Source of the DNA: a virus
Reading direction: 5' to 3' (one strand)
Virus record (IMG/VR): IMGVR_UViG_3300017917_003565
Span: 1 to 64,000 of that record
DNA length: 64,000 nucleotides
Part shown: one piece after another, positions 1 through 64,000 of the stretch
How the letters are laid out: every line of letters begins with the position of its first letter
Numbering within the stretch: position 1 is the first letter of the stretch
Program-made: the position numbers and the translations under genes
Notes under the pieces: generated by a model
The model's input: the letters and a program-made list of their open reading frames with translations, nothing else
Databases searched by the model: none
Told to the model about the DNA's origin: nothing

Positions 1-389
1 CCACGACGTTTTGCACCTTCAATTGTTCTGGCTGCAAATTGACCACCCTGCACTTGATCTGTGTAGATCATGTAAGGGCCGCCATCGTCCATTGGAGTTA
101 CTTCGGTTCTGCCATACCCAGGCTGACTTTGTACGTGAGCAGTGTATAAAGAAATCATATTTTCTAGTTTACGAATTTCAGCTACAATTTTGGCACGGGC
201 CGGACGATTAAGTCCATCACGACCTAGTTCTTTCTTTAATAAATGAATTTTTCTCAATGCCATTGTGGGATTAAAATCAGCTGGCAATTCTGGGATTACA
301 TCACCAACTTCGGAGCTAATGTCGTCTCCGTAGTTCCAATCTTGTCCAAACCCATATGGTGCTTCCGTTATAAACTCTTTAGATCTCAT
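1..389 (-). CDS. Partial phage protein with capsid-targeting-like N-terminus
   Basis: The gene reads leftward from an ATG at 389 and runs off the window start, so its C-terminus is missing. It begins MRSKEFITEAPYG. This closely resembles the T4 internal-protein capsid-targeting sequence (MKTYQEFIAEA type), and I7-T8-E9 followed by A10 fits the T4 prohead-protease rule (I/L)-x-E. A Shine-Dalgarno AAGGAAAT (393-400) and a TATAAATT late-type box (402-409) support the start. The body contains a run of charged helix (ALRKIHLLKKELGRD). I do not recognise a family; an internal or capsid-associated role is inferred from the tag alone. Confidence 0.75.
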   Translation of the reverse strand, partial: MRSKEFITEAPYGFGQDWNYGDDISSEVGDVIPELPADFNPTMALRKIHLLKKELGRDGLNRPARAKIVAEIRKLENMISLYTAHVQSQPGYGRTEVTPMDDGGPYMIYTDQVQGGQFAARTIEGAKRR

Positions 390-401
390 GTTATTTCCTT
401 A

Positions 402-409
402 AATTTATA
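402..409 (-). promoter_or_regulatory. Late-type promoter box TATAAATT
   Basis: TATAAATT on the minus strand, 12 nt before the start at 389 and followed by a good ribosome-binding site. It resembles the T4 late promoter TATAAATA and overlaps the stop codon of the upstream gene. Confidence 0.5.
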
Positions 410-1501
410 TTACTTATTCTTTTTGCGACCGCTTTTCATATTGGCACACCAGTGATACATCCGGCCTTTTTCACCGCCGTACTTCTTGGCCCGGGCTCGC
501 AAGTCTGTTACTGATCCTTTACATGATGCTCCAGCACGTTTTACACGTCCAGGACGACTTTTGCCCTTGACCTTGCCATCAGCAAAGTTTTCAAACACGT
601 CAGGATCAAAGTCATCTGCTGAAATAAAGTATGAGGTGCCATCTCTGTGCTGTAGTTGCACAGCATCATCTTCAGACTCGACTTGTTGTATACTCCAACC
701 CATGCTGTTTAACACTGATTCAATCTGTGGCTGTTTTTCCGCGGCATTCCACCAACGATTGGCCAAGACAAAAATGGGATCCGGAACATCATCGTTGTCG
801 TCACGTCCAGGACTGGGTGCAAATTCCATAATACCAGTGCCACGACGCAATCTCAAATCGTAGTCTACATCGCTTTCATAACGTTCAATATAATCTTGAT
901 AATAACGTTGTGCATCAGCAGGAGTATCTGCTTCAAATCGATCCACTATCTTTGTGGGCTCGTTGGCACGGTATATTTCATAACCTTTGTTAAGACGTTG
1001 TCTAGCACGAGCCATGCGTTCTAGTCTGCTATCAACTCTCTTACCAGCACGATGTAAATAATCTTGCAATCTCTCATCACTAATTTCGTTTACTTTAGAT
1101 ACAGGCATCCATGCCATGATATAATCACGATTCAACAAGTATTTGGCTGCCCAGGCCCTGTGATTGCCGTCTATGATATAGCGATCTGCATCAATCACGA
1201 TGGGTTTCTTATCTATTAGATACTGGCTGACTTCACCAGCATGACCGGGTTCTATCATCATCACACGTCCGTAAGGGTCGCTCTCGGGCTCCGCGTCATC
1301 GTAGTCTACATCGTCGTATTCTTGATCAGGTATGTTGAGATTCAACAAAGGCACACGCTGTAGTTGCCAACGAGGATGAGCCATCACAGCCGCGTGCATT
1401 TTTTCTCCAGGTTGAAAAGGCTCGTGATGAGTCTTATTGATATAAGCCAAGACTTGTTGGGCTGTGGCTTGTTGTTCTTGTACGAATTCTCTAGCTCGCA
1501 T
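410..1501 (-). CDS. ParB-like fold protein with capsid-targeting-like N-terminus and Cys/His basic tail
   Basis: The 363-residue protein starts MRAREFVQEQQ, a capsid-targeting-like tag (V7-Q8-E9). Around residues 95-125 the segment PIVIDADRYIIDGNHRAWAA has the ParB/sulfiredoxin-fold pattern (IVID, then IDGNHR). The C-terminus carries a basic tail, RAGASCKGS then MYHWCANMKSGRKKNK, with Cys and His spaced like a zinc knuckle; the gene at 7245-8090 has a similar tail. A middle acidic segment (DDVDYDDAEPESD) is probably flexible. It is the last complete gene of its run and overlaps the upstream 63-residue gene by 11 bp. A packaged or virion-associated nucleic-acid-binding role is inferred. Confidence 0.85.
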   Translation of the reverse strand: MRAREFVQEQQATAQQVLAYINKTHHEPFQPGEKMHAAVMAHPRWQLQRVPLLNLNIPDQEYDDVDYDDAEPESDPYGRVMMIEPGHAGEVSQYLIDKKPIVIDADRYIIDGNHRAWAAKYLLNRDYIMAWMPVSKVNEISDERLQDYLHRAGKRVDSRLERMARARQRLNKGYEIYRANEPTKIVDRFEADTPADAQRYYQDYIERYESDVDYDLRLRRGTGIMEFAPSPGRDDNDDVPDPIFVLANRWWNAAEKQPQIESVLNSMGWSIQQVESEDDAVQLQHRDGTSYFISADDFDPDVFENFADGKVKGKSRPGRVKRAGASCKGSVTDLRARAKKYGGEKGRMYHWCANMKSGRKKNK

Positions 1502-1682
1502 GATTGATTTTTTTGGTATAAGTCATAGAATATTCAGCCAATTTTAGTTTTAATTCTGTATCCAAATCCTGTAGAGATGGATCATCTCTACGCAGAACTC
1601 CAGATGGGCGTGCTACAGCGCCTCGCTTGGAAATTACAGCTACTACAGGAGAAATAGGATTGACTGTCATCTCAAGTTTCAC
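1491..1682 (-). CDS. Small phage protein, unknown function
   Basis: 63 residues starting MKLEMTVNPISPVVAVISKR. It fills the gap between the 1534-residue gene (stop at 1687) and the ParB-like gene, overlapping the latter by 11 bp. The N-terminal half is hydrophobic (PISPVVAVISKRGAVARP) and the second half charged and helical. No family recognised. Tight packing on the same strand is the main evidence that it is real. Confidence 0.55.
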   Translation of the reverse strand: MKLEMTVNPISPVVAVISKRGAVARPSGVLRRDDPSLQDLDTELKLKLAEYSMTYTKKINHAS

Positions 1683-1686
1683 ATGA

Positions 1687-4600
1687 TTATGTCATCTCTG
1701 GTACTACATTGAACGGACCTTGATTCTCTAGTCTATCTCCTTGACTGATCAGCCAGGTCTGTGCTGTGCGGTTGGCATCGCTTTGGTTGTTGCCTACACC
1801 GCTGAATCTATAAACTTCTTCGCCGGATCGATCCAACACACGCCAGGCACCTGTGAATTCTCCAGATGATTGTGCGGCACGCTGTCTTGCCAGATCCATT
1901 GTGGATCCGGGTATGGGTTCACCGCTGGACTGTGCTCGCTGGCGCCATGGAGGTGGTTCTTGTGGATTGGCTTCGATGCTGATCACATCACGACCTTGTG
2001 CTTGTAGGGCCGAGCGTATACGATCCATGGCCGCATTGGCGTTCTCAGCATCTATGTTTAGGCTGTCTTCTACTTCTTGTCCATTTCTGCGTTCGCGCCA
2101 GCGAACTTTGTAATGCCCGGTATCACGAACAGCACCTGCTGGCTGGGGCTCTCCTACACGGGCCCGTATCTGTGCCCGATCTTGTTCATTGTCGGCTTGC
2201 TGGTTGACCCAGTCTTCAATCTCTCTGTCAGTGGCCGGACGGATGTTTTCCACATAACTGCGATTGCGGGCGAAGAAATCATCTTGTTTTTCTGCCTGGG
2301 CCTTGGCTTCGGCTTTGTCTCGGGCCTGTACCAAGGTGCCTTTGCCCCCAAACTCCACTGCCCACCATATGGATCGTTGTTTGAGACGCTGGGCCACCTG
2401 TGCTCGCTGGCTGAGTTTCTTTTCGGGTTCGGGAGTCTCGTCGGGTCTACGGAACACTTGCCAATCATCGGACAGTCGATCTCCGTATTCTGCTTGGACT
2501 TTTTCGTTGGCGCTATCAATGTCCTTGGCTCTCACTGTGAGTATGATGTCACCGTAGGAATCTTTGACATCAAACCATGGATGTTTTATACGAACATCCA
2601 GACTGTTCCAGCGGGGGTCATCTTTGTATTTCTTTTTGTAAATATCGTTGGCGTCGTCGTAGTCTGTGGCATAGAACGTGTCAATCACACCATCGGGGCT
2701 CTTGGACTTGTTCATGTCGTAGACTTCGTATTCTATTTTACCAGTGCTGGGTATTTCTTTGCGTAGCACAGCATCGGCCCACTGTTTCTTGAGTTGTTCG
2801 GGAGAGATTGTGCCCGCCGCATATTCCGAGAACAGTTTCAAAGCATCATCCTGTGCGCCTGGACTGATCAACTTGTACAGCTTCTTGGCATACTCTCGGC
2901 GTTCCAGGGCTGGACTACCGGCGATCTGCATGGCACGTGCGAAACGCAACATGGTATTTTTGATATCATCATATTCGCCGCGACTTTCCATGCTCAAATA
3001 ATCACCACCGGGGCTTCGGAACTCGATGTAGCCATCCTTGATGTGTGCTGATGTGTACTTTGAATTCCCCACGCCTTGTTGAACATAACGAGACGCTAAC
3101 TCAATGAGATTCTTTTGCACCAACTCTAGCGCACCCATAGGGTCCAGCTTGGCTTCTGTGAGTTCACCTCGATTTCGAGCACCGGCTATGTTTTGGCGTA
3201 GTTTCTGCATGGCCGAGGCAGCATAGGTATTTGAAGCGCGACCGAACTTGTCCAGGATGTATTCGTCGCCCATGAACAGCACCAATTTGACGTAGTCAAC
3301 GTCACCGCCTACATAAGGGATGGATATGCCCATGTGTAGTCCGGTAGAATTATTGGTGTAGGCATCGGCTTCATCGTTGCCCCAGTCTATGACTGCTTTG
3401 AGTTTTTCCAGGGCCTGGGGCAATGGCATGGGTGGCGACACGATCTCTAGACCCATATCGTCATCATCATCGGGGTCCAAACTACCATCTGGTTCTATGA
3501 TCCAACGATCGTCTTTGCGAACGGTTGAGTGATAACCCGACCCCACTTTGACATCCATGCCCACTACGTCATGCAAACTCTCAGCAATACTATCCCAGTC
3601 TCTGCTACCACCGCCCGATGAACCACCGGTCCAGTAAGGCCAGTCCAGGCTGAAACTGTTGCCAATCTCGCTCATGTAACCATAACGATCACGCAGGAAA
3701 TCGCTTTCGTCATAGTCGCCACTGTCCGCCATCATGTCAGAGAAGTATTCTCGGGCCGAATCATAGTATTCGCCTTGGCTTTCAAATTCGCTGACGATTT
3801 CACTTTCAAATTCTTCGTAGGCCGCATCGTAGGCTTGTTTATACTTGGCATACAGATCATTTTCTTTCTCATAGGCTTCTTGATCACTGCTCTTAGTAAA
3901 ACGTGGAGCGGCGTTGCCGGCCTGCATGATGTCTTCAACATCGTCGTCGGGAAACAACTCATCTATCTTGTTGACTATACGGTTGTCGCGTTCTTCGTCA
4001 TCGCCCCAGACATTGGTCTCCATGTAGTCACGCACTTGATCTTCTGCATCGTTGTCCCACTGCTCTTGGATCTGCTCATCGCGCCATTCGACAAATTCTT
4101 CCATGAGGCTGTTACGTAGTTCTCTGGCACCGCGTGGACTCAATCCATACCCATAGTCATCATTGGAAAAGAAATCTACCACATGCTCGACGCTGTCGGG
4201 GCGCTCGTCATAGTCGTAATCAGGTTCTTGATCTTCATCATCTTCGTCACGCTTGGTATCACGGAAGATCATTTCTGCTTCAAACCCAGCACGGATGCCC
4301 TGGGCTTCGGGCGATCGTGCCCAGGATTCCAGAGCCGACGGACTCATTTTGACTTCATCTAAAGGTTGTTCTATGCTTTCGGCCACTTGTCGACGATACA
4401 ACTGATACATCTTAAGGAATTCTTGTTCTTGCCGGCTCAACACTCGCCCTAACTGTATTTTGCCCATGATGAACCGGTAATACTGTTCGGCGTCCTGGCT
4501 TTTGTTCACTGGAGCCTGTATAGTTTCATCCACATTATAGGTAGGATCGGTCTTGACGGCTTTGCCAACTCTCCGTTTAGGATCACGAGGATCTATGTCA

Positions 4601-6291
4601 GTGACATCTAGACCGGTGGCTCGGATCTGATCAATGAACTTGTGTTCGGTATCTTCGTCACCAAAACTGATGATACTGCTAGGAGGCCCGGCACCAAAAT
4701 CATGCTTGCCTAGGCCTTTCATATTGCTAATGTGTTGTCCTAGTTTGTACCAGTCATACACATCGCTGACATCCACACGCAGGGTGCCTGCGGGCATGGT
4801 AGGCTTGAATTCAGGACCGGGTGGATTGTCAGGGTTGTAATCTTCTTTGGCTCTATATCGTTTGTATTCTTTGTATAAGTTTTCAAAAAGGCCATTGGCC
4901 TGAGCAATCTGTGGATGGCCTTGACGATCTGTTTTTAATTTTAACTTGTTGGCTTCTTTGCCTACTTGTCCGGGCTTGATGTCCACTGTGAGTGCCATAC
5001 TGAAGCGTGGATCTTTGGCTTGTGCCCGGGTGGGAATATATCCACTTGCGCTTTCTTCCAGATCGTGTGCCTGTCCTGCATCAAAATGTTCGGGATGCAA
5101 TCTGGCCCAGTCACGCATGAGTACTCCGGCTCTGGCATTGGCTTCATTTTCATATTCGCTGCCAGTTTCGCCTGCTGAGGCAGGAACATCTTCACGCTCG
5201 TGTTGGCGCTTGTGTGTGAGTTCATGTGCTACCGTACGCAACACATCCATGATGTGTCGATTGCCCCAGGCCACTTCCAGGATCTTTGAATCATCTTGAT
5301 AACGACCAAAGGTTTTGTGCACCTTAGGCCACTGTGGATCTCTGCGCAACTTCACAGTTGGCATGTTTTGTATTTTGAGTTCTGCCGTACAAAACTTGAT
5401 AAAGTCTTTTAATATCTGTTCGTCGGTGACTCCTGCATCTTCTCTGATGCTTTCGCCGCCATCACCACCTGCATCACCACCTTCGGTGCCTGCTGGATGA
5501 TCTTGCCCAGCATAGGCTGTGCCCGGATACCAATAGGCTCCATAGCCATACTTTACTTTCTTTTTCTTTTTCTTCCGGCGCTCGTCTAGACTTAACAACT
5601 GATCTTTGGCCGCGTTACGTGCATCATATAACTTTTTGATCAGACCTTGTGTGCGCAGGATTTTGAATGCTAGATTCTCTGGCCCAAACTCACCGTGAGC
5701 ATCCAGCCCGGCCTGGCGGTATTCTTTGATCTTGTCAGCCATGGCTGAAATCTTTTCATAATCTTGGCTCGCAACAGCGGCTTCGATCCTGTGTCCTAGA
5801 TCCTCAAACTTTGATCGGACTGAAATATCATCTACGTCTGGTCTGCGTCTCTTTGGAACACTGACCCAGTCATTGTTGATGATGCTGTAGATACCTTGAC
5901 TGACATGTTTTTTATTCGCGTCCTGCACATACAGTTCAACATCATAACCGCCGATTTTTATATCGTGCTGATCATTATAGGCGTACTTTTTGGCATCAAA
6001 CAGTTCGCGATACACTTCGCTGGCATCGGCCTGAGGAAGATCCACCACTAGGTGCAGATCTATATCAGAATGGGGGGTATAGGTGTAAGCGGCGTTGGAA
6101 CCTGAAACAGTGATGTCTTTGACTTCAACGTTGATGCCCAAAAATTCTCGGAAATCGTCGGCAATTTTCAGCAGTTGTTCACGTACCTCGGGACGCATTT
6201 TTTCATCGGCGCCCCAGATACGCGGATTTAATCGATCGTTGAATTTGACAGCATCGCCAAGATCGTAGGAATCTAACTCATGGATGTTCAT
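1687..6291 (-). CDS. Giant multidomain protein: nucleotidyltransferase + HExxH peptidase-like + amidoligase-like regions
   Basis: 1534 residues. Residues 63-82 contain SGSNAAYTYTPHSDIDLHLV, the GS...DxD signature of the polymerase-beta/MNT nucleotidyltransferase fold. Near residues 350-365, VLRTVAHELTHKRQHERED is an HExxH zinc-metallopeptidase motif. From about 665 to 1000, GFEAEMIF, IEPDGSL, GLEIVSPPMP and TNNSTGLHMGISIP follow the ordered motifs of the amidoligase (COOH-NH2 ligase, glutamine-synthetase-like) family. A basic cluster (RRKKKKKKVK) lies near 240. The C-terminal 350 residues are charged, with repeated substrate-like segments (ENANAAMDRI, QAEAKAQAEK). The start is fixed by TAAATA exactly 5 nt before the ATG. 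The fusion resembles modular phage effectors; which substrates it modifies is unknown. Confidence 0.9.
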   Translation of the reverse strand: MNIHELDSYDLGDAVKFNDRLNPRIWGADEKMRPEVREQLLKIADDFREFLGINVEVKDITVSGSNAAYTYTPHSDIDLHLVVDLPQADASEVYRELFDAKKYAYNDQHDIKIGGYDVELYVQDANKKHVSQGIYSIINNDWVSVPKRRRPDVDDISVRSKFEDLGHRIEAAVASQDYEKISAMADKIKEYRQAGLDAHGEFGPENLAFKILRTQGLIKKLYDARNAAKDQLLSLDERRKKKKKKVKYGYGAYWYPGTAYAGQDHPAGTEGGDAGGDGGESIREDAGVTDEQILKDFIKFCTAELKIQNMPTVKLRRDPQWPKVHKTFGRYQDDSKILEVAWGNRHIMDVLRTVAHELTHKRQHEREDVPASAGETGSEYENEANARAGVLMRDWARLHPEHFDAGQAHDLEESASGYIPTRAQAKDPRFSMALTVDIKPGQVGKEANKLKLKTDRQGHPQIAQANGLFENLYKEYKRYRAKEDYNPDNPPGPEFKPTMPAGTLRVDVSDVYDWYKLGQHISNMKGLGKHDFGAGPPSSIISFGDEDTEHKFIDQIRATGLDVTDIDPRDPKRRVGKAVKTDPTYNVDETIQAPVNKSQDAEQYYRFIMGKIQLGRVLSRQEQEFLKMYQLYRRQVAESIEQPLDEVKMSPSALESWARSPEAQGIRAGFEAEMIFRDTKRDEDDEDQEPDYDYDERPDSVEHVVDFFSNDDYGYGLSPRGARELRNSLMEEFVEWRDEQIQEQWDNDAEDQVRDYMETNVWGDDEERDNRIVNKIDELFPDDDVEDIMQAGNAAPRFTKSSDQEAYEKENDLYAKYKQAYDAAYEEFESEIVSEFESQGEYYDSAREYFSDMMADSGDYDESDFLRDRYGYMSEIGNSFSLDWPYWTGGSSGGGSRDWDSIAESLHDVVGMDVKVGSGYHSTVRKDDRWIIEPDGSLDPDDDDDMGLEIVSPPMPLPQALEKLKAVIDWGNDEADAYTNNSTGLHMGISIPYVGGDVDYVKLVLFMGDEYILDKFGRASNTYAASAMQKLRQNIAGARNRGELTEAKLDPMGALELVQKNLIELASRYVQQGVGNSKYTSAHIKDGYIEFRSPGGDYLSMESRGEYDDIKNTMLRFARAMQIAGSPALERREYAKKLYKLISPGAQDDALKLFSEYAAGTISPEQLKKQWADAVLRKEIPSTGKIEYEVYDMNKSKSPDGVIDTFYATDYDDANDIYKKKYKDDPRWNSLDVRIKHPWFDVKDSYGDIILTVRAKDIDSANEKVQAEYGDRLSDDWQVFRRPDETPEPEKKLSQRAQVAQRLKQRSIWWAVEFGGKGTLVQARDKAEAKAQAEKQDDFFARNRSYVENIRPATDREIEDWVNQQADNEQDRAQIRARVGEPQPAGAVRDTGHYKVRWRERRNGQEVEDSLNIDAENANAAMDRIRSALQAQGRDVISIEANPQEPPPWRQRAQSSGEPIPGSTMDLARQRAAQSSGEFTGAWRVLDRSGEEVYRFSGVGNNQSDANRTAQTWLISQGDRLENQGPFNVVPEMT

Positions 6292-6296
6292 GAGTG

Positions 6297-6302
6297 TATT
6301 TA
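6297..6302 (-). promoter_or_regulatory. Late-type TAAATA box, 5 nt before ATG
   Basis: GGTAAATACACTC immediately precedes the ATG at 6291. There is no Shine-Dalgarno and only five bases between box and start, which predicts a leaderless or nearly leaderless transcript. Confidence 0.6.
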
Positions 6303-6309
6303 CCGCTGG

Positions 6310-7197
6310 TTAGGCTTTGGCTTGTTTCTTGCTTTTTTTGCTAGAAGCGATGCTCTTGGCCACCACGGGTTTCTCGGGTTGTGCTGGTGGAGCATTCACT
6401 GGAGCTGCCTGGCCGTTGCTCTGGGCCATGGCATGCAGATCTCGATACAACTGATCCTGTGCGGCGTAATCAAACACATAGGTTCCGGTGTGTTTGAGCA
6501 ACACCCGCTTGTCCACCCAGACTTTGCCGCCTAGATCACGCCAGTTTTCACAGAATGTCCAGTCCTCACTGTAGTAACGATTTTCACGTACAGCAGTGTC
6601 GAAGTAGGTTTTCATGTAGGGGTTGAGTTCTACCGGAAGTCCGATGTCATTGATAAAAGGTTTCACAGCAGGATGTGCATCTAGTTTCTCAAACACATGA
6701 CGTTTGATCAACATAAAACCTGTACCGGTCTTGGAAACTTCTTGCAAGGTGCCGTCGGCACTGGTTTCCGCACCATCAAACCCGTTGACGCACCATTTTA
6801 CTGGCAACGATTTCATTGGATACAGACCACCTATGACATCTTTGTCGGCATTGAGCATGACCAAGAGATGCCAAGGTTCCCAACCAATGTCAGCATCAAT
6901 AAACATCAGGTGCGTTGACTCTTTGTTATGTAGGAACTTGGCTGTGAGTGTGTTTCTGGCGCGGCTGATCAATGATTCATTGGTCATGGTCTCCATGGTC
7001 CAATCAATGTTGAGCTGTCGGCAGGTATTGGCCCATTTGATATAGCTCATGAATGTTGATTCTGTGAGCTGGCCTCCATAACAGGGCATGCAGATATGCA
7101 CACGAGTGGTGCGCAAATAATCTATGTTTACCTGAATCTGTTGTTGACCAGCCGGAGCAGGTGATTGTGTAGTGGGTTGTGCTTGGTTTTCAGCCAT
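6310..7197 (-). CDS. GT-A type glycosyltransferase
   Basis: 295 residues. After a low-complexity Pro/Gln N-terminus, the core has RVHICMPCYGGQ (donor-binding strand), SRARNTLTAKFL, THLMFIDADIGWEP (a DxD-type metal/nucleotide-sugar motif), GGLYPMKSLPV and YYSEDWTFCENWRDLGG (acceptor-side acidic motif). This is the pattern of GT-A phage glycosyltransferases. The C-terminal 50 residues are Ala/Pro/Lys rich, ending SSKKSKKQAKA. TAAATA (7221-7226) and AGAGGAA precede the ATG. It may glycosylate virion protein, host surface or modified DNA; the sequence does not say which. Confidence 0.8.
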   Translation of the reverse strand: MAENQAQPTTQSPAPAGQQQIQVNIDYLRTTRVHICMPCYGGQLTESTFMSYIKWANTCRQLNIDWTMETMTNESLISRARNTLTAKFLHNKESTHLMFIDADIGWEPWHLLVMLNADKDVIGGLYPMKSLPVKWCVNGFDGAETSADGTLQEVSKTGTGFMLIKRHVFEKLDAHPAVKPFINDIGLPVELNPYMKTYFDTAVRENRYYSEDWTFCENWRDLGGKVWVDKRVLLKHTGTYVFDYAAQDQLYRDLHAMAQSNGQAAPVNAPPAQPEKPVVAKSIASSKKSKKQAKA

Positions 7198-7220
7198 GAG
7201 TTCCTCTGTAAAATATCAGA

Positions 7221-7226
7221 TATTTA
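7221..7226 (-). promoter_or_regulatory. Late-type TAAATA box
   Basis: CAGTAAATATC on the minus strand upstream of the glycosyltransferase start at 7197, followed by the ribosome-binding site AGAGGAA. Confidence 0.45.
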
Positions 7227-7244
7227 CTGCTATTGTACAGGGGA

Positions 7245-8090
7245 TTATTTTTTCTTGCGACCAGCGCAGTGGGCTTTTTGACTGAATCCACGCGGCCGGG
7301 AACAATCGATTGAACGCTTGTACTTTTGGCTCCATTTTTCATCAATGTAATCCAGGCTGTTCTTTAATTCAAACAGGCGTTGTTGCAAAGACTGTATGTT
7401 TTCACGTATGCGATTCATGCGTGATTCGCGCATGACGCTCACAGGATTTTCTCCGGCATAAATGCGTTCTTGCCCGTAGATAATGCCTTCTTGAGGTTGG
7501 TTCACACCCAGGCGTTGGTCAAACATGGCCTGTATTTCAGAGTCCGGAGCACCGTAAAGATCAGTTATTATTTGTGTGCGGTCCGCATCATTTCCGGACA
7601 CATAGAGCTTGCGTATCTGACTGGCACTGTTGGCGTCTTGCCCTCGCACACGGAAATTCACCGTGGGAGTTACTGTGATGTATCCATGCTGTGTCATTGG
7701 TTCCATGTTCTTTTCCTCTGGGGGCAAAGGCTGTAGATAAGACGGGGAACCATCGGCTCGAGGCTTGAAGTTGAATCTCTGGGCATCTTTGGCGCTGACA
7801 GCAAATATCAGTACAGTGTTGGCTTTTTCTTCATCTGACAGGCCGTCTGTTATTTCTGTGGCCTGGTAGGGATTTTTGACTTGCTTGATGTGCCCAGCAG
7901 GCACGCCCAGTTTGGTGACCATTTTTACCTTGTCGGCATAGGTAAAAGGACTATTTTCATCGTTTTGCTTGTCGCTGCTGACTATGTAGACCGCATTTTC
8001 ACCAAACTGCTGAGTTAGCCAATCATAGCTGGCTTTGTGACCTAGGTGAAATGGATGGAATCTGCCGGGATATATTACAAGATAGTTCAT
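7245..8090 (-). CDS. Cytidylyltransferase-like nucleotidyltransferase with Cys/His basic tail
   Basis: 281 residues. The N-terminus MNYLVIYPGRFHPFHLGHK holds the HxGH motif of the nicotinamide-nucleotide/pantetheine-phosphate adenylyltransferase superfamily. SASQIRKLYVSG near residue 160 matches the ISSTxIR-type second motif. Such domains transfer a nucleotidyl group from ATP or CTP; the acceptor here is unknown. A coiled region (IRENIQSLQQRLFELKN) leads to a C-terminal tail DCSRPRGFSQKAHCAGRKKK, comparable to the tail of the 410-1501 product. A TAAATA box (8098-8103) lies 7 nt before the ATG and no Shine-Dalgarno is visible. Confidence 0.85.
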   Translation of the reverse strand: MNYLVIYPGRFHPFHLGHKASYDWLTQQFGENAVYIVSSDKQNDENSPFTYADKVKMVTKLGVPAGHIKQVKNPYQATEITDGLSDEEKANTVLIFAVSAKDAQRFNFKPRADGSPSYLQPLPPEEKNMEPMTQHGYITVTPTVNFRVRGQDANSASQIRKLYVSGNDADRTQIITDLYGAPDSEIQAMFDQRLGVNQPQEGIIYGQERIYAGENPVSVMRESRMNRIRENIQSLQQRLFELKNSLDYIDEKWSQKYKRSIDCSRPRGFSQKAHCAGRKKK

Positions 8091-8097
8091 TGTAATA

Positions 8098-8103
8098 TAT
8101 TTA
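8098..8103 (-). promoter_or_regulatory. Late-type TAAATA box, 7 nt before ATG
   Basis: ACATAAATATATTACA directly precedes the ATG at 8090. With the box this close and no Shine-Dalgarno, initiation would occur at or next to the start codon. Confidence 0.5.
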
Positions 8104-8106
8104 TGT

Positions 8107-8547
8107 TTACATGTTCTCCAACATCCACATGTACACAGGTGTAGTGAACTTTATGCTGACAGTACCATTGCACCCCATTTCACCAAAGAATTCGTGCAGA
8201 CTTTTTTCTGTGGAGCCATTAAAATCGTGTTCATACACAGCTTTTTCTGCCACGATGTTGCCCAGCTTGATGCCATCAAATGTTAGGTCTGTAACGGTCA
8301 ACCGTGCATCTTGCACGATATCGCCGATGTCATTGAGTACAGTATGTTCTTCGGTCTTGTTTTTCATGACCAATCTCAGCTCGTGTTCTAGTTCATCGTC
8401 GTCGGAGATTTCTGTGGACATCTGTTGTGGATCACGCACATGCTCGCTGTCAAAAAACTTAGTATCATCTATCCAGGCTTCAAATCCCAGAGGAATAGCA
8501 GGATCTGAGGTACTTACTACGCAGGAAATAATAACAGTGCTGGCCAT
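8107..8547 (-). CDS. Probable virion protein, unknown function
   Basis: 146 residues starting MASTVIISCVVSTSDPAIPLG. Predicted mostly beta, with an acidic middle (EISDDDELEHELR) and a hydrophobic C-terminus (VSIKFTTPVYMWMLENM). It overlaps the upstream gene through TGATG at 8547, so the two are translationally coupled. The same operon holds the 121- and 54-residue genes. Position among virion-type genes suggests a structural role; no family recognised. Confidence 0.65.
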   Translation of the reverse strand: MASTVIISCVVSTSDPAIPLGFEAWIDDTKFFDSEHVRDPQQMSTEISDDDELEHELRLVMKNKTEEHTVLNDIGDIVQDARLTVTDLTFDGIKLGNIVAEKAVYEHDFNGSTEKSLHEFFGEMGCNGTVSIKFTTPVYMWMLENM

Positions 8548-8912
8548 CAGTAACTCGCTGTGACAAAATCTATGGTGCCGGCATCAAACGCCGTGACATG
8601 TGCTCGTAACCATACAAAGTTTCCAGTCACATTGACTGGATGATAATCAGTGACTGCTGAACTAGCCGCATCATATTCGTCTACTTCAAACCATACAGCA
8701 GAATCTTTGTTGTCGTTTAGTGTGGCTTCAATGGTGATGATACCACTGAATCCGGTTAAACGATAAGTCAAGGTCTGTAAACTGCCTTGGCCACCATAGT
8801 AGTTGGCCGCTGGCACAGCGTCGCTGTAAAAGTCTTGGCTGCTGCCATCATAGTTGCCACTGGCAGTACCATAGACCACATTGTCCAAAAGAGTTTGTAC
8901 AGTTATAGTCAT
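8547..8912 (-). CDS. Beta-rich small phage protein, probably structural
   Basis: 121 residues, Tyr/Asp/Ser/Thr-rich with regularly alternating beta pattern (LQTLTYRLTGFSGIITIEATL; NFVWLRAHVTAFDAG). The composition is like virion decoration or tail proteins. Start ATG at 8912 overlaps the stop of the 54-residue gene (ATGA), and its own stop overlaps the next start. Function unknown. Confidence 0.65.
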   Translation of the reverse strand: MTITVQTLLDNVVYGTASGNYDGSSQDFYSDAVPAANYYGGQGSLQTLTYRLTGFSGIITIEATLNDNKDSAVWFEVDEYDAASSAVTDYHPVNVTGNFVWLRAHVTAFDAGTIDFVTASY

Positions 8913-9073
8913 GCCTGTTTGATTTCGACCAAGGTACCTGCGCCAGCCAGTTCAGCCACTACTGCTTCTAACTGAGTTACTACATCAGTGCTCAGCAGTT
9001 CTGTGGTTGGTGCATCGTCGCGCACCAGTTGGCTCACAGTTATGATCAGTGTTTGTTCGTTGATTTTAGCCAT
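8909..9073 (-). CDS. 54-residue phage protein
   Basis: A short gene translating to MAKINEQTLIITVSQLVRDD and ending AGTLVEIKQA. It sits exactly between its neighbours, its TGA overlapping the next ATG. A TAAATA box (9081-9086) lies 7 nt upstream of the ATG. The sequence is amphipathic (VVTQLEAVVAELAG). Unknown function, possibly a small structural or assembly protein. Confidence 0.6.
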   Translation of the reverse strand: MAKINEQTLIITVSQLVRDDAPTTELLSTDVVTQLEAVVAELAGAGTLVEIKQA

Positions 9074-9079
9074 AGTGAG

Positions 9080-9808
9080 TTATTTAGTTGTGACCACGAT
9101 GGGCATGGTTTTTCTTATGAGTCCTGGGTGTACGAGATTCAACATGGTTATCCAGCTGGAGTTGTTGTAGTCCACGAAAAAATAATCTTGGCTGCTTTTG
9201 AACTGGGCGTCACAGATCCATGATTTCAAAGATGGTGCCAAACGCACATGATCCAGTTGATTGTTCAAAAACTCAGTGAGACGTTGTTTTTGTTCGTCCG
9301 TGAGCTTGGCATATCTAAAATAGCTTCGTAGACTGTATTTTGATCGTTGCAGTCTCACAGTGTTTTTGGGTCGATCTATCTGGGCACGAGAATAGGTTTT
9401 GTTGGCAAGTTCGGGCATGCCATCTAACTGTTGCAACAGTGCCGGGTCGTTGCTGTAGATATGTCCTTGATGCAGACCCACTACCAGTTTGAAATCATGA
9501 TCAGTGTTCAGCAACACATCAGCCAAGGCATGCAGATCCTGTATGGTTTTGTCTGTGATGGGTCTCCAGAATCGATGCATGCTGGGTGTGGACCCATGCT
9601 GGGCCCAGCGTTGTTCAGCCATTTCTCGCCATTGGCAACGTCGATGTATGGTTCGATCTATCTCCTTGTGATTCAACACTCGTAGACTGTTGATCTCATC
9701 GAGATCGAAGGCCATGCAGTATTCAAAACGATCGTAGAACCAACGATCTTTGCATACTGTCTTAAATGGCAGAGTTGGGAGTGTCAAGTCTGATGTATCC
9801 ATCGGCAT
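9080..9808 (-). CDS. Conserved-looking phage protein, unknown function
   Basis: 242 residues. Aromatic and basic N-terminal block (CKDRWFYDRFEYCMAFDLDE), a central RPKNTVRLQRSKYSLRSYFR segment and a C-terminal FFVDYNNSSWITMLNLVHPG segment. The first 47 bp overlap the end of clpA. A downstream start at the internal Met of CMAFDLDE is possible, but the aromatic block before it looks conserved, so the longer form is preferred. The gene end supplies the TAAATA used by the 54-residue gene. No function assigned. Confidence 0.6.
   Translation of the reverse strand: MPMDTSDLTLPTLPFKTVCKDRWFYDRFEYCMAFDLDEINSLRVLNHKEIDRTIHRRCQWREMAEQRWAQHGSTPSMHRFWRPITDKTIQDLHALADVLLNTDHDFKLVVGLHQGHIYSNDPALLQQLDGMPELANKTYSRAQIDRPKNTVRLQRSKYSLRSYFRYAKLTDEQKQRLTEFLNNQLDHVRLAPSLKSWICDAQFKSSQDYFFVDYNNSSWITMLNLVHPGLIRKTMPIVVTTK
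9081..9086 (-). promoter_or_regulatory. TAAATA box, 7 nt before ATG
   Basis: ACTAAATAACTCACT before the ATG at 9073. The box overlaps the Lys codon and stop of the upstream gene, so a coincidence with coding sequence is possible. Confidence 0.35.
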
Positions 9809-12041
9809 CTACCATGGGCGACGCCTGTGGTAGGTCAATAGTGAAATCCACTGCTCCGTCTCGGAGATCTACATTGATCTGGCAGTTTTCCAGTTTGTCA
9901 AACAGTATACGCTTGCTCAAGGGCACGCGAATCAGCTCGTCGATTTTGCGTCCCAAAGGTCGTGCGCCCATTTTAGAATCATAGCCCTTGTCGGCCAGCA
10001 TGTCGATCACGGCCTCAGTTAATGACAGACGTATGTTCTTATTCAACAGGCTGTCTTTGAGCTCGTCTACAAACTTGAGCACCACTTTCTTCACTGCCAA
10101 GGTATCTAGTTTGTTGAACTTGCACACACAGTCTATCCTGTTGCGTAGTTCGGGTTTGAAAAACTCTTTCATGGCCCGGTCTTCGGATCCGGTTTTTTCC
10201 AAGCTCTGGCCAAAGCCAATGTTGTTGTTTTCATTGTCGCGAGCACCCAAGTTAGATGTCATGATGATGATGCAGTTTTTGAGATCCACGGTTTTGCCTG
10301 CGGTACCAGTGATTCGTGCTTCGTCTAACATCTGTAACATGATGTTAATCACATCTGGATGAGCTTTCTCTATCTCATCAAACAACAATATAGAGAAAGG
10401 ATGTTTGCTGACATCTGCAATGAGTTTGCCGCCACCTAGATTGCCATCTTCGAATCCTACATACCCAGGTGGTGCTCCAATCAGACCACTCACGGTGTGT
10501 CGTTCTTGATATTCACTCATGTCATATTTCAGCAGTTTCATATCAAGATTTTCTGCCAACAATCTGGCCAGTTCAGTTTTACCAGTGCCGGTGGGGCCCA
10601 GAAACAAAAAACTGGCTATAGGGCGACGGTTGTTGCCTATGCCGGAGAAGTTGATATACACCCGTTCCAGCACACGATCCACGGCATCATCTTGCCCATA
10701 GAGTCGTTGTTTGATGTTGCTTTCTAGCTCAGTGACTCTGGTGCTTCGCTCATTTTCTAAACGATCCAAAGGCACATCAGTCACGCGACTCAACTGTGCC
10801 ATGATCATGTCACGTGTGACTGTGATCAGGCCAGCATCCTTTACACGCTCTCTGGCGCAGGCACCATCCAACAAATCAATGCTCTTATCAGGATTCTTAC
10901 GATCATGCATGTAACGACCACTTAACTCTACTGCTGTGGTTATAGCTTCAGTATCGATTAGCACATTATGGAATGACTCCAGACGTGGACTCAATCCAAT
11001 CAGGATCTGTTCTGTAGTTGCGGCATCAGGTTCATCCACGCCCACTCTATGGAACCTGCGCATAAGTGCTCGATCCTTTTCAAAACTTTCATAAAACTCT
11101 TCCCAGGTAGTGTTGGCCACGACCTTGATGGCTCCACGTGTAATGGCTGGCTTCAACATATTGGCCATGTCTAGAGTGCTTTGACTGGAGCTTCCTGCAC
11201 CCTTGATAGTGTGCGCTTCGTCAATGAACAACACACAGTTTTTCTTGGTTTCCAGAGCGGTGATTACAGCCTTGAACTTTTCTTCAAACTCACCGCGATA
11301 TTTTGATCCGGCCAACAATGAGCCAACTTCTAGACTCCACACTTCGTGATCTTTCAAGAACTCTGGCACACGTCCAGCTGAGATTTCCTGTGCCAGACCT
11401 TCTACGATGGCAGTTTTGCCCACACCAGGATCTCCAACCATGAGCACATTGGCTTTGAACTTGCGTGCCAACACAGTGATTATTTCTTCTAACTCTGAGC
11501 TACGACCAATCATGGGTTCCAGGCGATCTTCTCGCGCCAACTGTGTGAGATTCACACAGTGCTCTGCAAGTATTTCTGTGGCCTGCTGATCGGTGAGTTG
11601 TACATCACTTTGTCTGTAGTTGCCCTGATAAAACTCCACAAACTCGGTTTTCTTTACTCCGTATTTGAGTAGGAAATAATGTGCGTGACTATTGGTCTCG
11701 GCCATCATGGCCAGGTAAAGATCAACAGTGCTGATGGTTCTACGACCCGTGAATAGAACCTGAGTAAGTGCTCGATTGAAACAGCGTTCTAATGCATTGG
11801 TCTTTTTGGGTTGAATGTCTTTGGTGGTGACCACCGAGGTCAGACCCGACAGGTATGCCAGCAGTTCGGAATCCAGCATGGCTACATCGGTGCCAAACTT
11901 CTCCAGCACACGGCGGAATGGTTCGTGACGTATCAGGGCCAACAACACATGTTCGGTCATGACATATTCGTGTCGTAGTTCTCGTGCCAGTTTGACCGCG
12001 GCATCAACTATCTGTTCGATTTCAGGATTGTTCTGCATCAT
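9762..12041 (-). CDS. clpA: ClpA-type AAA+ unfoldase (Clp ATPase)
   Basis: 759 residues, matching the 758 of E. coli ClpA. It has the Clp N-domain (MTEHVLLALIRHEPFRRVLE), a first AAA+ module with Walker A GDPGVGKTAIVEG and a Walker B ending in IDEAHTIKG, and a second with GPTGTGKTELARLLAENL and LLFDEIEKAHPDV, then the D2 small domain (KGYDSKMGARPLGRKIDE). Near residue 608, NENNNIGFGQ supplies the IGF/IGL loop used to dock on ClpP, so it could feed host ClpP. No clpP or clpS gene is in the window. A late TAAATA (12107-12112) and AAGGAA lie upstream; dnaJ precedes it. The exact target during infection is unknown. Confidence 0.95.
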   Translation of the reverse strand: MMQNNPEIEQIVDAAVKLARELRHEYVMTEHVLLALIRHEPFRRVLEKFGTDVAMLDSELLAYLSGLTSVVTTKDIQPKKTNALERCFNRALTQVLFTGRRTISTVDLYLAMMAETNSHAHYFLLKYGVKKTEFVEFYQGNYRQSDVQLTDQQATEILAEHCVNLTQLAREDRLEPMIGRSSELEEIITVLARKFKANVLMVGDPGVGKTAIVEGLAQEISAGRVPEFLKDHEVWSLEVGSLLAGSKYRGEFEEKFKAVITALETKKNCVLFIDEAHTIKGAGSSSQSTLDMANMLKPAITRGAIKVVANTTWEEFYESFEKDRALMRRFHRVGVDEPDAATTEQILIGLSPRLESFHNVLIDTEAITTAVELSGRYMHDRKNPDKSIDLLDGACARERVKDAGLITVTRDMIMAQLSRVTDVPLDRLENERSTRVTELESNIKQRLYGQDDAVDRVLERVYINFSGIGNNRRPIASFLFLGPTGTGKTELARLLAENLDMKLLKYDMSEYQERHTVSGLIGAPPGYVGFEDGNLGGGKLIADVSKHPFSILLFDEIEKAHPDVINIMLQMLDEARITGTAGKTVDLKNCIIIMTSNLGARDNENNNIGFGQSLEKTGSEDRAMKEFFKPELRNRIDCVCKFNKLDTLAVKKVVLKFVDELKDSLLNKNIRLSLTEAVIDMLADKGYDSKMGARPLGRKIDELIRVPLSKRILFDKLENCQINVDLRDGAVDFTIDLPQASPMVDADGYIRLDTPNSAI

Positions 12042-12106
12042 TTCCTTGTTGGTATAGGTACTTATGTATTGTACGATATCTCTGGAACATTCGCAAGCAC
12101 AATAGG

Positions 12107-12112
12107 TATTTA
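12107..12112 (-). promoter_or_regulatory. Late-type TAAATA box upstream of clpA
   Basis: AAAATAAATACC about 65 nt before the clpA ATG, overlapping the end of dnaJ. The clpA leader also has an AAGGAA ribosome-binding site. Confidence 0.45.
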
Positions 12113-12868
12113 TTTTTGGTATTTGGACCGAATCAGTTCCAGTAGATCATTGGGTATGTCTTTGGGTACAGAGGTTTGTATGCGTACCAAAAGATCTCCT
12201 ACCTGTCCCGAACGAGCCAGTAAACCACGACCTCGTAAGCGGATCAGTGTACCAGGTTGTGTTCCTGCAGGTACACTCACGACCAAGGTATTTTTTAGGA
12301 TATCTTGTATTTCAATCTCTGTGCCCAAGATCAGATTCCATATATCCACGGTTCGTTCCATGGTGAGATTGAGCCCTTGGCGTTGAAATCTAGGATCCGG
12401 GTGTACGCGGAAGGTCACTATGAGATCCATGCCGCCGGGCCCAATACCAGGATATTGTACAGAATCTCCGTCATCTATACCCTGTGGTATTTCTATGTCA
12501 GCGGCCACAGTGCCATTGTTGCTGCCGATGCTGACAGTGCGCCGGCCTCCTTGAGCAGAATCAGTGAGTGTGATCCACAGACTCATGCGGGCCTGTTGCA
12601 TGCGTTGATGAGGTTGTTGGAACCTGGCACCAAACATGTTGAATATGTGATCAAAATCAAATCCGCCGGTGCCAAACGGTGAACCATGTTGTTGTGCCTG
12701 AGGTCTAGGATTGGTCAGAGCCTCATAGGCCGATTGTATCTCTTGGAAACGGCTGGTGTCTCCGCCCTTGTCAGGATGATGCTGGCTGGCCAGTCGTCGG
12801 TAAGCACGTTTGATTTCATCCGGAGTGGCGTTGCGATCCACGCCCAAAGTTTGATAAGGATTTTGCAT
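12110..12868 (-). CDS. DnaJ/CbpA-type co-chaperone
   Basis: 252 residues. Residues 1-55 form a J domain, MQNPYQTLGVDRNATPDEI with the HPD tripeptide (SQHHPDKGG). A Gln/Gly-rich linker follows, then two substrate-binding C-terminal beta domains (LWITLTDSAQGGRRTVSIG; TLVVSVPAGTQPGTLIRLRG). There is no CxxCxGxG zinc centre, so this is type II, like CbpA. It would stimulate host DnaK. The ATG follows a terminator-like hairpin and T-run directly and has no Shine-Dalgarno, which is unusual. It lies just upstream of clpA, a plausible chaperone-unfoldase unit. Confidence 0.93.
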   Translation of the reverse strand: MQNPYQTLGVDRNATPDEIKRAYRRLASQHHPDKGGDTSRFQEIQSAYEALTNPRPQAQQHGSPFGTGGFDFDHIFNMFGARFQQPHQRMQQARMSLWITLTDSAQGGRRTVSIGSNNGTVAADIEIPQGIDDGDSVQYPGIGPGGMDLIVTFRVHPDPRFQRQGLNLTMERTVDIWNLILGTEIEIQDILKNTLVVSVPAGTQPGTLIRLRGRGLLARSGQVGDLLVRIQTSVPKDIPNDLLELIRSKYQK

Positions 12869-12910
12869 AAAAAGAAACAGCAGACAACAAGTTAGTTATG
12901 CTGTCTGCTG
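12869..12910 (-). terminator. Rho-independent terminator abutting the dnaJ start
   Basis: On the minus strand CAGCAGACA and TGTCTGCTG pair perfectly (9 bp) around a 15-nt loop and are followed by TTTCTTTTT, then the ATG of dnaJ. It ends the transcript of the 63-residue exported protein. Confidence 0.75.
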
Positions 12911-12923
12911 GATCTAGATGCAA

Positions 12924-13115
12924 TTATTTTTTATTGCTTTTTTCTGGAACTGGAGTACCTTCCAGTTTTTTGTGTACCTTGATATTTTTGCAGACTTCTT
13001 TTTTGGTTTTTTCATCTATCTTGCAAACACGTTTGGTTTCTCCTGCAGCCGCGGCCACAGTAGCAATACCAAAAGTCATGACCACGGTCCAACAGATTCT
13101 TTTGATCAAACTCAT
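12924..13115 (-). CDS. Small exported protein with signal peptide
   Basis: 63 residues. MSLIKRICWTVVMTFGIATVAAAAGE is a typical Sec signal peptide with an AAA-A/G cleavage region. The mature part is short, basic and has two cysteines (KRVCKIDEKTKKEVCKNIK), suggesting a periplasmic disulfide-bonded peptide. A strong AAGGAG precedes the ATG, and a terminator follows. Function unknown; neighbours (holin-like protein upstream) hint at the cell envelope or lysis. Confidence 0.75.
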   Translation of the reverse strand: MSLIKRICWTVVMTFGIATVAAAAGETKRVCKIDEKTKKEVCKNIKVHKKLEGTPVPEKSNKK

Positions 13116-13127
13116 TTTTATTTCTCC

Positions 13128-13610
13128 TTAGATTTCAGGGTGCGGTGGTTGTACTGGTGCGCCAAAAGCTGGTGCTTTCTGTGGTACTGGTGCGCCAAAA
13201 CTAGGAGCGGTGCTCACACTGTTGCCGCCCAGCGGTGCTGACCCAAAGCTGGGTGCTGGTGCAACAGGTGCTCCGAAGCTGGGAGCTGAAGGTGCGCCTA
13301 GACCAGCTGTGTTTCCGGCCTTGTCATTGAGTTTTTCCTGGGTACGACCATATGCGGCGATACCAAGTATGGCACCCATGGCTATGTGGAATAAACCGGC
13401 ACCTTGCAGGGTGATAGGCACCCACTGTGCTTTGACTTCTCCGCCACCATGTACCTGTACAATACTCCATAAGATAGGAAATATCACAAAGTCGGCAGTA
13501 CACACTATCATGTACATCCAGCCCATCATGGGCCGCCACTTAGAATTCATCCAGTCTTCTTTTTTCTTTTCACTTTCCGACATCTTAGAATACTCTTCGG
13601 CTGTGGCCAT
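13128..13610 (-). CDS. Holin-like membrane protein with SFGAPV repeats
   Basis: 160 residues. KWRPMMGWMYMIVCTADFVI starts a transmembrane helix and WVPITLQGAGLFHIAMGAILGI is the second; the pattern RPMxGW with two or three helices resembles gene-transfer-agent/phage 3TM holins. The C-terminal 65 residues contain Pro/Gly/Ala-rich repeats (APSFGAPV, APSFGSAP, PAFGAPV), probably disordered. AAGGAG precedes the ATG, and AT-rich TATAAT-like sequences lie upstream. A lysis role is inferred from topology; another candidate is at 17641-17979. Confidence 0.65.
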   Translation of the reverse strand: MATAEEYSKMSESEKKKEDWMNSKWRPMMGWMYMIVCTADFVIFPILWSIVQVHGGGEVKAQWVPITLQGAGLFHIAMGAILGIAAYGRTQEKLNDKAGNTAGLGAPSAPSFGAPVAPAPSFGSAPLGGNSVSTAPSFGAPVPQKAPAFGAPVQPPHPEI

Positions 13611-13649
13611 GGCTCGCTCCTTTTATTATTATTATAGGCTGCTATTTTA

Positions 13650-13910
13650 TTATACTGCTGAGGCCAAGGTGACCAAAGCAGTTATGGCTGTATTTAACCT
13701 TTGTTTGGTCTCAAATTGTGACATGTTTTCGGTGATAGTAATCTGACGTTGTAGATCCTGTAACAGTTCTGAGTATTCAGACTGGCTGATGTTACCGGCA
13801 CGTAGTTCTTCAGTGTAGGCCGCGGTGGCCTGGGCTACCATTTTAGTGTTTTCATCATCTGGGTTGTTTAAGATATGTAGGACTTCCGTTTCCCATTGTT
13901 GCCAGCTCAT
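13650..13910 (-). CDS. Helical phage protein, unknown
   Basis: 86 residues, mostly amphipathic helix: SWQQWETEVLHILNN, MVAQATAAYTEELRAG, YSELLQDLQRQITITENM, then a hydrophobic end LNTAITALVTLASAV. GGAG sits 6 nt before the ATG at 13910, which overlaps the stop of the preceding tagged gene. It is the last gene of that operon and lacks the MRAxEF tag. Unknown function. Confidence 0.65.
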   Translation of the reverse strand: MSWQQWETEVLHILNNPDDENTKMVAQATAAYTEELRAGNISQSEYSELLQDLQRQITITENMSQFETKQRLNTAITALVTLASAV

Positions 13911-14401
13911 TTAGTTCTCCTCGGGTGCATTTTTGCGTAGTCATACCAGCGATCCACAACTTCAAATCCTGGTCTAAAAAATATTGCAGCTGGAACAGCA
14001 CTTTGTCGCATGATGCCTACTCGTTGCCGGCCGGCAGGTGCTGGTTCCACTGTTTTTGTTTTTACATCCACAGGTTGCAACCATGCGTCGGGTTTTAATC
14101 GTACCAACCACACGTAAGGTTTGTCAGCGGCAAACAAAGATTCTTTGTTTTTGAGATAGTAGCGTAATGGATAAAACCACTGTGCTGGACGGCCAACACC
14201 ACGACCGATGTAGTCTATATCAAAGTCTGGATGGTCAACATCAGGACTACGACCAATGGCCTGTTTTGCGCTGTAACCCAACTTGTCTATGTCTGTGAGT
14301 CGCACAAAATAATCATCAAGATTGCCGCCACTGCGTTTGGCTGTGTTTAACAGTTCTTGTGTGACATCTATACCTTCGATCACAAAATCTTGAGCTCGCA
14401 T
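13907..14401 (-). CDS. Capsid-targeting-like tagged protein (unknown fold)
   Basis: 164 residues starting MRAQDFVIEGIDVTQ: the tag with V7-I8-E9 followed by G, which fits the T4 prohead-protease site. The body has VRLTDIDKLGYSAKQAIGR, a Gly-rich YIGRGVGRPAQWFYP and a C-terminal QRVGIMRQSAVPAAIFF block. I could not assign a fold; a small enzyme such as an ADP-ribosyltransferase-like protein is possible but unsupported. Its start overlaps the previous stop (TGATG). Probably packaged in the head (inference). Confidence 0.75.
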   Translation of the reverse strand: MRAQDFVIEGIDVTQELLNTAKRSGGNLDDYFVRLTDIDKLGYSAKQAIGRSPDVDHPDFDIDYIGRGVGRPAQWFYPLRYYLKNKESLFAADKPYVWLVRLKPDAWLQPVDVKTKTVEPAPAGRQRVGIMRQSAVPAAIFFRPGFEVVDRWYDYAKMHPRRTK

Positions 14402-14820
14402 CAGTAGGCTTCCCGATAAGGTTTACCCCAGTTTGCGGCCAACCTGTCTATGGTTTCTTTGTTCATGTTGGGCTGACCTAAATACTGGTCAAACTGTTTT
14501 TTGTTGTTGGCCAAAAATGCTATAGTGGCCTTGACATAGTTGTTCCAGTCTGAATCCGTGCCCAGGCTGGCACGCATGTTTGCCACAGCACCGTTATTGT
14601 CTCCGGCCATGGCCAACAACTGTCCAAGATGCCAAAACAAGGTAGATGGAAGCAACTGTCGTGATCCTTGGGGAGCATTGACAAATTGACCTTGACGCAC
14701 ATACTGACCAATGTAATCTTTCAAAGCGGCTATGGCTCGGGGTTGGCTCAAGCTACGCCAACCCTCTTGAGTCTGGTCAAAGGTCCAAGGATCTTGTGAT
14801 AAAAATTCTGTGGCTCTCAT
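14401..14820 (-). CDS. Tagged helical-repeat protein
   Basis: 139 residues starting MRATEFLSQDPW. It shares the MRAxEFL tag, but position 9 is Gln, so the expected cleavage Glu is missing. The rest resembles TPR-like helices (LFWHLGQLLAMAGDNNGAV, WNNYVKATIAFLANNKKQFD). It is coupled to both neighbours by overlaps. Function unknown; probably an internal head protein by association. Confidence 0.7.
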   Translation of the reverse strand: MRATEFLSQDPWTFDQTQEGWRSLSQPRAIAALKDYIGQYVRQGQFVNAPQGSRQLLPSTLFWHLGQLLAMAGDNNGAVANMRASLGTDSDWNNYVKATIAFLANNKKQFDQYLGQPNMNKETIDRLAANWGKPYREAY

Positions 14821-15296
14821 AGATATCCCACCCAGGCAGGCCCAATGTAGCCTTGTGGGAATGCCTTTAATGCTTGTATGGTTCTATGACCGCCTTCCCA
14901 TAGTTCATAACCGTCGGGTCGTTTCAGCACGATAATAGGCTCTTTGCTAACACCTTGTTGTTGTATCCGGGCAGCCTGTGCGGCGTGTCGTTCGGCATCT
15001 CTAGGAACTTGATTGGGATTTTTTGAACCGCCTTCTCGCTTGCGAATCTGTTCTTGAGTTTGAGGTGTAAAGATATCCAGGGTGATTGGCAACTGTTCCA
15101 GGCGCCACTGGCGGACCGGATATTCTTGCAAAAGATGTTGTATGTGTTCTTTTTTATCTTCAAGTTCTAGGTTGTTGGGAATTCTGCCGTAGAGAGCATC
15201 TTTGACCACATAGTCAGGCCAATGCCGTGGCACCATGCTTCTGATCAGTCGCCATGCTCCTGCTTGAATTTCTGTTAAAAATTCTTGGGCTCTCAT
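14817..15296 (-). CDS. ParB-like fold protein with capsid-targeting-like N-terminus
   Basis: 159 residues starting MRAQEFLTEIQAG (L7-T8-E9, a good prohead-protease site). Near the C-terminus KEPIIVLKRPDGYELWEGGHRTIQALKAF follows the ParB N-domain pattern (PIIV, then a GGHRT-type motif instead of GxxR). A basic segment (QIRKREGGSKNPN) lies before it. Overlaps both neighbours by 4 bp. It and the 410-1501 product are two tagged ParB-fold proteins; DNA or nucleotide binding is inferred. Confidence 0.78.
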   Translation of the reverse strand: MRAQEFLTEIQAGAWRLIRSMVPRHWPDYVVKDALYGRIPNNLELEDKKEHIQHLLQEYPVRQWRLEQLPITLDIFTPQTQEQIRKREGGSKNPNQVPRDAERHAAQAARIQQQGVSKEPIIVLKRPDGYELWEGGHRTIQALKAFPQGYIGPAWVGYL

Positions 15297-15871
15297 AGGC
15301 TGTAGGGATCCACTATTACAAGATGGCCGTTGTCTCTGCGGCCAAGGTTTTCCACGGCTGAAAGATCCAAGGGTGCTGTGCCGCCCAAGGACTGCATCAT
15401 GTGTTCAGTGGCCTGAAGTAGTCCTGCTAACTGCTTGACACCAATTTCATCTGGCACAGGATTTTTCTTAACATATTCTGCGCCCTGTCCACGATCCACA
15501 GCACTCATTAACTTTTCAATGTAGTCCAAGGTGGCTTCTTCGTTGGCCACATAGTTCACTCGTTCCATTTCATACACAAAGTAGGTTTCACCGTCCACTT
15601 CGAAGTCGCCGCTGTTGTAGATTCTAGGATAGAAAGGATTCTGTTGATTTTTTTTGAAGAATCGCACATACCGTTTAACAACCTGCTCACGCTCGTCTTC
15701 GCCTATTCCTAGCACTTTTAGTATGGTGCCACGTGGACTTTCAAAGGCCATCTGATCACGGCCTTCTCCGGCCAACTGATATCCACGCTGGTAGAAGTAA
15801 TCTTGTATGCGATCACTCACAGTGAGTTCATCAGGGTAGTTGACCTCAGCGAAAAATTCTCTAGCTCTCAT
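15293..15871 (-). CDS. Protein-kinase-like fold protein with capsid-targeting-like N-terminus
   Basis: 192 residues from the ATG at 15871, whose start MRAREFFAEV carries the tag (F7-A8-E9). An upstream in-frame ATG at 15955 is rejected because TAAATA lies exactly 5 nt before 15871. The body has kinase-fold features: GEGRDQMAFESPRGTILKVL (beta3 Lys), TYFVYEMERVN (hinge) and ENLGRRDNGHLVIVDPYSL, which resembles the N...vDP catalytic end. The canonical HRD loop is absent or altered, so it may be a pseudokinase. First gene of the tagged operon. Confidence 0.75.
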   Translation of the reverse strand: MRAREFFAEVNYPDELTVSDRIQDYFYQRGYQLAGEGRDQMAFESPRGTILKVLGIGEDEREQVVKRYVRFFKKNQQNPFYPRIYNSGDFEVDGETYFVYEMERVNYVANEEATLDYIEKLMSAVDRGQGAEYVKKNPVPDEIGVKQLAGLLQATEHMMQSLGGTAPLDLSAVENLGRRDNGHLVIVDPYSL

Positions 15872-15876
15872 ACTAG

Positions 15877-15882
15877 TATTTA
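15877..15882 (-). promoter_or_regulatory. Late-type TAAATA box, 5 nt before ATG
   Basis: GTTAAATACTAGT directly precedes the ATG at 15871 of the tagged operon. Spacing (5 nt) is identical to the boxes before 6291 and 21112. No Shine-Dalgarno. Confidence 0.6.
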
Positions 15883-16296
15883 ACGAGGTCTGCCGGCAGT
15901 TACCCGTTGTATGAGTTCGGCGCTGTGTTCTATGTTGTTGTATTTGAGTCGGCAAAAAGTAGCACTCACAGGACCTTTGCTATAGGCCGTGTTCAACCCT
16001 TGTGCTATTTCGTTGAGGGCACGCGAAGCTCGATACCCATTTTCGTTGCGTGGAATCAGCTCTGAATATTTTTCATACAGTTCTGTCTTGGCAGCAACAG
16101 TCTGAGCATTTTGTGGTGCCAACATAGGATTATCACATTGTCGTCGATATTGTATGGCCTGTGTGCGAATCTCTGTGATCAAGAGATATTCGTTGGCATC
16201 ATAAGGTGCCATGAAGTAGGCATCCCAGAGAGCACATCCACTGAGTGCGGTGGTCGTCACAGTTGCCAACAATAATCTACGCATATTTCTCATCAA
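15880..16296 (-). CDS. Phage lipoprotein
   Basis: 138 residues (or 137 from the second Met). [25 protein letters not shown] is a lipoprotein signal with lipobox LSGC. The mature part is helical with two further cysteines ([18 protein letters not shown]). Its ATG overlaps the stop of the isocitrate lyase gene, so the two are co-translated; its end overlaps the late box of the next operon. Envelope location follows from the lipobox; function unknown. Confidence 0.8.
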
Positions 16297-17579
16297 TGAA
16301 ATTGACCTTCCTCTGTGGAACCCTTCATAGCTGTGGTAGATGAATCACGCTCGATAGTAGTGGTCACTGCATCAAAATAGGTGGTGCCCACTTCGCGCTG
16401 ATGCTTGACAGCAGTGAATCCACGATCAGCCGCAGCAAATTCTTGTTCCTGCAGTTTCACAAAACTGGTCATTCCATCTCGTGCATAACCGTGTGCTAGA
16501 TCAAACATACCATAGTTGAGCTGATGGAACCCGGCCAAGGTGATGAACTGAAACTTGTAACCCATGGCACCTAGTTCGCGTTGGAACTTGGCGATGGTAG
16601 CGTCATCGAGATTTTTCTTCCAGTTAAAACTGGGTGAACAGTTGTAGCTCAACATCTTGCCAGGGAACTGTTTATGGATGGCTTCAGCAAAGGCCCGGGC
16701 AAATGCCAGATCTGGTACTCCGGTCTCGCACCATACCAAGTCAGCATAGGGCGCATAGGCTAATCCGCGGCTTATGGCTTGGTTAAGTCCGTTGGCAGTG
16801 CGGTAGAAGCCTTCAACGGTGCGCTCGCCAGTGAGGAATGGTTGGTCAATGGGGTCAACATCGGATGTCACTAGATCTGCGGCCTCAGCATCAGTTCTAG
16901 CAATAAGGACAGTAGGAACGCCAAGCACATCACTAGCAAGACGTGCAGCGATGAGTTTCGCCACTGCTTCTCGAGTCGGGACCAGTACCTTTCCTCCCAT
17001 GTGTCCGCACTTCTTGACCGAGGCAAGTTGATCTTCGAAGTGGACTCCTGCGGCTCCTGCATGTATCATTCCTTTCATCAATTCAAAAGCATTTAACACA
17101 CCACCAAAGCCGGCTTCGGCGTCGGCCACGATGGGAACAAAATAATCTACATCATCTATGCCTTCCATCCACTGTATCTCGTCCGCACGCTTGAAAGTGT
17201 TGTTGATGCGGCGTACCACTGCGGGCACTGAATTGACCGGATACAGGCTCTGGTCCGGGTACATTTCGGATCCGAGATTGGCGTCAGCGGCCACTTGCCA
17301 ACCCGACAGATATATGGCACGCAACCCGGCCTTGGCCTGTTGTAGTGCCTGCATGCCTGTGAGTGCGCCCAGGGCGTTGACATAGTCGGTGGTTGTAAGA
17401 TCTCGCCACAAGCGATCAGCACCACGTTTTGCCAGGGTACATTCTTCTTGCACGCTGCCTCGCAATCGCACTACATCTTCTGCGGTGTATTCTCTTTTGA
17501 TGCCGGCCCATCTAGGGTTATCGGTCCAGTCCATCTGCAGAGCATAGGCTTGATGATTGCGGTCTTTGTTGTGATCCAT
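16293..17579 (-). CDS. aceA: Isocitrate lyase
   Basis: 428 residues from the ATG at 17579 ([20 protein letters not shown]); E. coli AceA has 434. AAGGAG and a TAAATA box (17603-17608) define this start, so a longer in-frame ATG at 17648 is rejected. The catalytic loop [13 protein letters not shown] (Cys near residue 190), [26 protein letters not shown] and [15 protein letters not shown] are all present, so it should be active: isocitrate to glyoxylate plus succinate. It lies between a lysis-type cassette and a lipoprotein. No malate synthase is in the window. In a phage this would be a metabolic gene diverting the TCA cycle to the glyoxylate shunt. Confidence 0.95.
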
Positions 17580-17602
17580 TGTGGTTCTCCTTGTTGATAC
17601 GA

Positions 17603-17608
17603 TATTTA
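17603..17608 (-). promoter_or_regulatory. Late-type TAAATA box upstream of isocitrate lyase
   Basis: CAAATAAATATCG on the minus strand, 23 nt before the aceA ATG and followed by AAGGAGAA. Confidence 0.5.
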
Positions 17609-17640
17609 TTTGCAGTGCAACAAGATTCTCAGTTTTTGGG

Positions 17641-17979
17641 TCAAGCACTGTCTTTTTTATTGGCCATGTATTTGTCCATGATAGCGTTGCCCACCCAAAC
17701 AGCCATATAACCTACAAAATACCATTCTGGAAAGTTACTGGGATTGTTTACTAAAATATAGATAAACCCCCAGGTGCTGATGACCCAGGCACCAAATCTG
17801 GTGAACTTCTTTTCATCTAAATGACCATCAGTGGACACTAGATCAGTGAGATCCAGTTTGTCATTGGGGTTGCGTGTCATCTGGATCAAGGTAATAATAA
17901 TGATCAACACCAACAGGGCCAGCAACAGTTCCATGGTATTGGCAGATGTGAAATAATTCATGAATTTTTCAAAGGTCAT
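17641..17979 (-). CDS. Small membrane protein in lysis cassette (holin/antiholin candidate)
   Basis: 112 residues with three hydrophobic segments: [16 protein letters not shown] (about 19-35), [16 protein letters not shown] (about 62-80) and [17 protein letters not shown] (about 85-104). The C-terminus is basic and charged. It follows the Rz1-like gene with an ATGA overlap, which places it in the lysis operon. Holin or antiholin is inferred from position and topology; no family motif recognised. Confidence 0.65.
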
Positions 17980-18251
17980 TTTGATATGCTTTCGTAGATT
18001 TTTCTTTGATTATCATACCATTGCGACCAACCGTCAGCGCGATTCTTGCACTCGTAATACTGTGCATAGTTGGCTGTGACCACTTCCAGGAGACTACTTA
18101 GCTGGTGGTCTTGTGGGTTGACTTGTGCCAGGGGCGGGCAGGGTTCCTGGAGTTCCTTTGGCACCTCCGGAAACTTGATTTTTACTGGCGCTGTTGTGCA
18201 GGCTGATAGCAACATCAGGCACACGGCACTCACTATTAATCTTTTCTGCAT
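17976..18251 (-). CDS. Rz1-like outer-membrane spanin lipoprotein
   Basis: Start taken at the ATG at 18251 (MQKRLIVSAVCLMLLSACTT); an in-frame ATG at 18278 would add nine residues before the signal. The lipobox is LSAC, with a Pro-rich mature start (VKIKFPEVPKELQEPCPPLA). The gene begins inside the Rz gene in another frame, the classic overlapping spanin arrangement. It should pair with the Rz-like protein to fuse inner and outer membranes at lysis. Confidence 0.8.
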   Translation of the reverse strand: MQKRLIVSAVCLMLLSACTTAPVKIKFPEVPKELQEPCPPLAQVNPQDHQLSSLLEVVTANYAQYYECKNRADGWSQWYDNQRKIYESISK

Positions 18252-18621
18252 TGGCCCTGACAGCGGCTTGATTTGCATTTTTTACTTCCTGTGTTAAACG
18301 TTTATTTTGTGTGAGCTGATCTGTCAGCTTCTTGTTAGATTCTTGACTTTGTTGTTCTGCTACCGCTACCCGGGCTTCTAACTCTTTGACACGCTCACGC
18401 CAACTGCGTTCTACATCGGCACCACCTTTGAAATACACTCCCAGCACCAGGCAGATCACACCAATGGCCTGTATGGGCCCACGATAAAGATTAAAGTAAG
18501 GTACCCATCGAGCTATCCATGATGCACTTATTCCTACAAGACCAGCTATGATCAAGCCATTCACGAGAACGGTGATCAACCAGTCTGGTACCAGACTCCA
18601 AAGGACAGCCAACTGCCACAT
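18094..18621 (-). CDS. Rz-like inner-membrane spanin
   Basis: Start at the ATG at 18621, which overlaps the endolysin stop (TGATG). Hydrophobic N-terminal segments (WLITVLVNGLIIAGLVGISA; IQAIGVICLVLGVYF) anchor the protein. A periplasmic coiled coil follows (RERVKELEARVAVAEQQSQE ... KRLTQEVKNANQAAV). The Pro/Gly-rich tail overlaps Rz1. Two membrane segments rather than one is slightly unusual for Rz. Confidence 0.75.
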   Translation of the reverse strand: MWQLAVLWSLVPDWLITVLVNGLIIAGLVGISASWIARWVPYFNLYRGPIQAIGVICLVLGVYFKGGADVERSWRERVKELEARVAVAEQQSQESNKKLTDQLTQNKRLTQEVKNANQAAVRANAEKINSECRVPDVAISLHNSASKNQVSGGAKGTPGTLPAPGTSQPTRPPAK

Positions 18622-19247
18622 CAATGACCGCCAAATACTTCTAGGGCATGAGCATAGTGTTTCATTCTATCCTCAAGGCCAATGGTTCCCCCATTTATTC
18701 TTTTTGTCATTGTGAGAATGTCATTGTTGTCGGCATATTGATTCAAGTTGTTGGTTTCCCAGAACCAGCAGGCACTTTGTACAGCACCTTCAAAGGTTTC
18801 AAGATAAGCGGCAGCTTCTTCCACGGGTGTTTCTATTGAATCGGCAAAGTTAGTGTAGTTACTCTTGCCTGTGAGTTGTATGAGTCCACGTCCGCAATAG
18901 CGATATCCATCACCTGATTCTTCGGGGCCGTTGCCCATACGGTTGGCATAGATCCTGTTGGCTATGGCTTCAGCCTTGTTGGGCAGGCTGGCATACTGTT
19001 CAGCTAGGGCATCTGTGGGAAAATACTTGGGAAATATCTTTCTCAGGCTGGCAGCACGATAGTTTAAGTTTTCTTTCAAGAACATGAATCCACCTGATTC
19101 ATGAGCGCACTGTGCCAAAAAGGCAGCCACACGTTGCGGCGTGTCTATGCCGTAATCGGGCAGAAGTTTGTTCAAAGCCGAACACCACTGATCTATGTAG
19201 GGATTTCGAGGTATGATTTGGGCCAGTTGTTCGCGTGTGATTTCCAT
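18621..19247 (-). CDS. GH19 chitinase-like endolysin
   Basis: 208 residues. AAFLAQCAHESGGFMFLKENLNY holds the GH19 catalytic Glu (HESG), RYCGRGLIQLTGKSNY is the conserved GRGxxQLTG block, and SACWFWETNNLNQYAD matches the C-terminal family pattern. No signal peptide, so holin-dependent release is expected. It degrades peptidoglycan glycan strands. TAAATA (19269-19274) and AAGGACA precede the ATG; spanin genes follow directly. Confidence 0.93.
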   Translation of the reverse strand: MEITREQLAQIIPRNPYIDQWCSALNKLLPDYGIDTPQRVAAFLAQCAHESGGFMFLKENLNYRAASLRKIFPKYFPTDALAEQYASLPNKAEAIANRIYANRMGNGPEESGDGYRYCGRGLIQLTGKSNYTNFADSIETPVEEAAAYLETFEGAVQSACWFWETNNLNQYADNNDILTMTKRINGGTIGLEDRMKHYAHALEVFGGH

Positions 19248-19268
19248 GATATGTCCTTGTGATAAGGA

Positions 19269-19274
19269 TATTTA
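19269..19274 (-). promoter_or_regulatory. Late-type TAAATA box of the lysis cassette
   Basis: CGCTAAATATCC on the minus strand, about 21 nt upstream of the endolysin ATG and followed by AAGGACA. Confidence 0.55.
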
Positions 19275-19281
19275 GCGTTTT

Positions 19282-19971
19282 CTAGCCCGGTTTGTGATGG
19301 GAGTTTTCTAGGTATATTTTAGTCATGAGTTGCCCGGCGGCTTCATGTGCTTGTTCCAATGGGTGCCAAGCCGGAGATTCAGCATAGCCGTGAACGCGAC
19401 TCCAGTTCAGGAATGTCTGCTCTTCAAACATGGTCAGTCTGGGTTTCACATGATCCTGCAACAACTGTGTAGCCGAGGTAGAATGCCAGAGACGATCAAA
19501 CATCAGTTCGTCCATAACAGTCATCACAAATGGAATACCACGTTGGTCCAAGGTATCCATGGCCAACTTGATATAACCCAAGCTGGCAAACTTGTCACGA
19601 TATTCCGAATGCAGATGTTTATAGTAGGTCTGTGCCAGCGCGGTTTCGTCAATGGGCATGATGGTGCTCCAAGGTGTACGCTTGATCGCAGGATTGTAGT
19701 TGCTGTCATAGTGGTCAAATCGATCCATCCAGGTCCATCCGATCACAAATAGATCTGCACTGGTACTGGAATCAATCTGGTTCAACAGCCGTTCCAGTAT
19801 CTGCAGATTGCCCGATCCAGGGCGTGCATGGCATTCATATTCAAGATTGAGATTTTTGGCCAGGTGTGCTGGCCAGGTCAGCTGGCTGGGTGTGGCATAT
19901 AGTCCGTCACGCCCGTCATCGGCTAGATCTGTGCCAAAGATAAAACTACAACCAAAACTTTTGAGTTTCAT
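19282..19971 (-). CDS. SGNH-hydrolase-like protein
   Basis: 229 residues. KSFGCSFIFGTDLAD near the N-terminus is in the position of the GDSx nucleophile block with Cys-Ser, ARPGSGNLQI carries the conserved Gly/Asn, and SPAWHPLEQAHEAAG gives the C-terminal catalytic His in HPxxxAH. These suggest an esterase/acetylhydrolase fold, perhaps acting on host surface glycans. GTATATAACTACCT precedes the ATG without a Shine-Dalgarno. Confidence 0.75.
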   Translation of the reverse strand: MKLKSFGCSFIFGTDLADDGRDGLYATPSQLTWPAHLAKNLNLEYECHARPGSGNLQILERLLNQIDSSTSADLFVIGWTWMDRFDHYDSNYNPAIKRTPWSTIMPIDETALAQTYYKHLHSEYRDKFASLGYIKLAMDTLDQRGIPFVMTVMDELMFDRLWHSTSATQLLQDHVKPRLTMFEEQTFLNWSRVHGYAESPAWHPLEQAHEAAGQLMTKIYLENSHHKPG

Positions 19972-20004
19972 AGGTAGTTATATACCTACAAAAAGAACAA
20001 AGCT

Positions 20005-20565
20005 CTAAATAATTCCTGCTGCGCTTTGGATAGTTTTTAGAGCTCGATCCTGAGGATCATATGTGGTCACCACCGGCAACCCAGCGGCAATACGCACTTC
20101 GTTGAGGTCCTTTTCATAACGATCACGATAGGCCTTTGGGGTCAGTGGCACGGTGCTGTCAAATGCATCGCGACTGAATGGTAGTTCTTTGTTTTTGTAG
20201 TGCATGGTCCAATCTTCGGCGCCGTCAAATTCGGTCAGGGTATTAAGATCATTCAGCAGAGTTTCCACATGTCCGCCTGCGGTGCTGCGTCGACGTATTT
20301 CTACAAACACCAGATATCTTCCGGGTTTGATCTCTCCCGGCGATCGATCAGCATCTAATACAAAGTCATAGCCCTTTTCAAACCAGTTCATGAGATCCCG
20401 GGCGGCCTGTTGGTCACGCACGAAGAAACTGATCACGATGATGTCATCGTCATCGCCCATCTTGCTGGCGAATTCATCCACATGAATGGTAGGCTTGAGC
20501 ATGCCCTCAAGATCTTTAAATCCCAGACTTTCAAATAACGGGTTGTTGGAGTTGTTGCTGTGCAT
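20005..20565 (-). CDS. Phage protein, unknown function
   Basis: 186 residues. Acidic N-terminus (ASKMGDDDDIIVISFFVRD), then a ferredoxin-like pattern (VFVEIRRRSTAGGHVETLLND). Start ATG at 20565 overlaps the end of the next gene by 35 bp. The two overlap as a pair, so they may act together. No family recognised. Confidence 0.65.
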   Translation of the reverse strand: MHSNNSNNPLFESLGFKDLEGMLKPTIHVDEFASKMGDDDDIIVISFFVRDQQAARDLMNWFEKGYDFVLDADRSPGEIKPGRYLVFVEIRRRSTAGGHVETLLNDLNTLTEFDGAEDWTMHYKNKELPFSRDAFDSTVPLTPKAYRDRYEKDLNEVRIAAGLPVVTTYDPQDRALKTIQSAAGII

Positions 20566-21112
20566 TTTGGGCCTGTTTCTCGTTTTGATAACTGTCTTTG
20601 TCTAGATCCTGCTGATAGGCATCATCTAGATCCTGTAGGTCTATGTCCTGATCTTCCAGTTCCACAGAGCCTGTGCGTATGTCGCTCATTAGACTCTTGG
20701 GCATGCTGATTTCTACCAGCCATATTTTTTTCTCGATCAGTTTGGCTTTGTGTGTGCCCGGGCGATAGTCCGAAGGATTATCAATCTTCATGGGCACTTT
20801 CATGGTGGTTTTTTTGTATTTGACTTCGCAATCAAACGGCAATAATCTACGTGCGCCACGTGGATCGGGCATGAGCTTTTCGGGCCACATGAAAATACAA
20901 TCCACACGATATTTGCTGATAACCGGGCCACTGACCAACTCACCAATCTGCCAGTTACGGAATGCGTATAAATCCAGCTCGTCTAGCACACGTTCAAAAT
21001 CTAGCAGGGTCAGCAAGCTGCCTTCGCTCATGTAGATGTCGCGGATGTTTTCAGCTACTTGCCAGTAGTCCTCGCCGTCGCGAAATATGGCTTGATCGAT
21101 GGTTTTGCTCAT
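20531..21112 (-). CDS. Phage protein, unknown function (leaderless start)
   Basis: 193 residues from MSKTIDQAIFRDG at 21112; a longer in-frame ATG at 21166 is rejected because TAAATA lies exactly 5 nt before 21112. Middle segment VDCIFMWPEKLMPDPRGARR then an acidic, Gln-rich tail (DQDIDLQDLDDAYQQDLDKD; QQQLQQ). Divergent from phoH across a 171-bp regulatory gap. Function unknown. Confidence 0.7.
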   Translation of the reverse strand: MSKTIDQAIFRDGEDYWQVAENIRDIYMSEGSLLTLLDFERVLDELDLYAFRNWQIGELVSGPVISKYRVDCIFMWPEKLMPDPRGARRLLPFDCEVKYKKTTMKVPMKIDNPSDYRPGTHKAKLIEKKIWLVEISMPKSLMSDIRTGSVELEDQDIDLQDLDDAYQQDLDKDSYQNEKQAQNAQQQLQQPVI

Positions 21113-21117
21113 GCAGT

Positions 21118-21123
21118 TATTTA
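21118..21123 (-). promoter_or_regulatory. Late-type TAAATA box, 5 nt before ATG
   Basis: CCATAAATAACTGC directly precedes the ATG at 21112, with no Shine-Dalgarno. Third case with the same 5-nt spacing. Confidence 0.6.
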
Positions 21124-21230
21124 TGGTGATTTGCTGGCGACAGAGATTTGAGAAACATTCAGCCAAGCATAATACTTATCACGATTTTTAAGAAATAACT
21201 AACCACACTAAATTCTCGGATCTAACACCG

Positions 21231-21236
21231 TAAATA
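21231..21236 (+). promoter_or_regulatory. Plus-strand TAAATA box upstream of phoH
   Basis: CCGTAAATATTC on the plus strand, about 48 nt before the probable phoH start. It lies in the divergent gap with the opposite-strand box at 21118-21123. Confidence 0.45.
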
Positions 21237-21239
21237 TTC

Positions 21240-21259
21240 ATGACAGCGGTCGCTGTCAT
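21240..21259 (+). repeat. Perfect inverted repeat in the phoH leader
   Basis: ATGACAGCG and CGCTGTCAT face each other around GT. As RNA it folds into an 8-bp stem with a GGTC loop. It sits between the TAAATA box and the Shine-Dalgarno, so it could be an operator or a translational-control hairpin. Confidence 0.65.
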
Positions 21260-21283
21260 TTCAACACTAACTTCTACGGAGAT

Positions 21284-22036
21284 TTGCACTTGAGTAGACA
21301 ACGAGCAGTAAAAGCACAAAGACGTCAGCAAATGACACATCAAGAAAATACCATAAGATTTGATCAGGCCCAACTACAAAAACCCAAACAACGCCCCATT
21401 GATATCGTGCCACGTACACGCAATCAAGAGCGTTTGGTTTTGGCTTTGCAGGATGCGGATCAACACATCGTGGTCACGGCGGGGCCAGCAGGAACAGGAA
21501 AAACATATCTGGCCATGCTATCTGCAGTGAAAGCGTTTAGAGCAGGTGAAGTAGATCGTATCGTGCTCACACGGCCAGCCGTGGGTGTAGAGGATGAAAA
21601 GCACGGTTTCTTGCCCGGTGATCTAAATCAAAAAATGGATCCCTGGGTACGTCCTCTGACTGATATCTTGCGTGAATATTATCGTGCGCAAGACATCGCA
21701 GAAATGATACAAGAGCAAAGAATTGAAATCGCGCCCTTGGCATTCATGCGAGGTAGGACTTTCAAAAATGCCTATATCATAGCAGATGAAATGCAGAATT
21801 CAACCCCTGGTCAGTGTTTGATGCTGATGACCCGCATTGGGTCGGGTAGCAAGATAGTGATAACTGGAGATGTCGAGCAGGCTGATCGTGCTCGTGGCCA
21901 AAATGGTCTGATTGACCTGTGCCAACGATTAGAGAAAGGGGGTGAATCAGGAATAGCAGTGTGTAACATGGATGGCCGCGATATACAGCGTCATCCTATC
22001 ATCACAAGGGTATTACATCTCTACAAAGATGTCTAG
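21284..22036 (+). CDS. phoH: PhoH-family ATPase
   Basis: About 250 residues. Walker A is TAGPAGTGKTYLAML, followed by LTRPAVGVEDEKHGFLPGD, Walker B AYIIADEMQNSTPGQ and VITGDVEQADR, all hallmark PhoH segments. The start is not ATG: CGGAG (21277-21281) points to TTG at 21284 or 21290; ATG 21332 is a shorter alternative. It is the only plus-strand gene before 61 kb. PhoH is common in marine phages; its RNA-related or phosphate-stress role is not settled. Confidence 0.92.
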   Translation: MHLSRQRAVKAQRRQQMTHQENTIRFDQAQLQKPKQRPIDIVPRTRNQERLVLALQDADQHIVVTAGPAGTGKTYLAMLSAVKAFRAGEVDRIVLTRPAVGVEDEKHGFLPGDLNQKMDPWVRPLTDILREYYRAQDIAEMIQEQRIEIAPLAFMRGRTFKNAYIIADEMQNSTPGQCLMLMTRIGSGSKIVITGDVEQADRARGQNGLIDLCQRLEKGGESGIAVCNMDGRDIQRHPIITRVLHLYKDV

Positions 22037-22041
22037 ATAAA

Positions 22042-22689
22042 TCAAGGAGTAACCCCTGTGTCTTTCAGGGGTTCTACTGCTCGGCAAGACTGGCCTGTGA
22101 CCACTTGATAGATTTCTCTCCAGCTTTTGACTACCTGTATTCCAGGGTGATAATAGTTCATGTTGTGACCGTGCTCCAGCAACAGAGGTTTTAATCCCAC
22201 GCGATATCCGGCTTCGGCATTCTCGGGTTTGTCTTCGATCCACCAACAACCGGTGCCTTCGTATTCTTCCAGCACCTCGTCTTTGTGTGCTCCGGTGTCG
22301 ATGCACACGATACGTTCAAATGCAGTGGGCCCAAATAACTTCTGCAAGTTCATCTCGCGTAGTTTTTGGGCGTTAGGATCCAGGCTGAGACTGGTTATAG
22401 CATGAAAACGAAATCCAAATTCTTCGTGCAGGCGTTTGAGATAGTACATGGCATCACGCTGGGCCGGCAAAAAACCAATGGCAGCTGATTCATTGAATAC
22501 CTTGATCAACTTGCGTATCTGATCTTTGCTGACATTGTAGCGTAGACTCATGTCGTAACTGAGCTTGGAACCGGGTACTTCTTCAAAACCATGTTCTTGC
22601 ATCCATATATTGAACGCCCATTCCCAATCCAAGCACACTCCATCACAATCAGTGAGCACCAAACGATCTAGATTTTTCCATTTTTTCAT
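22042..22689 (-). CDS. HAD-superfamily phosphatase-like protein
   Basis: 215 residues from ATG 22689 (MKKWKNLDRLVLTDCDGVCL). The DxD motif is in LTDCDGVCLDWEW, motif II in AITSLSLDPN, and the acidic pair in CWWIEDKPENAEAGY, so the HAD core is complete and it is probably a nucleotidase or phosphatase. The start is set by a perfect sigma70 promoter with TATAAT six bases before this ATG; a longer in-frame ATG at 22743 lies upstream of the -35 box and is rejected. No Shine-Dalgarno. Confidence 0.85.
   Translation of the reverse strand: MKKWKNLDRLVLTDCDGVCLDWEWAFNIWMQEHGFEEVPGSKLSYDMSLRYNVSKDQIRKLIKVFNESAAIGFLPAQRDAMYYLKRLHEEFGFRFHAITSLSLDPNAQKLREMNLQKLFGPTAFERIVCIDTGAHKDEVLEEYEGTGCWWIEDKPENAEAGYRVGLKPLLLEHGHNMNYYHPGIQVVKSWREIYQVVTGQSCRAVEPLKDTGVTP
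22051..22073 (+). terminator. Hairpin between convergent phoH and HAD gene ends
   Basis: AACCCCTG and CAGGGGTT form a perfect 8-bp stem with a 7-nt loop, 15 nt after the phoH stop. There is no clear T-run on either strand, so termination is only possible. It lies inside the end of the HAD gene. Confidence 0.4.
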
Positions 22690-22695
22690 ATAGAT

Positions 22696-22724
22696 ATTAT
22701 ACTGGCTAATGCTGTAGTTGTCAA
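22696..22724 (-). promoter_or_regulatory. Consensus sigma70 promoter giving a leaderless start
   Basis: TTGACA (22719-22724), exactly 17 nt, TATAAT (22696-22701), then ATCTAT and ATG. Transcription would begin at or next to the start codon of the HAD gene. Confidence 0.85.
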
Positions 22725-23008
22725 CCGGCTGGTGCCGATTCAACTTTGATACTGACAGGATGTCCGTTTTCTTGGAACAGCCGTTCTATGGTGGCGCTGT
22801 AGTGTTGGTAATAGTAGCTCACGATACGATCCCAGTCCTTGGGTATCACTGTGCCATTCATGGTGGCCTGCAACACACGTTGGTCTTTGAAATCCAGTAT
22901 CACGCTGGCAGATTGATAGTCTTTTGTACGCAACCGTTTGGTCACAGTCATTACTTCATCAATCTTGCCAGAAGGCTTGGTAAGGTAGGTCATTATTAAA
23001 TATCTCAT
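22721..23008 (-). CDS. Small phage protein, unknown
   Basis: 95 residues from ATG 23008, which overlaps the radical SAM stop (ATGA); a second Met five codons later (MTYLTKPSGKIDEVM) may be the true start. SASVILDFKDQRVLQATMNG and DWDRIVSYYYQHYSATIERL are the core segments. Its end overlaps the -35 box for the HAD gene. Unknown function. Confidence 0.65.
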   Translation of the reverse strand: MRYLIMTYLTKPSGKIDEVMTVTKRLRTKDYQSASVILDFKDQRVLQATMNGTVIPKDWDRIVSYYYQHYSATIERLFQENGHPVSIKVESAPAG

Positions 23009-24129
23009 AGTCGGTACTTTTTCATGATAGACTTGTATGTATCAAGATTTTTGGCCTTGGGAGCACAAAGTCCGCAAAAACAGTTGTATTTTTTGCACTG
23101 TATCACTGGAGCATCATCATGATCCAGTTGACGAGCCAATGTATCCAAAATACTCTGTGTGTCTGTGAGATATCCAATGGGCCCAACTGATCCTTCAAAA
23201 TTCATTTTGCAATCTTTGTTGACAAACACCTCGCCGGTGACTTGTTTGACATAAACAAAAAAATGATTTACACTACAATACCAATCCGGAAACTTGTTTT
23301 CTACATAGAAATGTCGTTGCTTGAGATTGCCATTGGTGCAAATCTGACGACCACCGCAACATGCTCGTCCTAGATCGGTAAGATTGCTGTGAGACTTATT
23401 TTGCAGTAAATCCTGGTCATGGCCATAGTTTTTGTCTTTGTACAGTTTACCAAACCACTGTACCTGTTGCTGATCATAGATTCTTTTTTCCAAGGTGCCT
23501 TGATGACCGTCTAACTGTCTTGGCAATACCGGTATGTTGTTTTGCTCTAGCCAGGTTATCATGCTGGTTGAATCTTCAAAAAGATCCTGTCGCTGATGCA
23601 TCAAAACCACACATTTCTGTCGGCGTCCCGCAGAAGCAATGGACAGGAGATTGCGTTTGAATTGTTGTTTTTGTTTGTCGCTGTTTTCAGAGTGATAACT
23701 CACAGTAAACTCATCAATCAAGGGCATGATCTTTTGTAGTTTTTTATCCGACACTATGGCATTGGTAGTAGTGGTCACAATCAGATTCCATCGATCAGCA
23801 TAGGGTATGTGACGTGCTCTTACCTGTTGCAGTATTTCCACGATGTAAGGATGATGCAGACTCTCGCCACCATAGACATTAAGAACCACATGGCGTATAC
23901 CTTTGGGCTTGGTGCGCATGTAAAGGTCCGCATAGGCAAACATAAAGTCCAGAGCGGACAAACATTGGCTCACATGAGGATGCTGGGTAGTGTTGTCATG
24001 TCCACCATAAAGACCGGTTTCACAGTAGCTGCAATCAAGATTGCATTTCATGGTCAACTCCCAATCCAGCAAAAACGTGATCCGATTGCCAGGATCTATT
24101 GCTGGTTCAAGTGCTTCAACCAAGGTCAT
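23005..24129 (-). CDS. Radical SAM enzyme
   Basis: 374 residues. MKCNLDCSYCETG provides the CxxxCxxC cluster motif; VVLNVYGGESLHHPYI is the GGE SAM-binding motif. Further cysteines at RACCGGRQIC and CKKYNCFCGLCAPK in the C-terminal third suggest an auxiliary iron-sulfur cluster (SPASM/twitch-like). It presumably modifies a peptide, protein or nucleotide; the substrate is unknown. Start overlaps the clamp-loader stop. Confidence 0.9.
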   Translation of the reverse strand: MTLVEALEPAIDPGNRITFLLDWELTMKCNLDCSYCETGLYGGHDNTTQHPHVSQCLSALDFMFAYADLYMRTKPKGIRHVVLNVYGGESLHHPYIVEILQQVRARHIPYADRWNLIVTTTTNAIVSDKKLQKIMPLIDEFTVSYHSENSDKQKQQFKRNLLSIASAGRRQKCVVLMHQRQDLFEDSTSMITWLEQNNIPVLPRQLDGHQGTLEKRIYDQQQVQWFGKLYKDKNYGHDQDLLQNKSHSNLTDLGRACCGGRQICTNGNLKQRHFYVENKFPDWYCSVNHFFVYVKQVTGEVFVNKDCKMNFEGSVGPIGYLTDTQSILDTLARQLDHDDAPVIQCKKYNCFCGLCAPKAKNLDTYKSIMKKYRL

Positions 24130-25049
24130 TTGATATTGCTTAACTCACACAGCGTGGCGCTTAGATTGATTTCTTGATCAGCAACCATGGACACATTGAC
24201 CAAGCCGTTGCGTATGATAACAATGGCCTGATCCTGTTGTTCTGGATCTTTGGACCATAGATCTAGGTTATCATACATCCAACGGAATATGTCCTCGGAT
24301 TCTTCCGGGGTGCTACTCTGACACAACAAGGTACGTGCTTCACGCACTCGTCCTTCCTTGAACAGTTGCACACAGTCCAGTTTCCAGTCACCTACAGCTT
24401 TGTCAGCAGAACTAGGTGGCACCAGTTGCCCTGTGACACTGTTTTGTTGAGTCAGATTCAAACATTTCCGTAGATCTGGATAAGTGGCTCGGACATAACT
24501 GTCAAGGGTGTCAATGTCAAACTGCACACCTTCCTCTACCAATACCGTGGCCACTCGTGCAGTAAACTCCACTTGGTCAGTTTTTAAGATATGCAGTTGC
24601 TGGCACCGACTGTGTATAGGTGGAATGATCTTGTTAGGATAGTTACAGGTTAATATGAATCGCACACTGTGACTGTAGTCTTCCATGAGGTTACGCATGG
24701 CTGGTTGTACTGATTGCGGGTTCATGTAGTCGGCTTCGTCAATCAGCACAATCTTGAAATCACCATAGGGCATGGTCTGACAGAACGAAATCAACTTGTC
24801 TACCCACTCGATCTTACGAGCTTCTTTACTACCATTGGCATACATGACATCGTATTCATCTATGCCCAGTTCGTTGATTAGAACCTTGGCCAAGGTGGTT
24901 TTACCTGTGCCAGGCGATCCTGAAAACAACAAGTGCGGTATGGTTTTGTCTCGGATCCAGCTAGTGACTTGTTCGCGTTGCGCTTGATCCACGAACACAT
25001 ATTGATCGATGGTGTTTGGTCGGTATTTTTCTACCCAGAGTTGTTTCAT
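24126..25049 (-). CDS. Sliding-clamp loader AAA+ subunit (T4 gp44-like)
   Basis: 307 residues. MKQLWVEKYRPNTIDQYVF is the RFC-type opening; Walker A FSGSPGTGKTTLAKV, Walker B IVLIDEADYMNPQ, and SRCQQLHI with the arginine finger (SRC) are present. It is like T4 gp44 and RFC small subunits, loading the sliding clamp for DNA replication. Its gp62- and gp45-type partners are not in the window. Overlaps its neighbours by 4 bp. Confidence 0.93.
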   Translation of the reverse strand: MKQLWVEKYRPNTIDQYVFVDQAQREQVTSWIRDKTIPHLLFSGSPGTGKTTLAKVLINELGIDEYDVMYANGSKEARKIEWVDKLISFCQTMPYGDFKIVLIDEADYMNPQSVQPAMRNLMEDYSHSVRFILTCNYPNKIIPPIHSRCQQLHILKTDQVEFTARVATVLVEEGVQFDIDTLDSYVRATYPDLRKCLNLTQQNSVTGQLVPPSSADKAVGDWKLDCVQLFKEGRVREARTLLCQSSTPEESEDIFRWMYDNLDLWSKDPEQQDQAIVIIRNGLVNVSMVADQEINLSATLCELSNIK

Positions 25050-25225
25050 TTTGACCTTTTGAAAAAGTTAAAGAAGTTTTTTATAACTACGAAATCAATG
25101 GCAGGATCTCGATGTGGACAACGGCCTTGGCGCCAATCGCAATCAGGTGTGGGCACTTGGTAACAGATGCTGCAACGAGACAGTTTTACTTTTTTAACAC
25201 TTCTATGATCCGATCCTGTTCCCAT
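25046..25225 (-). CDS. 59-residue zinc-ribbon-like protein
   Basis: Start at the ATG at 25225, with GAGG four bases before it. The C-terminal half has SRCSICYQVPTPDCDWRQG followed by RCPHRDP, a four-cysteine pattern (CxxC...C...C, with His) that looks zinc-binding. It overlaps the next gene in another frame; a longer reading from 25321 is possible. The end is basic and aromatic (IKNFFNFFKRSK). Unknown function. Confidence 0.6.
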   Translation of the reverse strand: MGTGSDHRSVKKVKLSRCSICYQVPTPDCDWRQGRCPHRDPAIDFVVIKNFFNFFKRSK

Positions 25226-25407
25226 TTTTCCTCGTCTGCAAATTTTGGTAGTCTGTTGTAAGAGTCTTCTAACCAACATTTTAACTGATAAAGATCTTTT
25301 TTGCAATAGGAACTGGTCCAACCGTCGTTGTAGGGGCTGTGTATTTCGCCTAAAGTGTGCCGAATGGCTGAGTAGGCGTCATCGAGACAGGGTTTGCGGA
25401 ATCCCAT
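25186..25407 (-). CDS. Small phage protein, unknown
   Basis: 73 residues: MGFRKPCLDDAYSAIRHTLG then IHSPYNDGWTSSYCKKDLYQ and charged helices to the end. The start ATG overlaps the preceding TGA (TGATG), so translation is coupled. Its 3' end overlaps the zinc-ribbon gene by 40 bp in another frame. Unknown function. Confidence 0.7.
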   Translation of the reverse strand: MGFRKPCLDDAYSAIRHTLGEIHSPYNDGWTSSYCKKDLYQLKCWLEDSYNRLPKFADEEKWEQDRIIEVLKK

Positions 25408-25550
25408 CAGCTTGGAATGATTTTTGGAAGATAAGGAACGTTCCTAGGACCGTGGCGTTGTTCCAGCAACATTCTAGCTTCGGCTAGATCTCGCGCCCAC
25501 ACACGATCCTTTTTCTCACCTTCGGGTGTTCGGACCGTGGCTTCATACAT
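25407..25550 (-). CDS. 47-residue phage protein
   Basis: A short gene, MYEATVRTPEGEKKDRVWAR then DLAEARMLLEQRHGPRNVPY and LPKIIPS. Its stop overlaps the next start as TGATG, and it exactly fills the gap below the GroES-like gene. Composition is charged with one helix. Unknown function. Confidence 0.65.
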   Translation of the reverse strand: MYEATVRTPEGEKKDRVWARDLAEARMLLEQRHGPRNVPYLPKIIPS

Positions 25551-25558
25551 GGGCACGA

Positions 25559-25960
25559 TCAATCTCGGCTTTGTTTGGGCACATGTACTGCTGTGCTCAT
25601 GGTATCGTCTTGAGGGCGATGTTCGCCATCTGATATCAAGAGTATGTCGTTGGGATCGATTTTTCTTATGGTGCGGCAGTGGTCAGTTTCGCCATCATCA
25701 ATGTCGACACCGCGAGTCCAACGTCCGTGCGCTACCAAAATCCATTGGCCTACCTGTACATCTTTCTGATCTTTGCCCACAGCATACACACGGCCCCATC
25801 TAGGGCGGATGCCCAGAGTGGTTCCATTGTCATTGGGCAACACCAGTCCAGATTGTGTGATACGAGTGTCGAACTCCATGTCAGAAATCAGCACATCCGA
25901 GTTGAGAGCACGGATCTGTTGCCTTGAGATTTGGTGCGGTGAGAAAGCTGGTCGATTCAT
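25559..25960 (-). CDS. GroES-like co-chaperonin (T4 gp31-type)
   Basis: 133 residues. Strand order and motifs fit the GroES barrel: ALNSDVLISDMEFDTRITQS, GLVLPNDNG, RWGRVYAVGKDQKDVQVGQW and a final DPNDILLISDGEH. The TQSGLVLP region is where the mobile loop would be. Like T4 gp31 it would replace or modify host GroES for capsid folding. It is longer than GroES (97 aa) and has a C-terminal extension. Family assignment is by pattern. Confidence 0.7.
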   Translation of the reverse strand: MNRPAFSPHQISRQQIRALNSDVLISDMEFDTRITQSGLVLPNDNGTTLGIRPRWGRVYAVGKDQKDVQVGQWILVAHGRWTRGVDIDDGETDHCRTIRKIDPNDILLISDGEHRPQDDTMSTAVHVPKQSRD

Positions 25961-25968
25961 GTGTGTCC

Positions 25969-26424
25969 TTAGATTTTACGTAGTCCCTGAGACTGTGCCT
26001 GCTGTCTCTGGGTTTTTTCCAGTTGTTGCTTGACTTCTCGGCTGCGGGCTATGGCTGCGGCCAAGCCACCCGGAGGAAGTTTGTCCGTAACCACCGGTGT
26101 CTGTTGCGGTGGCGCAGTACGTATCACTGGTTCTGGCTCAAACTCAACTCCGGTTTGTTCTGTGTTTTCAGGAGGATTTTTCTGCACCCTTTTGGCCTTG
26201 GTCACGCTGCTTTGTACCGGATCTGCGGACACATTGGTAGTGCGATTGAGTTGTCGTTGTATCTGGCGAGGTTTGCTTTCGATGACTCGATTTTCGCTGT
26301 CCAGTTTGTCGCCGCGTGCGTTCACGTTCATGTTTCCTACCGCACGCACATGCTCATTCTGCAACATGATTGTGCCTAGATCCACGCTTTTGCCTTGGGC
26401 ACTTTTGTAAACTTTGCTGGTCAT
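25969..26424 (-). CDS. Conserved-looking phage protein with Pro/Gln-rich tail
   Basis: 151 residues: MTSKVYKSAQGKSVDLGTIM, then NEHVRAVGNMNVNARGDKLD, followed by a basic Gln-rich and Pro-rich region and a helical end (AAAIARSREVKQQLEKTQRQ). AAGGAAT before the ATG and a TAAATA box 26 nt upstream mark it as a late gene. A structural or assembly role is inferred from the promoter. Confidence 0.72.
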   Translation of the reverse strand: MTSKVYKSAQGKSVDLGTIMLQNEHVRAVGNMNVNARGDKLDSENRVIESKPRQIQRQLNRTTNVSADPVQSSVTKAKRVQKNPPENTEQTGVEFEPEPVIRTAPPQQTPVVTDKLPPGGLAAAIARSREVKQQLEKTQRQQAQSQGLRKI

Positions 26425-26450
26425 AATATGATTCCTTGTGATATATCTGG

Positions 26451-26456
26451 TATTTA
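26451..26456 (-). promoter_or_regulatory. Late-type TAAATA box
   Basis: GCGTTAAATACCAG on the minus strand upstream of the 26424 start, followed by AAGGAAT. It overlaps the 3' end of the DnaE-like gene. Confidence 0.5.
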
Positions 26457-26966
26457 ACGCAGAAATTCTGCGATATCTAAATTATAATATAGGCTGTTGA
26501 TACGATGTACTCCTATTTTGTACAGCACAAAACTGGCCACACTGGATCCACGTCCTACACCCCAGATTATGTTGTTGTTGGTCATGACATCCACTAGGTA
26601 TTTCATGTAGCGGAGGAGATCAAACAAGTCGCGTTCTTGATACAACAAAAGTTCTTGTCCACATCTTTGTAGTTCACTCTGTGATTCGCATTTGGACAAC
26701 ACATAGGCTGCGATGTCCAGGGTTTTGTATTCGTCGGGCATGTGCCAATGTTGTTGTTGTTGCGCATGGAACTCCGGCACCGAGCAGTTGTGGAATCGTT
26801 GTTGTACCAAGTCCGGAAGCTGATCGACAAAATCCGGCCATTTTGTGAAGTCCACGCTGTCGTCTACGATCATGCCCGACAGCGACAAAGGATCGCGTCC
26901 TTGCATGATTAGATCACAGACATCAGACTCTGAAAAAATCAACTCGCTGAACTTGTTCTGTTTCAT
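26454..26966 (-). CDS. Stand-alone fragment of the DNA polymerase III alpha (DnaE) family
   Basis: 170 residues. The C-terminal third, IIWGVGRGSSVASFVLYKIG then VHRINSLYYNLDIAEFLR, matches the GxGRGSxxGSxVxYxLGI...DPLxxxLxFERFL block of C-family DNA polymerases. The protein ends exactly there, before the catalytic PDxDxD aspartates, so it cannot polymerise by itself. The N-terminal part has NKFSELIFSESDVCDLIMQG, also DnaE-like. The stop is clear and the next gene overlaps by 4 bp, so this is a normal short gene rather than a broken one. It might dock on the replisome or inhibit it. Confidence 0.7.
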   Translation of the reverse strand: MKQNKFSELIFSESDVCDLIMQGRDPLSLSGMIVDDSVDFTKWPDFVDQLPDLVQQRFHNCSVPEFHAQQQQHWHMPDEYKTLDIAAYVLSKCESQSELQRCGQELLLYQERDLFDLLRYMKYLVDVMTNNNIIWGVGRGSSVASFVLYKIGVHRINSLYYNLDIAEFLR

Positions 26967-27562
26967 TGTTTGGGTTTGAAGTCAGCGAACACCACTATGT
27001 TACCATGTGCATCTGGCGGAGTTTCGTCGGTCCAGGATAGTTCTAGATCTCTCCAAGTAGGACCGGACTGCATGGCGACCACTTTTTCAGACTCAAACAA
27101 GTCTACATCGCTGTGTACCGAATCTGCGGTAGTCCACCAGGTGGGCCCACTGATATTCACTGTTTCTTCTGCTTCGCTGTGGAGGTAGACCATGTGCTCT
27201 CCATAGTTGCTAGATAGTTCAGTCTCTAACACTATGATCCGATCTTCCATGATAGCATTGAGTTTGTGGAACAACATTATACCAATGAGCTGATCAACTG
27301 GTTCTCCTGGTAAGGTAGTGATGTCCAGGCCAGCTTCGATTAGTTTCATGCATTGTTCCTGATTGGATCTATCAATGAATATGGTGTTGTCGATCTGAGT
27401 GTACACAAAATATTTTAATCGCTCAAATGCCACATTCTGATCTGCGGCATGTACGGTGTTGGTGTTCATCCACAGTCTTAGACTGTAGTTGCTCATGCGT
27501 AACTTTTCATCGCTGTAGAATCCAGCGGTAAAGTTCAGGTCATACTTGAGTCTAACATTCAT
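26963..27562 (-). CDS. Phage protein, unknown function
   Basis: 199 residues. Beta-rich N-terminus (MNVRLKYDLNFTAGFYSDEK; MSNYSLRLWMNTNTVHAADQ) and a long middle helix region; the end is VFADFKPKQ. It overlaps both neighbours by 4 bp. Unknown function. Confidence 0.65.
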   Translation of the reverse strand: MNVRLKYDLNFTAGFYSDEKLRMSNYSLRLWMNTNTVHAADQNVAFERLKYFVYTQIDNTIFIDRSNQEQCMKLIEAGLDITTLPGEPVDQLIGIMLFHKLNAIMEDRIIVLETELSSNYGEHMVYLHSEAEETVNISGPTWWTTADSVHSDVDLFESEKVVAMQSGPTWRDLELSWTDETPPDAHGNIVVFADFKPKQ

Positions 27563-27780
27563 GATATGTCAATAATGTCATCAAAGTTGTTGTCGGGATT
27601 TTTGCGTATCTTTTCTTGGTACTTGTTTTGATGGCTCTCTATGGCCATGCGTAACTGATTGCACAGATGATGATTGCCCATGCGCATGGCTATGTTCAAC
27701 TTGCGATTTAATTCAGTGATGGTCTCCAGCAGTTGCTCTGCTGTGCGATCGTCCAGATTGCCAATCAAAGGATGTTCCAT
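27559..27780 (-). CDS. Small helical phage protein
   Basis: 73 residues: MEHPLIGNLDDRTAEQLLET then ITELNRKLNIAMRMGNHHLC and a charged helix ending FDDIIDIS. First gene of the 27.8-22.7 kb operon. The ATG lies inside a perfect inverted repeat and there is no Shine-Dalgarno. Unknown function. Confidence 0.72.
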   Translation of the reverse strand: MEHPLIGNLDDRTAEQLLETITELNRKLNIAMRMGNHHLCNQLRMAIESHQNKYQEKIRKNPDNNFDDIIDIS

Positions 27781-27798
27781 ATACAGTAAGTGTATATG
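27778..27798 (-). repeat. Inverted repeat overlapping the start codon
   Basis: CATATACA and TGTATATG, 8 bp each, are separated by 5 nt and include the ATG of the 73-residue gene. A TTGACT element lies upstream (TTGACT, 15 nt, TATACA). It may be an operator or a start-codon hairpin. Confidence 0.55.
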
Positions 27799-27826
27799 AT
27801 CAAGACATCAAAGTCAATATCTTTGG

Positions 27827-28705
27827 TCAGGCAAAAGTGGCGCCGTTGTTACCAATACAGAACCATTTTGAGTTGATGTATTGGAGAGTGCAGGCTTGTC
27901 CAGTGGTAGTAAAGGTAATGGTTCCAGCGCCTCCCCAGCCCGGATTGGTCACTGTGATCACCATGTTGCCACCACTTAGATACATGGCAAATGTTTTGAT
28001 CTGTCCATTTACTCCGGCTGCCAAAGTGGCAGTCTCGCTGGCCACAGTAGTGAAGTAACTGGTGGTCAGTGCTAGATTGGCTGCTGTTGCAGAAGCCAGA
28101 TCTTCTGAGCTGTTGTTGAAAGGTTCCAGGCGTTTGTTGACTTCAACAACACGGACTGTAGCACCGCCGTTGCTGGTGGTAAACTCAAAGGTATATATAC
28201 CAGTGGTAGCAAAAGCAATCACGTTGGTCGAAGTATTGAGTCCTTGTATACCTTGTGCATTCACCGACACCGCTGCAGGCAGTGTAAGGGTATGGGCCAC
28301 GCTGGCCACGGTGACTTGTACTTGAACTGTGCCAGCGGTTCCTGCTGCTGGAAAGTTGGTAAATGCCAAGGACACTGAACCATTGGTGGTCAATGTCTGT
28401 ACACTGCCCAACTGATAGTTAATGGTAACGGAACCCGATACCGTGCCCAACGGAACCACTGTTTCGCTCATGTCCTGTAACTGAGCATTGTTCAGTATGG
28501 ACCCATTCATATCGTTGTTCAACGCTTCGCCGGTCAGTGCTGCTTTTAGCACAGCTTTGGCCTGTAGATCGCTGATCTCGTCGGCCGCATATTGGAAATT
28601 TGTGGCCGTGTTGGTAAAATTATCGCGGAATCCCTGCGAATTGTTGTCCTGTCCGGCAACCGGATAAGCGCCGTCGATGTTGTTGGGATTAATATTACTG
28701 GTCAT
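27827..28705 (-). CDS. Virion structural (tail-fibre region) protein
   Basis: 292 residues. MTSNINPNNIDGAYPVAGQD then NNSQGFRDNFTNTATNFQYA is a typical N-terminal module of phage tail or fibre proteins; Thr/Ser/Ala/Gly-rich beta sequence follows (FATTGIYTFEFTTSNGGATV). The C-terminus (TCQALQ-type core: TTTGQACTLQYINSKWFCIG) looks like a compact surface domain. TAAATA and AGGATA precede the ATG. Confidence 0.8.
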   Translation of the reverse strand: MTSNINPNNIDGAYPVAGQDNNSQGFRDNFTNTATNFQYAADEISDLQAKAVLKAALTGEALNNDMNGSILNNAQLQDMSETVVPLGTVSGSVTINYQLGSVQTLTTNGSVSLAFTNFPAAGTAGTVQVQVTVASVAHTLTLPAAVSVNAQGIQGLNTSTNVIAFATTGIYTFEFTTSNGGATVRVVEVNKRLEPFNNSSEDLASATAANLALTTSYFTTVASETATLAAGVNGQIKTFAMYLSGGNMVITVTNPGWGGAGTITFTTTGQACTLQYINSKWFCIGNNGATFA

Positions 28706-28729
28706 AGTTTATCCTGGGTTTACATGATT

Positions 28730-28735
28730 ATTTAT
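28730..28735 (-). promoter_or_regulatory. Late-type TAAATA box
   Basis: TGATAAATAATC on the minus strand about 24 nt upstream of the start at 28705, followed by AGGATA. Confidence 0.55.
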
Positions 28736-28756
28736 CACTAAAAATCATTGTCGTGA

Positions 28757-30733
28757 TTAAACAAAACTAATGGTCAAACCGGATCCTGATATAGAAAGTG
28801 CAGATCCTTGAAAAGACAATCTTTGTGATGGAACTGAGGAGTTGAAAATCACTCTTCTTGTGCTGCCCATACAGCTGACTAAATCTGCCCAATCTGCGCT
28901 GGTAGCGGTAGCAGGATCTGGTCCTTGGTAAAACGTGCTTGAGCTTTGTTCACCAAGGCTTTGTAGCCAGGTACGGATTTCTGGCCAACTCCAGCTTCGG
29001 TTGGTTTCTAATATCGTGGCTATCAACCCCACAGCCACTGGACATGCTGAACTGGTTCCGCTGAATCTAGTATCATAAGAAGTCAACCCGCCCGGAGTTT
29101 GATCATAACGAGGATAAGCGATTCCGTACGCACTTGTGCCCCATGCACTGGTCAAGGTGCCATCTCCTGGTGCATAGCAATCAATCTGATCGCCCATATC
29201 GCTGTAGTTGACCTTGCGCTCTTTGCCATCAGGCTGGGTGTCATCGTCTAAAGCACCTATGTTAATGGCAGGATACACAACCTGACCGCCCGATGAATAC
29301 TGTCCTAGGTGTTGTGGAAAACCTCTGCGACTGGTAGTATTGTAACAGGTGCTTCCAAACTCGTTGTGAGTAGCACTAGCCAAGGGAGTAGCCGCAGAAC
29401 TAGACCAATAGTTGTTGAAATCGGCGCTGTTGGATGCCACTTGTTTTTGATTGCTGTTGCCAGCGGCCACAACAAAAATAACACCACTGGCTACGAGCTC
29501 GTCTCCGGCTGTGGTCAGATTGTTGGTCAGCATTTCTCCTTTGGCGCGACCACCGTCGCCTGCACTGCCAAGATAGGCCATGAATGCAGGTTTAGATCCC
29601 GAATACGCAACTCCTCCGCTACCTGAAGTTCCTTGACGGAAGTAATAGTATCCGGTGCTAGGTATAGTAGCACGGAACCCCCAACTGTTGCTGCTTATGG
29701 TAGGATCCTTGGTACCATAGGTAGGATTTACTGGTTTGTTGACGTGGAATATCTTCATCACATCAAAATACAAATCAACATTTAGACCAAACCCATAAGA
29801 TCCATAGGCATCTATAAACCATTTGTTGGCATTGTAGGCCCAGCCATAGGTTCTTCCATAGGCCAACCCAGCGCAGGCAGTACCATGTTGTCCTTCAGCT
29901 GACACTGCACTATTGGTGCCATTGCAGTTGGCACGAGTATAGGTACCAGGTATTGTAACTGTACCTGCTGTGCTGAACTGACTGCTTCTGGCAGACGAGT
30001 TGCCCCACCATTCTCTGGCCACGCTTTCCACAGGTACTGTGGTACCGTCCCAACGTGTGGTCAATCGAGTACCTGGGTTGGCGTTAAACCAAGCCGGATC
30101 AATATAGTAAGGTCCTTCGAGCACCACATCTAACACTCCGCAGGTGCCACCGGCAGACAGTTTGTTGCCTGGAACATAATCAGTGGGGCCGGTACCGGTG
30201 TCATTGAACTCGGCATGACCAAACCAACAGCCTTCGTCACCTACTATGACATCGATATCTCTACCGGTATTGGTATTGGGGATGGTATTGGCCAGGATGG
30301 TACTGACCGCTTGCCCTTGCCAAGGATTGGCGCTTTGGGCGCTGCGCAACAGTTGATATCCGGCTCGATTTAGCTCTGTGCTAGTGGCAGGATTTGGCAA
30401 CAGTCCACTGAAGTTTCTATAGTTTTTTACTGTGCTGGTATAGCGTGTGGGATCGCATCGCAGTTGATCAGGACAAGGCGGAAACAGCTCTGGATATTTG
30501 GATTTGTCCAAGTCTACAAATTTAACATCCGAACACTGCCTTACTAAATCTGCTTCCTCATCGGTCATGAGATAAATGGCTCGAGTAGGGCTATGATCCA
30601 TTTCATCGGTACATTCTACAGACCTAGGTGGTATATTGTCATCCAAGGTCCCATCTTGTGTAAGAGCCGTGTGTACCTGGGTCCAAACTTCCGGAGCTGT
30701 TACTCCAACTACATAGTATTTTTTCTCACTCAT
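28757..30733 (-). CDS. Subtilisin-like (S8) serine protease
   Basis: About 658 residues from the ATG at 30733 (MSEKKYYVVGV); an in-frame ATG at 30766 overlaps the fibre gene and is less likely. The triad is present: DVIVGDEGCWFGHAEF (Asp), GQHGTACAGLAYG (His), FSGTSSACPVAVG (Ser), plus FVVAAGNSN (oxyanion Asn). There is no signal peptide, so it is probably a virion component. It lies inside the fibre cluster, between fibre genes, and could mature fibres or degrade host surface proteins (inference). Confidence 0.9.
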   Translation of the reverse strand: MSEKKYYVVGVTAPEVWTQVHTALTQDGTLDDNIPPRSVECTDEMDHSPTRAIYLMTDEEADLVRQCSDVKFVDLDKSKYPELFPPCPDQLRCDPTRYTSTVKNYRNFSGLLPNPATSTELNRAGYQLLRSAQSANPWQGQAVSTILANTIPNTNTGRDIDVIVGDEGCWFGHAEFNDTGTGPTDYVPGNKLSAGGTCGVLDVVLEGPYYIDPAWFNANPGTRLTTRWDGTTVPVESVAREWWGNSSARSSQFSTAGTVTIPGTYTRANCNGTNSAVSAEGQHGTACAGLAYGRTYGWAYNANKWFIDAYGSYGFGLNVDLYFDVMKIFHVNKPVNPTYGTKDPTISSNSWGFRATIPSTGYYYFRQGTSGSGGVAYSGSKPAFMAYLGSAGDGGRAKGEMLTNNLTTAGDELVASGVIFVVAAGNSNQKQVASNSADFNNYWSSSAATPLASATHNEFGSTCYNTTSRRGFPQHLGQYSSGGQVVYPAINIGALDDDTQPDGKERKVNYSDMGDQIDCYAPGDGTLTSAWGTSAYGIAYPRYDQTPGGLTSYDTRFSGTSSACPVAVGLIATILETNRSWSWPEIRTWLQSLGEQSSSTFYQGPDPATATSADWADLVSCMGSTRRVIFNSSVPSQRLSFQGSALSISGSGLTISFV

Positions 30734-30741
30734 GTCATACT

Positions 30742-32103
30742 TCAAAATAGGGTTACTGAGCCCCAACCAGAACTGTAGTAGATCTGTGGGTAGCCGGTAG
30801 TGGTGTTGTAGACCATGTCACCGAGCTGAGGAGAGAGAGCATTGATTTGAGATTGATTGAGATTAGGCAATCTAAACGGGCCGCCGCCAGTGGCACTGAC
30901 ACGCACCGGCGAGGACAGACTAAGATCAGTTGATGAGCTGATTGCAGGTGAACCTGCTCCGGCACCCACAAAGTTGCCGGCTATAACATTTCCTGACACG
31001 CTCAAACTGGTCAAAGTGCCCACAGATGTCAATGAACTGGTGACCACGTTGGAACTCAAAGTAGTGCCTGTGAGCAATGCGGCATTGCTGCTGGTAGACA
31101 CCCCAGTGAGCTGGCTACCATTGCCAATAAAATATGCACCAGTAACATTGCCTGTAGCACTTACTACCCCGACTGTTCTTAGGTTTCCGCCTGCGATGTT
31201 TCCACCAGTGATGTTGCCTGTGGCACTGATTAACCCACCGGTCAACAAGTTTCCGCCTGTGACGTTGCCAGCGGTAACTGTACCAGTGGTAGAAATAGTA
31301 TTGCTACCAAATGCGGACAATAACGTGACTACGTTGGCATTAGAATAGGTGGTTGGTAATCCTGTGAGTTGGCTACCATTGCCCAAGATATAACTGCCGC
31401 TGACATTGCCAGCGGCTGACACTACTCCAGCTGTAGTTATATTTCCGCCGGTGACGTTGCCTGTGGCTGTGACCTGTCCTGTGGTTCTTAGATTACCACC
31501 GGTGACATTACCGGTCGCGGTTAGGACACCACCAGTGAGCAAGTTACCACCAGTGATGTTGGACCCACTGGTAACAGTTGACGTCGCTGAGATCTGTCCA
31601 GCAGTAAACATGTTACCGCCTGTGACATCTCCAGTGGCCGAAATCACTCCAGTTGTGGTTAGATTACCGCCTGTGACGTTGCCTGTGGCTACTACACGTC
31701 CAGCAGTGTTGATATTGGCACCAGTGATGTTGCCGGTGGCTGTGACCAACCCTACAGTTCTTAAGTTGCCGCCCTGTATAGTGCTAGTGGCTGAGATCTG
31801 CCCAGCAGTTAATATATTTCCGCCTGTGACGTTGCCTGTGGCTGTAACGGAACTGACTGTGACATTTCCGCTGAGATTTCCGCTGACGTTGCCTACCACG
31901 TTGCCTAAAAAGTATGACGCTGTTACGTTACCAGTCACAGTAAGTGCTGTAAGTGTACCTACTGATGTTATATTGGGTTGAGAGCTACTGGTTACAAGAC
32001 CAGCTGTGGTTGCAAAAGCCTTGACATTGGCAAAATTTACATCAAGCTGACTTAAAGGAATCTGTCCAACTTCGTCGGCAAATATGTATGGTACTACTGG
32101 CAT
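30742..32103 (-). CDS. Tail fibre with ATGNVTGGN repeats
   Basis: 453 residues. After MPVVPYIFADEVGQIPLSQL and the NITSVGTLTALTVTGNVTA block it is made of about 13-residue repeats (ATGNVTGGN with variable end), a beta-solenoid pattern. Recurrent GNGSQLTGL and NVVTLLSAFGSNT modules mark domain boundaries and are shared with the fibres at 34467 and 61064. The end (GGPFRLPNLNQSQINALSPQ then LGDMVYNTTTGYPQIYYSSG) is a compact tip. AAGGA and TAAATA (32135-32140) lie upstream. Confidence 0.88.
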   Translation of the reverse strand: MPVVPYIFADEVGQIPLSQLDVNFANVKAFATTAGLVTSSSQPNITSVGTLTALTVTGNVTASYFLGNVVGNVSGNLSGNVTVSSVTATGNVTGGNILTAGQISATSTIQGGNLRTVGLVTATGNITGANINTAGRVVATGNVTGGNLTTTGVISATGDVTGGNMFTAGQISATSTVTSGSNITGGNLLTGGVLTATGNVTGGNLRTTGQVTATGNVTGGNITTAGVVSAAGNVSGSYILGNGSQLTGLPTTYSNANVVTLLSAFGSNTISTTGTVTAGNVTGGNLLTGGLISATGNITGGNIAGGNLRTVGVVSATGNVTGAYFIGNGSQLTGVSTSSNAALLTGTTLSSNVVTSSLTSVGTLTSLSVSGNVIAGNFVGAGAGSPAISSSTDLSLSSPVRVSATGGGPFRLPNLNQSQINALSPQLGDMVYNTTTGYPQIYYSSGWGSVTLF

Positions 32104-32134
32104 CTCTGTGGTCCTTTAAGTGATAAACTGATCA

Positions 32135-32140
32135 TATTTA
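32135..32140 (-). promoter_or_regulatory. Late-type TAAATA box
   Basis: ATCTAAATATGATC on the minus strand, 31 nt upstream of the fibre start at 32103, followed by AAAGGA. Confidence 0.5.
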
Positions 32141-32143
32141 GAT

Positions 32144-34465
32144 TCATTCTAAAATGTTGCGCTTGGGGAATACCAAATATTTATCGTACTCATTGGTGTT
32201 AGAGTACATGTCAACTGGTGCTATAAACTGCAGGCTGCCATGATCGAAAATGGTTGCGTTTTCTCCAGTGTAACCACCAGATTCCCAATCAATCACATCG
32301 AGATTGCTGTTGATCCACTGCACTGTCTGTGGAACATCGTTTTGCCATGTCGCTATGCTTGATTTGATGTCAAATGTGGTCAAGGATGGCGGAGTTGGAT
32401 TCCATTGTTGGGTGTCACGGTCCCAGTTCTTGGTCAACAAGTTGTCAAGTTCATATCTATCAACTTCAAAGTCTACTAGATTTAACTGGCTGGTAAACTG
32501 AGTCTGTATGTTATAGGCTATTTGACCGCCAAATCCGGGCTTGGCGTAGGCTATGACCCAGGCTGGAGTAAATCCCAACACAGTGCCATTGGATTGACGC
32601 GACAGCATCCAGCGTGGTAGTACACGACTGACCTGGCCCACTGTGTCAATGACTTGATCGCGCATGTTTTCCAAACTGTTGGGATACACGCTGTCTATTT
32701 CTTGTGGTGTGTTAGCGTCTATAGGAAAGGCCAATGGCACTTCTTTGTCTACACTCTGCCCTTGATTGTTAACTAGATCGTCCTGTATGGCGCTGTAAAC
32801 CACTTCATAGATTACATTGCCTGCATCGTCTACGGCTCGGGCTGTGCGTATTTCTCCCAGTACAAGATTTTTCCAGTAGTGATTCAGATCAAGGCTGGCC
32901 ACATACTCGTCAAGAGTGGCCGCTACCAGGCCATAGGCATGATAATAGATCACGCGGCGAGATACACCAAAGTTAAGATCGTCTCCTCGATAGATCAATT
33001 CTGGAGGAAAGATTGTGGGATCTTGTAACAGGTTAGCCAAGAGATCTCGATCATCTTTAGGAGGCATAGCCTGTATGTATAGATTGTCAAAGGGCTCTTC
33101 ATAGCGTCTGACCACAGTTATGCTGAAAGTCTTGTTTACACTGACCAAACCGTTGATGCTGTAGGCGTTGACAGTGAACACGGCGGTCATATCAAACGTG
33201 GTGGGTTGATCTACGGTGTTGAGGCCCACATCAAACACTGTGGTACCACCATCCAGTGCAAAAGTATCAAAGCTCACACGCCCTGCTATGTTGCCAGATG
33301 GTAAAAGTTGTAATCCTTGCGGTAGTCGGCTGTCACTACCCGACAACAATCGATATTGCAATGGTATGCCGCTGACATTTTGCGCCTCTACATAGAATGT
33401 GCTAGTAGCACCATTGTCGATCAATCCTAGATCCGATGGAGTTAACCAGATCACATCCGAGCTTACAGGTCCTGCTATGGTCAGGCTATACTGATAGATA
33501 TTGCTGATGATGCTGGGGTTGTCCAGTAATCGTATGCGTATACCAAAGTTATAAGTGTCGGATAACACCCCACCGAAAGGAATGAATCCATAGATCCATC
33601 CCGAAAGAGGATCCAAGGTCAACCCCGGAGGCAACGCCGTAGCAGCCACAAACTCAACCGCATCTCCTGTGACATCTAGTCCTTGGAACTGGAATGCATA
33701 AAAGTTGTCACTGCGAGTAGTTCCGATACTGCCCGTTGGGGTGGTTATGATCGGTATCTGGTAAGGCATGATGTCAGCAGTGATAAAAGTATTATCAGCA
33801 GTAACATAAGTGTTGTCCGCAGTCATTGCAGCTCGAGCATAGACCTTGATGTTGAATGTGCGGACATCAGAACTAAATCCGTTGGTGATTGATAGAGTGA
33901 ATGAGTAGGTCACTGACGGAATCGTGGTGCTGGGATTGGGCAACAGATAACCATTAATCACCCCTGTGCTGGATATGGTCAGCCCGGGCGGGAGAGCGCC
34001 CGATACCAAGGTCACGACAATGACAGAGTTGGGATCTGGATCTGAATACTGTACTTGCAAATCAGTGATCTGCTCACCATCAAACGCTGTCAATATAGTG
34101 CCTGCTGATGTGGTCCAAGTCACTAAACTTTGTCCAGTGACTGTGAGAGTAAAAGTTCGATCGGCCAACCCGGTGATCACAGTCACTCCGTTTACCACAG
34201 TCTTGGTATAGGCTCGGACCGCAAACTTGCTAGTGGTATCCAAGACCACATTGGATGGAATACCTTGTATTTCAGTGACAGTAGACTGAGGATTCCCAGC
34301 CAGCATGCCTGCTTGATCTATCTGTATTCCCGGTGGCAGTCGACCGGCTATGAGAGAATAAAAGACCTGGCTGTCCGCTGTGGCTACCAATGGTGTGCTG
34401 TAAAAAACACCTTCGGGTATGGTTGCTAGTGCGCCTGCTGGCGTGACCCAAGTTGGGATTGACAT
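32144..34465 (-). CDS. Putative adhesin with repeated He_PIG/cadherin-like Ig domains
   Basis: 773 residues with at least four domains of the type IPxxxxxxxxxYSLxxGxLPPGIxIDxxGxIxGxP: for example SLIAGRLPPGIQIDQAGMLA, TLVSGALPPGLTISSTGVIN and PPGLTLDPLSGWIYG, the signature of putative Ig (He_PIG) domains. The C-terminal 250 residues have a different, charged composition ending KYLVFPKRNILE. Its stop is one base before the next fibre gene. A host-recognition fibre role is inferred. Confidence 0.8.
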   Translation of the reverse strand: MSIPTWVTPAGALATIPEGVFYSTPLVATADSQVFYSLIAGRLPPGIQIDQAGMLAGNPQSTVTEIQGIPSNVVLDTTSKFAVRAYTKTVVNGVTVITGLADRTFTLTVTGQSLVTWTTSAGTILTAFDGEQITDLQVQYSDPDPNSVIVVTLVSGALPPGLTISSTGVINGYLLPNPSTTIPSVTYSFTLSITNGFSSDVRTFNIKVYARAAMTADNTYVTADNTFITADIMPYQIPIITTPTGSIGTTRSDNFYAFQFQGLDVTGDAVEFVAATALPPGLTLDPLSGWIYGFIPFGGVLSDTYNFGIRIRLLDNPSIISNIYQYSLTIAGPVSSDVIWLTPSDLGLIDNGATSTFYVEAQNVSGIPLQYRLLSGSDSRLPQGLQLLPSGNIAGRVSFDTFALDGGTTVFDVGLNTVDQPTTFDMTAVFTVNAYSINGLVSVNKTFSITVVRRYEEPFDNLYIQAMPPKDDRDLLANLLQDPTIFPPELIYRGDDLNFGVSRRVIYYHAYGLVAATLDEYVASLDLNHYWKNLVLGEIRTARAVDDAGNVIYEVVYSAIQDDLVNNQGQSVDKEVPLAFPIDANTPQEIDSVYPNSLENMRDQVIDTVGQVSRVLPRWMLSRQSNGTVLGFTPAWVIAYAKPGFGGQIAYNIQTQFTSQLNLVDFEVDRYELDNLLTKNWDRDTQQWNPTPPSLTTFDIKSSIATWQNDVPQTVQWINSNLDVIDWESGGYTGENATIFDHGSLQFIAPVDMYSNTNEYDKYLVFPKRNILE

Positions 34466-34466
34466 A

Positions 34467-36527
34467 TCACAATATCACCGCTTCAATAATCTTTTGACCC
34501 GGATCAAGATTGGTTTCTAAAGATTTAGCAAACACTGCCTGTCCATAGGTACGATCCAATCCTATGCTCTTGGCACTACCAGGTATAGAATCCGTGACTA
34601 GACCATCGCCTTTGGTCACTGGTCCCATCACATTGACCTTCACACGCCCACGCAGGGCTACGGGTATACCGTCAGCCCCGGCATTCATTAAGTGTGCTGG
34701 TTTGTCACTGATAACTCCAGCTACTCTAGCATCAGCGAATTCTGTGCAGATGGTTATTTCGGCATCTCCGCCAAATATCACTACCACTCCTGGCGCATAG
34801 GCCTGATCTGGCAGATAGTTTTCTGCAAGGTCTGCATACACCGCACTGGTGGACTGCGCAAACACTGTGTTAAAATAGTTGGTATCACTACCTATGTTAC
34901 CAATGGCATTACCATTGGCATTGATAATGTTGCCCAGAGTCACTGTGCCAGTGCCTACATTGAGATTGCCCACAGTGGCATTGCCTGTGGCAGTGATAGA
35001 TCCGGAGGTTTCTAAGTTGCCCACAGTGGTATTGCCTGTGGCAGTGATAGATCCGGAGGTTTCTAAGTTGCCCACTGTAGCATTACCTGTGGCCGATAGG
35101 ATGGCCGACACTACGTTACCAGTCACTGACAACGAAGTACCAGTCATGATGCCACCCGACACTGATATTGCTGAGACTGCTCCAGTCACCAAAAGATTAC
35201 CAATCACATCTTGACCCAAAGGTGTGAACAAAGCAACAGGAGCGATGCCATTGACATTGACTGATATATTACCGGCACTGCCGCCGATCAATACATTGGA
35301 GTTGCCATTTTGCAAAGTAGATACATTGACATCGGTCAGTAGGCTACCGTTGCCTATGATGTAGTTTCCAATGATGTTGCCTGTGGCCGAAACACGACCT
35401 CCGGTGTTGATATTACCCCCGGTGATGTTGGCAGTGGCAGCCACTGTAACTCCGGTGTAGTTGGCAGCAGAAATGTCACCACCTACATTGACATCCTGTA
35501 TCACGTTTAAGAATCCAGTGGTGCGTATGTTGCCTGTGGCCGAAATCTGGCCACCAGTGATGATATTGCCGCCGGTGATGTTGCCAATAGCCACCACTCG
35601 AGCCAAACTGTTGATGTTGTTGCCTACCACATTGCCAGCAGCATAGACAATATCATTGGAGTTGACATTGCCAGCTACCACGTTGGCGGTAGTGAACACA
35701 AACCCTGTGGTTCGCAGATTGCCAGCGTCTACGTTGCCTGTGGCGCTGACTGCGCCCAGGATGTTGAGAACATTGGGTCCACTGTTGTCAAATACCAGAC
35801 CTGCGGTAGCAGCCACGTTGCCGGCTCCATCATTGAATACCACTGCACCACCAGGCCCAGGAATGTTGGTGATGTTGGCCACGATGTTGCCAGTGAAGTT
35901 ACCAACAAAAAATCCTGCAGTCACGATGTTGCCCGTGGCACTGACTGTGCCGACGGTATCTATGTTGGCACCATTGACATTGCCGGCTGAGATATTGCCG
36001 TTGGTAGAGATGGTGTTACTGCCAAACGAGGACAACAATGTGACTACGTTGGCATCAGTATAAGTAGCCGGTAACCCTGTGAGTTGGCTACCGTTGCCCA
36101 AGATATAGTCTCCGGTGACGTTGCCGGTGGCTGATACTACACCATCCACATACTGTCCAGTAGTACTCACCACTACCACGTTGCTTAGTCCGCCCACACT
36201 CATGGTAATAGGAGCACCAAGGTCATCAATGCTGACGTTGCTAGTACCCAATGATATACTGGTAACCGAGATGTTACCAGTCTGGGCCAGTTGCCCCCAG
36301 ATCACTGTGCTGCCGTCATAGTCAGCAAAACAATAGTAAAAAAAGCTGGAATCATAGGCATACATACCGGCGGTGTCACCAAAAGTACCCACTAACGAAA
36401 TCGGGGGATCTGTTTGTACACGGCTGTAGAGCTCGCTGAAGTTGCTGTTGCAATAGTTAAATGCAGTGGCTAGGGGTGTTCCGTCACCGGAATTTTGTGG
36501 TGTGGTTACGATGGTAAGTTGAGCCAT
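34467..36527 (-). CDS. Tail fibre with ATGNVTGGN repeats and conserved C-terminal domain
   Basis: 686 residues. N-terminal AQLTIVTTPQNSGDGTPLAT is a virion-attachment module. The centre consists of degenerate ATGNVTGGN repeats with GNGSQLTGL modules and a 51-bp tandem duplication at 34968-35069. The end, VYADLAENYLPDQAYAPGVV then IFGGDAEITICTEFADARVA and ALRGRVKVNVMG, resembles a C-terminal folding/assembly domain of phage fibres. TAAATA (36549-36554) and AGAGGA lie upstream. Confidence 0.88.
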   Translation of the reverse strand: MAQLTIVTTPQNSGDGTPLATAFNYCNSNFSELYSRVQTDPPISLVGTFGDTAGMYAYDSSFFYYCFADYDGSTVIWGQLAQTGNISVTSISLGTSNVSIDDLGAPITMSVGGLSNVVVVSTTGQYVDGVVSATGNVTGDYILGNGSQLTGLPATYTDANVVTLLSSFGSNTISTNGNISAGNVNGANIDTVGTVSATGNIVTAGFFVGNFTGNIVANITNIPGPGGAVVFNDGAGNVAATAGLVFDNSGPNVLNILGAVSATGNVDAGNLRTTGFVFTTANVVAGNVNSNDIVYAAGNVVGNNINSLARVVAIGNITGGNIITGGQISATGNIRTTGFLNVIQDVNVGGDISAANYTGVTVAATANITGGNINTGGRVSATGNIIGNYIIGNGSLLTDVNVSTLQNGNSNVLIGGSAGNISVNVNGIAPVALFTPLGQDVIGNLLVTGAVSAISVSGGIMTGTSLSVTGNVVSAILSATGNATVGNLETSGSITATGNTTVGNLETSGSITATGNATVGNLNVGTGTVTLGNIINANGNAIGNIGSDTNYFNTVFAQSTSAVYADLAENYLPDQAYAPGVVVIFGGDAEITICTEFADARVAGVISDKPAHLMNAGADGIPVALRGRVKVNVMGPVTKGDGLVTDSIPGSAKSIGLDRTYGQAVFAKSLETNLDPGQKIIEAVIL
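34968..35069. repeat. 51-bp tandem repeat in fibre gene
   Basis: Two copies, nearly identical at base level, encode GNLETSGSITATGNTTV (17 residues). A third diverged copy starts at 35070. DNA-level identity points to recent slippage or recombination. Confidence 0.8.
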
Positions 36528-36548
36528 AGATCTATATCCTCTGGTATG

Positions 36549-36554
36549 TATTTA
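36549..36554 (-). promoter_or_regulatory. Late-type TAAATA box
   Basis: TGGTAAATACATACC on the minus strand, 21 nt upstream of the fibre start at 36527, followed by AGAGGA. Confidence 0.55.
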
Positions 36555-36583
36555 CCAGAACCCTGGTTCAGGGAGATAACCGC

Positions 36584-36910
36584 TCAGTAAGGGCTAAAAC
36601 TTGATCCGCAACCGCAGGTGGTCTGCGCAGAGGGATTTCGTATGGTAAAACTGCTACCGTATTGGTCTTCTCGGTAGTCTACTTCAGCGCCTTGCAAATA
36701 GCCGCCGCTCATGGAATCTACCAATATTTTAACACCCGAGACTTCGAGATCCCAGTCGTCTTCGTTTTGTTGCTCGTCCAAGGTGAATCCATACTGAAAA
36801 CCGGAACAACCACCACCCTGCACGAACACGCGAAGTTTGAGCTCAGGGTTGTTTTCTTCTGCTAGGATGTCTTGCAGTTTGGCCACTGCGGATTCAGTCA
36901 CAGTGATCAT
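36584..36910 (-). CDS. erpA: ErpA-type iron-sulfur cluster A-type carrier
   Basis: 108 residues from ATG 36910 ([20 protein letters not shown]); an in-frame ATG at 36934 is less likely. [20 protein letters not shown] gives the first Cys, and the C-terminus TTCGCGSSF the other two. NPELKLRVF and [16 protein letters not shown] follow E. coli ErpA closely. It would hand [Fe-S] clusters to apoproteins. Its ATG overlaps the SOD stop by 4 bp, so they form one unit. Confidence 0.93.
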
Positions 36911-37467
36911 AGCCGCTCGTTGCAAACATCCCAATCAATGATTTTCCAGATGTTATCTAGGTAACGTTCTTTGTCGCTTTGATAATCTAGGGCCCAGGCA
37001 TGTTCCCACCAATCAATAAGCACGCATATATCTGTACGCACAGCATGGTTGCGTATAGTCTTGATTTCGCCCGTGGTCGAAAGATACACCCAACCTGACC
37101 CTTGGATCTTCATGGCCACATCCTTTATGGCTTCTTTGAAATCTTCATAGGTCTTGAATTTGCTTTCAATCAGTTCCAGCACAGCACCACGAGGTTTGTT
37201 AGCACCTTTTGGCGGTTTGAGCTGTGGGAAAAACTTGTTGTGCAAGAAACTGCCAGCGCGATTAAAATCAGGATCTCCTTCACCACTGTTGTATCTTTTT
37301 GCATAGCCCTTGGCCAAATGATCATAGTGATAGTCCATGGTTTCTTTTGACATCACAGGATATAGATCACCGGGTCCGTAGGGCAAAGGTGTGGTTTCCA
37401 GCTTGGCCGGACGAGTGGTAGCTTCTAAGAGATCGATATGTTCTCGCAGATGTGGTAAAAAATCCAT
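36907..37467 (-). CDS. Iron/manganese superoxide dismutase
   Basis: 186 residues. The four metal ligands are in place: [16 protein letters not shown] (His), [14 protein letters not shown] (His), and [15 protein letters not shown] (Asp and His). [11 protein letters not shown] and [18 protein letters not shown] match the family end. The tripeptide WEH and preceding residues do not settle Fe versus Mn. No signal peptide, so cytoplasmic. Co-translated with erpA downstream and with the small structural gene upstream (TAATG). Confidence 0.92.
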
Positions 37468-37895
37468 TAGGTTTGCCTCACTACTAATCCACCGGAGTTG
37501 TTGTAATACACCTGTCCTATAGACACACCGCCTGCAGCGGCGGTGGAATCATTGCTGAAAGGTCCTGCAAAAGAGAATCCTGTACCTGTTTCAAAGTTGG
37601 CCACTGTATTGGCCACTGAGTCCAGAGCGGCCTGGACATTGGATACTGCTGTGGGCCAATCTCCTGGGTTGGTTTCGGTATAGCTTACAGTATTGGCGCT
37701 TACGTTTCCGCCAAAACTCACTGCTACTCCGTTGGCATAACGATAGCCATCAGTTAAAATATTGGCAGTGTTGATATTGCCACTGATGGTGATGGTGTTA
37801 AAACTTACTGCATCAAGGTCAGCATCACCAATACTACCTTCTAAGGGGTTTTTGATCGAACGGGCTTTGCCGTCGTTGCCTTTTACAAATCCCAT
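37467..37895 (-). CDS. Small phage structural-type protein
   Basis: 142 residues from ATG 37895 (MGFVKGNDGKARSIKNPLEG), chosen because TAAATA and AAGGATAT precede it; an in-frame ATG at 37952 overlaps infA further. Beta-rich, with TISGNINTANILTDGYRYAN reminiscent of the fibre repeats. The end GPFSNDSTAAAGGVSIGQVY then YNNSGGLVVRQT looks like a tail-tip segment. The late promoter suggests a virion protein. Confidence 0.7.
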   Translation of the reverse strand: MGFVKGNDGKARSIKNPLEGSIGDADLDAVSFNTITISGNINTANILTDGYRYANGVAVSFGGNVSANTVSYTETNPGDWPTAVSNVQAALDSVANTVANFETGTGFSFAGPFSNDSTAAAGGVSIGQVYYNNSGGLVVRQT

Positions 37896-37911
37896 AAAAT
37901 ATCCTTTATGG

Positions 37912-37917
37912 TATTTA
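37912..37917 (-). promoter_or_regulatory. Late-type TAAATA box
   Basis: CCGATAAATACCATAAAGGAT on the minus strand, 16 nt upstream of the ATG at 37895. It overlaps the stop codon region of infA. Confidence 0.55.
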
Positions 37918-38133
37918 TCGGCGCCGGGTAATACGTCCGCGGGTGAGATCATACGGGCTGAACTCGATTTCTACAACATCGCCCAACAACACTCGTATAT
38001 GATTCATGCGCATGCGGCCAGAAAGGCTGGCTAAAACGGGTTTTTCAAACTGTTCAAGTTGCACACGGTACATGGTATTTGGTAACACGTCTGACACGAC
38101 GCCTTCCATTTTGATCACATCATCTTTGCTCAA
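37915..38133 (-). CDS. infA: Translation initiation factor IF-1
   Basis: 72 residues, the exact E. coli IF-1 length. The sequence SKDDVIKMEGVVSDVLPNTM then YRVQLEQ, SGRMRMNHIRVLLGDVVEIE and FSPYDLTRGRITRRR follows the S1/OB-fold IF-1 almost end to end. The start codon is TTG; an in-frame TAA lies 12 bases before it, so no other start exists. The nearest GAGGAG is 13 nt away and belongs to the previous gene end, so initiation may be inefficient or coupled. It could act at the ribosomal A site to bias initiation in infected cells. Confidence 0.92.
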   Translation of the reverse strand: MSKDDVIKMEGVVSDVLPNTMYRVQLEQFEKPVLASLSGRMRMNHIRVLLGDVVEIEFSPYDLTRGRITRRR

Positions 38134-38142
38134 AGTATTGTA

Positions 38143-38547
38143 TTATCTCCTCATTTTACTTATATCTTGAGCTTCTTGATCAGAAAAGATTGGCACAGCA
38201 TTTGATTTGTGCATGGTACCAATGCCTTTGATTTTAGTACCGGTATAGACCTTGTCTGCAGGACGAGCCGCTACTGCACCTGGAGTATCTGGAATACTGG
38301 GAATATGTTGCTGAGGCTCACGCCCAGGCGGATACTGCGGGCTCAAACGCACGATTTTGGTCACAGCAGGTCTTGCTTTGTTTGATGAAAAATGTGGAGC
38401 CAGATCGGCCCATTCACGTTGGTGTTGTTCCCATTGGGCCTGTAGATCACGTGCCTTTCTTGCGGCATCAGCCGACGCATACTTGCGGCGTTTTGATTTT
38501 ACCTTGCCTGTGGTTGTTAACCAAGGGCCTTCGAGATGCATGGTCAT
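38143..38547 (-). CDS. Basic phage protein, unknown
   Basis: 134 residues: MTMHLEGPWLTTTGKVKSKR, then YASADAARKARDLQAQWEQH, then a Pro-rich middle and a final IFSDQEAQDISKMRR. The MHLEGPWLTTTGK opening with a basic helix looks like a conserved phage type, but I cannot name a family. The start may be MTM or the second Met (38541). Confidence 0.65.
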   Translation of the reverse strand: MTMHLEGPWLTTTGKVKSKRRKYASADAARKARDLQAQWEQHQREWADLAPHFSSNKARPAVTKIVRLSPQYPPGREPQQHIPSIPDTPGAVAARPADKVYTGTKIKGIGTMHKSNAVPIFSDQEAQDISKMRR

Positions 38548-38548
38548 G

Positions 38549-38650
38549 TTATACGCTACCCATCATGTTGCCAATAAAAAAACATACTACGCCAACCAAT
38601 GCTATAAAACCCCACTTGATATATACCCATTTGGATTTGATATCTACCAT
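38549..38650 (-). CDS. 33-residue single-pass membrane peptide
   Basis: MVDIKSKWVYIKWGFIALVG then VVCFFIGNMMGSV. One transmembrane helix with a basic N-terminus. A strong AAGGAG lies 7 nt before the ATG, and the gene exactly fills the gap between two genes. It resembles other small phage membrane peptides; function unknown. Confidence 0.6.
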   Translation of the reverse strand: MVDIKSKWVYIKWGFIALVGVVCFFIGNMMGSV

Positions 38651-38669
38651 ATTTTTCTCCTTTTGATTT

Positions 38670-38903
38670 TTATTGTGGTTGTTGCAGTTGTTCCCACATG
38701 TATTCCGAATCTTTGATCCAGGCTTCGGTAGAAATCCAACCTTTGCTTATGGCCAACTGAACAATCTTTTGCACATCAGCAGGGCACGATGATTCAATGG
38801 TGATGGCCGCACGTGGGTAATAGGCAAACCCTGAAACGATACAAAAGTCTTCGTCTTTGGCTGTTAGTCTACGCAACTGCGGATTGTCATATCTCAAGTT
38901 CAA
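38670..38903 (-). CDS. Small early phage protein (TTG start)
   Basis: 77 residues starting LRYDNPQLRRLTAKDEDFC with TTG as start codon, supported by TAGGAG 7 nt upstream. Middle segment CIVSGFAYYPRAAITIESSC, end WIKDSEYMWEQLQQPQ. It has its own sigma70 promoter (38932-38960). Unknown function. Confidence 0.7.
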   Translation of the reverse strand: MNLRYDNPQLRRLTAKDEDFCIVSGFAYYPRAAITIESSCPADVQKIVQLAISKGWISTEAWIKDSEYMWEQLQQPQ

Positions 38904-38931
38904 AATAAAACTCCTATTTTACTATACCAAT

Positions 38932-38960
38932 ATTATAGCACGATAGGAGTTTTTGGTCAA
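38932..38960 (-). promoter_or_regulatory. Sigma70-type early promoter
   Basis: GGTTGACC, 17 nt, TATAAT. The -35 box is TTGACC (38955-38960), the -10 is TATAAT (38932-38937). It drives the 38903 gene. Confidence 0.75.
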
Positions 38961-38965
38961 CCATA

Positions 38966-39280
38966 TTATTTGAACAGTATCATGGCCATGATCACGGCCT
39001 GTAGTATAAACCCAAGCCCAATAGTGATGACATTCAGCATGTCTTTGAGCACTACGGCCCGGAAAAACAACAGGATTAGGCCAGTCCACATGAACAACAC
39101 AATGTCCAGATTGGGTACCGTGTCGCTAAGTCCAGTCAACAGTGCAAGAAGCGTGGGCACGGTGGCACAGTGTATGACCACCACGGCCAACCAGCCCAGG
39201 GTTTCAGCACTTACTTTGGGCAAGTGTTGTTCTAACCAAGTTCTTGCAGATTTCAAATAAGCGTCTAATTTTTCGATCAT
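38966..39280 (-). CDS. Membrane protein, unknown
   Basis: 104 residues with about three transmembrane helices (GWLAVVVIHCATVPTLLALL, DIVLFMWTGLILLFFRAVVL, VITIGLGFILQAVIMAMILF). Short amphipathic N-terminus (LDAYLKSARTWLEQHLPKVS). Overlaps the SleB gene by 4 bp, so they are co-translated, perhaps in envelope disruption. No family recognised. Confidence 0.7.
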   Translation of the reverse strand: MIEKLDAYLKSARTWLEQHLPKVSAETLGWLAVVVIHCATVPTLLALLTGLSDTVPNLDIVLFMWTGLILLFFRAVVLKDMLNVITIGLGFILQAVIMAMILFK

Positions 39281-39837
39281 AGTTTTTCCGCATAAAAGAT
39301 GTGTCTCCCAAACTTGGCCACTTGAGGTTTACCCCATTGTGGTTTTATATAATCCGCATGGAAATACAGCGCATTCTTCACGCTGGGCAAGCGGAAGCCC
39401 TCTAGCAGGACTTTTTTGGCCACTTCTTCGGCTTCGCGCCAGTGAGCTGCATAAATGGGCCGGACACGGCTGGTGCCATCACAGAACCATGAGAACTGGC
39501 AGACCACTCGATCATAGACCACATTTTTTTGATACACAACGCCGCAGATGTCCGGAGCAAATCTGCCAGACTCCACGCGATTGATAGTGACCTGGGCCAC
39601 GGCTACTTTGCCTTCAAAGGGCTCAGTGGCGGCTTCCCAGTAGATGTTGCGTGTCAAACAGTCCAGTTGTTTGGTACGATCTGCCACGCTGATGAACCCT
39701 TGACGGGCGGCTTCATTGGTGCTTTTGAGGGCATCCAGTTTGGAATCAGTCACAGCGGTCACTGCGATGATCACGGCCAAGAAGCTGGCCAGTTTTACTG
39801 CTATGCTACCTAGATTGGACTTTGAAGAGATCTTCAA
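39277..39837 (-). CDS. SleB/CwlJ-type cell-wall hydrolase (Hydrolase_2)
   Basis: 186 residues from TTG at 39837, where AAGGAG lies 6 nt upstream; a longer ATG reading from 39894 has no such site. An N-terminal anchor segment (NLGSIAVKLASFLAVIIAVT) is followed by the catalytic-domain pattern CLTRNIYWEAATEPFEGKVA, VAQVTINRVESGRF and VVCQFSWFCDG. It would act on peptidoglycan from the membrane. Other TTG starts nearby (IF-1, 38903) support the choice. Confidence 0.88.
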   Translation of the reverse strand: MKISSKSNLGSIAVKLASFLAVIIAVTAVTDSKLDALKSTNEAARQGFISVADRTKQLDCLTRNIYWEAATEPFEGKVAVAQVTINRVESGRFAPDICGVVYQKNVVYDRVVCQFSWFCDGTSRVRPIYAAHWREAEEVAKKVLLEGFRLPSVKNALYFHADYIKPQWGKPQVAKFGRHIFYAEKL

Positions 39838-39868
39838 TGTTTTCTCCTTCGGGCTCAAGTGGGCCGTT

Positions 39869-40189
39869 TCACCGGAGGTCCAGGATGGACACATTGACAG
39901 AAGCGTGGGCTAAAGAAAAGACCTCGGGCCTTCTTTGGCATACTGTCCTGGCGCGGTTTTGTCTTTCCCCGGGCCTGTACCATTTGTCAATGAAGAGGAT
40001 TTCCGAAGTCCTCTTGTAAAAGTGACCAGCTTCCCGGCACTGGTCGATCCGTTTTGGAGTAGATCTAGATTGTAATCTTCCGCTGATCGAATCAACGACA
40101 GCCGGATTGTTTTTTCTACTCTCTAAAATACTTAGTTTGTCATGAAAATCAGGCTCAAATAACCATGATTTTTCCAGCGTTTTTACCAT
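39869..40189 (-). CDS. Doubtful ORF over a structured leader region
   Basis: An ORF of 106 codons with its own sigma70 promoter (40201-40230) and ATG at 40189. The first half looks protein-like (MVKTLEKSWLFEPDFHDKLS), but the second half uses AGG/CGG arginines rare in neighbours and has an unlikely composition. The region also folds into strong hairpins (AAGAGGA...TCCTCTT). It may be a real small gene, a gene with a frame change, or an RNA leader before sleB. Confidence 0.35.
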   Translation of the reverse strand: MVKTLEKSWLFEPDFHDKLSILESRKNNPAVVDSISGRLQSRSTPKRIDQCREAGHFYKRTSEILFIDKWYRPGERQNRARTVCQRRPEVFSLAHASVNVSILDLR

Positions 40190-40200
40190 AATATACAGCT

Positions 40201-40230
40201 ATTATAGCGCATCGCCGGTACGGTTGTCAA
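40201..40230 (-). promoter_or_regulatory. Sigma70-type promoter
   Basis: TTGACA (40225-40230), 18 nt, TATAAT (40201-40206), then 11 nt to an ATG. It drives the 350-nt region before sleB. Confidence 0.75.
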
Positions 40231-40751
40231 TCCACATTGGGCGGAGGCATGGCCTTTAGTTTATCCCACACTGATTGTTTTTCTTTGATGTGTTTTTCCA
40301 AAGCTCGATAGCGATCACCCAGTTCTCGCAGTTCCTGCCATTCAGATTCCAGAGCTGGATTTACGGTCAACAGATTCAATCTTTCTCGAATTTCGCGTAT
40401 GGAGCCCATGAGACTTTCGCCATTGATTTCGATGTCAGCATCTTCACCGTTGACTTGTAGTTTGGCACCGGTGGGATTGCTGGTAATCCAGGGAGCCACG
40501 GTAGCTGTCCCTGTGTTGGTCCAAACATTGGGATAAGCATACCCGTTGGTCCCACTGACGTTATTGATCGCAGTAAGATCGCTGATGGTCAGAGTGGGCA
40601 CCGTGCCGCTGGCAGTGTAATAATCACCATCACCACTGTAGGAACCAATATGGCTGAAATCGAGCGTGATGCTGTTATTGTCATTGATGATGATGCTGTC
40701 ATCCATGGTTTGAGAGGCTGTGCCCGGAGGCACATTTATTGTAAGTGACAT
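40227..40751 (-). CDS. Phage structural-type protein
   Basis: 174 residues. N-terminal beta-rich part (MSLTINVPPGTASQTMDDSI), then KLQVNGEDADIEINGESLMG and a helical end (IREIRERLNLLTVNPALESE then WQELRELGDRYRALEKHIKE). The GEDADIEINGESLMGSI block with the following coiled coil is a layout I associate with conserved phage structural proteins. It is coupled to serC by TAATG. Confidence 0.7.
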   Translation of the reverse strand: MSLTINVPPGTASQTMDDSIIINDNNSITLDFSHIGSYSGDGDYYTASGTVPTLTISDLTAINNVSGTNGYAYPNVWTNTGTATVAPWITSNPTGAKLQVNGEDADIEINGESLMGSIREIRERLNLLTVNPALESEWQELRELGDRYRALEKHIKEKQSVWDKLKAMPPPNVD

Positions 40752-41839
40752 TAGGCTTTCCTTTCGAACTCACGCATGAATTCCACCAGTGCTTGTACGC
40801 CTGCCACAGGCATGGCGTTGTAGATGCAGGCACGCATACCGCCGGCCAGTTTGTGCCCACGCAGAGCTATCAGCCCTGCTTCGGTTGATTGGGTCAAAAA
40901 CTTTTCATTCAATCCTTCATCTTTGAGATAAAACGTCACATTGGCCCGAGAACGGCACTCCGGACTGACCCGATTTTCATACAGCGAACTGGAATCAATG
41001 TAGTCGTACAACAAAGATGACTTGATTTTGCCAAGCCGTTCCATTTCTGCCACTCCGCCTTGGCGTTTGAGCCATTTCAACACCAGTCCAGAAACATAGA
41101 TTGCAAAAGTAGGTGGAGTGTTTACCCAAGGCACAGTATTTTTGGCCCAGTCCCAAATGGTCGGAGTTATGGGCATGGCGTGTCCCAACAGATCCCGGCG
41201 AACTATGACCACAGTGACTCCGGCTGGCCCTATGTTTTTTTGTGCTGCAGCAAACAACACTCCGCACTTACTGACGTCCATGTGCCTTGATAGGATATTG
41301 CTAGAGACATCAGCCACTAATGGCACTCCCGCGGTATCAGGAAAATCTTCAAACTCCACTCCGCCTACAGTTTCGTTGGAACAGATATGCACATAAGCTG
41401 CATCTTGAGAGAGATTCCATTGATCGCGATCTGGAATGCTGGTAAACTGACCATTGGATGGACAAGCCACGATGTTTGCCTGCCCATATTTTTGTGCTTC
41501 TTGGGCCGACATCTCAGACCAGATACCAGTGACAACAAAATCAGCTGTGCGATTCTTGGACAATGGCAAGAGATTCATGGGTATGGCTGCATTTTGTCCA
41601 ATACCTCCTCCCTGCAACATCAATATTTCATAGTCATCGGGAATCGCCATCAACTCACGTAGGTCAGCCAATGTTTCATAATAGACTTCTAAGAACTCCT
41701 GGCTACGATGGTTGAGTTCCATCATGCTGGTGCCTACACCGTTCCAGTTCAACATTTCGTCGGCGACCTGTTGTAGGACTTCTTCAGGTAGAGCCGACGG
41801 TCCGGGAGTGAAGTTGTAAACCCGATGATCAAACTTCAT
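40751..41839 (-). CDS. serC: Phosphoserine aminotransferase
   Basis: 362 residues, the same length as E. coli SerC. The PLP lysine is in FAAAQKNIGPAGVTVV; NFTPGPSALPEEVLQQ, VGTSMMELNHRSQEF, MLQGGGIGQNAAIPMNL and LRGHKLAGGMRACIYNAM are all conserved. It transfers the amino group of glutamate to 3-phosphohydroxypyruvate (serine) and in bacteria also acts in pyridoxal-phosphate synthesis. No Shine-Dalgarno is visible before the ATG, so it probably depends on coupling to the upstream Hc1-like gene. Serine biosynthesis in a phage is uncommon. Confidence 0.95.
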   Translation of the reverse strand: MKFDHRVYNFTPGPSALPEEVLQQVADEMLNWNGVGTSMMELNHRSQEFLEVYYETLADLRELMAIPDDYEILMLQGGGIGQNAAIPMNLLPLSKNRTADFVVTGIWSEMSAQEAQKYGQANIVACPSNGQFTSIPDRDQWNLSQDAAYVHICSNETVGGVEFEDFPDTAGVPLVADVSSNILSRHMDVSKCGVLFAAAQKNIGPAGVTVVIVRRDLLGHAMPITPTIWDWAKNTVPWVNTPPTFAIYVSGLVLKWLKRQGGVAEMERLGKIKSSLLYDYIDSSSLYENRVSPECRSRANVTFYLKDEGLNEKFLTQSTEAGLIALRGHKLAGGMRACIYNAMPVAGVQALVEFMREFERKA

Positions 41840-41844
41840 GATGA

Positions 41845-42033
41845 TTAGGTTTTTTGAGCCAGGGCTTCTTTTTCTGCGGTGATTTCTTTACGGCGTTCTT
41901 TGATGGCCTTGCTCATTTCTTGCAGAGCTTTGCGGGCGCGGGCAGCCGAGGCTTTGACGCCTTTGCCGGAGAACTTGTCATTTTCAGCCAAGTAGGTTTC
42001 GAATGCTGTTTTGATTGCTTCGTGATTGCTCAT
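41845..42033 (-). CDS. Hc1-like small histone-type protein
   Basis: 62 residues: MSNHEAIKTAFETYLAENDK then FSGKGVKASAARARKALQEM and KAIKERRKEITAEKEALAQK. The KASAARARKAL helix with a basic, charged tail resembles the bacterial histone H1-like Hc1 family. It may bind DNA. AAGGAAA precedes the ATG and a sigma70 promoter lies upstream. Confidence 0.65.
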   Translation of the reverse strand: MSNHEAIKTAFETYLAENDKFSGKGVKASAARARKALQEMSKAIKERRKEITAEKEALAQKT

Positions 42034-42071
42034 TTGATTTCCTTAGGTTGGTGTGCAGAGCGCACCTATTA

Positions 42072-42099
42072 ATTATACTGCACAAATCCCAGCTGTCAA
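42072..42099 (-). promoter_or_regulatory. Sigma70-type promoter upstream of the Hc1-like gene and serC
   Basis: TTGACA (42094-42099), 16 nt, TATAAT (42072-42077). Confidence 0.72.
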
Positions 42100-42338
42100 A
42101 TATTTAGATGCCGTTTTAACCAAGGATCCCAAATCATCACATTGTCCCAATCATGGGGCCATGTCATGAGAAAAAGGTTGAATGTGTTGTGATCAAAGAT
42201 GTGCATACGGTTGTCCTCTACCTTGGCCTGTATGCTTTTGCTGGTGCTGGTCCAAGCGATCAAGCGTCCGCGGGCCGCGGGATCACGATGGATCACGGTA
42301 TACAAGGGTTCTGAGGTGCGATACTGGGGTATAGTCAT
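42096..42338 (-). CDS. Small phage protein, unknown
   Basis: 80 residues: MTIPQYRTSEPLYTVIHRDP then AARGRLIAWTSTSKSIQAKV and an aromatic end (WPHDWDNVMIWDPWLKRHLN). It abuts the 42339 gene. Its stop lies at the -35 box of the next promoter. Unknown function. Confidence 0.62.
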   Translation of the reverse strand: MTIPQYRTSEPLYTVIHRDPAARGRLIAWTSTSKSIQAKVEDNRMHIFDHNTFNLFLMTWPHDWDNVMIWDPWLKRHLNI

Positions 42339-42575
42339 CTAGTGTAGAACTTGATCAACAGGTCTAGGCTCGTTGACTTGCTCTACATATTTAACGAATT
42401 CGTCGTCAATAATCAGTCTCTCGTCGTCGTGGGCCTGTGCCTGCTCGTCTGGCACTCCCAAAATCCTCATGAGGCCGCCAACATGAACTTCGGTTATACC
42501 ACAGTCATGCAATACCACGCAGAGATTTAGAATCGACAGGCGTATGGCCTGATCAACAGGAAGATCGTCCAGCAT
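42339..42575 (-). CDS. Small conserved-looking phage protein
   Basis: 78 residues: MLDDLPVDQAIRLSILNLCV then VLHDCGITEVHVGGLMRILG and acidic end. The LHDCGITEVHVGGLMRILG segment reads like a short helix-turn region, possibly DNA- or protein-binding. Unknown function. Confidence 0.65.
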   Translation of the reverse strand: MLDDLPVDQAIRLSILNLCVVLHDCGITEVHVGGLMRILGVPDEQAQAHDDERLIIDDEFVKYVEQVNEPRPVDQVLH

Positions 42576-42589
42576 AACACATACTTATG

Positions 42590-42868
42590 CTATCGGTATC
42601 GGCTTTCAATTTCTTGGGGTGATGATGGAACCACGCCTGTGGTCACTGTGTGTATTTTAACGATGCCGGATTCTTGGCACACAGGCTCGTCGGCAAATGC
42701 CCGGCTCACACGACAATCTTTGTTGTTTACGGCACTAACAGCATGGTCAGTTACTGTGCGTCCAGTAGTTTCACTCACAGCCACACTGCCTATGCCCAGT
42801 CCGGTGAGTACCATGGGAGTAGCACAACCCGACAATGCTACGGTACAGATCAACAGACAGCGGATCAT
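42590..42868 (-). CDS. Small lipoprotein
   Basis: 92 residues. MIRCLLICTVALSGCATPMV is a lipoprotein signal with lipobox LSGC. The mature part is Gly/Ser rich and has two cysteines (NKDCRVSRAF; EPVCQESG). AGGAGA precedes the ATG. It follows a structured intergenic RNA region. Envelope location inferred from the lipobox; function unknown. Confidence 0.75.
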   Translation of the reverse strand: MIRCLLICTVALSGCATPMVLTGLGIGSVAVSETTGRTVTDHAVSAVNNKDCRVSRAFADEPVCQESGIVKIHTVTTGVVPSSPQEIESRYR

Positions 42869-43193
42869 GAGCTCTCCTATGTAAGTGCCCGGCTACCTTA
42901 TGTCACAGGCCCCGGGCTGGAATAATACCAATTCGATGTGCTGTTTACTATCCCGCCGCAGTCGGTGTGGCCAAGTTTAAGGACTCACTACCACCAACCC
43001 GCACCACTAAGGCTGGTGCGCCGCCCTTCATTTGCCCCGAAGCCGGGTTGACATAGGTTTTGCTACTGGACTATTTGCTAGACCTCAACGGCTTTACTCG
43101 AGTTTACGGTTTATTGATCTAGTTAGTCAGGCTTGATCCGGTCCATCGCTTCCAATAGCAAAACCTATATCAGGGGGCGAACCCCCTGTGGTA
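42869..43193 (-). ncRNA. Candidate structured noncoding RNA (325-nt intergenic)
   Basis: No convincing ORF. On the minus strand: a GC hairpin with a tetraloop (43171-43188), a 13-bp perfect inverted repeat (43053-43065 with 43156-43168), extended by 3 bp after one mismatch and enclosing about 90 nt, a CCCG(GCTT)CGGG hairpin, a 7-bp hairpin (43000-43020) and a GCCCGG/CCGGGC stem near the lipoprotein start. A trans-acting RNA or long 5' leader is possible; I match no known family. Confidence 0.5.
43171..43188 (-). terminator. Strong GC hairpin after the 43194 gene
   Basis: CAGGGGG, TTCG, CCCCCTG: 7-bp stem with a UUCG loop, ending five bases after the stop at 43194. No T-run, so it could stabilise or cap an RNA end rather than terminate. 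Confidence 0.5.
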
Positions 43194-43517
43194 TTAGGCT
43201 ACTTCTTTAACTGCAGATTTTGCAGATGCTTTAGTTGCCTTGACCTTGACTTCACCGCGCTTGGCGATCTTGGTCTTCTCAGCCAGTTTGTTGGCTACTG
43301 CATAGCCAGCGTCGCCAGTCATGCCCAAAGTCTGCAAGTGCTGGAGAGCTTCTAACTTGGTCATTGCCTTGGGCAATTCGATCAAGTTAATGTTGGTGCA
43401 ACCTGCTTTGTTGAGGATCTTGATACGAGCTACCAAGTCATTGGCGAAACGAGCTTTGACAGTACCGTTAGGGTTCTGTGCCGTACCTGCTACTGTGAAT
43501 AACTTTTCTGCTGCCAT
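43194..43517 (-). CDS. Small phage protein with basic tail
   Basis: 107 residues: MAAEKLFTVAGTAQNPNGTV then KARFANDLVARIKILNKAGC and a basic, Ala/Lys tail (KVKATKASAKSAVKEVA). Good ribosome-binding site AAAGGCAAC, shared with the 60934 gene. A consensus sigma70 promoter lies upstream. Compact N-terminal domain with a disordered basic end; a nucleic-acid-binding role is possible. Confidence 0.72.
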   Translation of the reverse strand: MAAEKLFTVAGTAQNPNGTVKARFANDLVARIKILNKAGCTNINLIELPKAMTKLEALQHLQTLGMTGDAGYAVANKLAEKTKIAKRGEVKVKATKASAKSAVKEVA

Positions 43518-43579
43518 TTTGTGTTGCCTTTCTAAGTTGCCTTACTAGTTGATAAAAGTTTACTGCTACTACAATGACC

Positions 43580-43608
43580 ATTATACTTGAAATCGAAATC
43601 AATGTCAA
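43580..43608 (-). promoter_or_regulatory. Consensus sigma70 promoter
   Basis: GGTTGACA (TTGACA 43603-43608), 17 nt, TATAAT (43580-43585), upstream of the 43517 gene. Confidence 0.8.
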
Positions 43609-43637
43609 CCATAATAGTCATATCTGGTTTACCAAAA

Positions 43638-43769
43638 TCACTTGTTTTGGTCTAAGATATTGGTAACCACACTGTTGGTAGTGTCCACAGCCTGTGCCAA
43701 AAGACTCTTGGTCACGGCCGGGTGTAACACCGCCAGGGTCACTAGGATACCAAAAATAAATCCTTTCAT
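43638..43769 (-). CDS. 43-residue membrane peptide
   Basis: MKGFIFGILVTLAVLHPAVT then KSLLAQAVDTTNSVVTNILD and QNK. One transmembrane/signal segment followed by an amphipathic helix. GGAGG lies 6 nt before the ATG, which overlaps the upstream stop (ATGA). Tightly linked to the entericidin-like gene. Confidence 0.6.
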   Translation of the reverse strand: MKGFIFGILVTLAVLHPAVTKSLLAQAVDTTNSVVTNILDQNK

Positions 43770-43942
43770 CTGGAACCTCCAGTCATTTTGTCACGGGTCC
43801 ATTCTGACGCAGATGTCACGTCTTTGCCCAGACCGGCCACTGTGCCGCAACCCGTGATCATGAATACTGCTACCATGATCAAGGCCACCACACCCAGCGT
43901 AGGGCCATTCAGGGCCAACCATGCTACAAGTCGATCTTTCAT
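43766..43942 (-). CDS. Entericidin-like small lipoprotein
   Basis: 58 residues: MKDRLVAWLALNGPTLGVVA then LIMVAVFMITGCGTVAGLGK and DVTSASEWTRDKMTGGSR. The ITGCGTVAGLGKD motif closely follows entericidin (EcnA/EcnB) lipoproteins (GC.TVxGxGxD). A strong AGGAGG precedes the ATG. Entericidins act in programmed cell death in bacteria; here it may help lysis or membrane stress. The assignment rests on a short motif. Confidence 0.6.
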   Translation of the reverse strand: MKDRLVAWLALNGPTLGVVALIMVAVFMITGCGTVAGLGKDVTSASEWTRDKMTGGSR

Positions 43943-44607
43943 GCTGCCTCCTGCTTGATGAGTTTGACACGACTGAGTTGGGTGGCTCGGTCAGCGTGTC
44001 GTTTGACACGGCCACTGAATCCTATGTTAGTGCCACAAGGCACAGCCTCACGATAGGCAAAAAACACCTGATGATTGCTGTCTGTAATCACTGTGACATA
44101 GAAAGTATTGTATTTGGCGCTGTAGTTGCATCGCACTACTTCACCCGATGTTGAAATCAGTTGATTGATTGGACCCAAGAGATCTGATTCGCAAAAGGCC
44201 AATCTGTTGTCAATTTTTTCACGATCCAAATTTTGTGCATGACTTTTAGGCATAGCCGCGATGACTGCGACCTCATATTCTGTGGTCACGGTTTCCAGAG
44301 AAGCCATCTTGGCTGACAGTAGATTCCATTCGCTGGCTTGCAGTTTCAGCGCCGCCATGGTAGCCGTGTTCAACAGATCTTGTCGGCATGCACGAGCCTG
44401 TTGATAGTCTGTTGCAGTGATAAACTGATGGCTAGAATCAGCCAGGTACAGTTGTACCAACTCGCGATTGCTGGGCCGAGTGATACGGCCTTCGGCTGAG
44501 ATCTCTGGGTATTTGAAATATCCGCCATTGATGCGATATGCGGCACTGGCCGCTGCCCAGACTAGATCTGCTGGATAGTTGAATTCAGATGGTTTACGCT
44601 TAGGCAT
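43939..44607 (-). CDS. Conserved-looking phage protein, unknown
   Basis: 222 residues: MPKRKPSEFNYPADLVWAAA then helical segments (ACRQDLLNTATMAALKLQAS) and a C-terminal beta part (CNYSAKYNTFYVTVITDSNH; AYREAVPCGTNIGFSGRVKR). The end resembles an OB/SH3-type segment. Coupled by overlaps to both neighbours. Unknown function. Confidence 0.65.
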   Translation of the reverse strand: MPKRKPSEFNYPADLVWAAASAAYRINGGYFKYPEISAEGRITRPSNRELVQLYLADSSHQFITATDYQQARACRQDLLNTATMAALKLQASEWNLLSAKMASLETVTTEYEVAVIAAMPKSHAQNLDREKIDNRLAFCESDLLGPINQLISTSGEVVRCNYSAKYNTFYVTVITDSNHQVFFAYREAVPCGTNIGFSGRVKRHADRATQLSRVKLIKQEAA

Positions 44608-44794
44608 ATTTGGCCCGTTGATTAAAATCCTGCATAAGATCCAGTTTTTGATAATACTGGTTCATGATGTGCTCCAGGATACCAGTCTGATCCATGCGTC
44701 CGGCACGCTCGCGAAGTAGCTCTAACACTTCGCGATCGGCATCAGTAATAGTGATGCTGATGGTCACATCCGGGTTAGGATCGTGGATGCTCAT
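44600..44794 (-). CDS. Small helical phage protein
   Basis: 64 residues: MSIHDPNPDVTISITITDAD then REVLELLRERAGRMDQTGIL and a helical end. It overlaps the downstream gene by 8 bp and the upstream gene by ATGA. Unknown function. Confidence 0.65.
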   Translation of the reverse strand: MSIHDPNPDVTISITITDADREVLELLRERAGRMDQTGILEHIMNQYYQKLDLMQDFNQRAKYA

Positions 44795-44943
44795 TGTTGA
44801 GTTTCCTGAGATTGGAGTCGCAGATACTCTTGATTGAGTTCAGCGATGCGCCGCTCATTCTTTGCGTTGGTTTCAAGGTCTAGTTCACCCCGCACTTCGC
44901 ACAAGTAGATCAGTTCTTCAATGACATCGTTCAAGGTTCTCAT
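44791..44943 (-). CDS. 50-residue phage protein
   Basis: MRTLNDVIEELIYLCEVRGE then LDLETNAKNERRIAELNQEY and LRLQSQETQQ: a charged coiled-coil-like peptide. Both ends overlap neighbours as ATGA, strong evidence for a real gene. Unknown function. Confidence 0.65.
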   Translation of the reverse strand: MRTLNDVIEELIYLCEVRGELDLETNAKNERRIAELNQEYLRLQSQETQQ

Positions 44944-45113
44944 TCTTCAGTCTCCTCGTCAAAATCAAAATAACCATTGCCTTCGCTCATGTCCTTGACA
45001 TCGTCTTCGCTCATGTAGTTCATGCAATCACGAGCGATCTGTTCCCAACACAACACACCTTGTTCGGCCAACTCAATGACCCGACGGGTGGCACGACGGC
45101 TTTCGTTGGCCAT
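44940..45113 (-). CDS. 57-residue phage protein
   Basis: MANESRRATRRVIELAEQGV then LCWEQIARDCMNYMSEDDVK and an acidic end (EGNGYFDFDEETEE). The start overlaps the preceding stop as TAATG and the end overlaps the next gene. The acidic tail may mimic nucleic acid (speculation). Confidence 0.65.
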   Translation of the reverse strand: MANESRRATRRVIELAEQGVLCWEQIARDCMNYMSEDDVKDMSEGNGYFDFDEETEE

Positions 45114-45451
45114 TAGTCTAACCTCGAATCAGCGTAGGCGTCAATACCAAACTGTTTGAGCACCGCGGCGTAGGCCACAGCACCATGCTCGGCTGCGTCT
45201 ACACTCTGTCCGGGCCACCAACGGTTCCATAGTTGCAACCCACCACGGTATGATTTGCGGAATCCAACTTCTTTGAGAGAACGGCCCAGTTTGGTGTTGC
45301 CTTTTTCAAGCACCGTGACCCAAGCGAACCCACAAGGGCCACCGTCGCGGCCGTTGAAATGTTTGTCGGCAAAGTTCTTGGAAGCCTGTTGAGCGGCTTC
45401 CATAGCGGTATTGTGTATGCTTTGGATATTGTCTATGGCTAACATATTCAT
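45113..45451 (-). CDS. Small early phage protein
   Basis: 112 residues: MNMLAIDNIQSIHNTAMEAA then FADKHFNGRDGGPCGFAWVT and a Trp-rich segment (LQLWNRWWPGQSVDAAE). It has a copy of the GGTTGACC early promoter module and AAGGAGCAG. Compact and probably folded; unknown function. Confidence 0.72.
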   Translation of the reverse strand: MNMLAIDNIQSIHNTAMEAAQQASKNFADKHFNGRDGGPCGFAWVTVLEKGNTKLGRSLKEVGFRKSYRGGLQLWNRWWPGQSVDAAEHGAVAYAAVLKQFGIDAYADSRLD

Positions 45452-45480
45452 TTCTGCTCCTTATTTTTTACTATACCTAT

Positions 45481-45510
45481 ATTATAACCGAAAATGCCAT
45501 TTCTGGTCAA
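45481..45510 (-). promoter_or_regulatory. Early promoter module copy 1
   Basis: GGTTGACCAGAAATGG, 18 nt spacer, TATAATATAG, then AAGGAGCAG. TTGACC (45505-45510) and TATAAT (45481-45486). Confidence 0.75.
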
Positions 45511-45541
45511 CCTGGGCGCAACCCGCTTGGTTAGTGCCCAC

Positions 45542-45808
45542 TTACCTAAAATACACCGCGAAACGGTCAGCATCTTGCTTCCATACAGTGCTCTGGCCGA
45601 TGTATCGATTTTTACGACCACGATACATAATGTAGGTCTTGAAGCCAGACAATCGTTCCATCCTGCGGATGGTTGCCCGAGCCTGCGGCAGTACGCTCAT
45701 GGGCACATCTTTGACTATGCTGGCTTCACCAGCCGGGCTGGCGAACGCTGTGAAGAACTGCTGATCTTCTCGACTGAGATTGAAATGTGTCCAACGATCC
45801 AGTTTCAT
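45542..45808 (-). CDS. Small phage protein, unknown
   Basis: 88 residues: MKLDRWTHFNLSREDQQFFT then PMSVLPQARATIRRMERLSG and a basic end (MYRGRKNRYIGQSTVWKQDA). Overlaps the next gene by one base pair. Unknown function. Confidence 0.65.
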   Translation of the reverse strand: MKLDRWTHFNLSREDQQFFTAFASPAGEASIVKDVPMSVLPQARATIRRMERLSGFKTYIMYRGRKNRYIGQSTVWKQDADRFAVYFR

Positions 45809-46086
45809 TACATGCTCCAGTAGGATTCGCTGGCTGGTGAGCAGAAGTTAGGTGTGTTCACATCTTCTTGATATTCTTTGCCCGACATTAAATTCTTACG
45901 AGTAACCATGCGTGGTCGATAATCTCGAGTGTGGGTGATCTCAAACTCGTTGCCCGTCCAACCGGCCTTTTTGATCAGTCGAGTGATGGTAGCCTTGGCG
46001 GCACTTTCGGTGCGATAGGCACGGGTGCGATTTGGACCATCTGACATGATGAGTCCGGTGGCTTTGACTATGATGTAGTATGACAT
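45808..46086 (-). CDS. Small phage protein, unknown
   Basis: 92 residues: MSYYIIVKATGLIMSDGPNR then TRAYRTESAAKATITRLIKK. Reads like a small alpha/beta domain. An early promoter module copy lies 120 nt upstream, and the leader between forms a hairpin. Unknown function. Confidence 0.68.
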   Translation of the reverse strand: MSYYIIVKATGLIMSDGPNRTRAYRTESAAKATITRLIKKAGWTGNEFEITHTRDYRPRMVTRKNLMSGKEYQEDVNTPNFCSPASESYWSM

Positions 46087-46117
46087 ATCTGCTCCTTTTT
46101 TTTAATATTGGGTGGGG

Positions 46118-46150
46118 TGTAGAGTTGGCCTGCACTTAGTTGACTCTACA
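46118..46150 (-). repeat. Hairpin in the long leader of the 46086 gene
   Basis: TGTAGAGT and ACTCTACA form a perfect 8-bp stem with a 17-nt loop. It sits in the unusually long leader (about 115 nt) between early promoter copy 2 and AAGGAGCAG. Confidence 0.55.
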
Positions 46151-46205
46151 TTAAGGCGTTTACCGGTATTGCCAGTCGCCGCCCCATAAACTTAACTATA
46201 ACTAT

Positions 46206-46235
46206 ATTATAACCGAAATGGGTATTTCTGGTCAA
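46206..46235 (-). promoter_or_regulatory. Early promoter module copy 2
   Basis: GGTTGACCAGAAATACCC, 18 nt spacer, TATAATATAG. TTGACC (46230-46235) and TATAAT (46206-46211). Confidence 0.75.
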
Positions 46236-46265
46236 CCACTGCTAAACTGCGTGGTTGGCATGCAC

Positions 46266-46496
46266 TTACCTAGTGAAAAATAGCCCTACCAAGTAGATGC
46301 ACAGTAAACCCAGATTTACAGTAATCATGGCCAGTTCACGAATACGCAAGGCCCAGATCACGAACACCAAACTGCCCAGGTTCAAGAGATACACATTGAG
46401 TGGATCGATCCTTAGGCTAGTACACAAGGCACCAGCCAAGGTGATGATAGTGCCGGCCCATTTCAGGGCCCAGGTCAGTCTATCGTTGCGGTTCAA
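46266..46496 (-). CDS. Three-helix small membrane protein (paralog of 55262)
   Basis: 76 residues: RLTWALKWAGTIITLAGALC then IDPLNVYLLNLGSLVFVIWA and ITVNLGLLCIYLVGLFFTR. Three transmembrane helices. It aligns along its whole length with the 55262-55492 product (NLG, WxxxAxxxRE and VNxGLL positions shared). Overlaps the upstream gene by 4 bp. Function unknown. Confidence 0.75.
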   Translation of the reverse strand: MNRNDRLTWALKWAGTIITLAGALCTSLRIDPLNVYLLNLGSLVFVIWALRIRELAMITVNLGLLCIYLVGLFFTR

Positions 46497-46768
46497 ACAA
46501 CCTCCAAGAGATTGGCCGGAACACGATACACACCTCGCTGGGTGCTGACTGTGATGTTCTTGATCTTGACATCTTTGACCGGCCCCTGCAAATCTAGGCC
46601 CAGTTTAGGATGATAGAACTTAACGGTATCGCCTACACGGATCGACCGTTTGACTTCTTGACCGATCTGTCTGCGCCGAAACTGTATGGCCTGGGCGATG
46701 GCATTGAGTTGATCATTGGTAAAGTTACCTTGCATGATCTCATGGTTGATTTCTGAAATCGTGGGCAT
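46493..46768 (-). CDS. Small early phage protein, unknown
   Basis: 91 residues from ATG 46768 (MPTISEINHEIMQGNFTNDQ); the ATG at 46771 is only 2 nt from AAGGAG, whereas 46768 has 5-nt spacing. The C-terminal part (SIRVGDTVKFYHPKLGLDLQ then VKIKNITVSTQRGVYRVPAN) looks like a KOW/SH3-type beta domain. It has early promoter copy 3. Unknown function. Confidence 0.7.
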   Translation of the reverse strand: MPTISEINHEIMQGNFTNDQLNAIAQAIQFRRRQIGQEVKRSIRVGDTVKFYHPKLGLDLQGPVKDVKIKNITVSTQRGVYRVPANLLEVV

Positions 46769-46798
46769 CATTGCTCCTTGATTGTTTATGATATCTAT

Positions 46799-46828
46799 AT
46801 TATAACCGAAATGGGTATTTCTGGTCAA
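46799..46828 (-). promoter_or_regulatory. Early promoter module copy 3
   Basis: GGTTGACCAGAAATACCC, 18 nt spacer, TATAATATAG, then AAGGAGCA. TTGACC (46823-46828) and TATAAT (46799-46804). Confidence 0.75.
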
Positions 46829-46856
46829 CCTTTGAAGTTAGTGCGCACTTATCAAT

Positions 46857-46885
46857 AAAAAACCCTACTAGGAGTAGGGTTTTTG
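46857..46885 (-). terminator. Rho-independent terminator after ahpD
   Basis: AACCCTACT and AGTAGGGTT form a 9-bp stem with a 3-nt loop, followed by TTTT. It ends the ahpD transcript. Confidence 0.8.
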
Positions 46886-46908
46886 GTGTGGTTTTTAGAC
46901 AACAGTGT

Positions 46909-47430
46909 TTAGCTGTTGAGTATTTTAGCCACGGAGTTGATCACCGAAGCAATACGTCCAATATCACGAAGTTGCTCCACAGTGTATCCTTCTTTTTTCA
47001 GTGTGTCATAGTGAGCTTTCACACAGAAATGACATTTGCCCACGATGCTGGCTGCCAGGCTGTAGGCTTCAAAACGTGCTTTGGTGGTGCCACCGTGAGT
47101 GGTGATGGCATTCATGCGCAGTTGTGCAGGCAAGCCACTTAGATTGGCATCGTCAGCCATTTCCACAAATGGATACCAAGTGTTGGTCATGGTCATCAGA
47201 CTTGATGCTGTCATGGCTGCATCACGTTCGGTCACGTGTCCTTCGGATTCTAAGTTGCCCGAGATAAACGTAATCAGTTTGCCATTGCCGGTGCTCATGG
47301 CGGCTGCCAATGCGCAGGCCTGTGCTTCTACTGGATCCAGCGTGGATCGTTTAATCACTGCCTCGATGTTAAGACGTGTATCCTTAGCATAGTCCGGAAT
47401 ACTTTCTTTGAGTTGGTCTACCCATTGCAT
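46909..47430 (-). CDS. ahpD: AhpD alkylhydroperoxidase
   Basis: 173 residues, matching the roughly 177-residue Mycobacterium AhpD along its length: KESIPDYAKDTRLNIEAVIK, TMTNTWYPFVEMADD, QLRMNAITTHGGTTKARFEA. The catalytic motif KCHFCVKAHYDTL holds CxxC with His three residues on; it is the redox centre that reduces AhpC. It has its own TTGACC/TATAGT promoter with a 16-bp palindrome. ahpC lies directly upstream. Confidence 0.92.
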   Translation of the reverse strand: MQWVDQLKESIPDYAKDTRLNIEAVIKRSTLDPVEAQACALAAAMSTGNGKLITFISGNLESEGHVTERDAAMTASSLMTMTNTWYPFVEMADDANLSGLPAQLRMNAITTHGGTTKARFEAYSLAASIVGKCHFCVKAHYDTLKKEGYTVEQLRDIGRIASVINSVAKILNS

Positions 47431-47473
47431 GTTGATTGTTCCTCTAATGTTTGATAAGCGCCAGGTGCAGGGA

Positions 47474-47489
47474 GATCACTATAGTGATC
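47474..47489 (-). repeat. 16-bp perfect palindrome on the ahpD -10 box
   Basis: GATCACTATAGTGATC is a perfect palindrome whose centre contains TATAGT, the -10 element. A repressor bound here would block transcription. Confidence 0.7.
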
Positions 47490-47506
47490 CCACTCTGAAT
47501 GGTCAA
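47478..47506 (-). promoter_or_regulatory. Sigma70-type promoter of ahpD
   Basis: TTGACC (47501-47506), 17 nt, TATAGT (47478-47483). Confidence 0.75.
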
Positions 47507-47572
47507 CTGTAGTTTCAAAAAATTCTTGTTGGGTCACGGCAAATACTTGGTCCCAGATTTTTTCAAAACTGT

Positions 47573-48106
47573 TCACAGTGTCTCACCGCCCACAGCACGA
47601 TTACATGCACACTTCTCACCGGTCTGCAGGGCATCCAATATACGAAGAGTTTCATCGGAACTGCGACCAACGTTCAAGTTGTTGACTGTAACGTGCTGGA
47701 TAACACCTTCTGGATCCACAATGAATGTTGCACGGAGTGCAGCGCCTGCTGGTGAGTAGAACACACCCAGTTGATCAATCAAGCTCAACTCACCACGTTG
47801 GGTGTCAGCGAACTGGATGTGGCGGATCTTCTTGAGATCTTCATGTGCGGATTGCCATGCCAACTTACAGAACTCATTGTCTGTTGACCCTGTGAGCAGA
47901 ACGGCGTCGCGGTCCGCAAAATCCTGGAATAACTTGTCGTAGGCCACGATCTCTGTGGGGCATACGAATGTAAAGTCCTTGGGGTAGTACACAATGACTT
48001 TCCACTTGCCAGCGAACGATTCGTCGGTGATGGTAAAGAAATCGTCTTTGCCTGGATTCACGCCGGTCACGGCAAACTTGGTGATTTTATCTCCTACTGT
48101 TTTCAT
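47573..48106 (-). CDS. ahpC: AhpC-type peroxiredoxin (three-Cys, AhpD-dependent type)
   Basis: 177 residues. The peroxidatic Cys is in YPKDFTFVCPTEIVAYDKLF, and the C-terminal KCACNRAVGGETL has the CxC pair typical of the M. tuberculosis AhpC, which is reduced by AhpD instead of AhpF. It reduces hydrogen and organic peroxides. A sigma70 promoter (48162-48191) with a leader hairpin precedes it, and ahpD lies downstream. Probably protects infected cells from peroxide stress. Confidence 0.93.
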   Translation of the reverse strand: MKTVGDKITKFAVTGVNPGKDDFFTITDESFAGKWKVIVYYPKDFTFVCPTEIVAYDKLFQDFADRDAVLLTGSTDNEFCKLAWQSAHEDLKKIRHIQFADTQRGELSLIDQLGVFYSPAGAALRATFIVDPEGVIQHVTVNNLNVGRSSDETLRILDALQTGEKCACNRAVGGETL

Positions 48107-48134
48107 GCTTTCTCCTTGAAGTTTAGAAATGGTA

Positions 48135-48152
48135 CTCAGTGTTTTTACTGAG
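48135..48152 (-). repeat. Leader hairpin of ahpC
   Basis: CTCAGT and ACTGAG, 6 bp with a 6-nt A-rich loop, lie between the promoter and AAGGAG of ahpC. A similar CTGTGTAAAAACAG element precedes the 60934 gene. Confidence 0.5.
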
Positions 48153-48161
48153 CATGTGCAT

Positions 48162-48191
48162 ATTATATATCCTAAAAAAACCTATTGTCAA
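48162..48191 (-). promoter_or_regulatory. Consensus sigma70 promoter of ahpC
   Basis: TTGACA (48186-48191), 18 nt, TATAAT (48162-48167). Confidence 0.8.
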
Positions 48192-48263
48192 CAGATTTTC
48201 ATAGGTTTTTTCTATTGTATTTTTTAATGACTGATATTAGGAAAATCTATAAGTCTCAAGAGA

Positions 48264-49706
48264 TCAAAACTTGGGTCGAGGATTAGGTCGGTAGAGATCC
48301 ATCTTGCCTTCGACCAGTTCGGACAAGATATTCATAACTTTGAAACTGATGGCAGTGTGAGAAGTGATGCCCTGTTGATGCATCTTGCCCAACACATATT
48401 GATGCCAAGCTGGACCATCGGGGTGATGATTTAAGTTGTTGGGGATCTTGAGTATTTCTGGATTGATTTTGTCTGCATGGAACATAACCGAACTCAAATC
48501 ATCGGCTTCGCGTCCATCAAATGTGATGAATTCATCCAGCTCGGTCCCTACATTGATGTGCATGATATCTCGTGCCAGCTTGGCATCCAGTAAATATTCC
48601 CATCCGATGTCACGCCAGTGCAATCTGCGCATGTCTTCAGACGTGTCTTCGTCCATGAGAGGATGATAAAATTTTACCGGCCGCTGATTCAGAGCAAATC
48701 GATTCCTTGCTATATGGTGTTTGTAATCCAAAGGAACTCTGGGTCTTTCTAGACTGATTTCCGGTCTCCACTGCTCGGTAACATGCTCTCGAGCATAGAT
48801 TGGATAGCGAGTCATTTCTTCAAACTCTGCATAGTCATGTCCGGCCAACAATAGGTCATCCATGAACAAAATCCAATGCAACAGGCTTTCATTGCCTAGG
48901 TGTCCGCCAATGTGTGCTCCGTCTGGATATTTGACCAACATGTCAGCTGTGCTGTAGCACTGAACAAACTCGAACTCATAATGGTTAAACAATCGAAGAT
49001 AATCTTCAAGAGTTACAGTTTCTTCAATGATGCCTCCTACTCTACCGGCCATGTGTTTCCATAAAGCTTCACGTGCTTGTATTTTTTCTGGATTCAAAAA
49101 TGCCTGATTAGGACGCCACAATGGTGAAACTTCTGGTAGGTTTCTAAAATACAACAGAGTGGTCTTTTTTTCGTAGCCCAGTTTCATAATAAAACTCAAG
49201 CATACCAAGCTGTCAATGCCGCCGCTGTAGTGCAGATACACTTTGTCATGCATGGCATATATCTTGTGAAACTCCTCGATACAGCGTTTGTACATCCGCT
49301 CAGTGTATTCGTCTAGGCTGAGATTTTTTTCAATCAAACTGACTTCGATGTGTTCATGTGTGACTAAGAATCTATAGCTGGCTGTGGGTATAACCCAGTC
49401 TCTAAAAACAGTGCCAGTGCGGTAGTCAAACGACACTATCAGTGGAAAGTTGGCTGCGCTGAAATACATGCATCTTTCAATGCGCTCGTTCTTTAACTTG
49501 CGGAAATCGTTGGTGAGATACAGATCATCTCCATCTACTCGAGCAAAAATCTTGTCACCACGTGTCAGATCATAGTTCTGGTACAGACCAGGTGGAACAT
49601 TGGCTGCATTACGATATTTTTGCAGTTTGAGTGCTTGGTGCCGCATGGGTTTTGGCGGCCGACATTTAGGCTTCCATTGGTAGCTTGGATCGATTAAATC
49701 AGACAC
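48264..49706 (-). CDS. PP-loop ATPase (asparagine-synthetase-like fold)
   Basis: 480 residues with a GTG start (VSDLIDPSYQW). KVYLHYSGGIDSLVCLSFIM near residue 160 is the PP-loop SGGxDS motif of ATP pyrophosphatases and asparagine synthetases. The N-terminal 140 residues lack a clear Ntn Cys. Charged C-terminal end (KMDLYRPNPRPKF). Substrate unknown; adenylation of an acid or tRNA/DNA modification are options. TAAATA lies upstream (49734-49739). Confidence 0.8.
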   Translation of the reverse strand: MSDLIDPSYQWKPKCRPPKPMRHQALKLQKYRNAANVPPGLYQNYDLTRGDKIFARVDGDDLYLTNDFRKLKNERIERCMYFSAANFPLIVSFDYRTGTVFRDWVIPTASYRFLVTHEHIEVSLIEKNLSLDEYTERMYKRCIEEFHKIYAMHDKVYLHYSGGIDSLVCLSFIMKLGYEKKTTLLYFRNLPEVSPLWRPNQAFLNPEKIQAREALWKHMAGRVGGIIEETVTLEDYLRLFNHYEFEFVQCYSTADMLVKYPDGAHIGGHLGNESLLHWILFMDDLLLAGHDYAEFEEMTRYPIYAREHVTEQWRPEISLERPRVPLDYKHHIARNRFALNQRPVKFYHPLMDEDTSEDMRRLHWRDIGWEYLLDAKLARDIMHINVGTELDEFITFDGREADDLSSVMFHADKINPEILKIPNNLNHHPDGPAWHQYVLGKMHQQGITSHTAISFKVMNILSELVEGKMDLYRPNPRPKF

Positions 49707-49733
49707 AGTGGGGGATTCTCCGGATTGCGTTGG

Positions 49734-49739
49734 TATTTA
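49734..49739 (-). promoter_or_regulatory. TAAATA box upstream of the PP-loop gene
   Basis: AGTTAAATACCAACG on the minus strand, about 27 nt before the GTG start at 49706. Confidence 0.45.
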
Positions 49740-49764
49740 ACTTTTGTTGCCGCCCGGACAAAAA

Positions 49765-50832
49765 TTACTGTTTGGGTCGGCCAATGTATTCGTGGCTATA
49801 GCACACTCGATGAGCATCACGAGCCGTAGTGGTGCCACCATAGCCGGGCATGGCTCGTACAGTGCCGTCTTTTTTGATGTAACTGGCTGCACGGCTTTTA
49901 CGATTGGTCGAAGTCGGCCGCCATAGAGGTGAATGCTCTCGGTGCTCGCCAAAGCTGGGATGAGCAGTTTTTGAAAAATATCTAAGGCCACGATCCACAT
50001 ATATCTGAGCAATGGCATCACTGAAAGCAGTACCTATTCCCATACCTTGGAACTCAGGTAGCACAACTGTTCTATGACCGCGCCAGTATGAGTGTATGTC
50101 TCTGTTGGTGGAATGTATGGCAGCATGGAAGGCCACAGGTTTGTCGCCAATAAGTCCCACATAGCAATGGACTGATCGACTCATTCTAGTATCTAGATAG
50201 TGATATTTTGAGAAATATCGCCAATAGTCCGGAGTTGTGCTTCGGATGGTGAGTGTGATCTTTGGTCGCCCCAATCGAAGAAGTGACCTCCGATTATCTA
50301 ATACCTGTAGGTCGGTATCATACACCCAGTCTGGATCCAGCCAGTCTATTATGTCTCTGTGACAACTAGCGATATACAACACGCCAGGATTGCGGTCAAA
50401 ATACTTACGAACGCTTAATGCCAAACTTTTGGCAGTATCACGATCAACCACCGATGTAAACTCGTCAATGATCGTGTGTCCTTGATCCAGGCCCATGGCG
50501 ATTTCAAATCTATGAAACTCACCATTGCTCAGAGTACTGGGTTTACGGAACCAAGCAGGTATGGTTCTCAGACCACAAGCAAGTAACAGTTCTTCGCCAC
50601 GTTCAGGTGTACTAAAGTTTTCAATAACTGTTTTATCATAATCAATATCAAAGTCAACATCAAAAGGCTTTGGATTATCTACAGTTCGAAGAATTGTAGT
50701 CTTGCCTGACCCCGAAGTTCCTACGATCAACACAATGCCTTGGGTAGGTAACTTGGGAATGACTATGTTGGGTTCAACATAGTCCTTGATATCATAGCGT
50801 TGTTTGATTTCGTCAAGATAGTTGCCAGGCAT
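49765..50832 (-). CDS. Fusion of ABC-type ATPase and GNAT acetyltransferase
   Basis: 355 residues. Residues 1-185: Walker A LIVGTSGSGKTTILR, signature STLSNGEFHR, Walker B HTIIDEFTSVVDRD and switch His in IASCHRDII. Residues 200-355: VVLPEFQGMGIGTAFSDAIA is the GNAT acetyl-CoA loop (QxxGxG/A). This combination matches the ABC-ATPase fused to a predicted acetyltransferase family (COG2401 type). Its substrate is unknown. It overlaps the D12 methylase by 20 bp, so it belongs to that early operon. Confidence 0.88.
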   Translation of the reverse strand: MPGNYLDEIKQRYDIKDYVEPNIVIPKLPTQGIVLIVGTSGSGKTTILRTVDNPKPFDVDFDIDYDKTVIENFSTPERGEELLLACGLRTIPAWFRKPSTLSNGEFHRFEIAMGLDQGHTIIDEFTSVVDRDTAKSLALSVRKYFDRNPGVLYIASCHRDIIDWLDPDWVYDTDLQVLDNRRSLLRLGRPKITLTIRSTTPDYWRYFSKYHYLDTRMSRSVHCYVGLIGDKPVAFHAAIHSTNRDIHSYWRGHRTVVLPEFQGMGIGTAFSDAIAQIYVDRGLRYFSKTAHPSFGEHREHSPLWRPTSTNRKSRAASYIKKDGTVRAMPGYGGTTTARDAHRVCYSHEYIGRPKQ

Positions 50833-51766
50833 CCGAATATTCCATTATGCTGTCAAAGGTGTTTTTGGGAGTGGGCATGATGCTGGGACTATACAACAAA
50901 ATTTCTTGTGCGGACTTGGCGGTGCGCACTGTTTTATCATCTTTCTCTTCCGTGGCTCTGCGTCCAGCAGTGTACTTGATGTCGTAGTAGTTGATTGATA
51001 AATGCCCTCGGTTGGAGGTATAAAACGTGTCGGTGTCTCCGGCCATGCGATTGCAATACATGACCAGGTGTCCGGCTAAATCTGCTGATTTGCAAAAATC
51101 TATGAGCTTGACATGTGCCGTGTCATCAAACGTGGTACCGTACTGTGTGAAACTGTCTCGATATGGTGGATCAAAAAAGTAAAACGCACGGCCTGGAACT
51201 TGATCCACACAACTTTCCCAGGATCCGCTGTGTATAGTCACTCGTTGCAAGAAAGCATGCCATTCCATGACATTGGCTCGATCATACACTGATCCGCGAT
51301 GATTCAACAGGCCCGATGGGGTACAGAAACGACCTTTGGCTTCTTTGGTGCTTTGCCATATGCCGTTGAATGCTGTTTTCATAAGGAAGTATAAACATGC
51401 GCTCTGGCGAGTGGGCGACCAGCTGGCCCAGTCAGTGATGTATTCTTTGCGTATCTGATAGTAGTAGGCCTTGCGGGCGTTGGCATCCATGGGCAGATAG
51501 GTGTTGCAATAGGCATCACATTCTTGTAGGAACACAGCCACATCGTTGCGTATGGCACGATACAGACCCACAATCTCTTCATTGATGTCATTGAGAACAA
51601 AGTTTTGAACCGTGGGATTGTTTTCATATACATGGATCATCATGGCACCGCCGCCAAAGAATGGTTCCACGTAGGTGTCGTATCCGCTGAGAGGTAGCCC
51701 TGGGGCTTCCTGATACTTGGGTATCATTTTGCTCTTGCCGCCGGCCCACATGTACAATGGTTTCAT
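50813..51766 (-). CDS. D12-class (Dam-type) N6-adenine DNA methyltransferase
   Basis: 317 residues. MKPLYMWAGGKSKMIPKYQE is the D12 N-terminus, VEPFFGGGAMMIHVYEN the SAM-binding motif I, and FDPPYRDSFTQYGTTF the catalytic DPPY. It is the alpha-group type of Dam and several restriction methylases. Its ATG overlaps the stop of the EcoRI-like gene (TAATG). A TAAATA sits 4 nt before this ATG, so it may be expressed independently of the endonuclease. Target not determined from sequence. Confidence 0.93.
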   Translation of the reverse strand: MKPLYMWAGGKSKMIPKYQEAPGLPLSGYDTYVEPFFGGGAMMIHVYENNPTVQNFVLNDINEEIVGLYRAIRNDVAVFLQECDAYCNTYLPMDANARKAYYYQIRKEYITDWASWSPTRQSACLYFLMKTAFNGIWQSTKEAKGRFCTPSGLLNHRGSVYDRANVMEWHAFLQRVTIHSGSWESCVDQVPGRAFYFFDPPYRDSFTQYGTTFDDTAHVKLIDFCKSADLAGHLVMYCNRMAGDTDTFYTSNRGHLSINYYDIKYTAGRRATEEKDDKTVRTAKSAQEILLYSPSIMPTPKNTFDSIMEYSDAWQLS

Positions 51767-52647
51767 TAGGTATTTAATCTAGGGTTTACTGTGAGAATAA
51801 AATTGCTTTCATAGGCCTCGGCTATGTCTTTGGTAGAGTAGGCATTGGCCAACATGTCAAGAGCTAGATCCTTGGCTTCTGGCTTGTCCTCTCTACTGAC
51901 TCGCACCCAGGCCTGTGCCAATGGATCACGCTTGTTTTGCAAGATTTCCATGAATTGATCATCGATGCTGTTGAGCTTTTGTTTGACCAGAATATCTGCC
52001 ATGATCTGCTCAGGAGTGAGAGTTTCTTCAAACAGTGACAAGAAATGATTGGTGCGAACCTTGCTGTCAAGATAGGGCTTGATATCATTGAATTTGAGAT
52101 CGTCTAGTTTCAGTGTGGACCTCATGATTTCAAAGATTTGTTCTTGACTGAATCCGTCGGGTGCATAATGCCATTTGACATTTGAGCCATGGATGATTTC
52201 CATGTTGGTACCATGTCTGTGCAACACTTCTCCTTGGGCCGCACCAGCACCGGTGGCAAAGGTCACATATTCGCAATCAGGGTTGATCGCGGTACAAATG
52301 TCATGATTGGTGCCCCAGCGTTCAATAGCATTGCCACCGGTGCCTTGATGCTTGGCTTCAAACACACATTTGAGTCGACGGTTTTTCACTGTTCTATCAC
52401 CATCAAACCACATGCCGCCGTCGGGCACACAGCCTAACGTGATGCCCATGGACACCAGTTCTGGCAATCCAGCACGATCTCTCACGCTTTCGCTGATACG
52501 GTCACTGGTGAGATTCCTATGACCTTGTTCATAATGATATCGTTTTTGGGCCAAGGCAATGGCCTGCGAAACCACTCGGACATCGCCGTCGAGTTTTTTG
52601 GATTCTGCGCTGCCTGCTTCGGTACCTTTTTGTATGCCACCTGCCAT
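51766..52647 (-). CDS. EcoRI-like type II restriction endonuclease
   Basis: 293 residues (EcoRI about 277). GCVPDGGMWFDG (P75, D76) and CVFEAKHQGTGG (E97, K99) are the PD...ExK active site, with the same PDGG and EAKHQG words as EcoRI. GNAIERWG (residues 105-112) copies the EcoRI recognition segment GNAIERSHK whose Asn and Arg contact bases. MFEIM-type IFEIMRSTLKL also recurs. It has its own early promoter (52674-52702). The gene precedes its presumptive methylase. Specificity for GAATTC is predicted from the motif only. Confidence 0.82.
   Translation of the reverse strand: MAGGIQKGTEAGSAESKKLDGDVRVVSQAIALAQKRYHYEQGHRNLTSDRISESVRDRAGLPELVSMGITLGCVPDGGMWFDGDRTVKNRRLKCVFEAKHQGTGGNAIERWGTNHDICTAINPDCEYVTFATGAGAAQGEVLHRHGTNMEIIHGSNVKWHYAPDGFSQEQIFEIMRSTLKLDDLKFNDIKPYLDSKVRTNHFLSLFEETLTPEQIMADILVKQKLNSIDDQFMEILQNKRDPLAQAWVRVSREDKPEAKDLALDMLANAYSTKDIAEAYESNFILTVNPRLNT
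51771..51776 (-). promoter_or_regulatory. TAAATA 4 nt before the D12 methylase start
   Basis: ATTAAATACCT directly precedes the ATG at 51766; the box is in the last codons of the endonuclease gene, so coincidence is possible. Confidence 0.35.
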
Positions 52648-52673
52648 AAATCACCCTTTATAGTCTTTCTGCT

Positions 52674-52702
52674 AGTTTAACACAGAGTGATTTTTTGGTC
52701 AA
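52674..52702 (-). promoter_or_regulatory. Early promoter of the EcoRI-like gene
   Basis: GGTTGACC (TTGACC 52697-52702), 17 nt, TAAACT (52674-52679). Confidence 0.65.
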
Positions 52703-52944
52703 CCACCATATTTCAGCAGACACAACGTGTATTTCTGGGAATCAATGATTTCGGGTTCCCCAGTAATACCACCATCCTCGTCATAGATCGGTCGGAATCC
52801 ATGTTGAGCTTCGCACCAATCCCAAAAGTTCCAATCAGTAGGATGATCTAACATGACCTTGCCTAGCATAGCCCAGTAGGCTTTACTATCGCCCACTACG
52901 GTGTCTAATCGTGCCGCCCGGTCTCGATAGAGATCATCGTTCAT
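52699..52944 (-). CDS. Small phage protein, unknown
   Basis: 81 residues: MNDDLYRDRAARLDTVVGDS then KAYWAMLGKVMLDHPTDWNF and a Gly-rich acidic turn (IYDEDGGITGEP). It overlaps the 52934 gene by 11 bp and ends at the -35 of the EcoRI-like gene. Unknown function. Confidence 0.65.
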   Translation of the reverse strand: MNDDLYRDRAARLDTVVGDSKAYWAMLGKVMLDHPTDWNFWDWCEAQHGFRPIYDEDGGITGEPEIIDSQKYTLCLLKYGG

Positions 52945-53263
52945 TGGGCCACCTTAGTTGAAAGAAGTTGAGTTCCTTGTCGGTGGCCAAGAAAAAATAA
53001 AATAGGTTATATTTGCTAGGATTGTCCCATGCCCAGTGTGGGTTTACTGTGTAACCATGATGTTCTAGGTAACCATGGTAACGTGCCTCGCAACTGTGTC
53101 CCCAGGTATCTGTGCACCAATTTTTCATGCGACGATACAGGTCTATCTTGGCAGGAAAATCTCGTAACTCGCCATCGTTGATGTGTATGCGATACCGAGC
53201 AAAATGACTTCCTGTGTATCTGCGATCTATAAGTTTGATATCGTAGTTTTTCATTTTGTTCAC
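52934..53263 (-). CDS. Small protein with terminal FFxLxxDxExxFFQLRW segment
   Basis: 109 residues (possible start at the second Met, 53254). KLIDRRYTGSHFARYRIHIN opens it; the end YFFLATDKELNFFQLRWPNE resembles the C-termini of the 54158 and 54812 products. Follows a structured intergenic region on its 5' side. Unknown function. Confidence 0.65.
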   Translation of the reverse strand: MNKMKNYDIKLIDRRYTGSHFARYRIHINDGELRDFPAKIDLYRRMKNWCTDTWGHSCEARYHGYLEHHGYTVNPHWAWDNPSKYNLFYFFLATDKELNFFQLRWPNER

Positions 53264-53501
53264 ATGCTCTGCCAGGGCCGGCGGTTACTATAGAAGCAAT
53301 CTGTGCCACAACCAGTTGGTGGCACGTCTTGGTTGCCCGATGGGGCTCAGCAAGACAGGATTAACAACCTCGCCATCCGCTTCACGGCGCCCTGCGTTAT
53401 CGTATTGCCAACGCCAGTTGGGTTTGACTGGGACCACCCGTAGTTCGCTAAAACCACTATCATGCGGGTCACACTAGACAGGCGCTACCTGTCACGAACC
53501 A
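53264..53501 (-). ncRNA. Candidate structured noncoding RNA (238 nt)
   Basis: No convincing ORF. On the minus strand GACAGG/CCTGTC (53487-53471 region), a GTGCCAC/GTGGCAC 7-bp hairpin, CCCATCGGG and a GGGCGCC stretch. A CCC...GGGCAA hairpin is followed by a 7-bp GC hairpin, a layout also seen in the candidate at 42869-43193. It could be a leader of the 53263 gene or a separate RNA. Confidence 0.45.
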
Positions 53502-53696
53502 TTAGTGGAGAGTGTCTCCACCATCCACACCCCAAAATACCGATCCACCAGCATCATGAAGATCCTGCATTTTTTTGTTCATTACGGCTTCCTGTACTCT
53601 TAGTAATACTTCATCTATCTCGTCCTGTGTCAACATGCTTTCCGGCAACTTGCCTTCTAACACTGCCCAAATAATCATTTCTCTATCTTCGGTCAT
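53502..53696 (-). CDS. Small acidic phage protein
   Basis: 64 residues: MTEDREMIIWAVLEGKLPES then MLTQDEIDEVLLRVQEAVMN and a Gly-rich end (SVFWGVDGGDTLH). AGGAAC is upstream. Unknown function. Confidence 0.62.
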   Translation of the reverse strand: MTEDREMIIWAVLEGKLPESMLTQDEIDEVLLRVQEAVMNKKMQDLHDAGGSVFWGVDGGDTLH

Positions 53697-53704
53697 GCCA
53701 GTTC

Positions 53705-54121
53705 CTATCTACAATCACATTTCATCAATCGTTGGTCTCGATGTCTGCGCCAGACAGCATCCAGATCATCTGCACGGAATATCTTGTCAAACAATCGGTC
53801 AGTAATGCCTTCTACACCAGCATAGACGATTTCTTGTGTGCCTTCCCACCATTCGTAGTCAAGATTCCACTTTGGTATCAGAGACCCACGGGCGTCGCTG
53901 TCATGCATGGGCACTATGTTGCGCCACTGTAGCATGAGGCGGTCCAAGGTTTCCTGCCAATACCAACGGCTCCATTCCGAACTAGCACGGCCCAGAGCTT
54001 CTCGGGCCGCATCCAATCTCAAACCAAGATTTTCCATTTCCAAGCCTATCATGCGCCAGTTACGCAGATCTGCTTGCACAGCCACAAACTCTATAGGGGT
54101 TGACTTGGCAAATAGGTTCAT
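53705..54121 (-). CDS. Small phage protein (leaderless-type start)
   Basis: 138 residues: MNLFAKSTPIEFVAVQADLR, helical middle (LRLDAAREALGRASSEWSRW), then WNLDYEWWEGTQEIV and a basic end. A promoter TTGACC, 18 nt, TAAACT leaves only 6 nt to the ATG and no Shine-Dalgarno is visible. Unknown function. Confidence 0.68.
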   Translation of the reverse strand: MNLFAKSTPIEFVAVQADLRNWRMIGLEMENLGLRLDAAREALGRASSEWSRWYWQETLDRLMLQWRNIVPMHDSDARGSLIPKWNLDYEWWEGTQEIVYAGVEGITDRLFDKIFRADDLDAVWRRHRDQRLMKCDCR

Positions 54122-54127
54122 GATTTT

Positions 54128-54157
54128 AGTTTACTATACACAGTGGTTCCTGGTCAA
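54128..54157 (-). promoter_or_regulatory. Early promoter 6 nt before ATG 54121
   Basis: TTGACC (54152-54157), 18 nt, TAAACT (54128-54133), AAAATC, ATG. Predicts a leaderless transcript. Confidence 0.55.
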
Positions 54158-54424
54158 TCAAGACCATTTCATTACGAATGCCAGACAATCTCTTTCATCG
54201 TCAAAGAAAAAACAGTAGCGTCCGGGTTTGATGTCTGAACTCATTTCTATCAACTGCCAGCGCCATTCACCAATGATTTCGCTTTTGCACCAGCTCAGCA
54301 CAGTTTCTATCGCGCCAAAAGGTTTGATGATTTCTTGTGCATAGCGGAAACTGTCACGATCTCTGACCCAATCCATCGGTGGCATCTGTGGATCGGGCTT
54401 GACTTTGCTTTTAAGCTGGGTCAT
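54158..54424 (-). CDS. Small protein with C-terminal DxxDxLAFVMKW segment
   Basis: 88 residues: MTQLKSKVKPDPQMPPMDWV then RDSFRYAQEIIKPFGAIETV, ending GRYCFFFDDERDCLAFVMKW. It shares the D(E)RDxxxFxxKW end with two neighbours. Overlaps the 54411 gene by 14 bp. Unknown function. Confidence 0.68.
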   Translation of the reverse strand: MTQLKSKVKPDPQMPPMDWVRDRDSFRYAQEIIKPFGAIETVLSWCKSEIIGEWRWQLIEMSSDIKPGRYCFFFDDERDCLAFVMKWS

Positions 54425-54812
54425 AGATCAATCTATTGACGTGTTGCTTGGGTATACCCCAGAAATCATAGCTGTCTATGATGTCACGCACATAACCAGA
54501 ACTAGGTGTGCCAGTTTTTGGATCATTCATTTCATAGAAGAAAAACTGTATGCCATCTTGTATCCAGGTACGTTTAACATAATAATATGGAAAACCTTCA
54601 AAATGATCCAGAGACTGTTCACAATCACGAGTAAGGCTCCACAACACACCCGGGCATTCGGCACCTGGCCGAGGTTCAATGGTGGCATGGCAGTAAAACT
54701 TCAGTTCCCAATCACGCAACATAAACGCACCCTTGGCTTGAGCTTGTGGGCATCTCCAATGCATCTGTCCTGGATGCATGTTAGCACCATAGGCAAAATA
54801 TAAGTTTTCCAT
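54411..54812 (-). CDS. Gamma-glutamylcyclotransferase-like protein
   Basis: 133 residues. LYFAYGANMHPGQMHWRCPQ is the substrate loop (YGxNM), and LDHFEGFPYYYVKR carries the catalytic Glu. GVLWSLTRDCEQS matches the family. GGCT enzymes release 5-oxoproline from gamma-glutamyl compounds; in a phage it may act on glutathione or protein ends. Overlaps the 54158 gene by 14 bp. Confidence 0.82.
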   Translation of the reverse strand: MENLYFAYGANMHPGQMHWRCPQAQAKGAFMLRDWELKFYCHATIEPRPGAECPGVLWSLTRDCEQSLDHFEGFPYYYVKRTWIQDGIQFFFYEMNDPKTGTPSSGYVRDIIDSYDFWGIPKQHVNRLIYDPA

Positions 54813-55051
54813 CAGCGTACGACCTCTCCAAACTTCAATCTAAAAAGCACAGCATCACGATCAGATCTGAAACTATAGATCATGCGATGTTCATCTATGT
54901 CAGTGATGTACCTGTCGCCAGGTAAACCAAACAACTCCAGGGCCTGGGCAGTCATTTCATTCCAGTTGTGCCAAGTTGTGCTCCAAGGCACGCAACAATG
55001 ATGAACATATTCAGGATCGCGCAAGATATGTTTTTTTGATATAGTCATCAC
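54812..55051 (-). CDS. Small protein with C-terminal SDRDAVLFRLKF segment
   Basis: 79 residues: MMTISKKHILRDPEYVHHCC then MTAQALELFGLPGDRYITDI, ending MIYSFRSDRDAVLFRLKFGE. Third member of the small family (see 54158). Its start overlaps the upstream gene by 41 bp. Unknown function. Confidence 0.65.
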   Translation of the reverse strand: MMTISKKHILRDPEYVHHCCVPWSTTWHNWNEMTAQALELFGLPGDRYITDIDEHRMIYSFRSDRDAVLFRLKFGEVVR

Positions 55052-55262
55052 ACCAATCTATTCCCCCCGGAGCATAATACAGATGATTGTCAGTGATGTT
55101 GAAATGATTGCAAAAGCTCTGTCCGTATCTAATGCCATGCAGGGCTTCCCAGGTGTAATCCTTCTTCCACTGCTCAAAGTCTTCAAGATCTATGGGCGCA
55201 CGTGGTACACCTGATCGATCGGAAAAGGCCACAAACTGTTCAAAAACTTTTGCTCCGGTCAT
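55011..55262 (-). CDS. Small phage protein, unknown
   Basis: 83 residues from ATG 55262 (MTGAKVFEQFVAFSDRSGVP), which overlaps the stop of the membrane-protein gene as TAATG; a longer reading from 55331 is rejected. DYTWEALHGIRYGQSFCNHF and DNHLYYAPGGIDWCDDYIKK follow. Unknown function. Confidence 0.68.
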   Translation of the reverse strand: MTGAKVFEQFVAFSDRSGVPRAPIDLEDFEQWKKDYTWEALHGIRYGQSFCNHFNITDNHLYYAPGGIDWCDDYIKKTYLARS

Positions 55263-55492
55263 TACAATATCCTTAGTAAACCATAAAAGTATGCCAACAA
55301 CAATCCAGCATTGACTACGACCAAACTCCATTCACGCCATACTATAGCGGTGATCAGCCAACACACTAGTCCAAGATTCCACAGATAAATGCTGGCAGGA
55401 TACAAGCCCTCCACAATGGTCAATGCTGCCATCAGTGTTACAGCAGTACTGAACCATTTCATTTTTTCTGTCACAGACAGATCTGTATTCAT
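55262..55492 (-). CDS. Three-helix small membrane protein (paralog of 46266)
   Basis: 76 residues: MKWFSTAVTLMAALTIVEGL then YPASIYLWNLGLVCWLITAI and VVVNAGLLLAYFYGLLRIL. It aligns with the 46266-46496 product over its full length. The ATG overlaps the upstream TAA (TAATG), but the -10 TATAAT also lies on it; transcripts from that promoter would use the internal Met (MKWF, 55462). Confidence 0.75.
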   Translation of the reverse strand: MNTDLSVTEKMKWFSTAVTLMAALTIVEGLYPASIYLWNLGLVCWLITAIVWREWSLVVVNAGLLLAYFYGLLRIL

Positions 55493-55520
55493 TATACTAC
55501 AGGATCCCCATTGTTGTCAA
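55491..55520 (-). promoter_or_regulatory. Consensus sigma70 promoter overlapping a start codon
   Basis: TTGACA (55515-55520), 18 nt, TATAAT (55491-55496) whose end forms part of the ATG at 55492. Confidence 0.65.
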
Positions 55521-55983
55521 CTTCAATCCAAGTGTAATCTCCCAACCATTTGACCCTAGCTATGTATTGATAGTGATCCGGGGCACCTGTGCTCCATTGT
55601 GTAGGACCAAGATGCGTGAGTATAGTCGCTCCTAGTTTGTTGTCGTATGCCAACCAATAGATCTGATTATGATATACCTGGAACTGGTATCGAGCGGCAT
55701 GGACAGCATCAGTTATCTCAAGCCTGCGCCGTATACTATTGGCCTGTTTTTGCAAAACAGCCACCAAAGACATGATCCTATCGTATTCTTGCTGAGCGTG
55801 TAAACGGGCCACGTTAAGCATGATGTCTTTTTGTTTTTCAACTGGTACCAGATCAAAAGCCGGAGCACCAACCTCCACAGGATAAGGCGTAGATGTACGG
55901 TTGATGAACTCCACCAGACTATTGCCCATGGTGGCATCGAAACTGGTGCGACCTTTGGCACGATTGCTAGATTCTTCACTCAA
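55492..55983 (-). CDS. DUF2452-type protein
   Basis: 163 residues. RTSTPYPVEVGAPAFDLVPV, HAQQEYDRIMSLVAVLQKQA and VYHNQIYWLAYDNKLGATIL fit the DUF2452 pattern (TPYP... then Q-rich helix, then QIYxLY). The end QYIARVKWLGDYTWIEVDNN also fits. Known members have no assigned function. Coupled to its neighbours by overlaps. Confidence 0.75.
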   Translation of the reverse strand: MSEESSNRAKGRTSFDATMGNSLVEFINRTSTPYPVEVGAPAFDLVPVEKQKDIMLNVARLHAQQEYDRIMSLVAVLQKQANSIRRRLEITDAVHAARYQFQVYHNQIYWLAYDNKLGATILTHLGPTQWSTGAPDHYQYIARVKWLGDYTWIEVDNNGDPVV

Positions 55984-56680
55984 AAGTCAACTCCGGTCGA
56001 ACCACCTTCCAGAAATAAAAGTCATTCTGGCGATCATGCCCCAGTAGCCATTGCCCATTAAGCCGTAGTGTAGATTTAGTGTCCCACACATGTTCTACTA
56101 CGCTACGCAAGGGATTGTCGTAGGCCACAGACCACTGCACAGGATGTCCTGATGTTTCATCATGGAACCAATATTCCATGACTTCTCGACCTCGTCGGCT
56201 GTGGAAGATACGGCTGTGTTTACGGAGTTGTTTGGTGTGCCCTTCACGTAGGATAGACGGCGTGGCATCATTCAGTGTGGGTTGGATCAAGGTCTGTTCG
56301 ATCAAGGTAATCCGCTGAATATCTTCTACATAGAAGTAAGGCAAGCGATAGATCATGCCACGATGGCATTCTCTCATGATACCACCGTTGCAGATGTCAT
56401 AAAGATCACGACTAAACTGGCTAGGCTCGGTGTTGGATTTCAGTGCTCGTACGGCCAACTTGTTGCGATAATATTTACGAGTTGCATCAGCCATTTCTCG
56501 ATCATGATCATGAGCTTCAATATCAGACCAGTCTACCCAACGCCGGTTGGGAAACTTGGTCCACACATGATATGCCGCCCACGACAACGCCAAGGGATCG
56601 GCTTTTTCAGTCAAGGGCCTGCGATCTTGTGCTCGTTGCTGTATCTCGTATTCTTCCAAAAAAGTTTCTGTATCTGCCAT
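55976..56680 (-). CDS. Phage protein, unknown
   Basis: 234 residues from ATG 56680 (MADTETFLEEYEIQQRAQDR); a longer in-frame ATG at 56764 would overlap the 56682 gene. Trp/Tyr-rich middle (YRLPYFYVEDIQRI) and C-terminal HDRQNDFYFWKVVRPELTFE. It follows the upstream gene at one base distance. Unknown function. Confidence 0.65.
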   Translation of the reverse strand: MADTETFLEEYEIQQRAQDRRPLTEKADPLALSWAAYHVWTKFPNRRWVDWSDIEAHDHDREMADATRKYYRNKLAVRALKSNTEPSQFSRDLYDICNGGIMRECHRGMIYRLPYFYVEDIQRITLIEQTLIQPTLNDATPSILREGHTKQLRKHSRIFHSRRGREVMEYWFHDETSGHPVQWSVAYDNPLRSVVEHVWDTKSTLRLNGQWLLGHDRQNDFYFWKVVRPELTFE

Positions 56681-56681
56681 A

Positions 56682-57407
56682 TCAGTCCCACAATCCTTCG
56701 TAGTATTTGCCAAACAGTCGGAATCCGTTAGAGATGCGTTTTTGCACAGCCTCCATGCCTTCACGATCCCAATAACTGGTGTCGTTTGGACCTCGCTTCA
56801 TTTCGTAATACTTGTGTTCGCCCTTGGGCACTTCGTTGCCATCCTTGTCCACCGGAATCCACAGCAGGTCGATTTCACCTGAATGGAATTCGCTTTGCCA
56901 GTCGTCCTCGTTTTTCTTTTCAAAGGCAAAAATCATTTCGTCCAGGACCCAGTCCCAGCGCAGGAAGTGATTATCATCTGTGTCGTATTCGTTTTCCTTG
57001 GGTGGCGCGGCTGTGCTACGCAAGTGTTCGGGCACATCCTCGTCGTCTACCATAGGAGCGCCATGCTTGGTCGCTTTGAGTTGTCGCAACATGGGCAACA
57101 CGATGGAAGCCAAGGTCGAATCCATTGACCAGGTATCCCAGCGATCGATACGGACATATTCGACACGAGGATGGATCGTGTCTAGAACGCGGTTGATAAA
57201 CCCAGATACGGGCGTTAACCGGTCGGCCCAGCGATCTACCCACTCAGGATGATCCACCCATTGGCTTTTTTCTCGCTTTTCATCTTCTAGAGTTTGTGTC
57301 AAAGTCCATCGACCGCACTTGCTCCAGTCTGTCCAAAAGAATACGCATTCGATGATCTTATAAGGCGAGATCCAGTGATTGCGGTAGTTTGATTTATAAA
57401 CTTTCAT
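56682..57407 (-). CDS. Phage protein, unknown
   Basis: 241 residues from ATG 57407 (MKVYKSNYRNHWISPYKIIE), with AAGGATT upstream. MKVYKSNYRNHWISPY is a strongly marked N-terminus. Charged, aromatic C-terminal part (GFRLFGKYYEGLWD). It overlaps the 57404 gene as ATGA. Unknown function. Confidence 0.7.
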   Translation of the reverse strand: MKVYKSNYRNHWISPYKIIECVFFWTDWSKCGRWTLTQTLEDEKREKSQWVDHPEWVDRWADRLTPVSGFINRVLDTIHPRVEYVRIDRWDTWSMDSTLASIVLPMLRQLKATKHGAPMVDDEDVPEHLRSTAAPPKENEYDTDDNHFLRWDWVLDEMIFAFEKKNEDDWQSEFHSGEIDLLWIPVDKDGNEVPKGEHKYYEMKRGPNDTSYWDREGMEAVQKRISNGFRLFGKYYEGLWD

Positions 57408-57787
57408 TGTAATCCTTTTTGTTCTAGGCCTTGTTGATACCACTCGATGAATCTATTGCCTTCGGTCTGTTTCAAATCTATCATGCAACCATCTTTAAAC
57501 AAGGCTTCATACTCAATCCAGGCATTGGCTGAATAGCCACCTTGTTCCTGATTTTCTCTATAAAATCTTAGAGATCCAGAAAAATCATCGCACCACTTCC
57601 AGTGATGATTCTTTGTATCTAAATACATGCCAAATAAATGGCTAGCATCATTGATCCATTCTGCATCATATTCTTCAACCCACAAACGTCCTAACTCATC
57701 TATTTTGTATTGATCCAACATCTGACGAGGAGTGTCTTTGCTTTGATACTTGTTGCCTTCAAACTCTACCCAGTCAAACATACCCAT
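57404..57787 (-). CDS. Small protein with C-terminal EWYxxGxExKGL tail
   Basis: 127 residues: MGMFDWVEFEGNKYQSKDTP, then NHHWKWCDDFSGSLRFYREN, ending RFIEWYQQGLEQKGLQ. The last 12 residues match the end of the unrelated 60022 product. It overlaps the 57787 gene by one base and the 57407 gene as ATGA. Unknown function. Confidence 0.7.
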   Translation of the reverse strand: MGMFDWVEFEGNKYQSKDTPRQMLDQYKIDELGRLWVEEYDAEWINDASHLFGMYLDTKNHHWKWCDDFSGSLRFYRENQEQGGYSANAWIEYEALFKDGCMIDLKQTEGNRFIEWYQQGLEQKGLQ

Positions 57788-58104
57788 TACTTGATTCCTA
57801 AAGTCAGAGGACTATGATCAAGATCACAAATATCTCGACCATTGATTGTGCCTTCGTAAAAATGTGCATCGGCGTCAATGATCTTGATTCTCATGTCACA
57901 ATGTTTGATGTCGTAGTCTGTGAAGTTGTATTGTGCATCATAGACTCTAAACACAAATTTATTCGAGGCATGGCAATAGATCAAATCTCCAACTTCACCA
58001 TTAGCAGTTCGGCTCTTCATTACCACGATCCATCGTCCTTCCATATTCGTATTGTCAAAAACAACCAACCCAGGCTCACAGTCTGTGAGTGTGGGCCAGC
58101 CCAT
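57787..58104 (-). CDS. Small phage protein, unknown
   Basis: 105 residues: MGWPTLTDCEPGLVVFDNTN then GRWIVVMKSRTANGEVGDLI and a beta-rich middle. Its first 85 bp overlap the 58020 gene in another frame; a later start at 58044 would reduce but not remove the overlap. Unknown function. Confidence 0.6.
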   Translation of the reverse strand: MGWPTLTDCEPGLVVFDNTNMEGRWIVVMKSRTANGEVGDLIYCHASNKFVFRVYDAQYNFTDYDIKHCDMRIKIIDADAHFYEGTINGRDICDLDHSPLTLGIK

Positions 58105-58202
58105 TCATCTTGGTAACGGTTGATCCAGGGTATCCATCGCCAATGCAAAGGATTCACAGTCACGATCAAGGACAGGCCGCTATACCGTAACCAGTTAAAC
58201 AC
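58020..58202 (-). CDS. Small aromatic phage protein
   Basis: 60 residues: MFNWLRYSGLSLIVTVNPLH then WRWIPWINRYQDEWAGPHSQ and a membrane-like end (LGWLFLTIRIWKDDGSW). The Trp-rich MFNWLRY opening and DDGSW end are distinctive. Overlaps 57787 and 58195. Unknown function. Confidence 0.62.
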   Translation of the reverse strand: MFNWLRYSGLSLIVTVNPLHWRWIPWINRYQDEWAGPHSQTVSLGWLFLTIRIWKDDGSW

Positions 58203-58566
58203 TTTTGACTCCTTGTTCCACCCATTGTGCTAGAGCGTCATATTGCAGAGTGTCCCACTTGGTGTGCTCATCCATTATGTCGATCTGGATGTCTCGTTCT
58301 TTGGCCTGACACAACAAGTTGTTTAACACGGCCTGTCCATACCCATTGGTACCATATCCACCGTGACGACAACGATACACTGATCCTGAAGAACCATCAA
58401 AATCCCAAAATGAATCCTGCCACGTGGCACGCACTATGCCCGAGTTCAGTTTCCATGCGTCAGAACCTGTGTAACCTCCGGACCATGACGCAAATACCTT
58501 GTAGATGATTTCTTTGGGGGTGTGTATGCGCAACACCATCCAGCGATCTGGAACATACTCACTCAT
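58195..58566 (-). CDS. Small phage protein, unknown
   Basis: 123 residues: MSEYVPDRWMVLRIHTPKEI, SGGYTGSDAWKLNSGIVRAT and a Gly-rich centre (CRHGGYGTNGYGQAVLNNLL), then a charged helical end. It overlaps the 58566 gene by one base. Unknown function. Confidence 0.68.
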   Translation of the reverse strand: MSEYVPDRWMVLRIHTPKEIIYKVFASWSGGYTGSDAWKLNSGIVRATWQDSFWDFDGSSGSVYRCRHGGYGTNGYGQAVLNNLLCQAKERDIQIDIMDEHTKWDTLQYDALAQWVEQGVKSV

Positions 58567-58772
58567 CAGCTACCTCCTCCGACATAGACATGATGCATCA
58601 AATAGTTGATCACTTGATCAGACCCCAGTACCCACTGTTGTTCTGGTGTGCGTCCATCAAAAGCACGATTAGGACTGCACCACCATTTTGGTGCCAAATC
58701 TGATCCTACCATGGCTGTGACCAAACGATCGGCAATGTACCGGAATTCTTTTTGAGTATCAACAGAGCTCAT
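58566..58772 (-). CDS. Small early phage protein (leaderless start)
   Basis: 68 residues from ATG 58772 (MSSVDTQKEFRYIADRLVTA). A promoter with TATAAT six bases before this ATG would start the mRNA at the start codon; the ATG at 58778 lies immediately after the -10 and is excluded. Unknown function. Confidence 0.68.
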   Translation of the reverse strand: MSSVDTQKEFRYIADRLVTAMVGSDLAPKWWCSPNRAFDGRTPEQQWVLGSDQVINYLMHHVYVGGGS

Positions 58773-58778
58773 ATGCAT

Positions 58779-58807
58779 ATTATAACTGATCTATGATTTT
58801 TGATCAA
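58779..58807 (-). promoter_or_regulatory. Sigma70-type promoter, 6 nt before ATG 58772
   Basis: TTGATC (58802-58807), 17 nt, TATAAT (58779-58784), ATGCAT, ATG. Confidence 0.65.
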
Positions 58808-59622
58808 TCGAGATCTAAGTACTGTAACTCAAAATGATTGGCTTGAGACTCATGCCCTACGTAACCTCTAGGGTTGCATACCACACGAGTGGTTCCAATA
58901 TGGTAGTCACTATTGTTGTGCATGTGACCATGACAAACCAGTTTGATCTGTGGACGGTCCAACAAAAACTCCGAAAGATCGGTGTAGAAGTTACCGTTCA
59001 TCAAAGTATCAGATTTGTAGCATTCGGCCACACTGAGCTCAGATGGTGCATGATGCACTACCAACACAAACTTTTCATCCGGTCGGCCTTCGGTCACGAT
59101 ACGGATATAATCCAGCATGGCCCGATGATCGGCCAAGGTATCTTCGGGTTGTAATCGGCTGGCATAACCGCCACCGCTGACACCGCGCCCGCTGTTACGA
59201 CACACTCGGTAATCATTCATGCTCTTGCTGGCATTCCACATGGTCAAAGGATCTTCGTTGTTAAAGTCAGTCCAGAGTGTTCCGCCTACAAAGGTCACAC
59301 CTTTGATGTCAATGGTGTTCTTGTCCAGCATGTGCAAGTTGGAACACTTCTGATTGTCTAGCATGGCCCGGAGGCGATGACGACTACGGGCAAAATCACC
59401 GCTGTAGTGTTCGTGGTTGCCTAGCACATATACAACCTTTTCAAACCGATCGCATACACGACGGAAAAAGGTCTGTACCCTACGACCCATAGGAGTGTCG
59501 TTGGTGGCATCTACCGCTTGGCAGATATCTCCAGCCAACACTAACACATCAGCTGCCTGTTCATTGAACAGCTCGATATCACCGAACTCTAGATGGATGT
59601 CAGACGCCAACGCCAGTTTCAT
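58804..59622 (-). CDS. Calcineurin-like metallophosphoesterase
   Basis: 272 residues. All five motifs are present: LASDIHLEF (DxH), LVLAGDICQ (GD), YVLGNHEHYSG (GNHE), VLVVHHAPSE (H), LVCHGHMHNN (GHxH). The two-metal centre should be intact. AGGAAACAA lies before the ATG. Substrate unknown: phosphodiester, nucleotide or phosphoprotein. Confidence 0.9.
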   Translation of the reverse strand: MKLALASDIHLEFGDIELFNEQAADVLVLAGDICQAVDATNDTPMGRRVQTFFRRVCDRFEKVVYVLGNHEHYSGDFARSRHRLRAMLDNQKCSNLHMLDKNTIDIKGVTFVGGTLWTDFNNEDPLTMWNASKSMNDYRVCRNSGRGVSGGGYASRLQPEDTLADHRAMLDYIRIVTEGRPDEKFVLVVHHAPSELSVAECYKSDTLMNGNFYTDLSEFLLDRPQIKLVCHGHMHNNSDYHIGTTRVVCNPRGYVGHESQANHFELQYLDLD

Positions 59623-59992
59623 TTGTTTCCTGTTTTTTAAGATTAGCCAGTTCGGCCTTGAGTCGCTCGATTAGATCTGGATCGCCACCACTGAGATATG
59701 CAATCTTGTCAGGATACAGTTCAGCGAATCGTTTGCGTATTTCGGCTAGGTCAGATCCTTGACACAGGAACTGACGATCGTTTTCACGATAAAAATACAG
59801 TTGTCCATTGTGTTCTTCTACCAACACACCCAACATCTGTTTTTCTACCTCTTGGGCAGCTTCACGTGCTAGATCACGGATCTGCACTTCAAACCGCCCA
59901 ATGGCGCGGCGCACCAGATAAACCAGCAACAACACGCTGATGCCCATGCCGATCATGATACCAGCTATAAGATTTAGAGTACTACTTTCCAT
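59600..59992 (-). CDS. Membrane-anchored protein with coiled coil
   Basis: 130 residues: N-terminal transmembrane segment (LNLIAGIMIGMGISVLLLVY), then a charged helix (IRDLAREAAQEVEKQMLGVL), a small beta segment (HNGQLYFYRENDRQFLCQGS) and a helical end. Overlaps the phosphoesterase by 23 bp. Unknown function. Confidence 0.68.
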   Translation of the reverse strand: MESSTLNLIAGIMIGMGISVLLLVYLVRRAIGRFEVQIRDLAREAAQEVEKQMLGVLVEEHNGQLYFYRENDRQFLCQGSDLAEIRKRFAELYPDKIAYLSGGDPDLIERLKAELANLKKQETNETGVGV

Positions 59993-60021
59993 GTTTCACT
60001 CCAGGTTGATTAACACAGTGT

Positions 60022-60540
60022 TTATTTTAGTCCTTTGGCTTCTACACCTTCTTTGTACCACTCAGTCAAAGGTTCTGGTTCTTCATCTTCAACATAGCCA
60101 AACGCTTCTTCGGCCATGGCCAGATACCCTTCACGATCAGAATTTGCGTCACGATGATCATCATCCAGGTATTCGCCATCCCAGATTACCCGGCCCACAA
60201 AGGCCATTCCGGGTTCCCAATATTCCAAGGTAAACTGCATCTGACTGTTTTGTTGCGCCCAGGTGTAAAAGGCTTCCACACAAGGACCCCAGGCCGTACT
60301 GAACTCAAATGTGACAGAATCTTCTTCGGGTTGATGCTCAAAATACACATCCGATATTTCCCATTTGGTACCCCAGTTGGCCACACGCCACGAATACCAA
60401 TCTTGGTCAGTTTCGTACTTGGGCTCGGGCACCATCCAGGCCAGCAACGGTGTGTCTTCATGATTGAGGATTTCAGTGATTTCCTGGATCACCGACGCAG
60501 GACCTGAAATAGTTGCACGGTTGGAACACCAGTTGGGCAT
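60022..60540 (-). CDS. Api92-like ferredoxin-fold protein with EWYxxGxExKGL tail
   Basis: 172 residues. MPNWCSNRATISGPASVIQE is the typical opening of the phage MPNWCxN/Api92-like (DUF1281-type) family; TFEFSTAWGPCVEAFYTWAQ fits the ferredoxin-like fold. The end PLTEWYKEGVEAKGLK matches the tail of the 57404 product. It has an early promoter and a TAAATA box. Function unknown. Confidence 0.78.
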   Translation of the reverse strand: MPNWCSNRATISGPASVIQEITEILNHEDTPLLAWMVPEPKYETDQDWYSWRVANWGTKWEISDVYFEHQPEEDSVTFEFSTAWGPCVEAFYTWAQQNSQMQFTLEYWEPGMAFVGRVIWDGEYLDDDHRDANSDREGYLAMAEEAFGYVEDEEPEPLTEWYKEGVEAKGLK

Positions 60541-60550
60541 GATATACCTT

Positions 60551-60556
60551 TATTTA
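60551..60556 (-). promoter_or_regulatory. TAAATA box near 60540 start
   Basis: CAGTAAATAAAGGTA upstream of the ATG at 60540, downstream of the sigma70 promoter; perhaps a second, late start site. Confidence 0.35.
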
Positions 60557-60568
60557 CTGTAAAACTAC

Positions 60569-60597
60569 ATTATACAGCAAATGCCATTATTGGTCAA
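60569..60597 (-). promoter_or_regulatory. Early promoter of the 60540 gene
   Basis: GGTTGACC (TTGACC 60592-60597), 17 nt, TATAAT (60569-60574). Confidence 0.75.
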
Positions 60598-60602
60598 CCA
60601 AA

Positions 60603-60634
60603 GAAAAAGCCCTGGTATTGCGCCAGGGCTTGGG
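60603..60634 (-). terminator. Rho-independent terminator of the 60671 gene
   Basis: AGCCCTGG and CCAGGGCT form an 8-bp stem with a 7-nt loop, followed by TTTTTC on the minus strand. Confidence 0.82.
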
Positions 60635-60670
60635 CTCAGTGCTCGGTCTGAATCGAGCAGCGGGTGGGTA

Positions 60671-60934
60671 TTAGATACCCAATGCAAGAGCACGGTAGCC
60701 AGCGGCTACCAACTTACGGCTGGGTTTGCCAAGCACATATTCTGTGACTTGTACGCCATTGCCTGCTTTGCGGCTGTTGGTGTAAACGGCAAAACCGTGG
60801 TTACGGATGCGGCTTACTTCAGCTGACAAATTCTTAACACCCATCTTTGATGCTTGGCTGGCTGTTAAGGCTTTACCACTTTGCAGTGCTTGGAAGACGC
60901 GGAAGGTCTTGGTTTCTGGATTGATAAACTTCAT
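60671..60934 (-). CDS. Small helix-turn-helix-like protein
   Basis: 87 residues: KFINPETKTFRVFQALQSGK then ALTASQASKMGVKNLSAEVS and RIRNHGFAVYTNSRKAGNGV. The helix ALTASQASKMG with a following helix resembles a winged helix-turn-helix DNA-binding domain. AAAGGTAAC lies upstream; a sigma70 promoter and terminator make it a single-gene unit. Possible early transcription regulator. Confidence 0.75.
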   Translation of the reverse strand: MKFINPETKTFRVFQALQSGKALTASQASKMGVKNLSAEVSRIRNHGFAVYTNSRKAGNGVQVTEYVLGKPSRKLVAAGYRALALGI

Positions 60935-60982
60935 TTGTGTTACCTTTCATGATAGTTCACTGTTTTTACACAGCGTAGGCTT

Positions 60983-61011
60983 AGTATAGCATGCGCTGAC
61001 TTGCTAAACAA
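60983..61011 (-). promoter_or_regulatory. Sigma70-type promoter of the 60934 gene
   Basis: TTGTTT (61006-61011), 17 nt, TATACT (60983-60988). Confidence 0.6.
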
Positions 61012-61035
61012 CCTTGTTTGGTAAGCATTTAGCCA

Positions 61036-61041
61036 TAAATA
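61036..61041 (+). promoter_or_regulatory. Plus-strand TAAATA box for the 61064 fibre gene
   Basis: GCCATAAATAAC on the plus strand, 22 nt before the ATG at 61064. Confidence 0.5.
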
Positions 61042-61063
61042 ACAAAAAAGGCTGAATCCACAC

Positions 61064-64000
61064 ATGACCCAATATGTTATCAACATCGGAGCCTTGCCCA
61101 ATGATGGCACGGGCGATCCGCTTAGAACCGCTTTTAACGAAGTAAATCTCAACTTTGACCAGGTTTTCGCCGCGGGTCCGGTACTGAGCAATATTCGGAT
61201 AGCCAACAACACCATACTCACTACCAACACCAATGGAAACTTGGTTTTGGCACCCAATGGCATAGGCCTAGTGCAATCCAATGTCAGCATCGTGCCTAAC
61301 TCGGCCAACATACGCAATCTAGGAAGCGCAGATCGTCGTTGGAGCACGGTGTACACACAGTATCTGGACGTTTCGGCCAATCTCACCATCAGCGGAAACA
61401 TCATCTACAACGGCGACCTAAATGTGGCCGGAAATCTCACAGTCAATGGCGATCTTATCGAAGTCGGCAACATCGTCACAGACAGTAAAACCATACAGTT
61501 AGCCAACACCGCAGGTACTACCGCCGCTGCCAACGGGTCGGGTATCACTGTGGGGGCCAACGATCTTATAGCCACTTACCTTTTTGACAGCTCAGCTGAT
61601 GCCTGGACCACCAATATCGGCATTACGGCCGTGGGCAATATAGCAGCACCTTATTTCTTGGGCAACGGTAGCCAGCTTTCCGGCGTACGAGCAGATACCT
61701 TGGTCGGCAACACCCTGAGTTCCAATGTGTTGTTCTCCAGCCTAACTTCCGTGGGCACCTTGACTGCGCTAAATGTAACTGGCAATGTTTCAGCCACGGG
61801 CAACATCATTGGTGGCAATGTTGAAACCACAGGACTGATCACAGCCACGGGCAACATTATTGGCGGCAACATCACTACCACAGGCAATGTGTCTGCAGAT
61901 TATGTCATAGTAGCCGGAGGAATCGTAGCCGAAGCATCGGCCAGTCCGGCTCCTAGCTTATCAGGATTTGGCAATATCACTAGCGGTAATCTTATCACCA
62001 CAGGGATGGTAACAGCCACTGGCAATGTCACAGGTGGCAATGTTGCCAGCGGTAACCTGATCACTGGTGTAACTCTGCAGGTGTCTGATGCCACTGTGTA
62101 TGGCAACGTTGACAGTGTCATGGTCAATGCCACGGGCAACGTAGTCGCAGGACAATATTTTATTGGTGACGGTAGTTTACTCACAGGCATTGGTGCCAGC
62201 TACAACGATGCTGACGTAGCCAACTTGTTGGCGGCATTCGGTGCTAATATTATCAACAGCACTGGCAACATCACCACCACTGCCAATGTGTCCGGCGGTT
62301 ACATACTAGGAGATGGTAGCCAGCTTACCAACTTGCCAGTACAACCCGGCACTTATGGTGACTCCAACGTAGTCACATTGTTGGGTGCATTTGGCAGCAA
62401 CAATGTATCGACCACGGGCAACATCACAGCCGGATTGTTGATAGGCAATGGATCGGTTCTAACTGACATCACTGGAGCCAACGTCACAGGAACTGTGGCA
62501 AATGCGTCCTACGCCACTTCGGCAGGTTCCGCGACTACTGCCACTTCGGCCACTACTGCTAACACAGTGACTGACGCAGCACAACCCAATATCACAAGTG
62601 TAGGCACATTGACCAGTGTGACCAGCTCGGGTAACGTACAAGGCGGTAACTTGTTGACTGGCGGACTAATTTCGGCCGCTGGTAATGTTACAGGTGCTTA
62701 TATATTTGGTAACGGTAGCCAACTCACTGACATCAATGCCGTCACGATAGATATAACCGATACCAACGGGTTGACCACCGTATACTACCCAACTTTTGTA
62801 GAGAACAGAAGCACAGGACAGATCGCCCGTGCCGATGTGGACCTTTCATATCGCACAGACACCAATACGTTGACCGTGGGCAATCTATCAGCCACTGGCA
62901 ACGTCACAGGCACATTTATACTTGGCAACGGATCACAACTTACTGGCATCATTAGTAGCTATGGCGATTCCAATGTGGCCACATTGTTGGCCAACTTTGG
63001 TTCCAACGCAGTATCAACCACAGGCAACGTGACCAGTGGTAATCTAACAACTTCTGGTACTGTGTCAGCCACAGGCAATGTCAACAGCAACGAAATCAAT
63101 GCCAATCGAGCGGTACTAGGAAACATTGGTGGTAGTAGTATTTCTGCCGATGGTCGTATTTTCACCAGCGGCAATGTGGTTGCAGGAAACGTAAACTCAA
63201 ACGGTATACTTTTTTCCACAGGCAACATCGTTGGTCCACATGTCAATGTCACTGGAAATGTAGTAGCTGGCAATGTCAACTCCAATGGCTTGTTGTTTGC
63301 TGTCGGCAACATCGTTGGTGCTAACTTAGATTCTTATGGTATTATCACAGCGATTGGTAATGTCACTACCAATGCCAACGTCAATGCCAACAACTTGCAT
63401 GCATCAAATCGACTCAGTGTTACCGGTAACATAGTAGCCGGCAATGTCAACTCCAATGGCTTGTTGTTTGCTACAGGTAACGTAGTGGGCGGCAATGTCA
63501 ACTCCAATGGTAGAATTTTTGCGTCAGGCAATATACAAGGTGCTAACATTGACACCACTGGATCAATTTCAGCTGTGGGTAATGTGATTGGTGATTACTT
63601 CTTTGGTAACGGTAGCCAACTTACTGGCATTGTAGTTTCTGGAGGAACTTCCATAGACAATGGCATATCAAATGTGAGCATAGCTTCTGCTAATGGTCCA
63701 ATCACTGTGTCATACAATGGCAGCGGCAATACCTGGACATTTGGCAATACAAGTGTTCCACAAGCTCTGTATTGGCCGGATGGATCATTCCAGGCCACAG
63801 CCTTTGTGGGCCAGGCCACAGACTTGGTCAGTACAGGTAATGCCACAATCACCAGCGATGCGCTTGGTGTATCATATGTATGGACCTTTGACGATATTGG
63901 AAATCTCACTCTGCCTACCAACGGTAGTATTGTTGTAGATGGCGGCGATGGTGCGATTGGCCCGGTCAGCGACGACTTAGTTATCTCATGGGACAACGAG
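61064..64000 (+). CDS. Giant tail fibre with ATGNVTGGN repeats, cut by window end
   Basis: 979 codons are visible and the reading frame is still open at the window end. It begins MTQYVINIGALPNDGTGDPL then RTAFNEVNLNFDQVFAAGP, a virion-attachment module. The body has dozens of ATGNVTGGN-type repeats with GNGSQLTGI and NVxTLLxxFGSNxxSTTGN modules shared with the minus-strand fibres at 30742 and 34467. It is the only long plus-strand gene besides phoH. Probably a host-recognition fibre. Confidence 0.92.
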   Translation, partial: MTQYVINIGALPNDGTGDPLRTAFNEVNLNFDQVFAAGPVLSNIRIANNTILTTNTNGNLVLAPNGIGLVQSNVSIVPNSANIRNLGSADRRWSTVYTQYLDVSANLTISGNIIYNGDLNVAGNLTVNGDLIEVGNIVTDSKTIQLANTAGTTAAANGSGITVGANDLIATYLFDSSADAWTTNIGITAVGNIAAPYFLGNGSQLSGVRADTLVGNTLSSNVLFSSLTSVGTLTALNVTGNVSATGNIIGGNVETTGLITATGNIIGGNITTTGNVSADYVIVAGGIVAEASASPAPSLSGFGNITSGNLITTGMVTATGNVTGGNVASGNLITGVTLQVSDATVYGNVDSVMVNATGNVVAGQYFIGDGSLLTGIGASYNDADVANLLAAFGANIINSTGNITTTANVSGGYILGDGSQLTNLPVQPGTYGDSNVVTLLGAFGSNNVSTTGNITAGLLIGNGSVLTDITGANVTGTVANASYATSAGSATTATSATTANTVTDAAQPNITSVGTLTSVTSSGNVQGGNLLTGGLISAAGNVTGAYIFGNGSQLTDINAVTIDITDTNGLTTVYYPTFVENRSTGQIARADVDLSYRTDTNTLTVGNLSATGNVTGTFILGNGSQLTGIISSYGDSNVATLLANFGSNAVSTTGNVTSGNLTTSGTVSATGNVNSNEINANRAVLGNIGGSSISADGRIFTSGNVVAGNVNSNGILFSTGNIVGPHVNVTGNVVAGNVNSNGLLFAVGNIVGANLDSYGIITAIGNVTTNANVNANNLHASNRLSVTGNIVAGNVNSNGLLFATGNVVGGNVNSNGRIFASGNIQGANIDTTGSISAVGNVIGDYFFGNGSQLTGIVVSGGTSIDNGISNVSIASANGPITVSYNGSGNTWTFGNTSVPQALYWPDGSFQATAFVGQATDLVSTGNATITSDALGVSYVWTFDDIGNLTLPTNGSIVVDGGDGAIGPVSDDLVISWDNE

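Follow-up and report, generated by a model that had tools for sequence, protein, structure and literature searches.

What occupies a long stretch without recognised genes in a virus whose genes otherwise lie close together? The question was raised by a window of 64,000 nucleotides taken from an IMG/VR virus record of 112 kb (IMGVR_UViG_3300017917_003565) for which the nearest isolate clamp loaders, about 50% identical to that of the window, come from PA5oct-type Pseudomonas phages. The original prediction, made from the sequence alone, had described a 325-nt gap between a small gene and a lipoprotein gene, in a genome where gaps are otherwise tiny, and had proposed a possible new RNA there. 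The gap was confirmed at its exact coordinates (42869-43193), and its exceptional size broadly held, with a median intergenic gap of 19 nt and this one ranking fourth largest in a crude gene call. The proposal of a new RNA is supported, the element being absent from Rfam and having relatives in dozens of phages. The earlier reading had missed three points: the gap combines two distinct RNAs (one of them still a candidate) with a hairpin; these RNAs are also met in tRNA arrays of phages and ahead of GOLLD RNAs; and the loops of one of them are self-complementary, which is the strongest finding of this analysis.

The gap and its gene surroundings

Both genes flanking the gap, encoding a 107-aa protein and a lipoprotein, lie on the minus strand, which is also the sense strand of the gap. 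Folding of the minus strand beat that of shuffled sequences (z = -2.98), while the plus strand showed no such excess (z = -0.81). The 13-bp perfect inverted repeat noted originally was recovered and exceeds chance, as 150 dinucleotide shuffles never gave more than 11 bp; when two mismatches are allowed, it extends to arms of 22 nt separated by 80 nt. The claim of a UUCG-type hairpin held only in part: the UUCG loop is present, but with its G-C closure it differs from the classical cUUCGg tetraloop. The statement that no open reading frame or known riboswitch signature is recognisable also held. No credible ORF exists on the coding strand, and the idea that the gap encodes a small protein was rejected on that ground; no tRNA was found there, and no family of Rfam 15, riboswitches included, matched the gap at gathering scores or at E-values up to 10. 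A match to the Rfam family MEG8_3 was discarded as a chance hit located inside a neighbouring gene, and a ribozyme or intron identity was set aside, as inspection by eye recognised no known core and Rfam gave no match. The gap region was unmatched in isolate phages.

Table 1. Positions of the gap elements and of the neighbouring features in the window.
Feature	Position	Strand	Description and basis
Sigma-70 promoter	43608-43580	minus	consensus TTGACA-17-TATAAT; 12/12 consensus match
107-aa gene	43194-43517	minus	upstream neighbour of the gap RNAs
Hairpin C	43171-43188	minus	CAGGGGG-UUCG-CCCCCUG, directly behind the 107-aa gene; sequence
Module A	43051-43170	minus	120 nt; P1 closing stem, P2 hairpin, P3/P3b hairpin; covariance model and covariation
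P1, 5' arm	43151-43169	minus	inverted repeat I1; compensatory changes
P2 hairpin	43126-43147	minus	8-nt loop CGGAUCAA; covariation alignment and loop analysis
P2 loop palindrome	43135-43138	minus	GAUC; loop analysis
P3 and P3b arm	43078-43122	minus	compensatory changes
P3b loop palindrome	43097-43102	minus	CUCGAG; sequence, palindromic in relatives while the letters change
P1, 3' arm	43052-43070	minus	inverted repeat I1; compensatory changes
Module B	~42881-43055	minus	second structured RNA candidate, ending in hairpin GCCCGG...CCGGGC; homologues, weak covariation
Lipoprotein gene	42590-42868	minus	downstream of the gap RNAs

The gap elements are listed in Table 1, together with a consensus promoter, unmentioned in the original prediction, that precedes the 107-aa gene and hence the gap too. 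IMG/VR contains 133 relatives of the 107-aa protein, and none were found in isolate phages; the family is known from uncultured phages only and matches nothing in Pfam or PHROG. Among these relatives, the gap behind the gene varies from one phage to another: it shrinks to 7 nt in L021, the shortest case, and contains a plain hairpin in L004, module A alone in L007, L009, L012 and L013, module B behind another stem in L003, and modules A and B together in L006 as in the window. Because gap contents differ in this way, we regard the two modules as separate units that come and go.

Module B has homologues in L003, L006, L008, L022 and L128, giving six members with the window, and the copy of L128 lies inside a tRNA array. 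Across these six sequences only five of the 27 predicted pairs received compensatory support, and module B thus remains an unproven candidate, probably a second array-borne RNA that has been carried along. The position of hairpin C is taken in relatives by variable GGGG/CCCC hairpins. It lacks the T run of an intrinsic terminator, and no minus-strand terminator was found in 42500-43800. A compound hairpin, GGGGC-GGACGCTGGGTGTAGGCCCAGAC-TAAGTCCCC, recurs directly behind the 107-aa gene in L002, L006 and L014, with a conserved 3' side and a variable insert, and could be another structured element.

Several observations concern the wider surroundings. Three further long gaps appeared in the crude gene call (38548-38965, 46087-46492 and 62191-62784). 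A 62-aa protein (41845-42033) matches Pfam Hc1, a histone H1-like protein, with an E-value of 1.6e-11. Genes resembling serC (a full-length phosphoserine aminotransferase-like gene, 40751-41839), a peroxiredoxin (47573-48106) and an isocitrate lyase (16293-17648) were named by eye only and may be auxiliary metabolic genes.

Module A, a structured RNA of phage tRNA arrays

An absence of covariation would have refuted the original prediction, and for module A the covariation is clear. In an alignment of 33 IMG/VR homologues, built with MAFFT on sequence only, compensatory changes on both sides were found in 30 of the 36 pairs (17/18 in P1, 6/7 in P3 and 3/4 in P3b), and 92% of cells were paired. 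The covariation score was 0.581, versus 0.05-0.08 when the 3' partners were slid by one to three columns. An alignment of 52 members gave the same outcome, though it was fitted to the model. The copy of the window, whose P2 and P3b stems carry one mismatch each, scored 105.9 bits against our covariance model R1 (E = 4e-19). The junction letters AAGC, GUAAC and GCA-A-AGU are nearly invariant among members, partly as an effect of the search baits, and an invariant pair is uninformative by itself. Module A is thus a real structured non-coding RNA with a three-way junction, shown by covariation beyond the controls. No description of it was found in the literature searched, and, judged by this literature and by Rfam 15, it represents a new family of RNAs.

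A scan for the conserved core returned 43 stretches in IMG/VR, most of them in phage tRNA arrays. Since the scans were baited with conserved junction letters, members without those letters will have been missed, and all data on module A derive from metagenomic records, mostly fragments. Of the 52 aligned members, 22 directly adjoin the 3' end of a same-strand tRNA, with the start of P1 falling on the CCA end of the tRNA or beside it. Seven others follow the 107-aa gene, and another seven lie between a promoter and a GOLLD RNA, ahead of where GOLLDs devoid of module A begin. Six of these GOLLD-linked members show the Rfam GOLLD domain at a near-constant distance (415-439 nt); in the seventh (L116), GOLLD was judged from the sequence behind module A. 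The tree of module A requires at least 12 location changes, and every carrier record tested (35/35) has exactly one copy, including that of the window. Many of the carriers are large uncultured phages. The 112-kb record of the window, probably itself a fragment, showed neither a tRNA nor a GOLLD. No match was found in isolate phages when two module A subtypes were searched, and of 13 pattern matches in bacterial and archaeal genomes none was scored by the covariance model.

Three loci (L091 at 10655-10689, L105 and L121) were left out of the family, as they have in common only the P3b hairpin letters GUAAACUCGAGUAARGC on another scaffold, with no tRNAs nearby; this hairpin may be a distant relative of module A or merely a shared loop motif. 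Candidates for permuted tmRNAs were also noticed in phage contigs with tRNA arrays (L083, 2777-3297; L118, 11618-11990).

Two alternative explanations were weighed. The first sees a MITE-like hairpin, a mobile element without phage function, and the several unrelated locations and repeated location changes speak for it. Against it stand the single copy per genome in all 35 records and the near-invariant nucleotides of the junction and the loop flanks; terminal repeats and target duplications were likewise not seen, albeit without a systematic search. We therefore consider this explanation very unlikely. The second sees a piece of GOLLD RNA, kept as a relic, in line with L094-096, L101, L114 and L115, where module A precedes the same-strand Rfam GOLLD domain by about 420 nt. 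However, G010, G011 and G014 have GOLLDs that begin right after the promoter and lack module A, and no GOLLD is seen in most records that carry module A; these observations exclude module A as an integral part of GOLLD and leave little room for a relic.

Self-complementary loops and the self-binding hypothesis

The first scan fixed CUCGAG in the P3b loop, the second freed its four central bases and the third freed both loops. Most extra matches of the second scan were coding-like, went unrecognised by the covariance model and were rejected. The new members brought in by the freed scans carry the P3b loops CACGUG, CUGCAG, CGGCCG, CGAUCG and CAUAUG, all perfect palindromes, so that with CUCGAG six distinct hexamers are known and all 52 aligned rows are palindromic. 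In the loop-free scan, 27 of 27 distinct P3b cores were palindromic, versus a mean of 9.0 when letters were shuffled within columns, and none of 20000 shuffles reached 27. Kinship among members inflates this statistic, and the tree counts for more: built without the loop columns, it requires at least five changes of the P3b hexamer and at least eight of the P2 core. The P2 cores are GAUC, GUAC, GCGC, GGCC, ACGU and CUAG, plus one GAUU that can pair with itself via G-U. In the subgroup of the window, the P3b hexamer is invariant.

Intramolecular pairing between adjacent loop bases is impossible, and we therefore read loops that change yet stay palindromic as the signature of homotypic kissing loops. 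Pairing between the P2 and P3b loops was considered and dropped, as their palindromes are not mutually complementary in the variants seen together. Kretsch et al. (2025, PMC12286853) invoked palindrome switching in favour of the intermolecular kissing loops of OLE and GOLLD, whose bridges they observed by cryo-EM. A palindrome kept through paired changes is one of two criteria for a symmetric kissing-loop RNA homo-oligomer, the other being a physical oligomer, and module A satisfies the former.

The palindromes could alternatively be DNA-level sites for a symmetric protein (a methyltransferase, recombinase or nuclease), with the transcript incidental, and every P3b hexamer is indeed also a typical symmetric DNA target sequence. 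Against this reading, the palindromes are placed precisely in the loops of stems kept by compensatory change, they lie on the same strand as the adjoining tRNAs, GOLLD or gene, and a single copy per genome would be odd for a modification site; we hold it to be very unlikely.

A more serious rival is a cis-acting element controlling the processing, stability or translation of its own transcript, with loops that bind a protein or the ribosome. Cleavage of the stem by RNase III and covering of a start codon by the 3' arm of P1 would be possible details. In favour of such an element are the UTR-like settings of module A, either downstream of tRNAs (the tRNA 3' end and P1 share 2-4 nt) or in the interval separating a promoter from GOLLD; downstream ORFs that start at the 3' end of P1 (L166, L168, L188, L196 and L197); and a lipoprotein frame that begins within the stem in L007 (a possible GTG within module A) and in L004 (the ATG in ...CAATGTC). 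These last starts suggest that translational control at the lipoprotein locus is conceivable. However, exactly one copy per record between unrelated neighbours on both sides fits a trans-acting RNA better, and palindromes that change yet are kept in both loops are left unexplained. Such a cis function in processing or translation cannot be dismissed, and it could operate alongside self-binding.

Our preferred reading is that module A molecules bind one another through two loop contacts, which seems likely, although dimerisation is inferred from sequence alone. The fold, the distribution, the single copy per record and the preservation of the palindromes are shown; transcription and the kissing-loop contact between molecules are inferred, without RNA-seq, gel or structure. 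Module A would be transcribed within a longer transcript, behind the promoter and the 107-aa gene here and behind tRNAs or ahead of GOLLD elsewhere. The long P1 stem would isolate it from the surrounding transcript and the three-way junction would present two hairpins, the loops of which would display self-complementary sequences of 4 nt (the P2 core) and 6 nt (P3b). Two molecules could then pair loop-to-loop at two places, giving a homodimer or a chain. Release of module A by cleavage in P1 is a guess, as is a role in trans, for instance in gathering tRNA precursors, GOLLD or module A itself into an assembly.

A bolder reading, which we offer as no more than a possibility, takes module A to be a two-valent RNA that recognises itself. 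Every lineage of phages would have its own pair of palindromes, the RNA and the tRNA or GOLLD transcripts joined to it would assemble only with themselves, as chains or closed particles, and lineages would drift to mutually non-pairing versions.

Relation to known self-assembling and phage RNAs

Module A resembles the GOLLD, ROOL and OLE oligomers in style and not in ancestry, and no tested family includes it. GOLLD (RF02032) is likewise phage-borne and found in or near tRNA arrays; it forms an RNA-only oligomer through self-complementary kissing loops whose palindromes switch between relatives (PMC12286853), as the loop palindromes do in module A. GOLLD, however, exceeds 800 nt and has its own fold, whereas module A spans about 120 nt and does not match RF02032; where both occur, module A precedes the GOLLD start. 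The RF02032 model, which covers the conserved 3' domain, gave no match at its gathering score in the window or in the whole 112-kb record. ROOL and OLE are natural RNA homo-oligomers formed via kissing loops, the contact inferred here for module A, and ROOL is also associated with phages and tRNA islands (PMC12286853). Both differ from module A in size, fold and sequence, and their Rfam models gave no match at gathering scores in the window or in 13 other loci.

The retroviral dimerisation initiation site is a hairpin loop whose 6-nt palindrome, flanked by purines, mediates formation of an RNA homodimer (reviewed in PMC5874298). Module A shares the purine-flanked 6-nt loop palindrome but, unlike that site, carries two such loops on one three-way junction, belongs to DNA phages and is not, as far as known, a genome-packaging signal. 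Stable RNAs C and D of phage T4 are small non-tRNA RNAs encoded in the tRNA cluster of the phage. Module A is likewise a small non-tRNA RNA met among phage tRNA genes; it gave no match in isolate phages.

Natural self-assembling RNAs are rare, and the structures of the large phage RNAs GOLLD and ROOL, of unknown function, were solved only in 2025. With its 120 nt, its setting in phage tRNA arrays and its two co-varying palindromic loops, module A would, if the self-binding reading is true, offer a small and easily handled case of self-assembly. It further strengthens the case that the tRNA arrays of phages are a source of structured RNAs not yet catalogued.

Follow-up and report, generated by a model that had tools for sequence, protein, structure and literature searches.

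Does a virus that carries an EcoRI-like endonuclease gene beside an adenine methylase gene encode a restriction-modification (R-M) pair, and, if so, which site would that pair recognize? The locus lies in a 64,000-nucleotide stretch (positions 1 to 64,000, hereafter the window) of the IMG/VR virus contig IMGVR_UViG_3300017917_003565, the full record of which has 112,191 bases. On the minus strand, an open reading frame at 51766..52647 encodes a 293-aa candidate EcoRI-like restriction endonuclease (R). It is followed at 50813..51766, also on the minus strand, by the gene for a 317-aa D12-class adenine methylase (M), and the R stop (TAA) and M start (ATG) overlap in TAATG (51764..51768, minus strand). 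Our best explanation, to which we assign a probability of about 80%, is that R and M form a virus-borne type II R-M pair with AATT as its site. An earlier note on this DNA had suggested a pair directed at GAATTC, with a separate promoter for M; the candidate pair of an EcoRI-related PD-ExK nuclease and a D12 methylase was upheld, and the GAATTC site and the promoter were not.

Catalysis by EcoRI depends on D91, E111 and K113, and N141, A142 and R145 act at the AATT core of its site (PMC4081073); counterparts of all these residues are present in R. As the earlier note had observed, PDGG (residues 75–78), FEAKHQG (96–102) and GNAIER (105–110) occur in R in the same order as in EcoRI. Across 57 divergent phage homologues, drawn from viral contigs and the cyanophages S-RIM2, S-BM1 and S-CREM2, the catalytic residues P75, D76, E97 and K99 (PD...ExK; segment 52351..52425, minus strand) are invariant, as are G105, N106, A107, E109, R110 and W111 of the recognition segment GNAIERW (52315..52335, minus strand; equivalent to EcoRI G140–R145). 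A profile of the 57 family sequences retrieved EcoRI chains from the PDB (4e-6) and nothing else below 0.9. Given this invariance and the profile match, the EcoRI-like motifs in R are not a product of chance.

The relationship is a distant one. The window R protein searched by itself gave no PDB match and nothing meaningful in Pfam; PF02963 did not match it and matched its relatives weakly (5 of 56, best 0.012), and because the PF02963 cut-off was not reached we place R on a divergent branch, related to EcoRI but outside that family. AlphaFold models were confident (pLDDT 88 for whole R and 92 for the core), and Foldseek searches with two confident R models returned no EcoRI match among the matches listed, where weak PD-ExK matches were mixed with GTPases. 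The proposed kinship with EcoRI is thus one of sequence. R differs from EcoRI, a type IIP enzyme that cuts GAATTC and has RsrI as an isoschizomer, in its predicted site, AATT, in having a D12 methylase as its partner and in lacking the ~20 residues that separate EAKHQG from GNAIER in EcoRI. Alignment and model also delimit a C-terminal helical extension in R (residues 181–293; 51769..52107, minus strand), which in the alignment is common to its nearest relatives, L002 and L004, only.

The window protein belongs to PHROG 2400 (4e-20), a family filed under ‘unknown function’, and family members were found in >100 viral contigs. No relatives were found in one plasmid search or when 84,980 bacterial and archaeal genomes were scanned twice by means of short conserved peptides, a procedure that could miss distant bacterial or archaeal relatives. 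On these sequence comparisons, the family would be an EcoRI branch so far seen in viruses only, with a predicted specificity for AATT. Five pairs of R relatives gave dN/dS values of 0.08–0.14, indicating purifying selection. One member, S-CREM2 gp11 (OR473000; 67% identical to the S-RIM2 copy), was deposited as ‘restriction endonuclease EcoRI’; EcoRI is not mentioned in the S-CREM2 paper (PMC10665884), and for gp11 the term is a record name only.

M is a clear D12 methylase (Pfam PF02086, 4.7e-29; 102 bits against a cut-off of 22), and both this assignment and the TAATG overlap agree with the earlier note. Its nearest solved structures in the PDB are DpnM and Dam. Most R carriers have a single type of D12 methylase (MKPLxxWAGGK) after R, usually in overlapping or abutting frames. 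In S-RIM2, one gene, weakly ParB-like, stands between R and M, and in L040 (1881–3299) R and M are fused in a single 472-aa reading frame. Dam–DNA structures reveal that K9 and R124 of Dam read two G:C pairs and that L122 and P134 touch T. M shares the D12 fold family with Dam and DpnM, which methylate GATC, and differs from them at the positions of K9 and R124, where it has M6 and Q138. All 50 methylases compared from R-carrying loci have Q at the R124 position and P at the P134 position, and I, V or L at that of L122. At the K9 position, 47 have M, I or V, one has T and two have K. The Dam-type genes of S-RIM8 and ACG-2014b keep K and R. Such replacements of K9 and R124 would fit a product of the form A(m6A)TT. 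Lacking K9 and R124, M would not count as a Dam-like GATC methylase.

A TAAATA box had been put forward as a separate promoter for M, but TATAAATA-like words occur at chance level and none lies there within one mismatch, and we discarded a separate late promoter. Downstream of M (48264–50832, minus strand) are genes for a protein combining a P-loop ATPase and a GNAT acetyltransferase (PHROG 11143), which overlaps the end of M, and then for a 480-aa protein with an SGGIDS PP-loop motif; these could be members of a DNA-modification cluster. Upstream of the methylase, L001 (5531–6457), L064 (5791–6810) and L335 (8985–10004) have ParB-like genes, which belong to different families (PHROG 5778 and 2558).

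The site was approached through word counts. The earlier note had seen at least 12 GAATTC sites in the window and concluded that the site is not depleted. The window indeed holds 17, against 17.3 in dinucleotide shuffles, but its coding sequence holds 11 against 21.3 in synonymous-codon shuffles, and the word that is depleted is AATT. It occurs 97 times in the window against 220 expected from trinucleotides, making it the most depleted of the 16 palindromic tetramers, and 143 times in the 112-kb record against 387 expected. In window coding sequence, 74 AATT were counted against 260 in synonymous-codon shuffles (z −16), with all flank classes depleted; these shuffles rule out codon usage as the cause of the avoidance. 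The sole long stretch of the record that shows no avoidance is window 1–8200 (29 AATT against 27.3), which contains 6 of the 17 GAATTC sites and a 1534-aa open reading frame (1687–6291) and was possibly acquired recently. AATT is the site of MluCI, a bacterial enzyme that phage-borne R would resemble in its four-base site and its EcoRI-type relation. MluCI has been listed alongside EcoRI and MunI in a set that may be mosaic (PMC4081073).

AATT avoidance tracks the cassette. A putative clamp-loader gene, identified by eye, links 80 loci to the window virus; their observed/expected AATT was 0.75–1.13, and R was found in 0 of 72 scanned records of such relatives, with 4 of 4 positive controls matched. 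Among GenBank cyanophages, S-RIM2, which has R, stands at 0.23 and nine without R at 0.75–0.95; all ten avoid CCGG, and most avoid GGCC and AGCT. Relatives of the L056 virus, linked through a helicase gene, give 0.00, 0.00 and 0.13 in R-carrying loci and 0.50–1.08 in the others; nearly all avoid CCGG, and no R was found in the 47 records scanned from the R-less relatives. Over the cyanophage-type loci compared, R carriers thus range from 0 to 0.23 and 77 R-less loci from 0.50 to 1.08. When 136 four-mer classes were compared, with no word chosen beforehand, between loci with R, which were hand-picked, and loci without R, AATT came out on top in each of the two lineages (log2 ratio −2.49 and −1.34; runners-up −1.11, for GGCC, and −0.40). 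In all these comparisons, independent gains are few and the statistics ignore kinship. Because AATT is avoided in carriers and not in relatives without R, we predict that R cuts AATT and not GAATTC.

Some genomes with both R and M have little AATT depletion (L016, 0.99; L075, 0.90; and, mildly low, S-CREM2, 0.77, in which M lies two genes from R), as good methylation would allow. L044, which has R and no M in a 62-kb fragment, stands at 0.67. Other words are also avoided in these viruses. CCGG is completely avoided in nearly all cyanophage-type loci (L246–L322 and L193–L201) and AGCT in most, whether R is present or not, a pattern that looks host-driven. TTAA is strongly depleted in S-BM3 (L200; 0.14), as is GATC in S-RIM8 (L195; 0.18), which carries a Dam-type gene; similar depletion may be the mark of other phage-borne systems.

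Two R-carrying contigs have lost the site altogether. G082 (L056, 111,864 bp) contains zero AATT against 339 expected, and G076 (L053, 73,883 bp), 87% identical to it over the aligned part, contains zero against 232; all ten flank classes are empty in both. R has a dN/dS of 0.10 between the two, again indicating purifying selection. We found no D12 or N6_N4 methylase in either contig, both of which may be partial, with a methylase perhaps lying outside, as related phage genomes are near 175 kb. With zero AATT, a methylase would not be needed. We lean towards the view that some marine phages keep the AATT nuclease without its methylase, their protection being that every AATT has been eliminated from their genomes.

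A second candidate nuclease, R2, precedes the Q-type methylase in loci from which the EcoRI-like R is absent (L352:5634–6512, L335:8023–8895, L350:4959–5921, L355:7065–7937 and L353:4700–6133). R2 has ~290–320 aa (477 in L353) and a G.G.GE...E.K pattern, and found no convincing match in Pfam, PHROG, PADLOC or PDB. AATT is low in R2 loci too (0.01 in L352); with the same methylase type present, the depletion marks the cassette and not R alone, and R2 is possibly an alternative, exchangeable AATT nuclease. L347 (3279–5734) holds, in a row, a distant EcoRI-like R, a MKPLFMWAGG start that runs in frame into R2, and then an intact methylase; the MKPLFMWAGG start looks like a methylase remnant, and the locus like a nuclease swap caught in progress. 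R2 cassettes do not explain G082 and G076, since both have R, and neither a methylase nor R2 was found in them.

These data bear on four other readings. If R were a true EcoRI isoschizomer, cutting GAATTC under protection by M, its GNAIER, identical to that of EcoRI, would be accounted for, and so would the finding that, of the flank classes in the window, GAATTC has lost the least, which full methylation of the site could bring about. The loss of AATT is instead general, extending to every flank class in window coding sequence and to all ten in G082 and G076, and R lacks the EcoRI segment that directly precedes GNAIER; we rejected GAATTC specificity on the flank classes and give this reading very little credence. 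A second reading makes host restriction the source of AATT avoidance, with R and M as bystanders. Host-driven avoidance does exist, as CCGG, GGCC and AGCT are avoided by the cyanophages of the group whether or not they have R, but the avoidance of AATT follows R inside groups whose members share CCGG avoidance, and the window lineage, which is unrelated and does not avoid CCGG, shows it again. From the R-less relatives, we judge host restriction as sole cause to be quite unlikely.

The remaining two readings concern what R is for. R might not cut at all and might serve as a DNA-binding or helper subunit of M, with M shielding the phage from host AATT enzymes; the overlapping frames and the L040 fusion would fit a two-part methylase, and the structural matches listed for the models do not include EcoRI. 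Against this stand the catalytic PD, E and K, invariant in 57 sequences, and the persistence of R where no methylase was found and no sites are left, for which a helper role offers no explanation, so that we regard it as highly improbable. Alternatively, enzymes and site could be as proposed, but with the genes retained as a selfish addiction module and not for use against the DNA of hosts or rivals. R-M pairs are capable of selfish behaviour, and cassettes with exchangeable nucleases exist; genomes with zero AATT and no methylase found, however, cannot be addicted to M, yet their R is under purifying selection. We consider an addiction module unlikely.

Under the preferred reading, a virus-borne pair with AATT as its site, R would be a compact relative of EcoRI in which the PD-ExK site is preserved, along with the GNAxER loop that in EcoRI works at the central AATT; lacking the stretch between ExK and GNAxER, it probably ignores the outer base pairs. 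M would be a methylase of the Dam/DpnM type whose specificity has shifted from GATC to A(m6A)TT. Virion DNA would be methylated before entry, so that R made after infection could cut unmethylated AATT in the host chromosome, in plasmids or in rival phages, while M would keep daughter genomes safe. Some relatives would have dropped AATT from the genome altogether, keeping R with no M found. If AATT is the site and the virus is protected by methylation or by having lost its sites, the nuclease likely serves to cut host, plasmid or rival phage DNA after infection. The pair, as predicted from its sequence, probably attacks host or competitor DNA, as a weapon or as a means of scavenging host DNA.

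Virus-encoded R-M has a known precedent in chlorovirus PBCV-1, whose systems, like the one proposed for the window virus, combine a virus-encoded nuclease with an adenine methylase (PMC7248222). PBCV-1 differs in being an algal virus and in its sites, GATC and CATG, and no R-only, site-free genomes appear to be reported with it (PMC7248222). Type II R-M is thus a known kind of system; new here would be an EcoRI branch found so far in viruses only, its predicted AATT site, and contigs that have R and erased sites.

For PHROG 2400, hitherto filed under ‘unknown function’, the analysis provides a likely function and a four-base target, in a family that is present in cultured cyanophages such as S-RIM2. 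As a natural test, the compact R family could also help to show how the outer base pairs of the EcoRI site are read by that enzyme. More broadly, our findings point to bacterial viruses themselves using restriction enzymes, with a genome-scale trace of the activity. If some of these viruses do protect themselves by site loss, a site-free genome would leave R free to attack any other DNA inside the cell, and self would be told from non-self by sequence composition and not by methylation.
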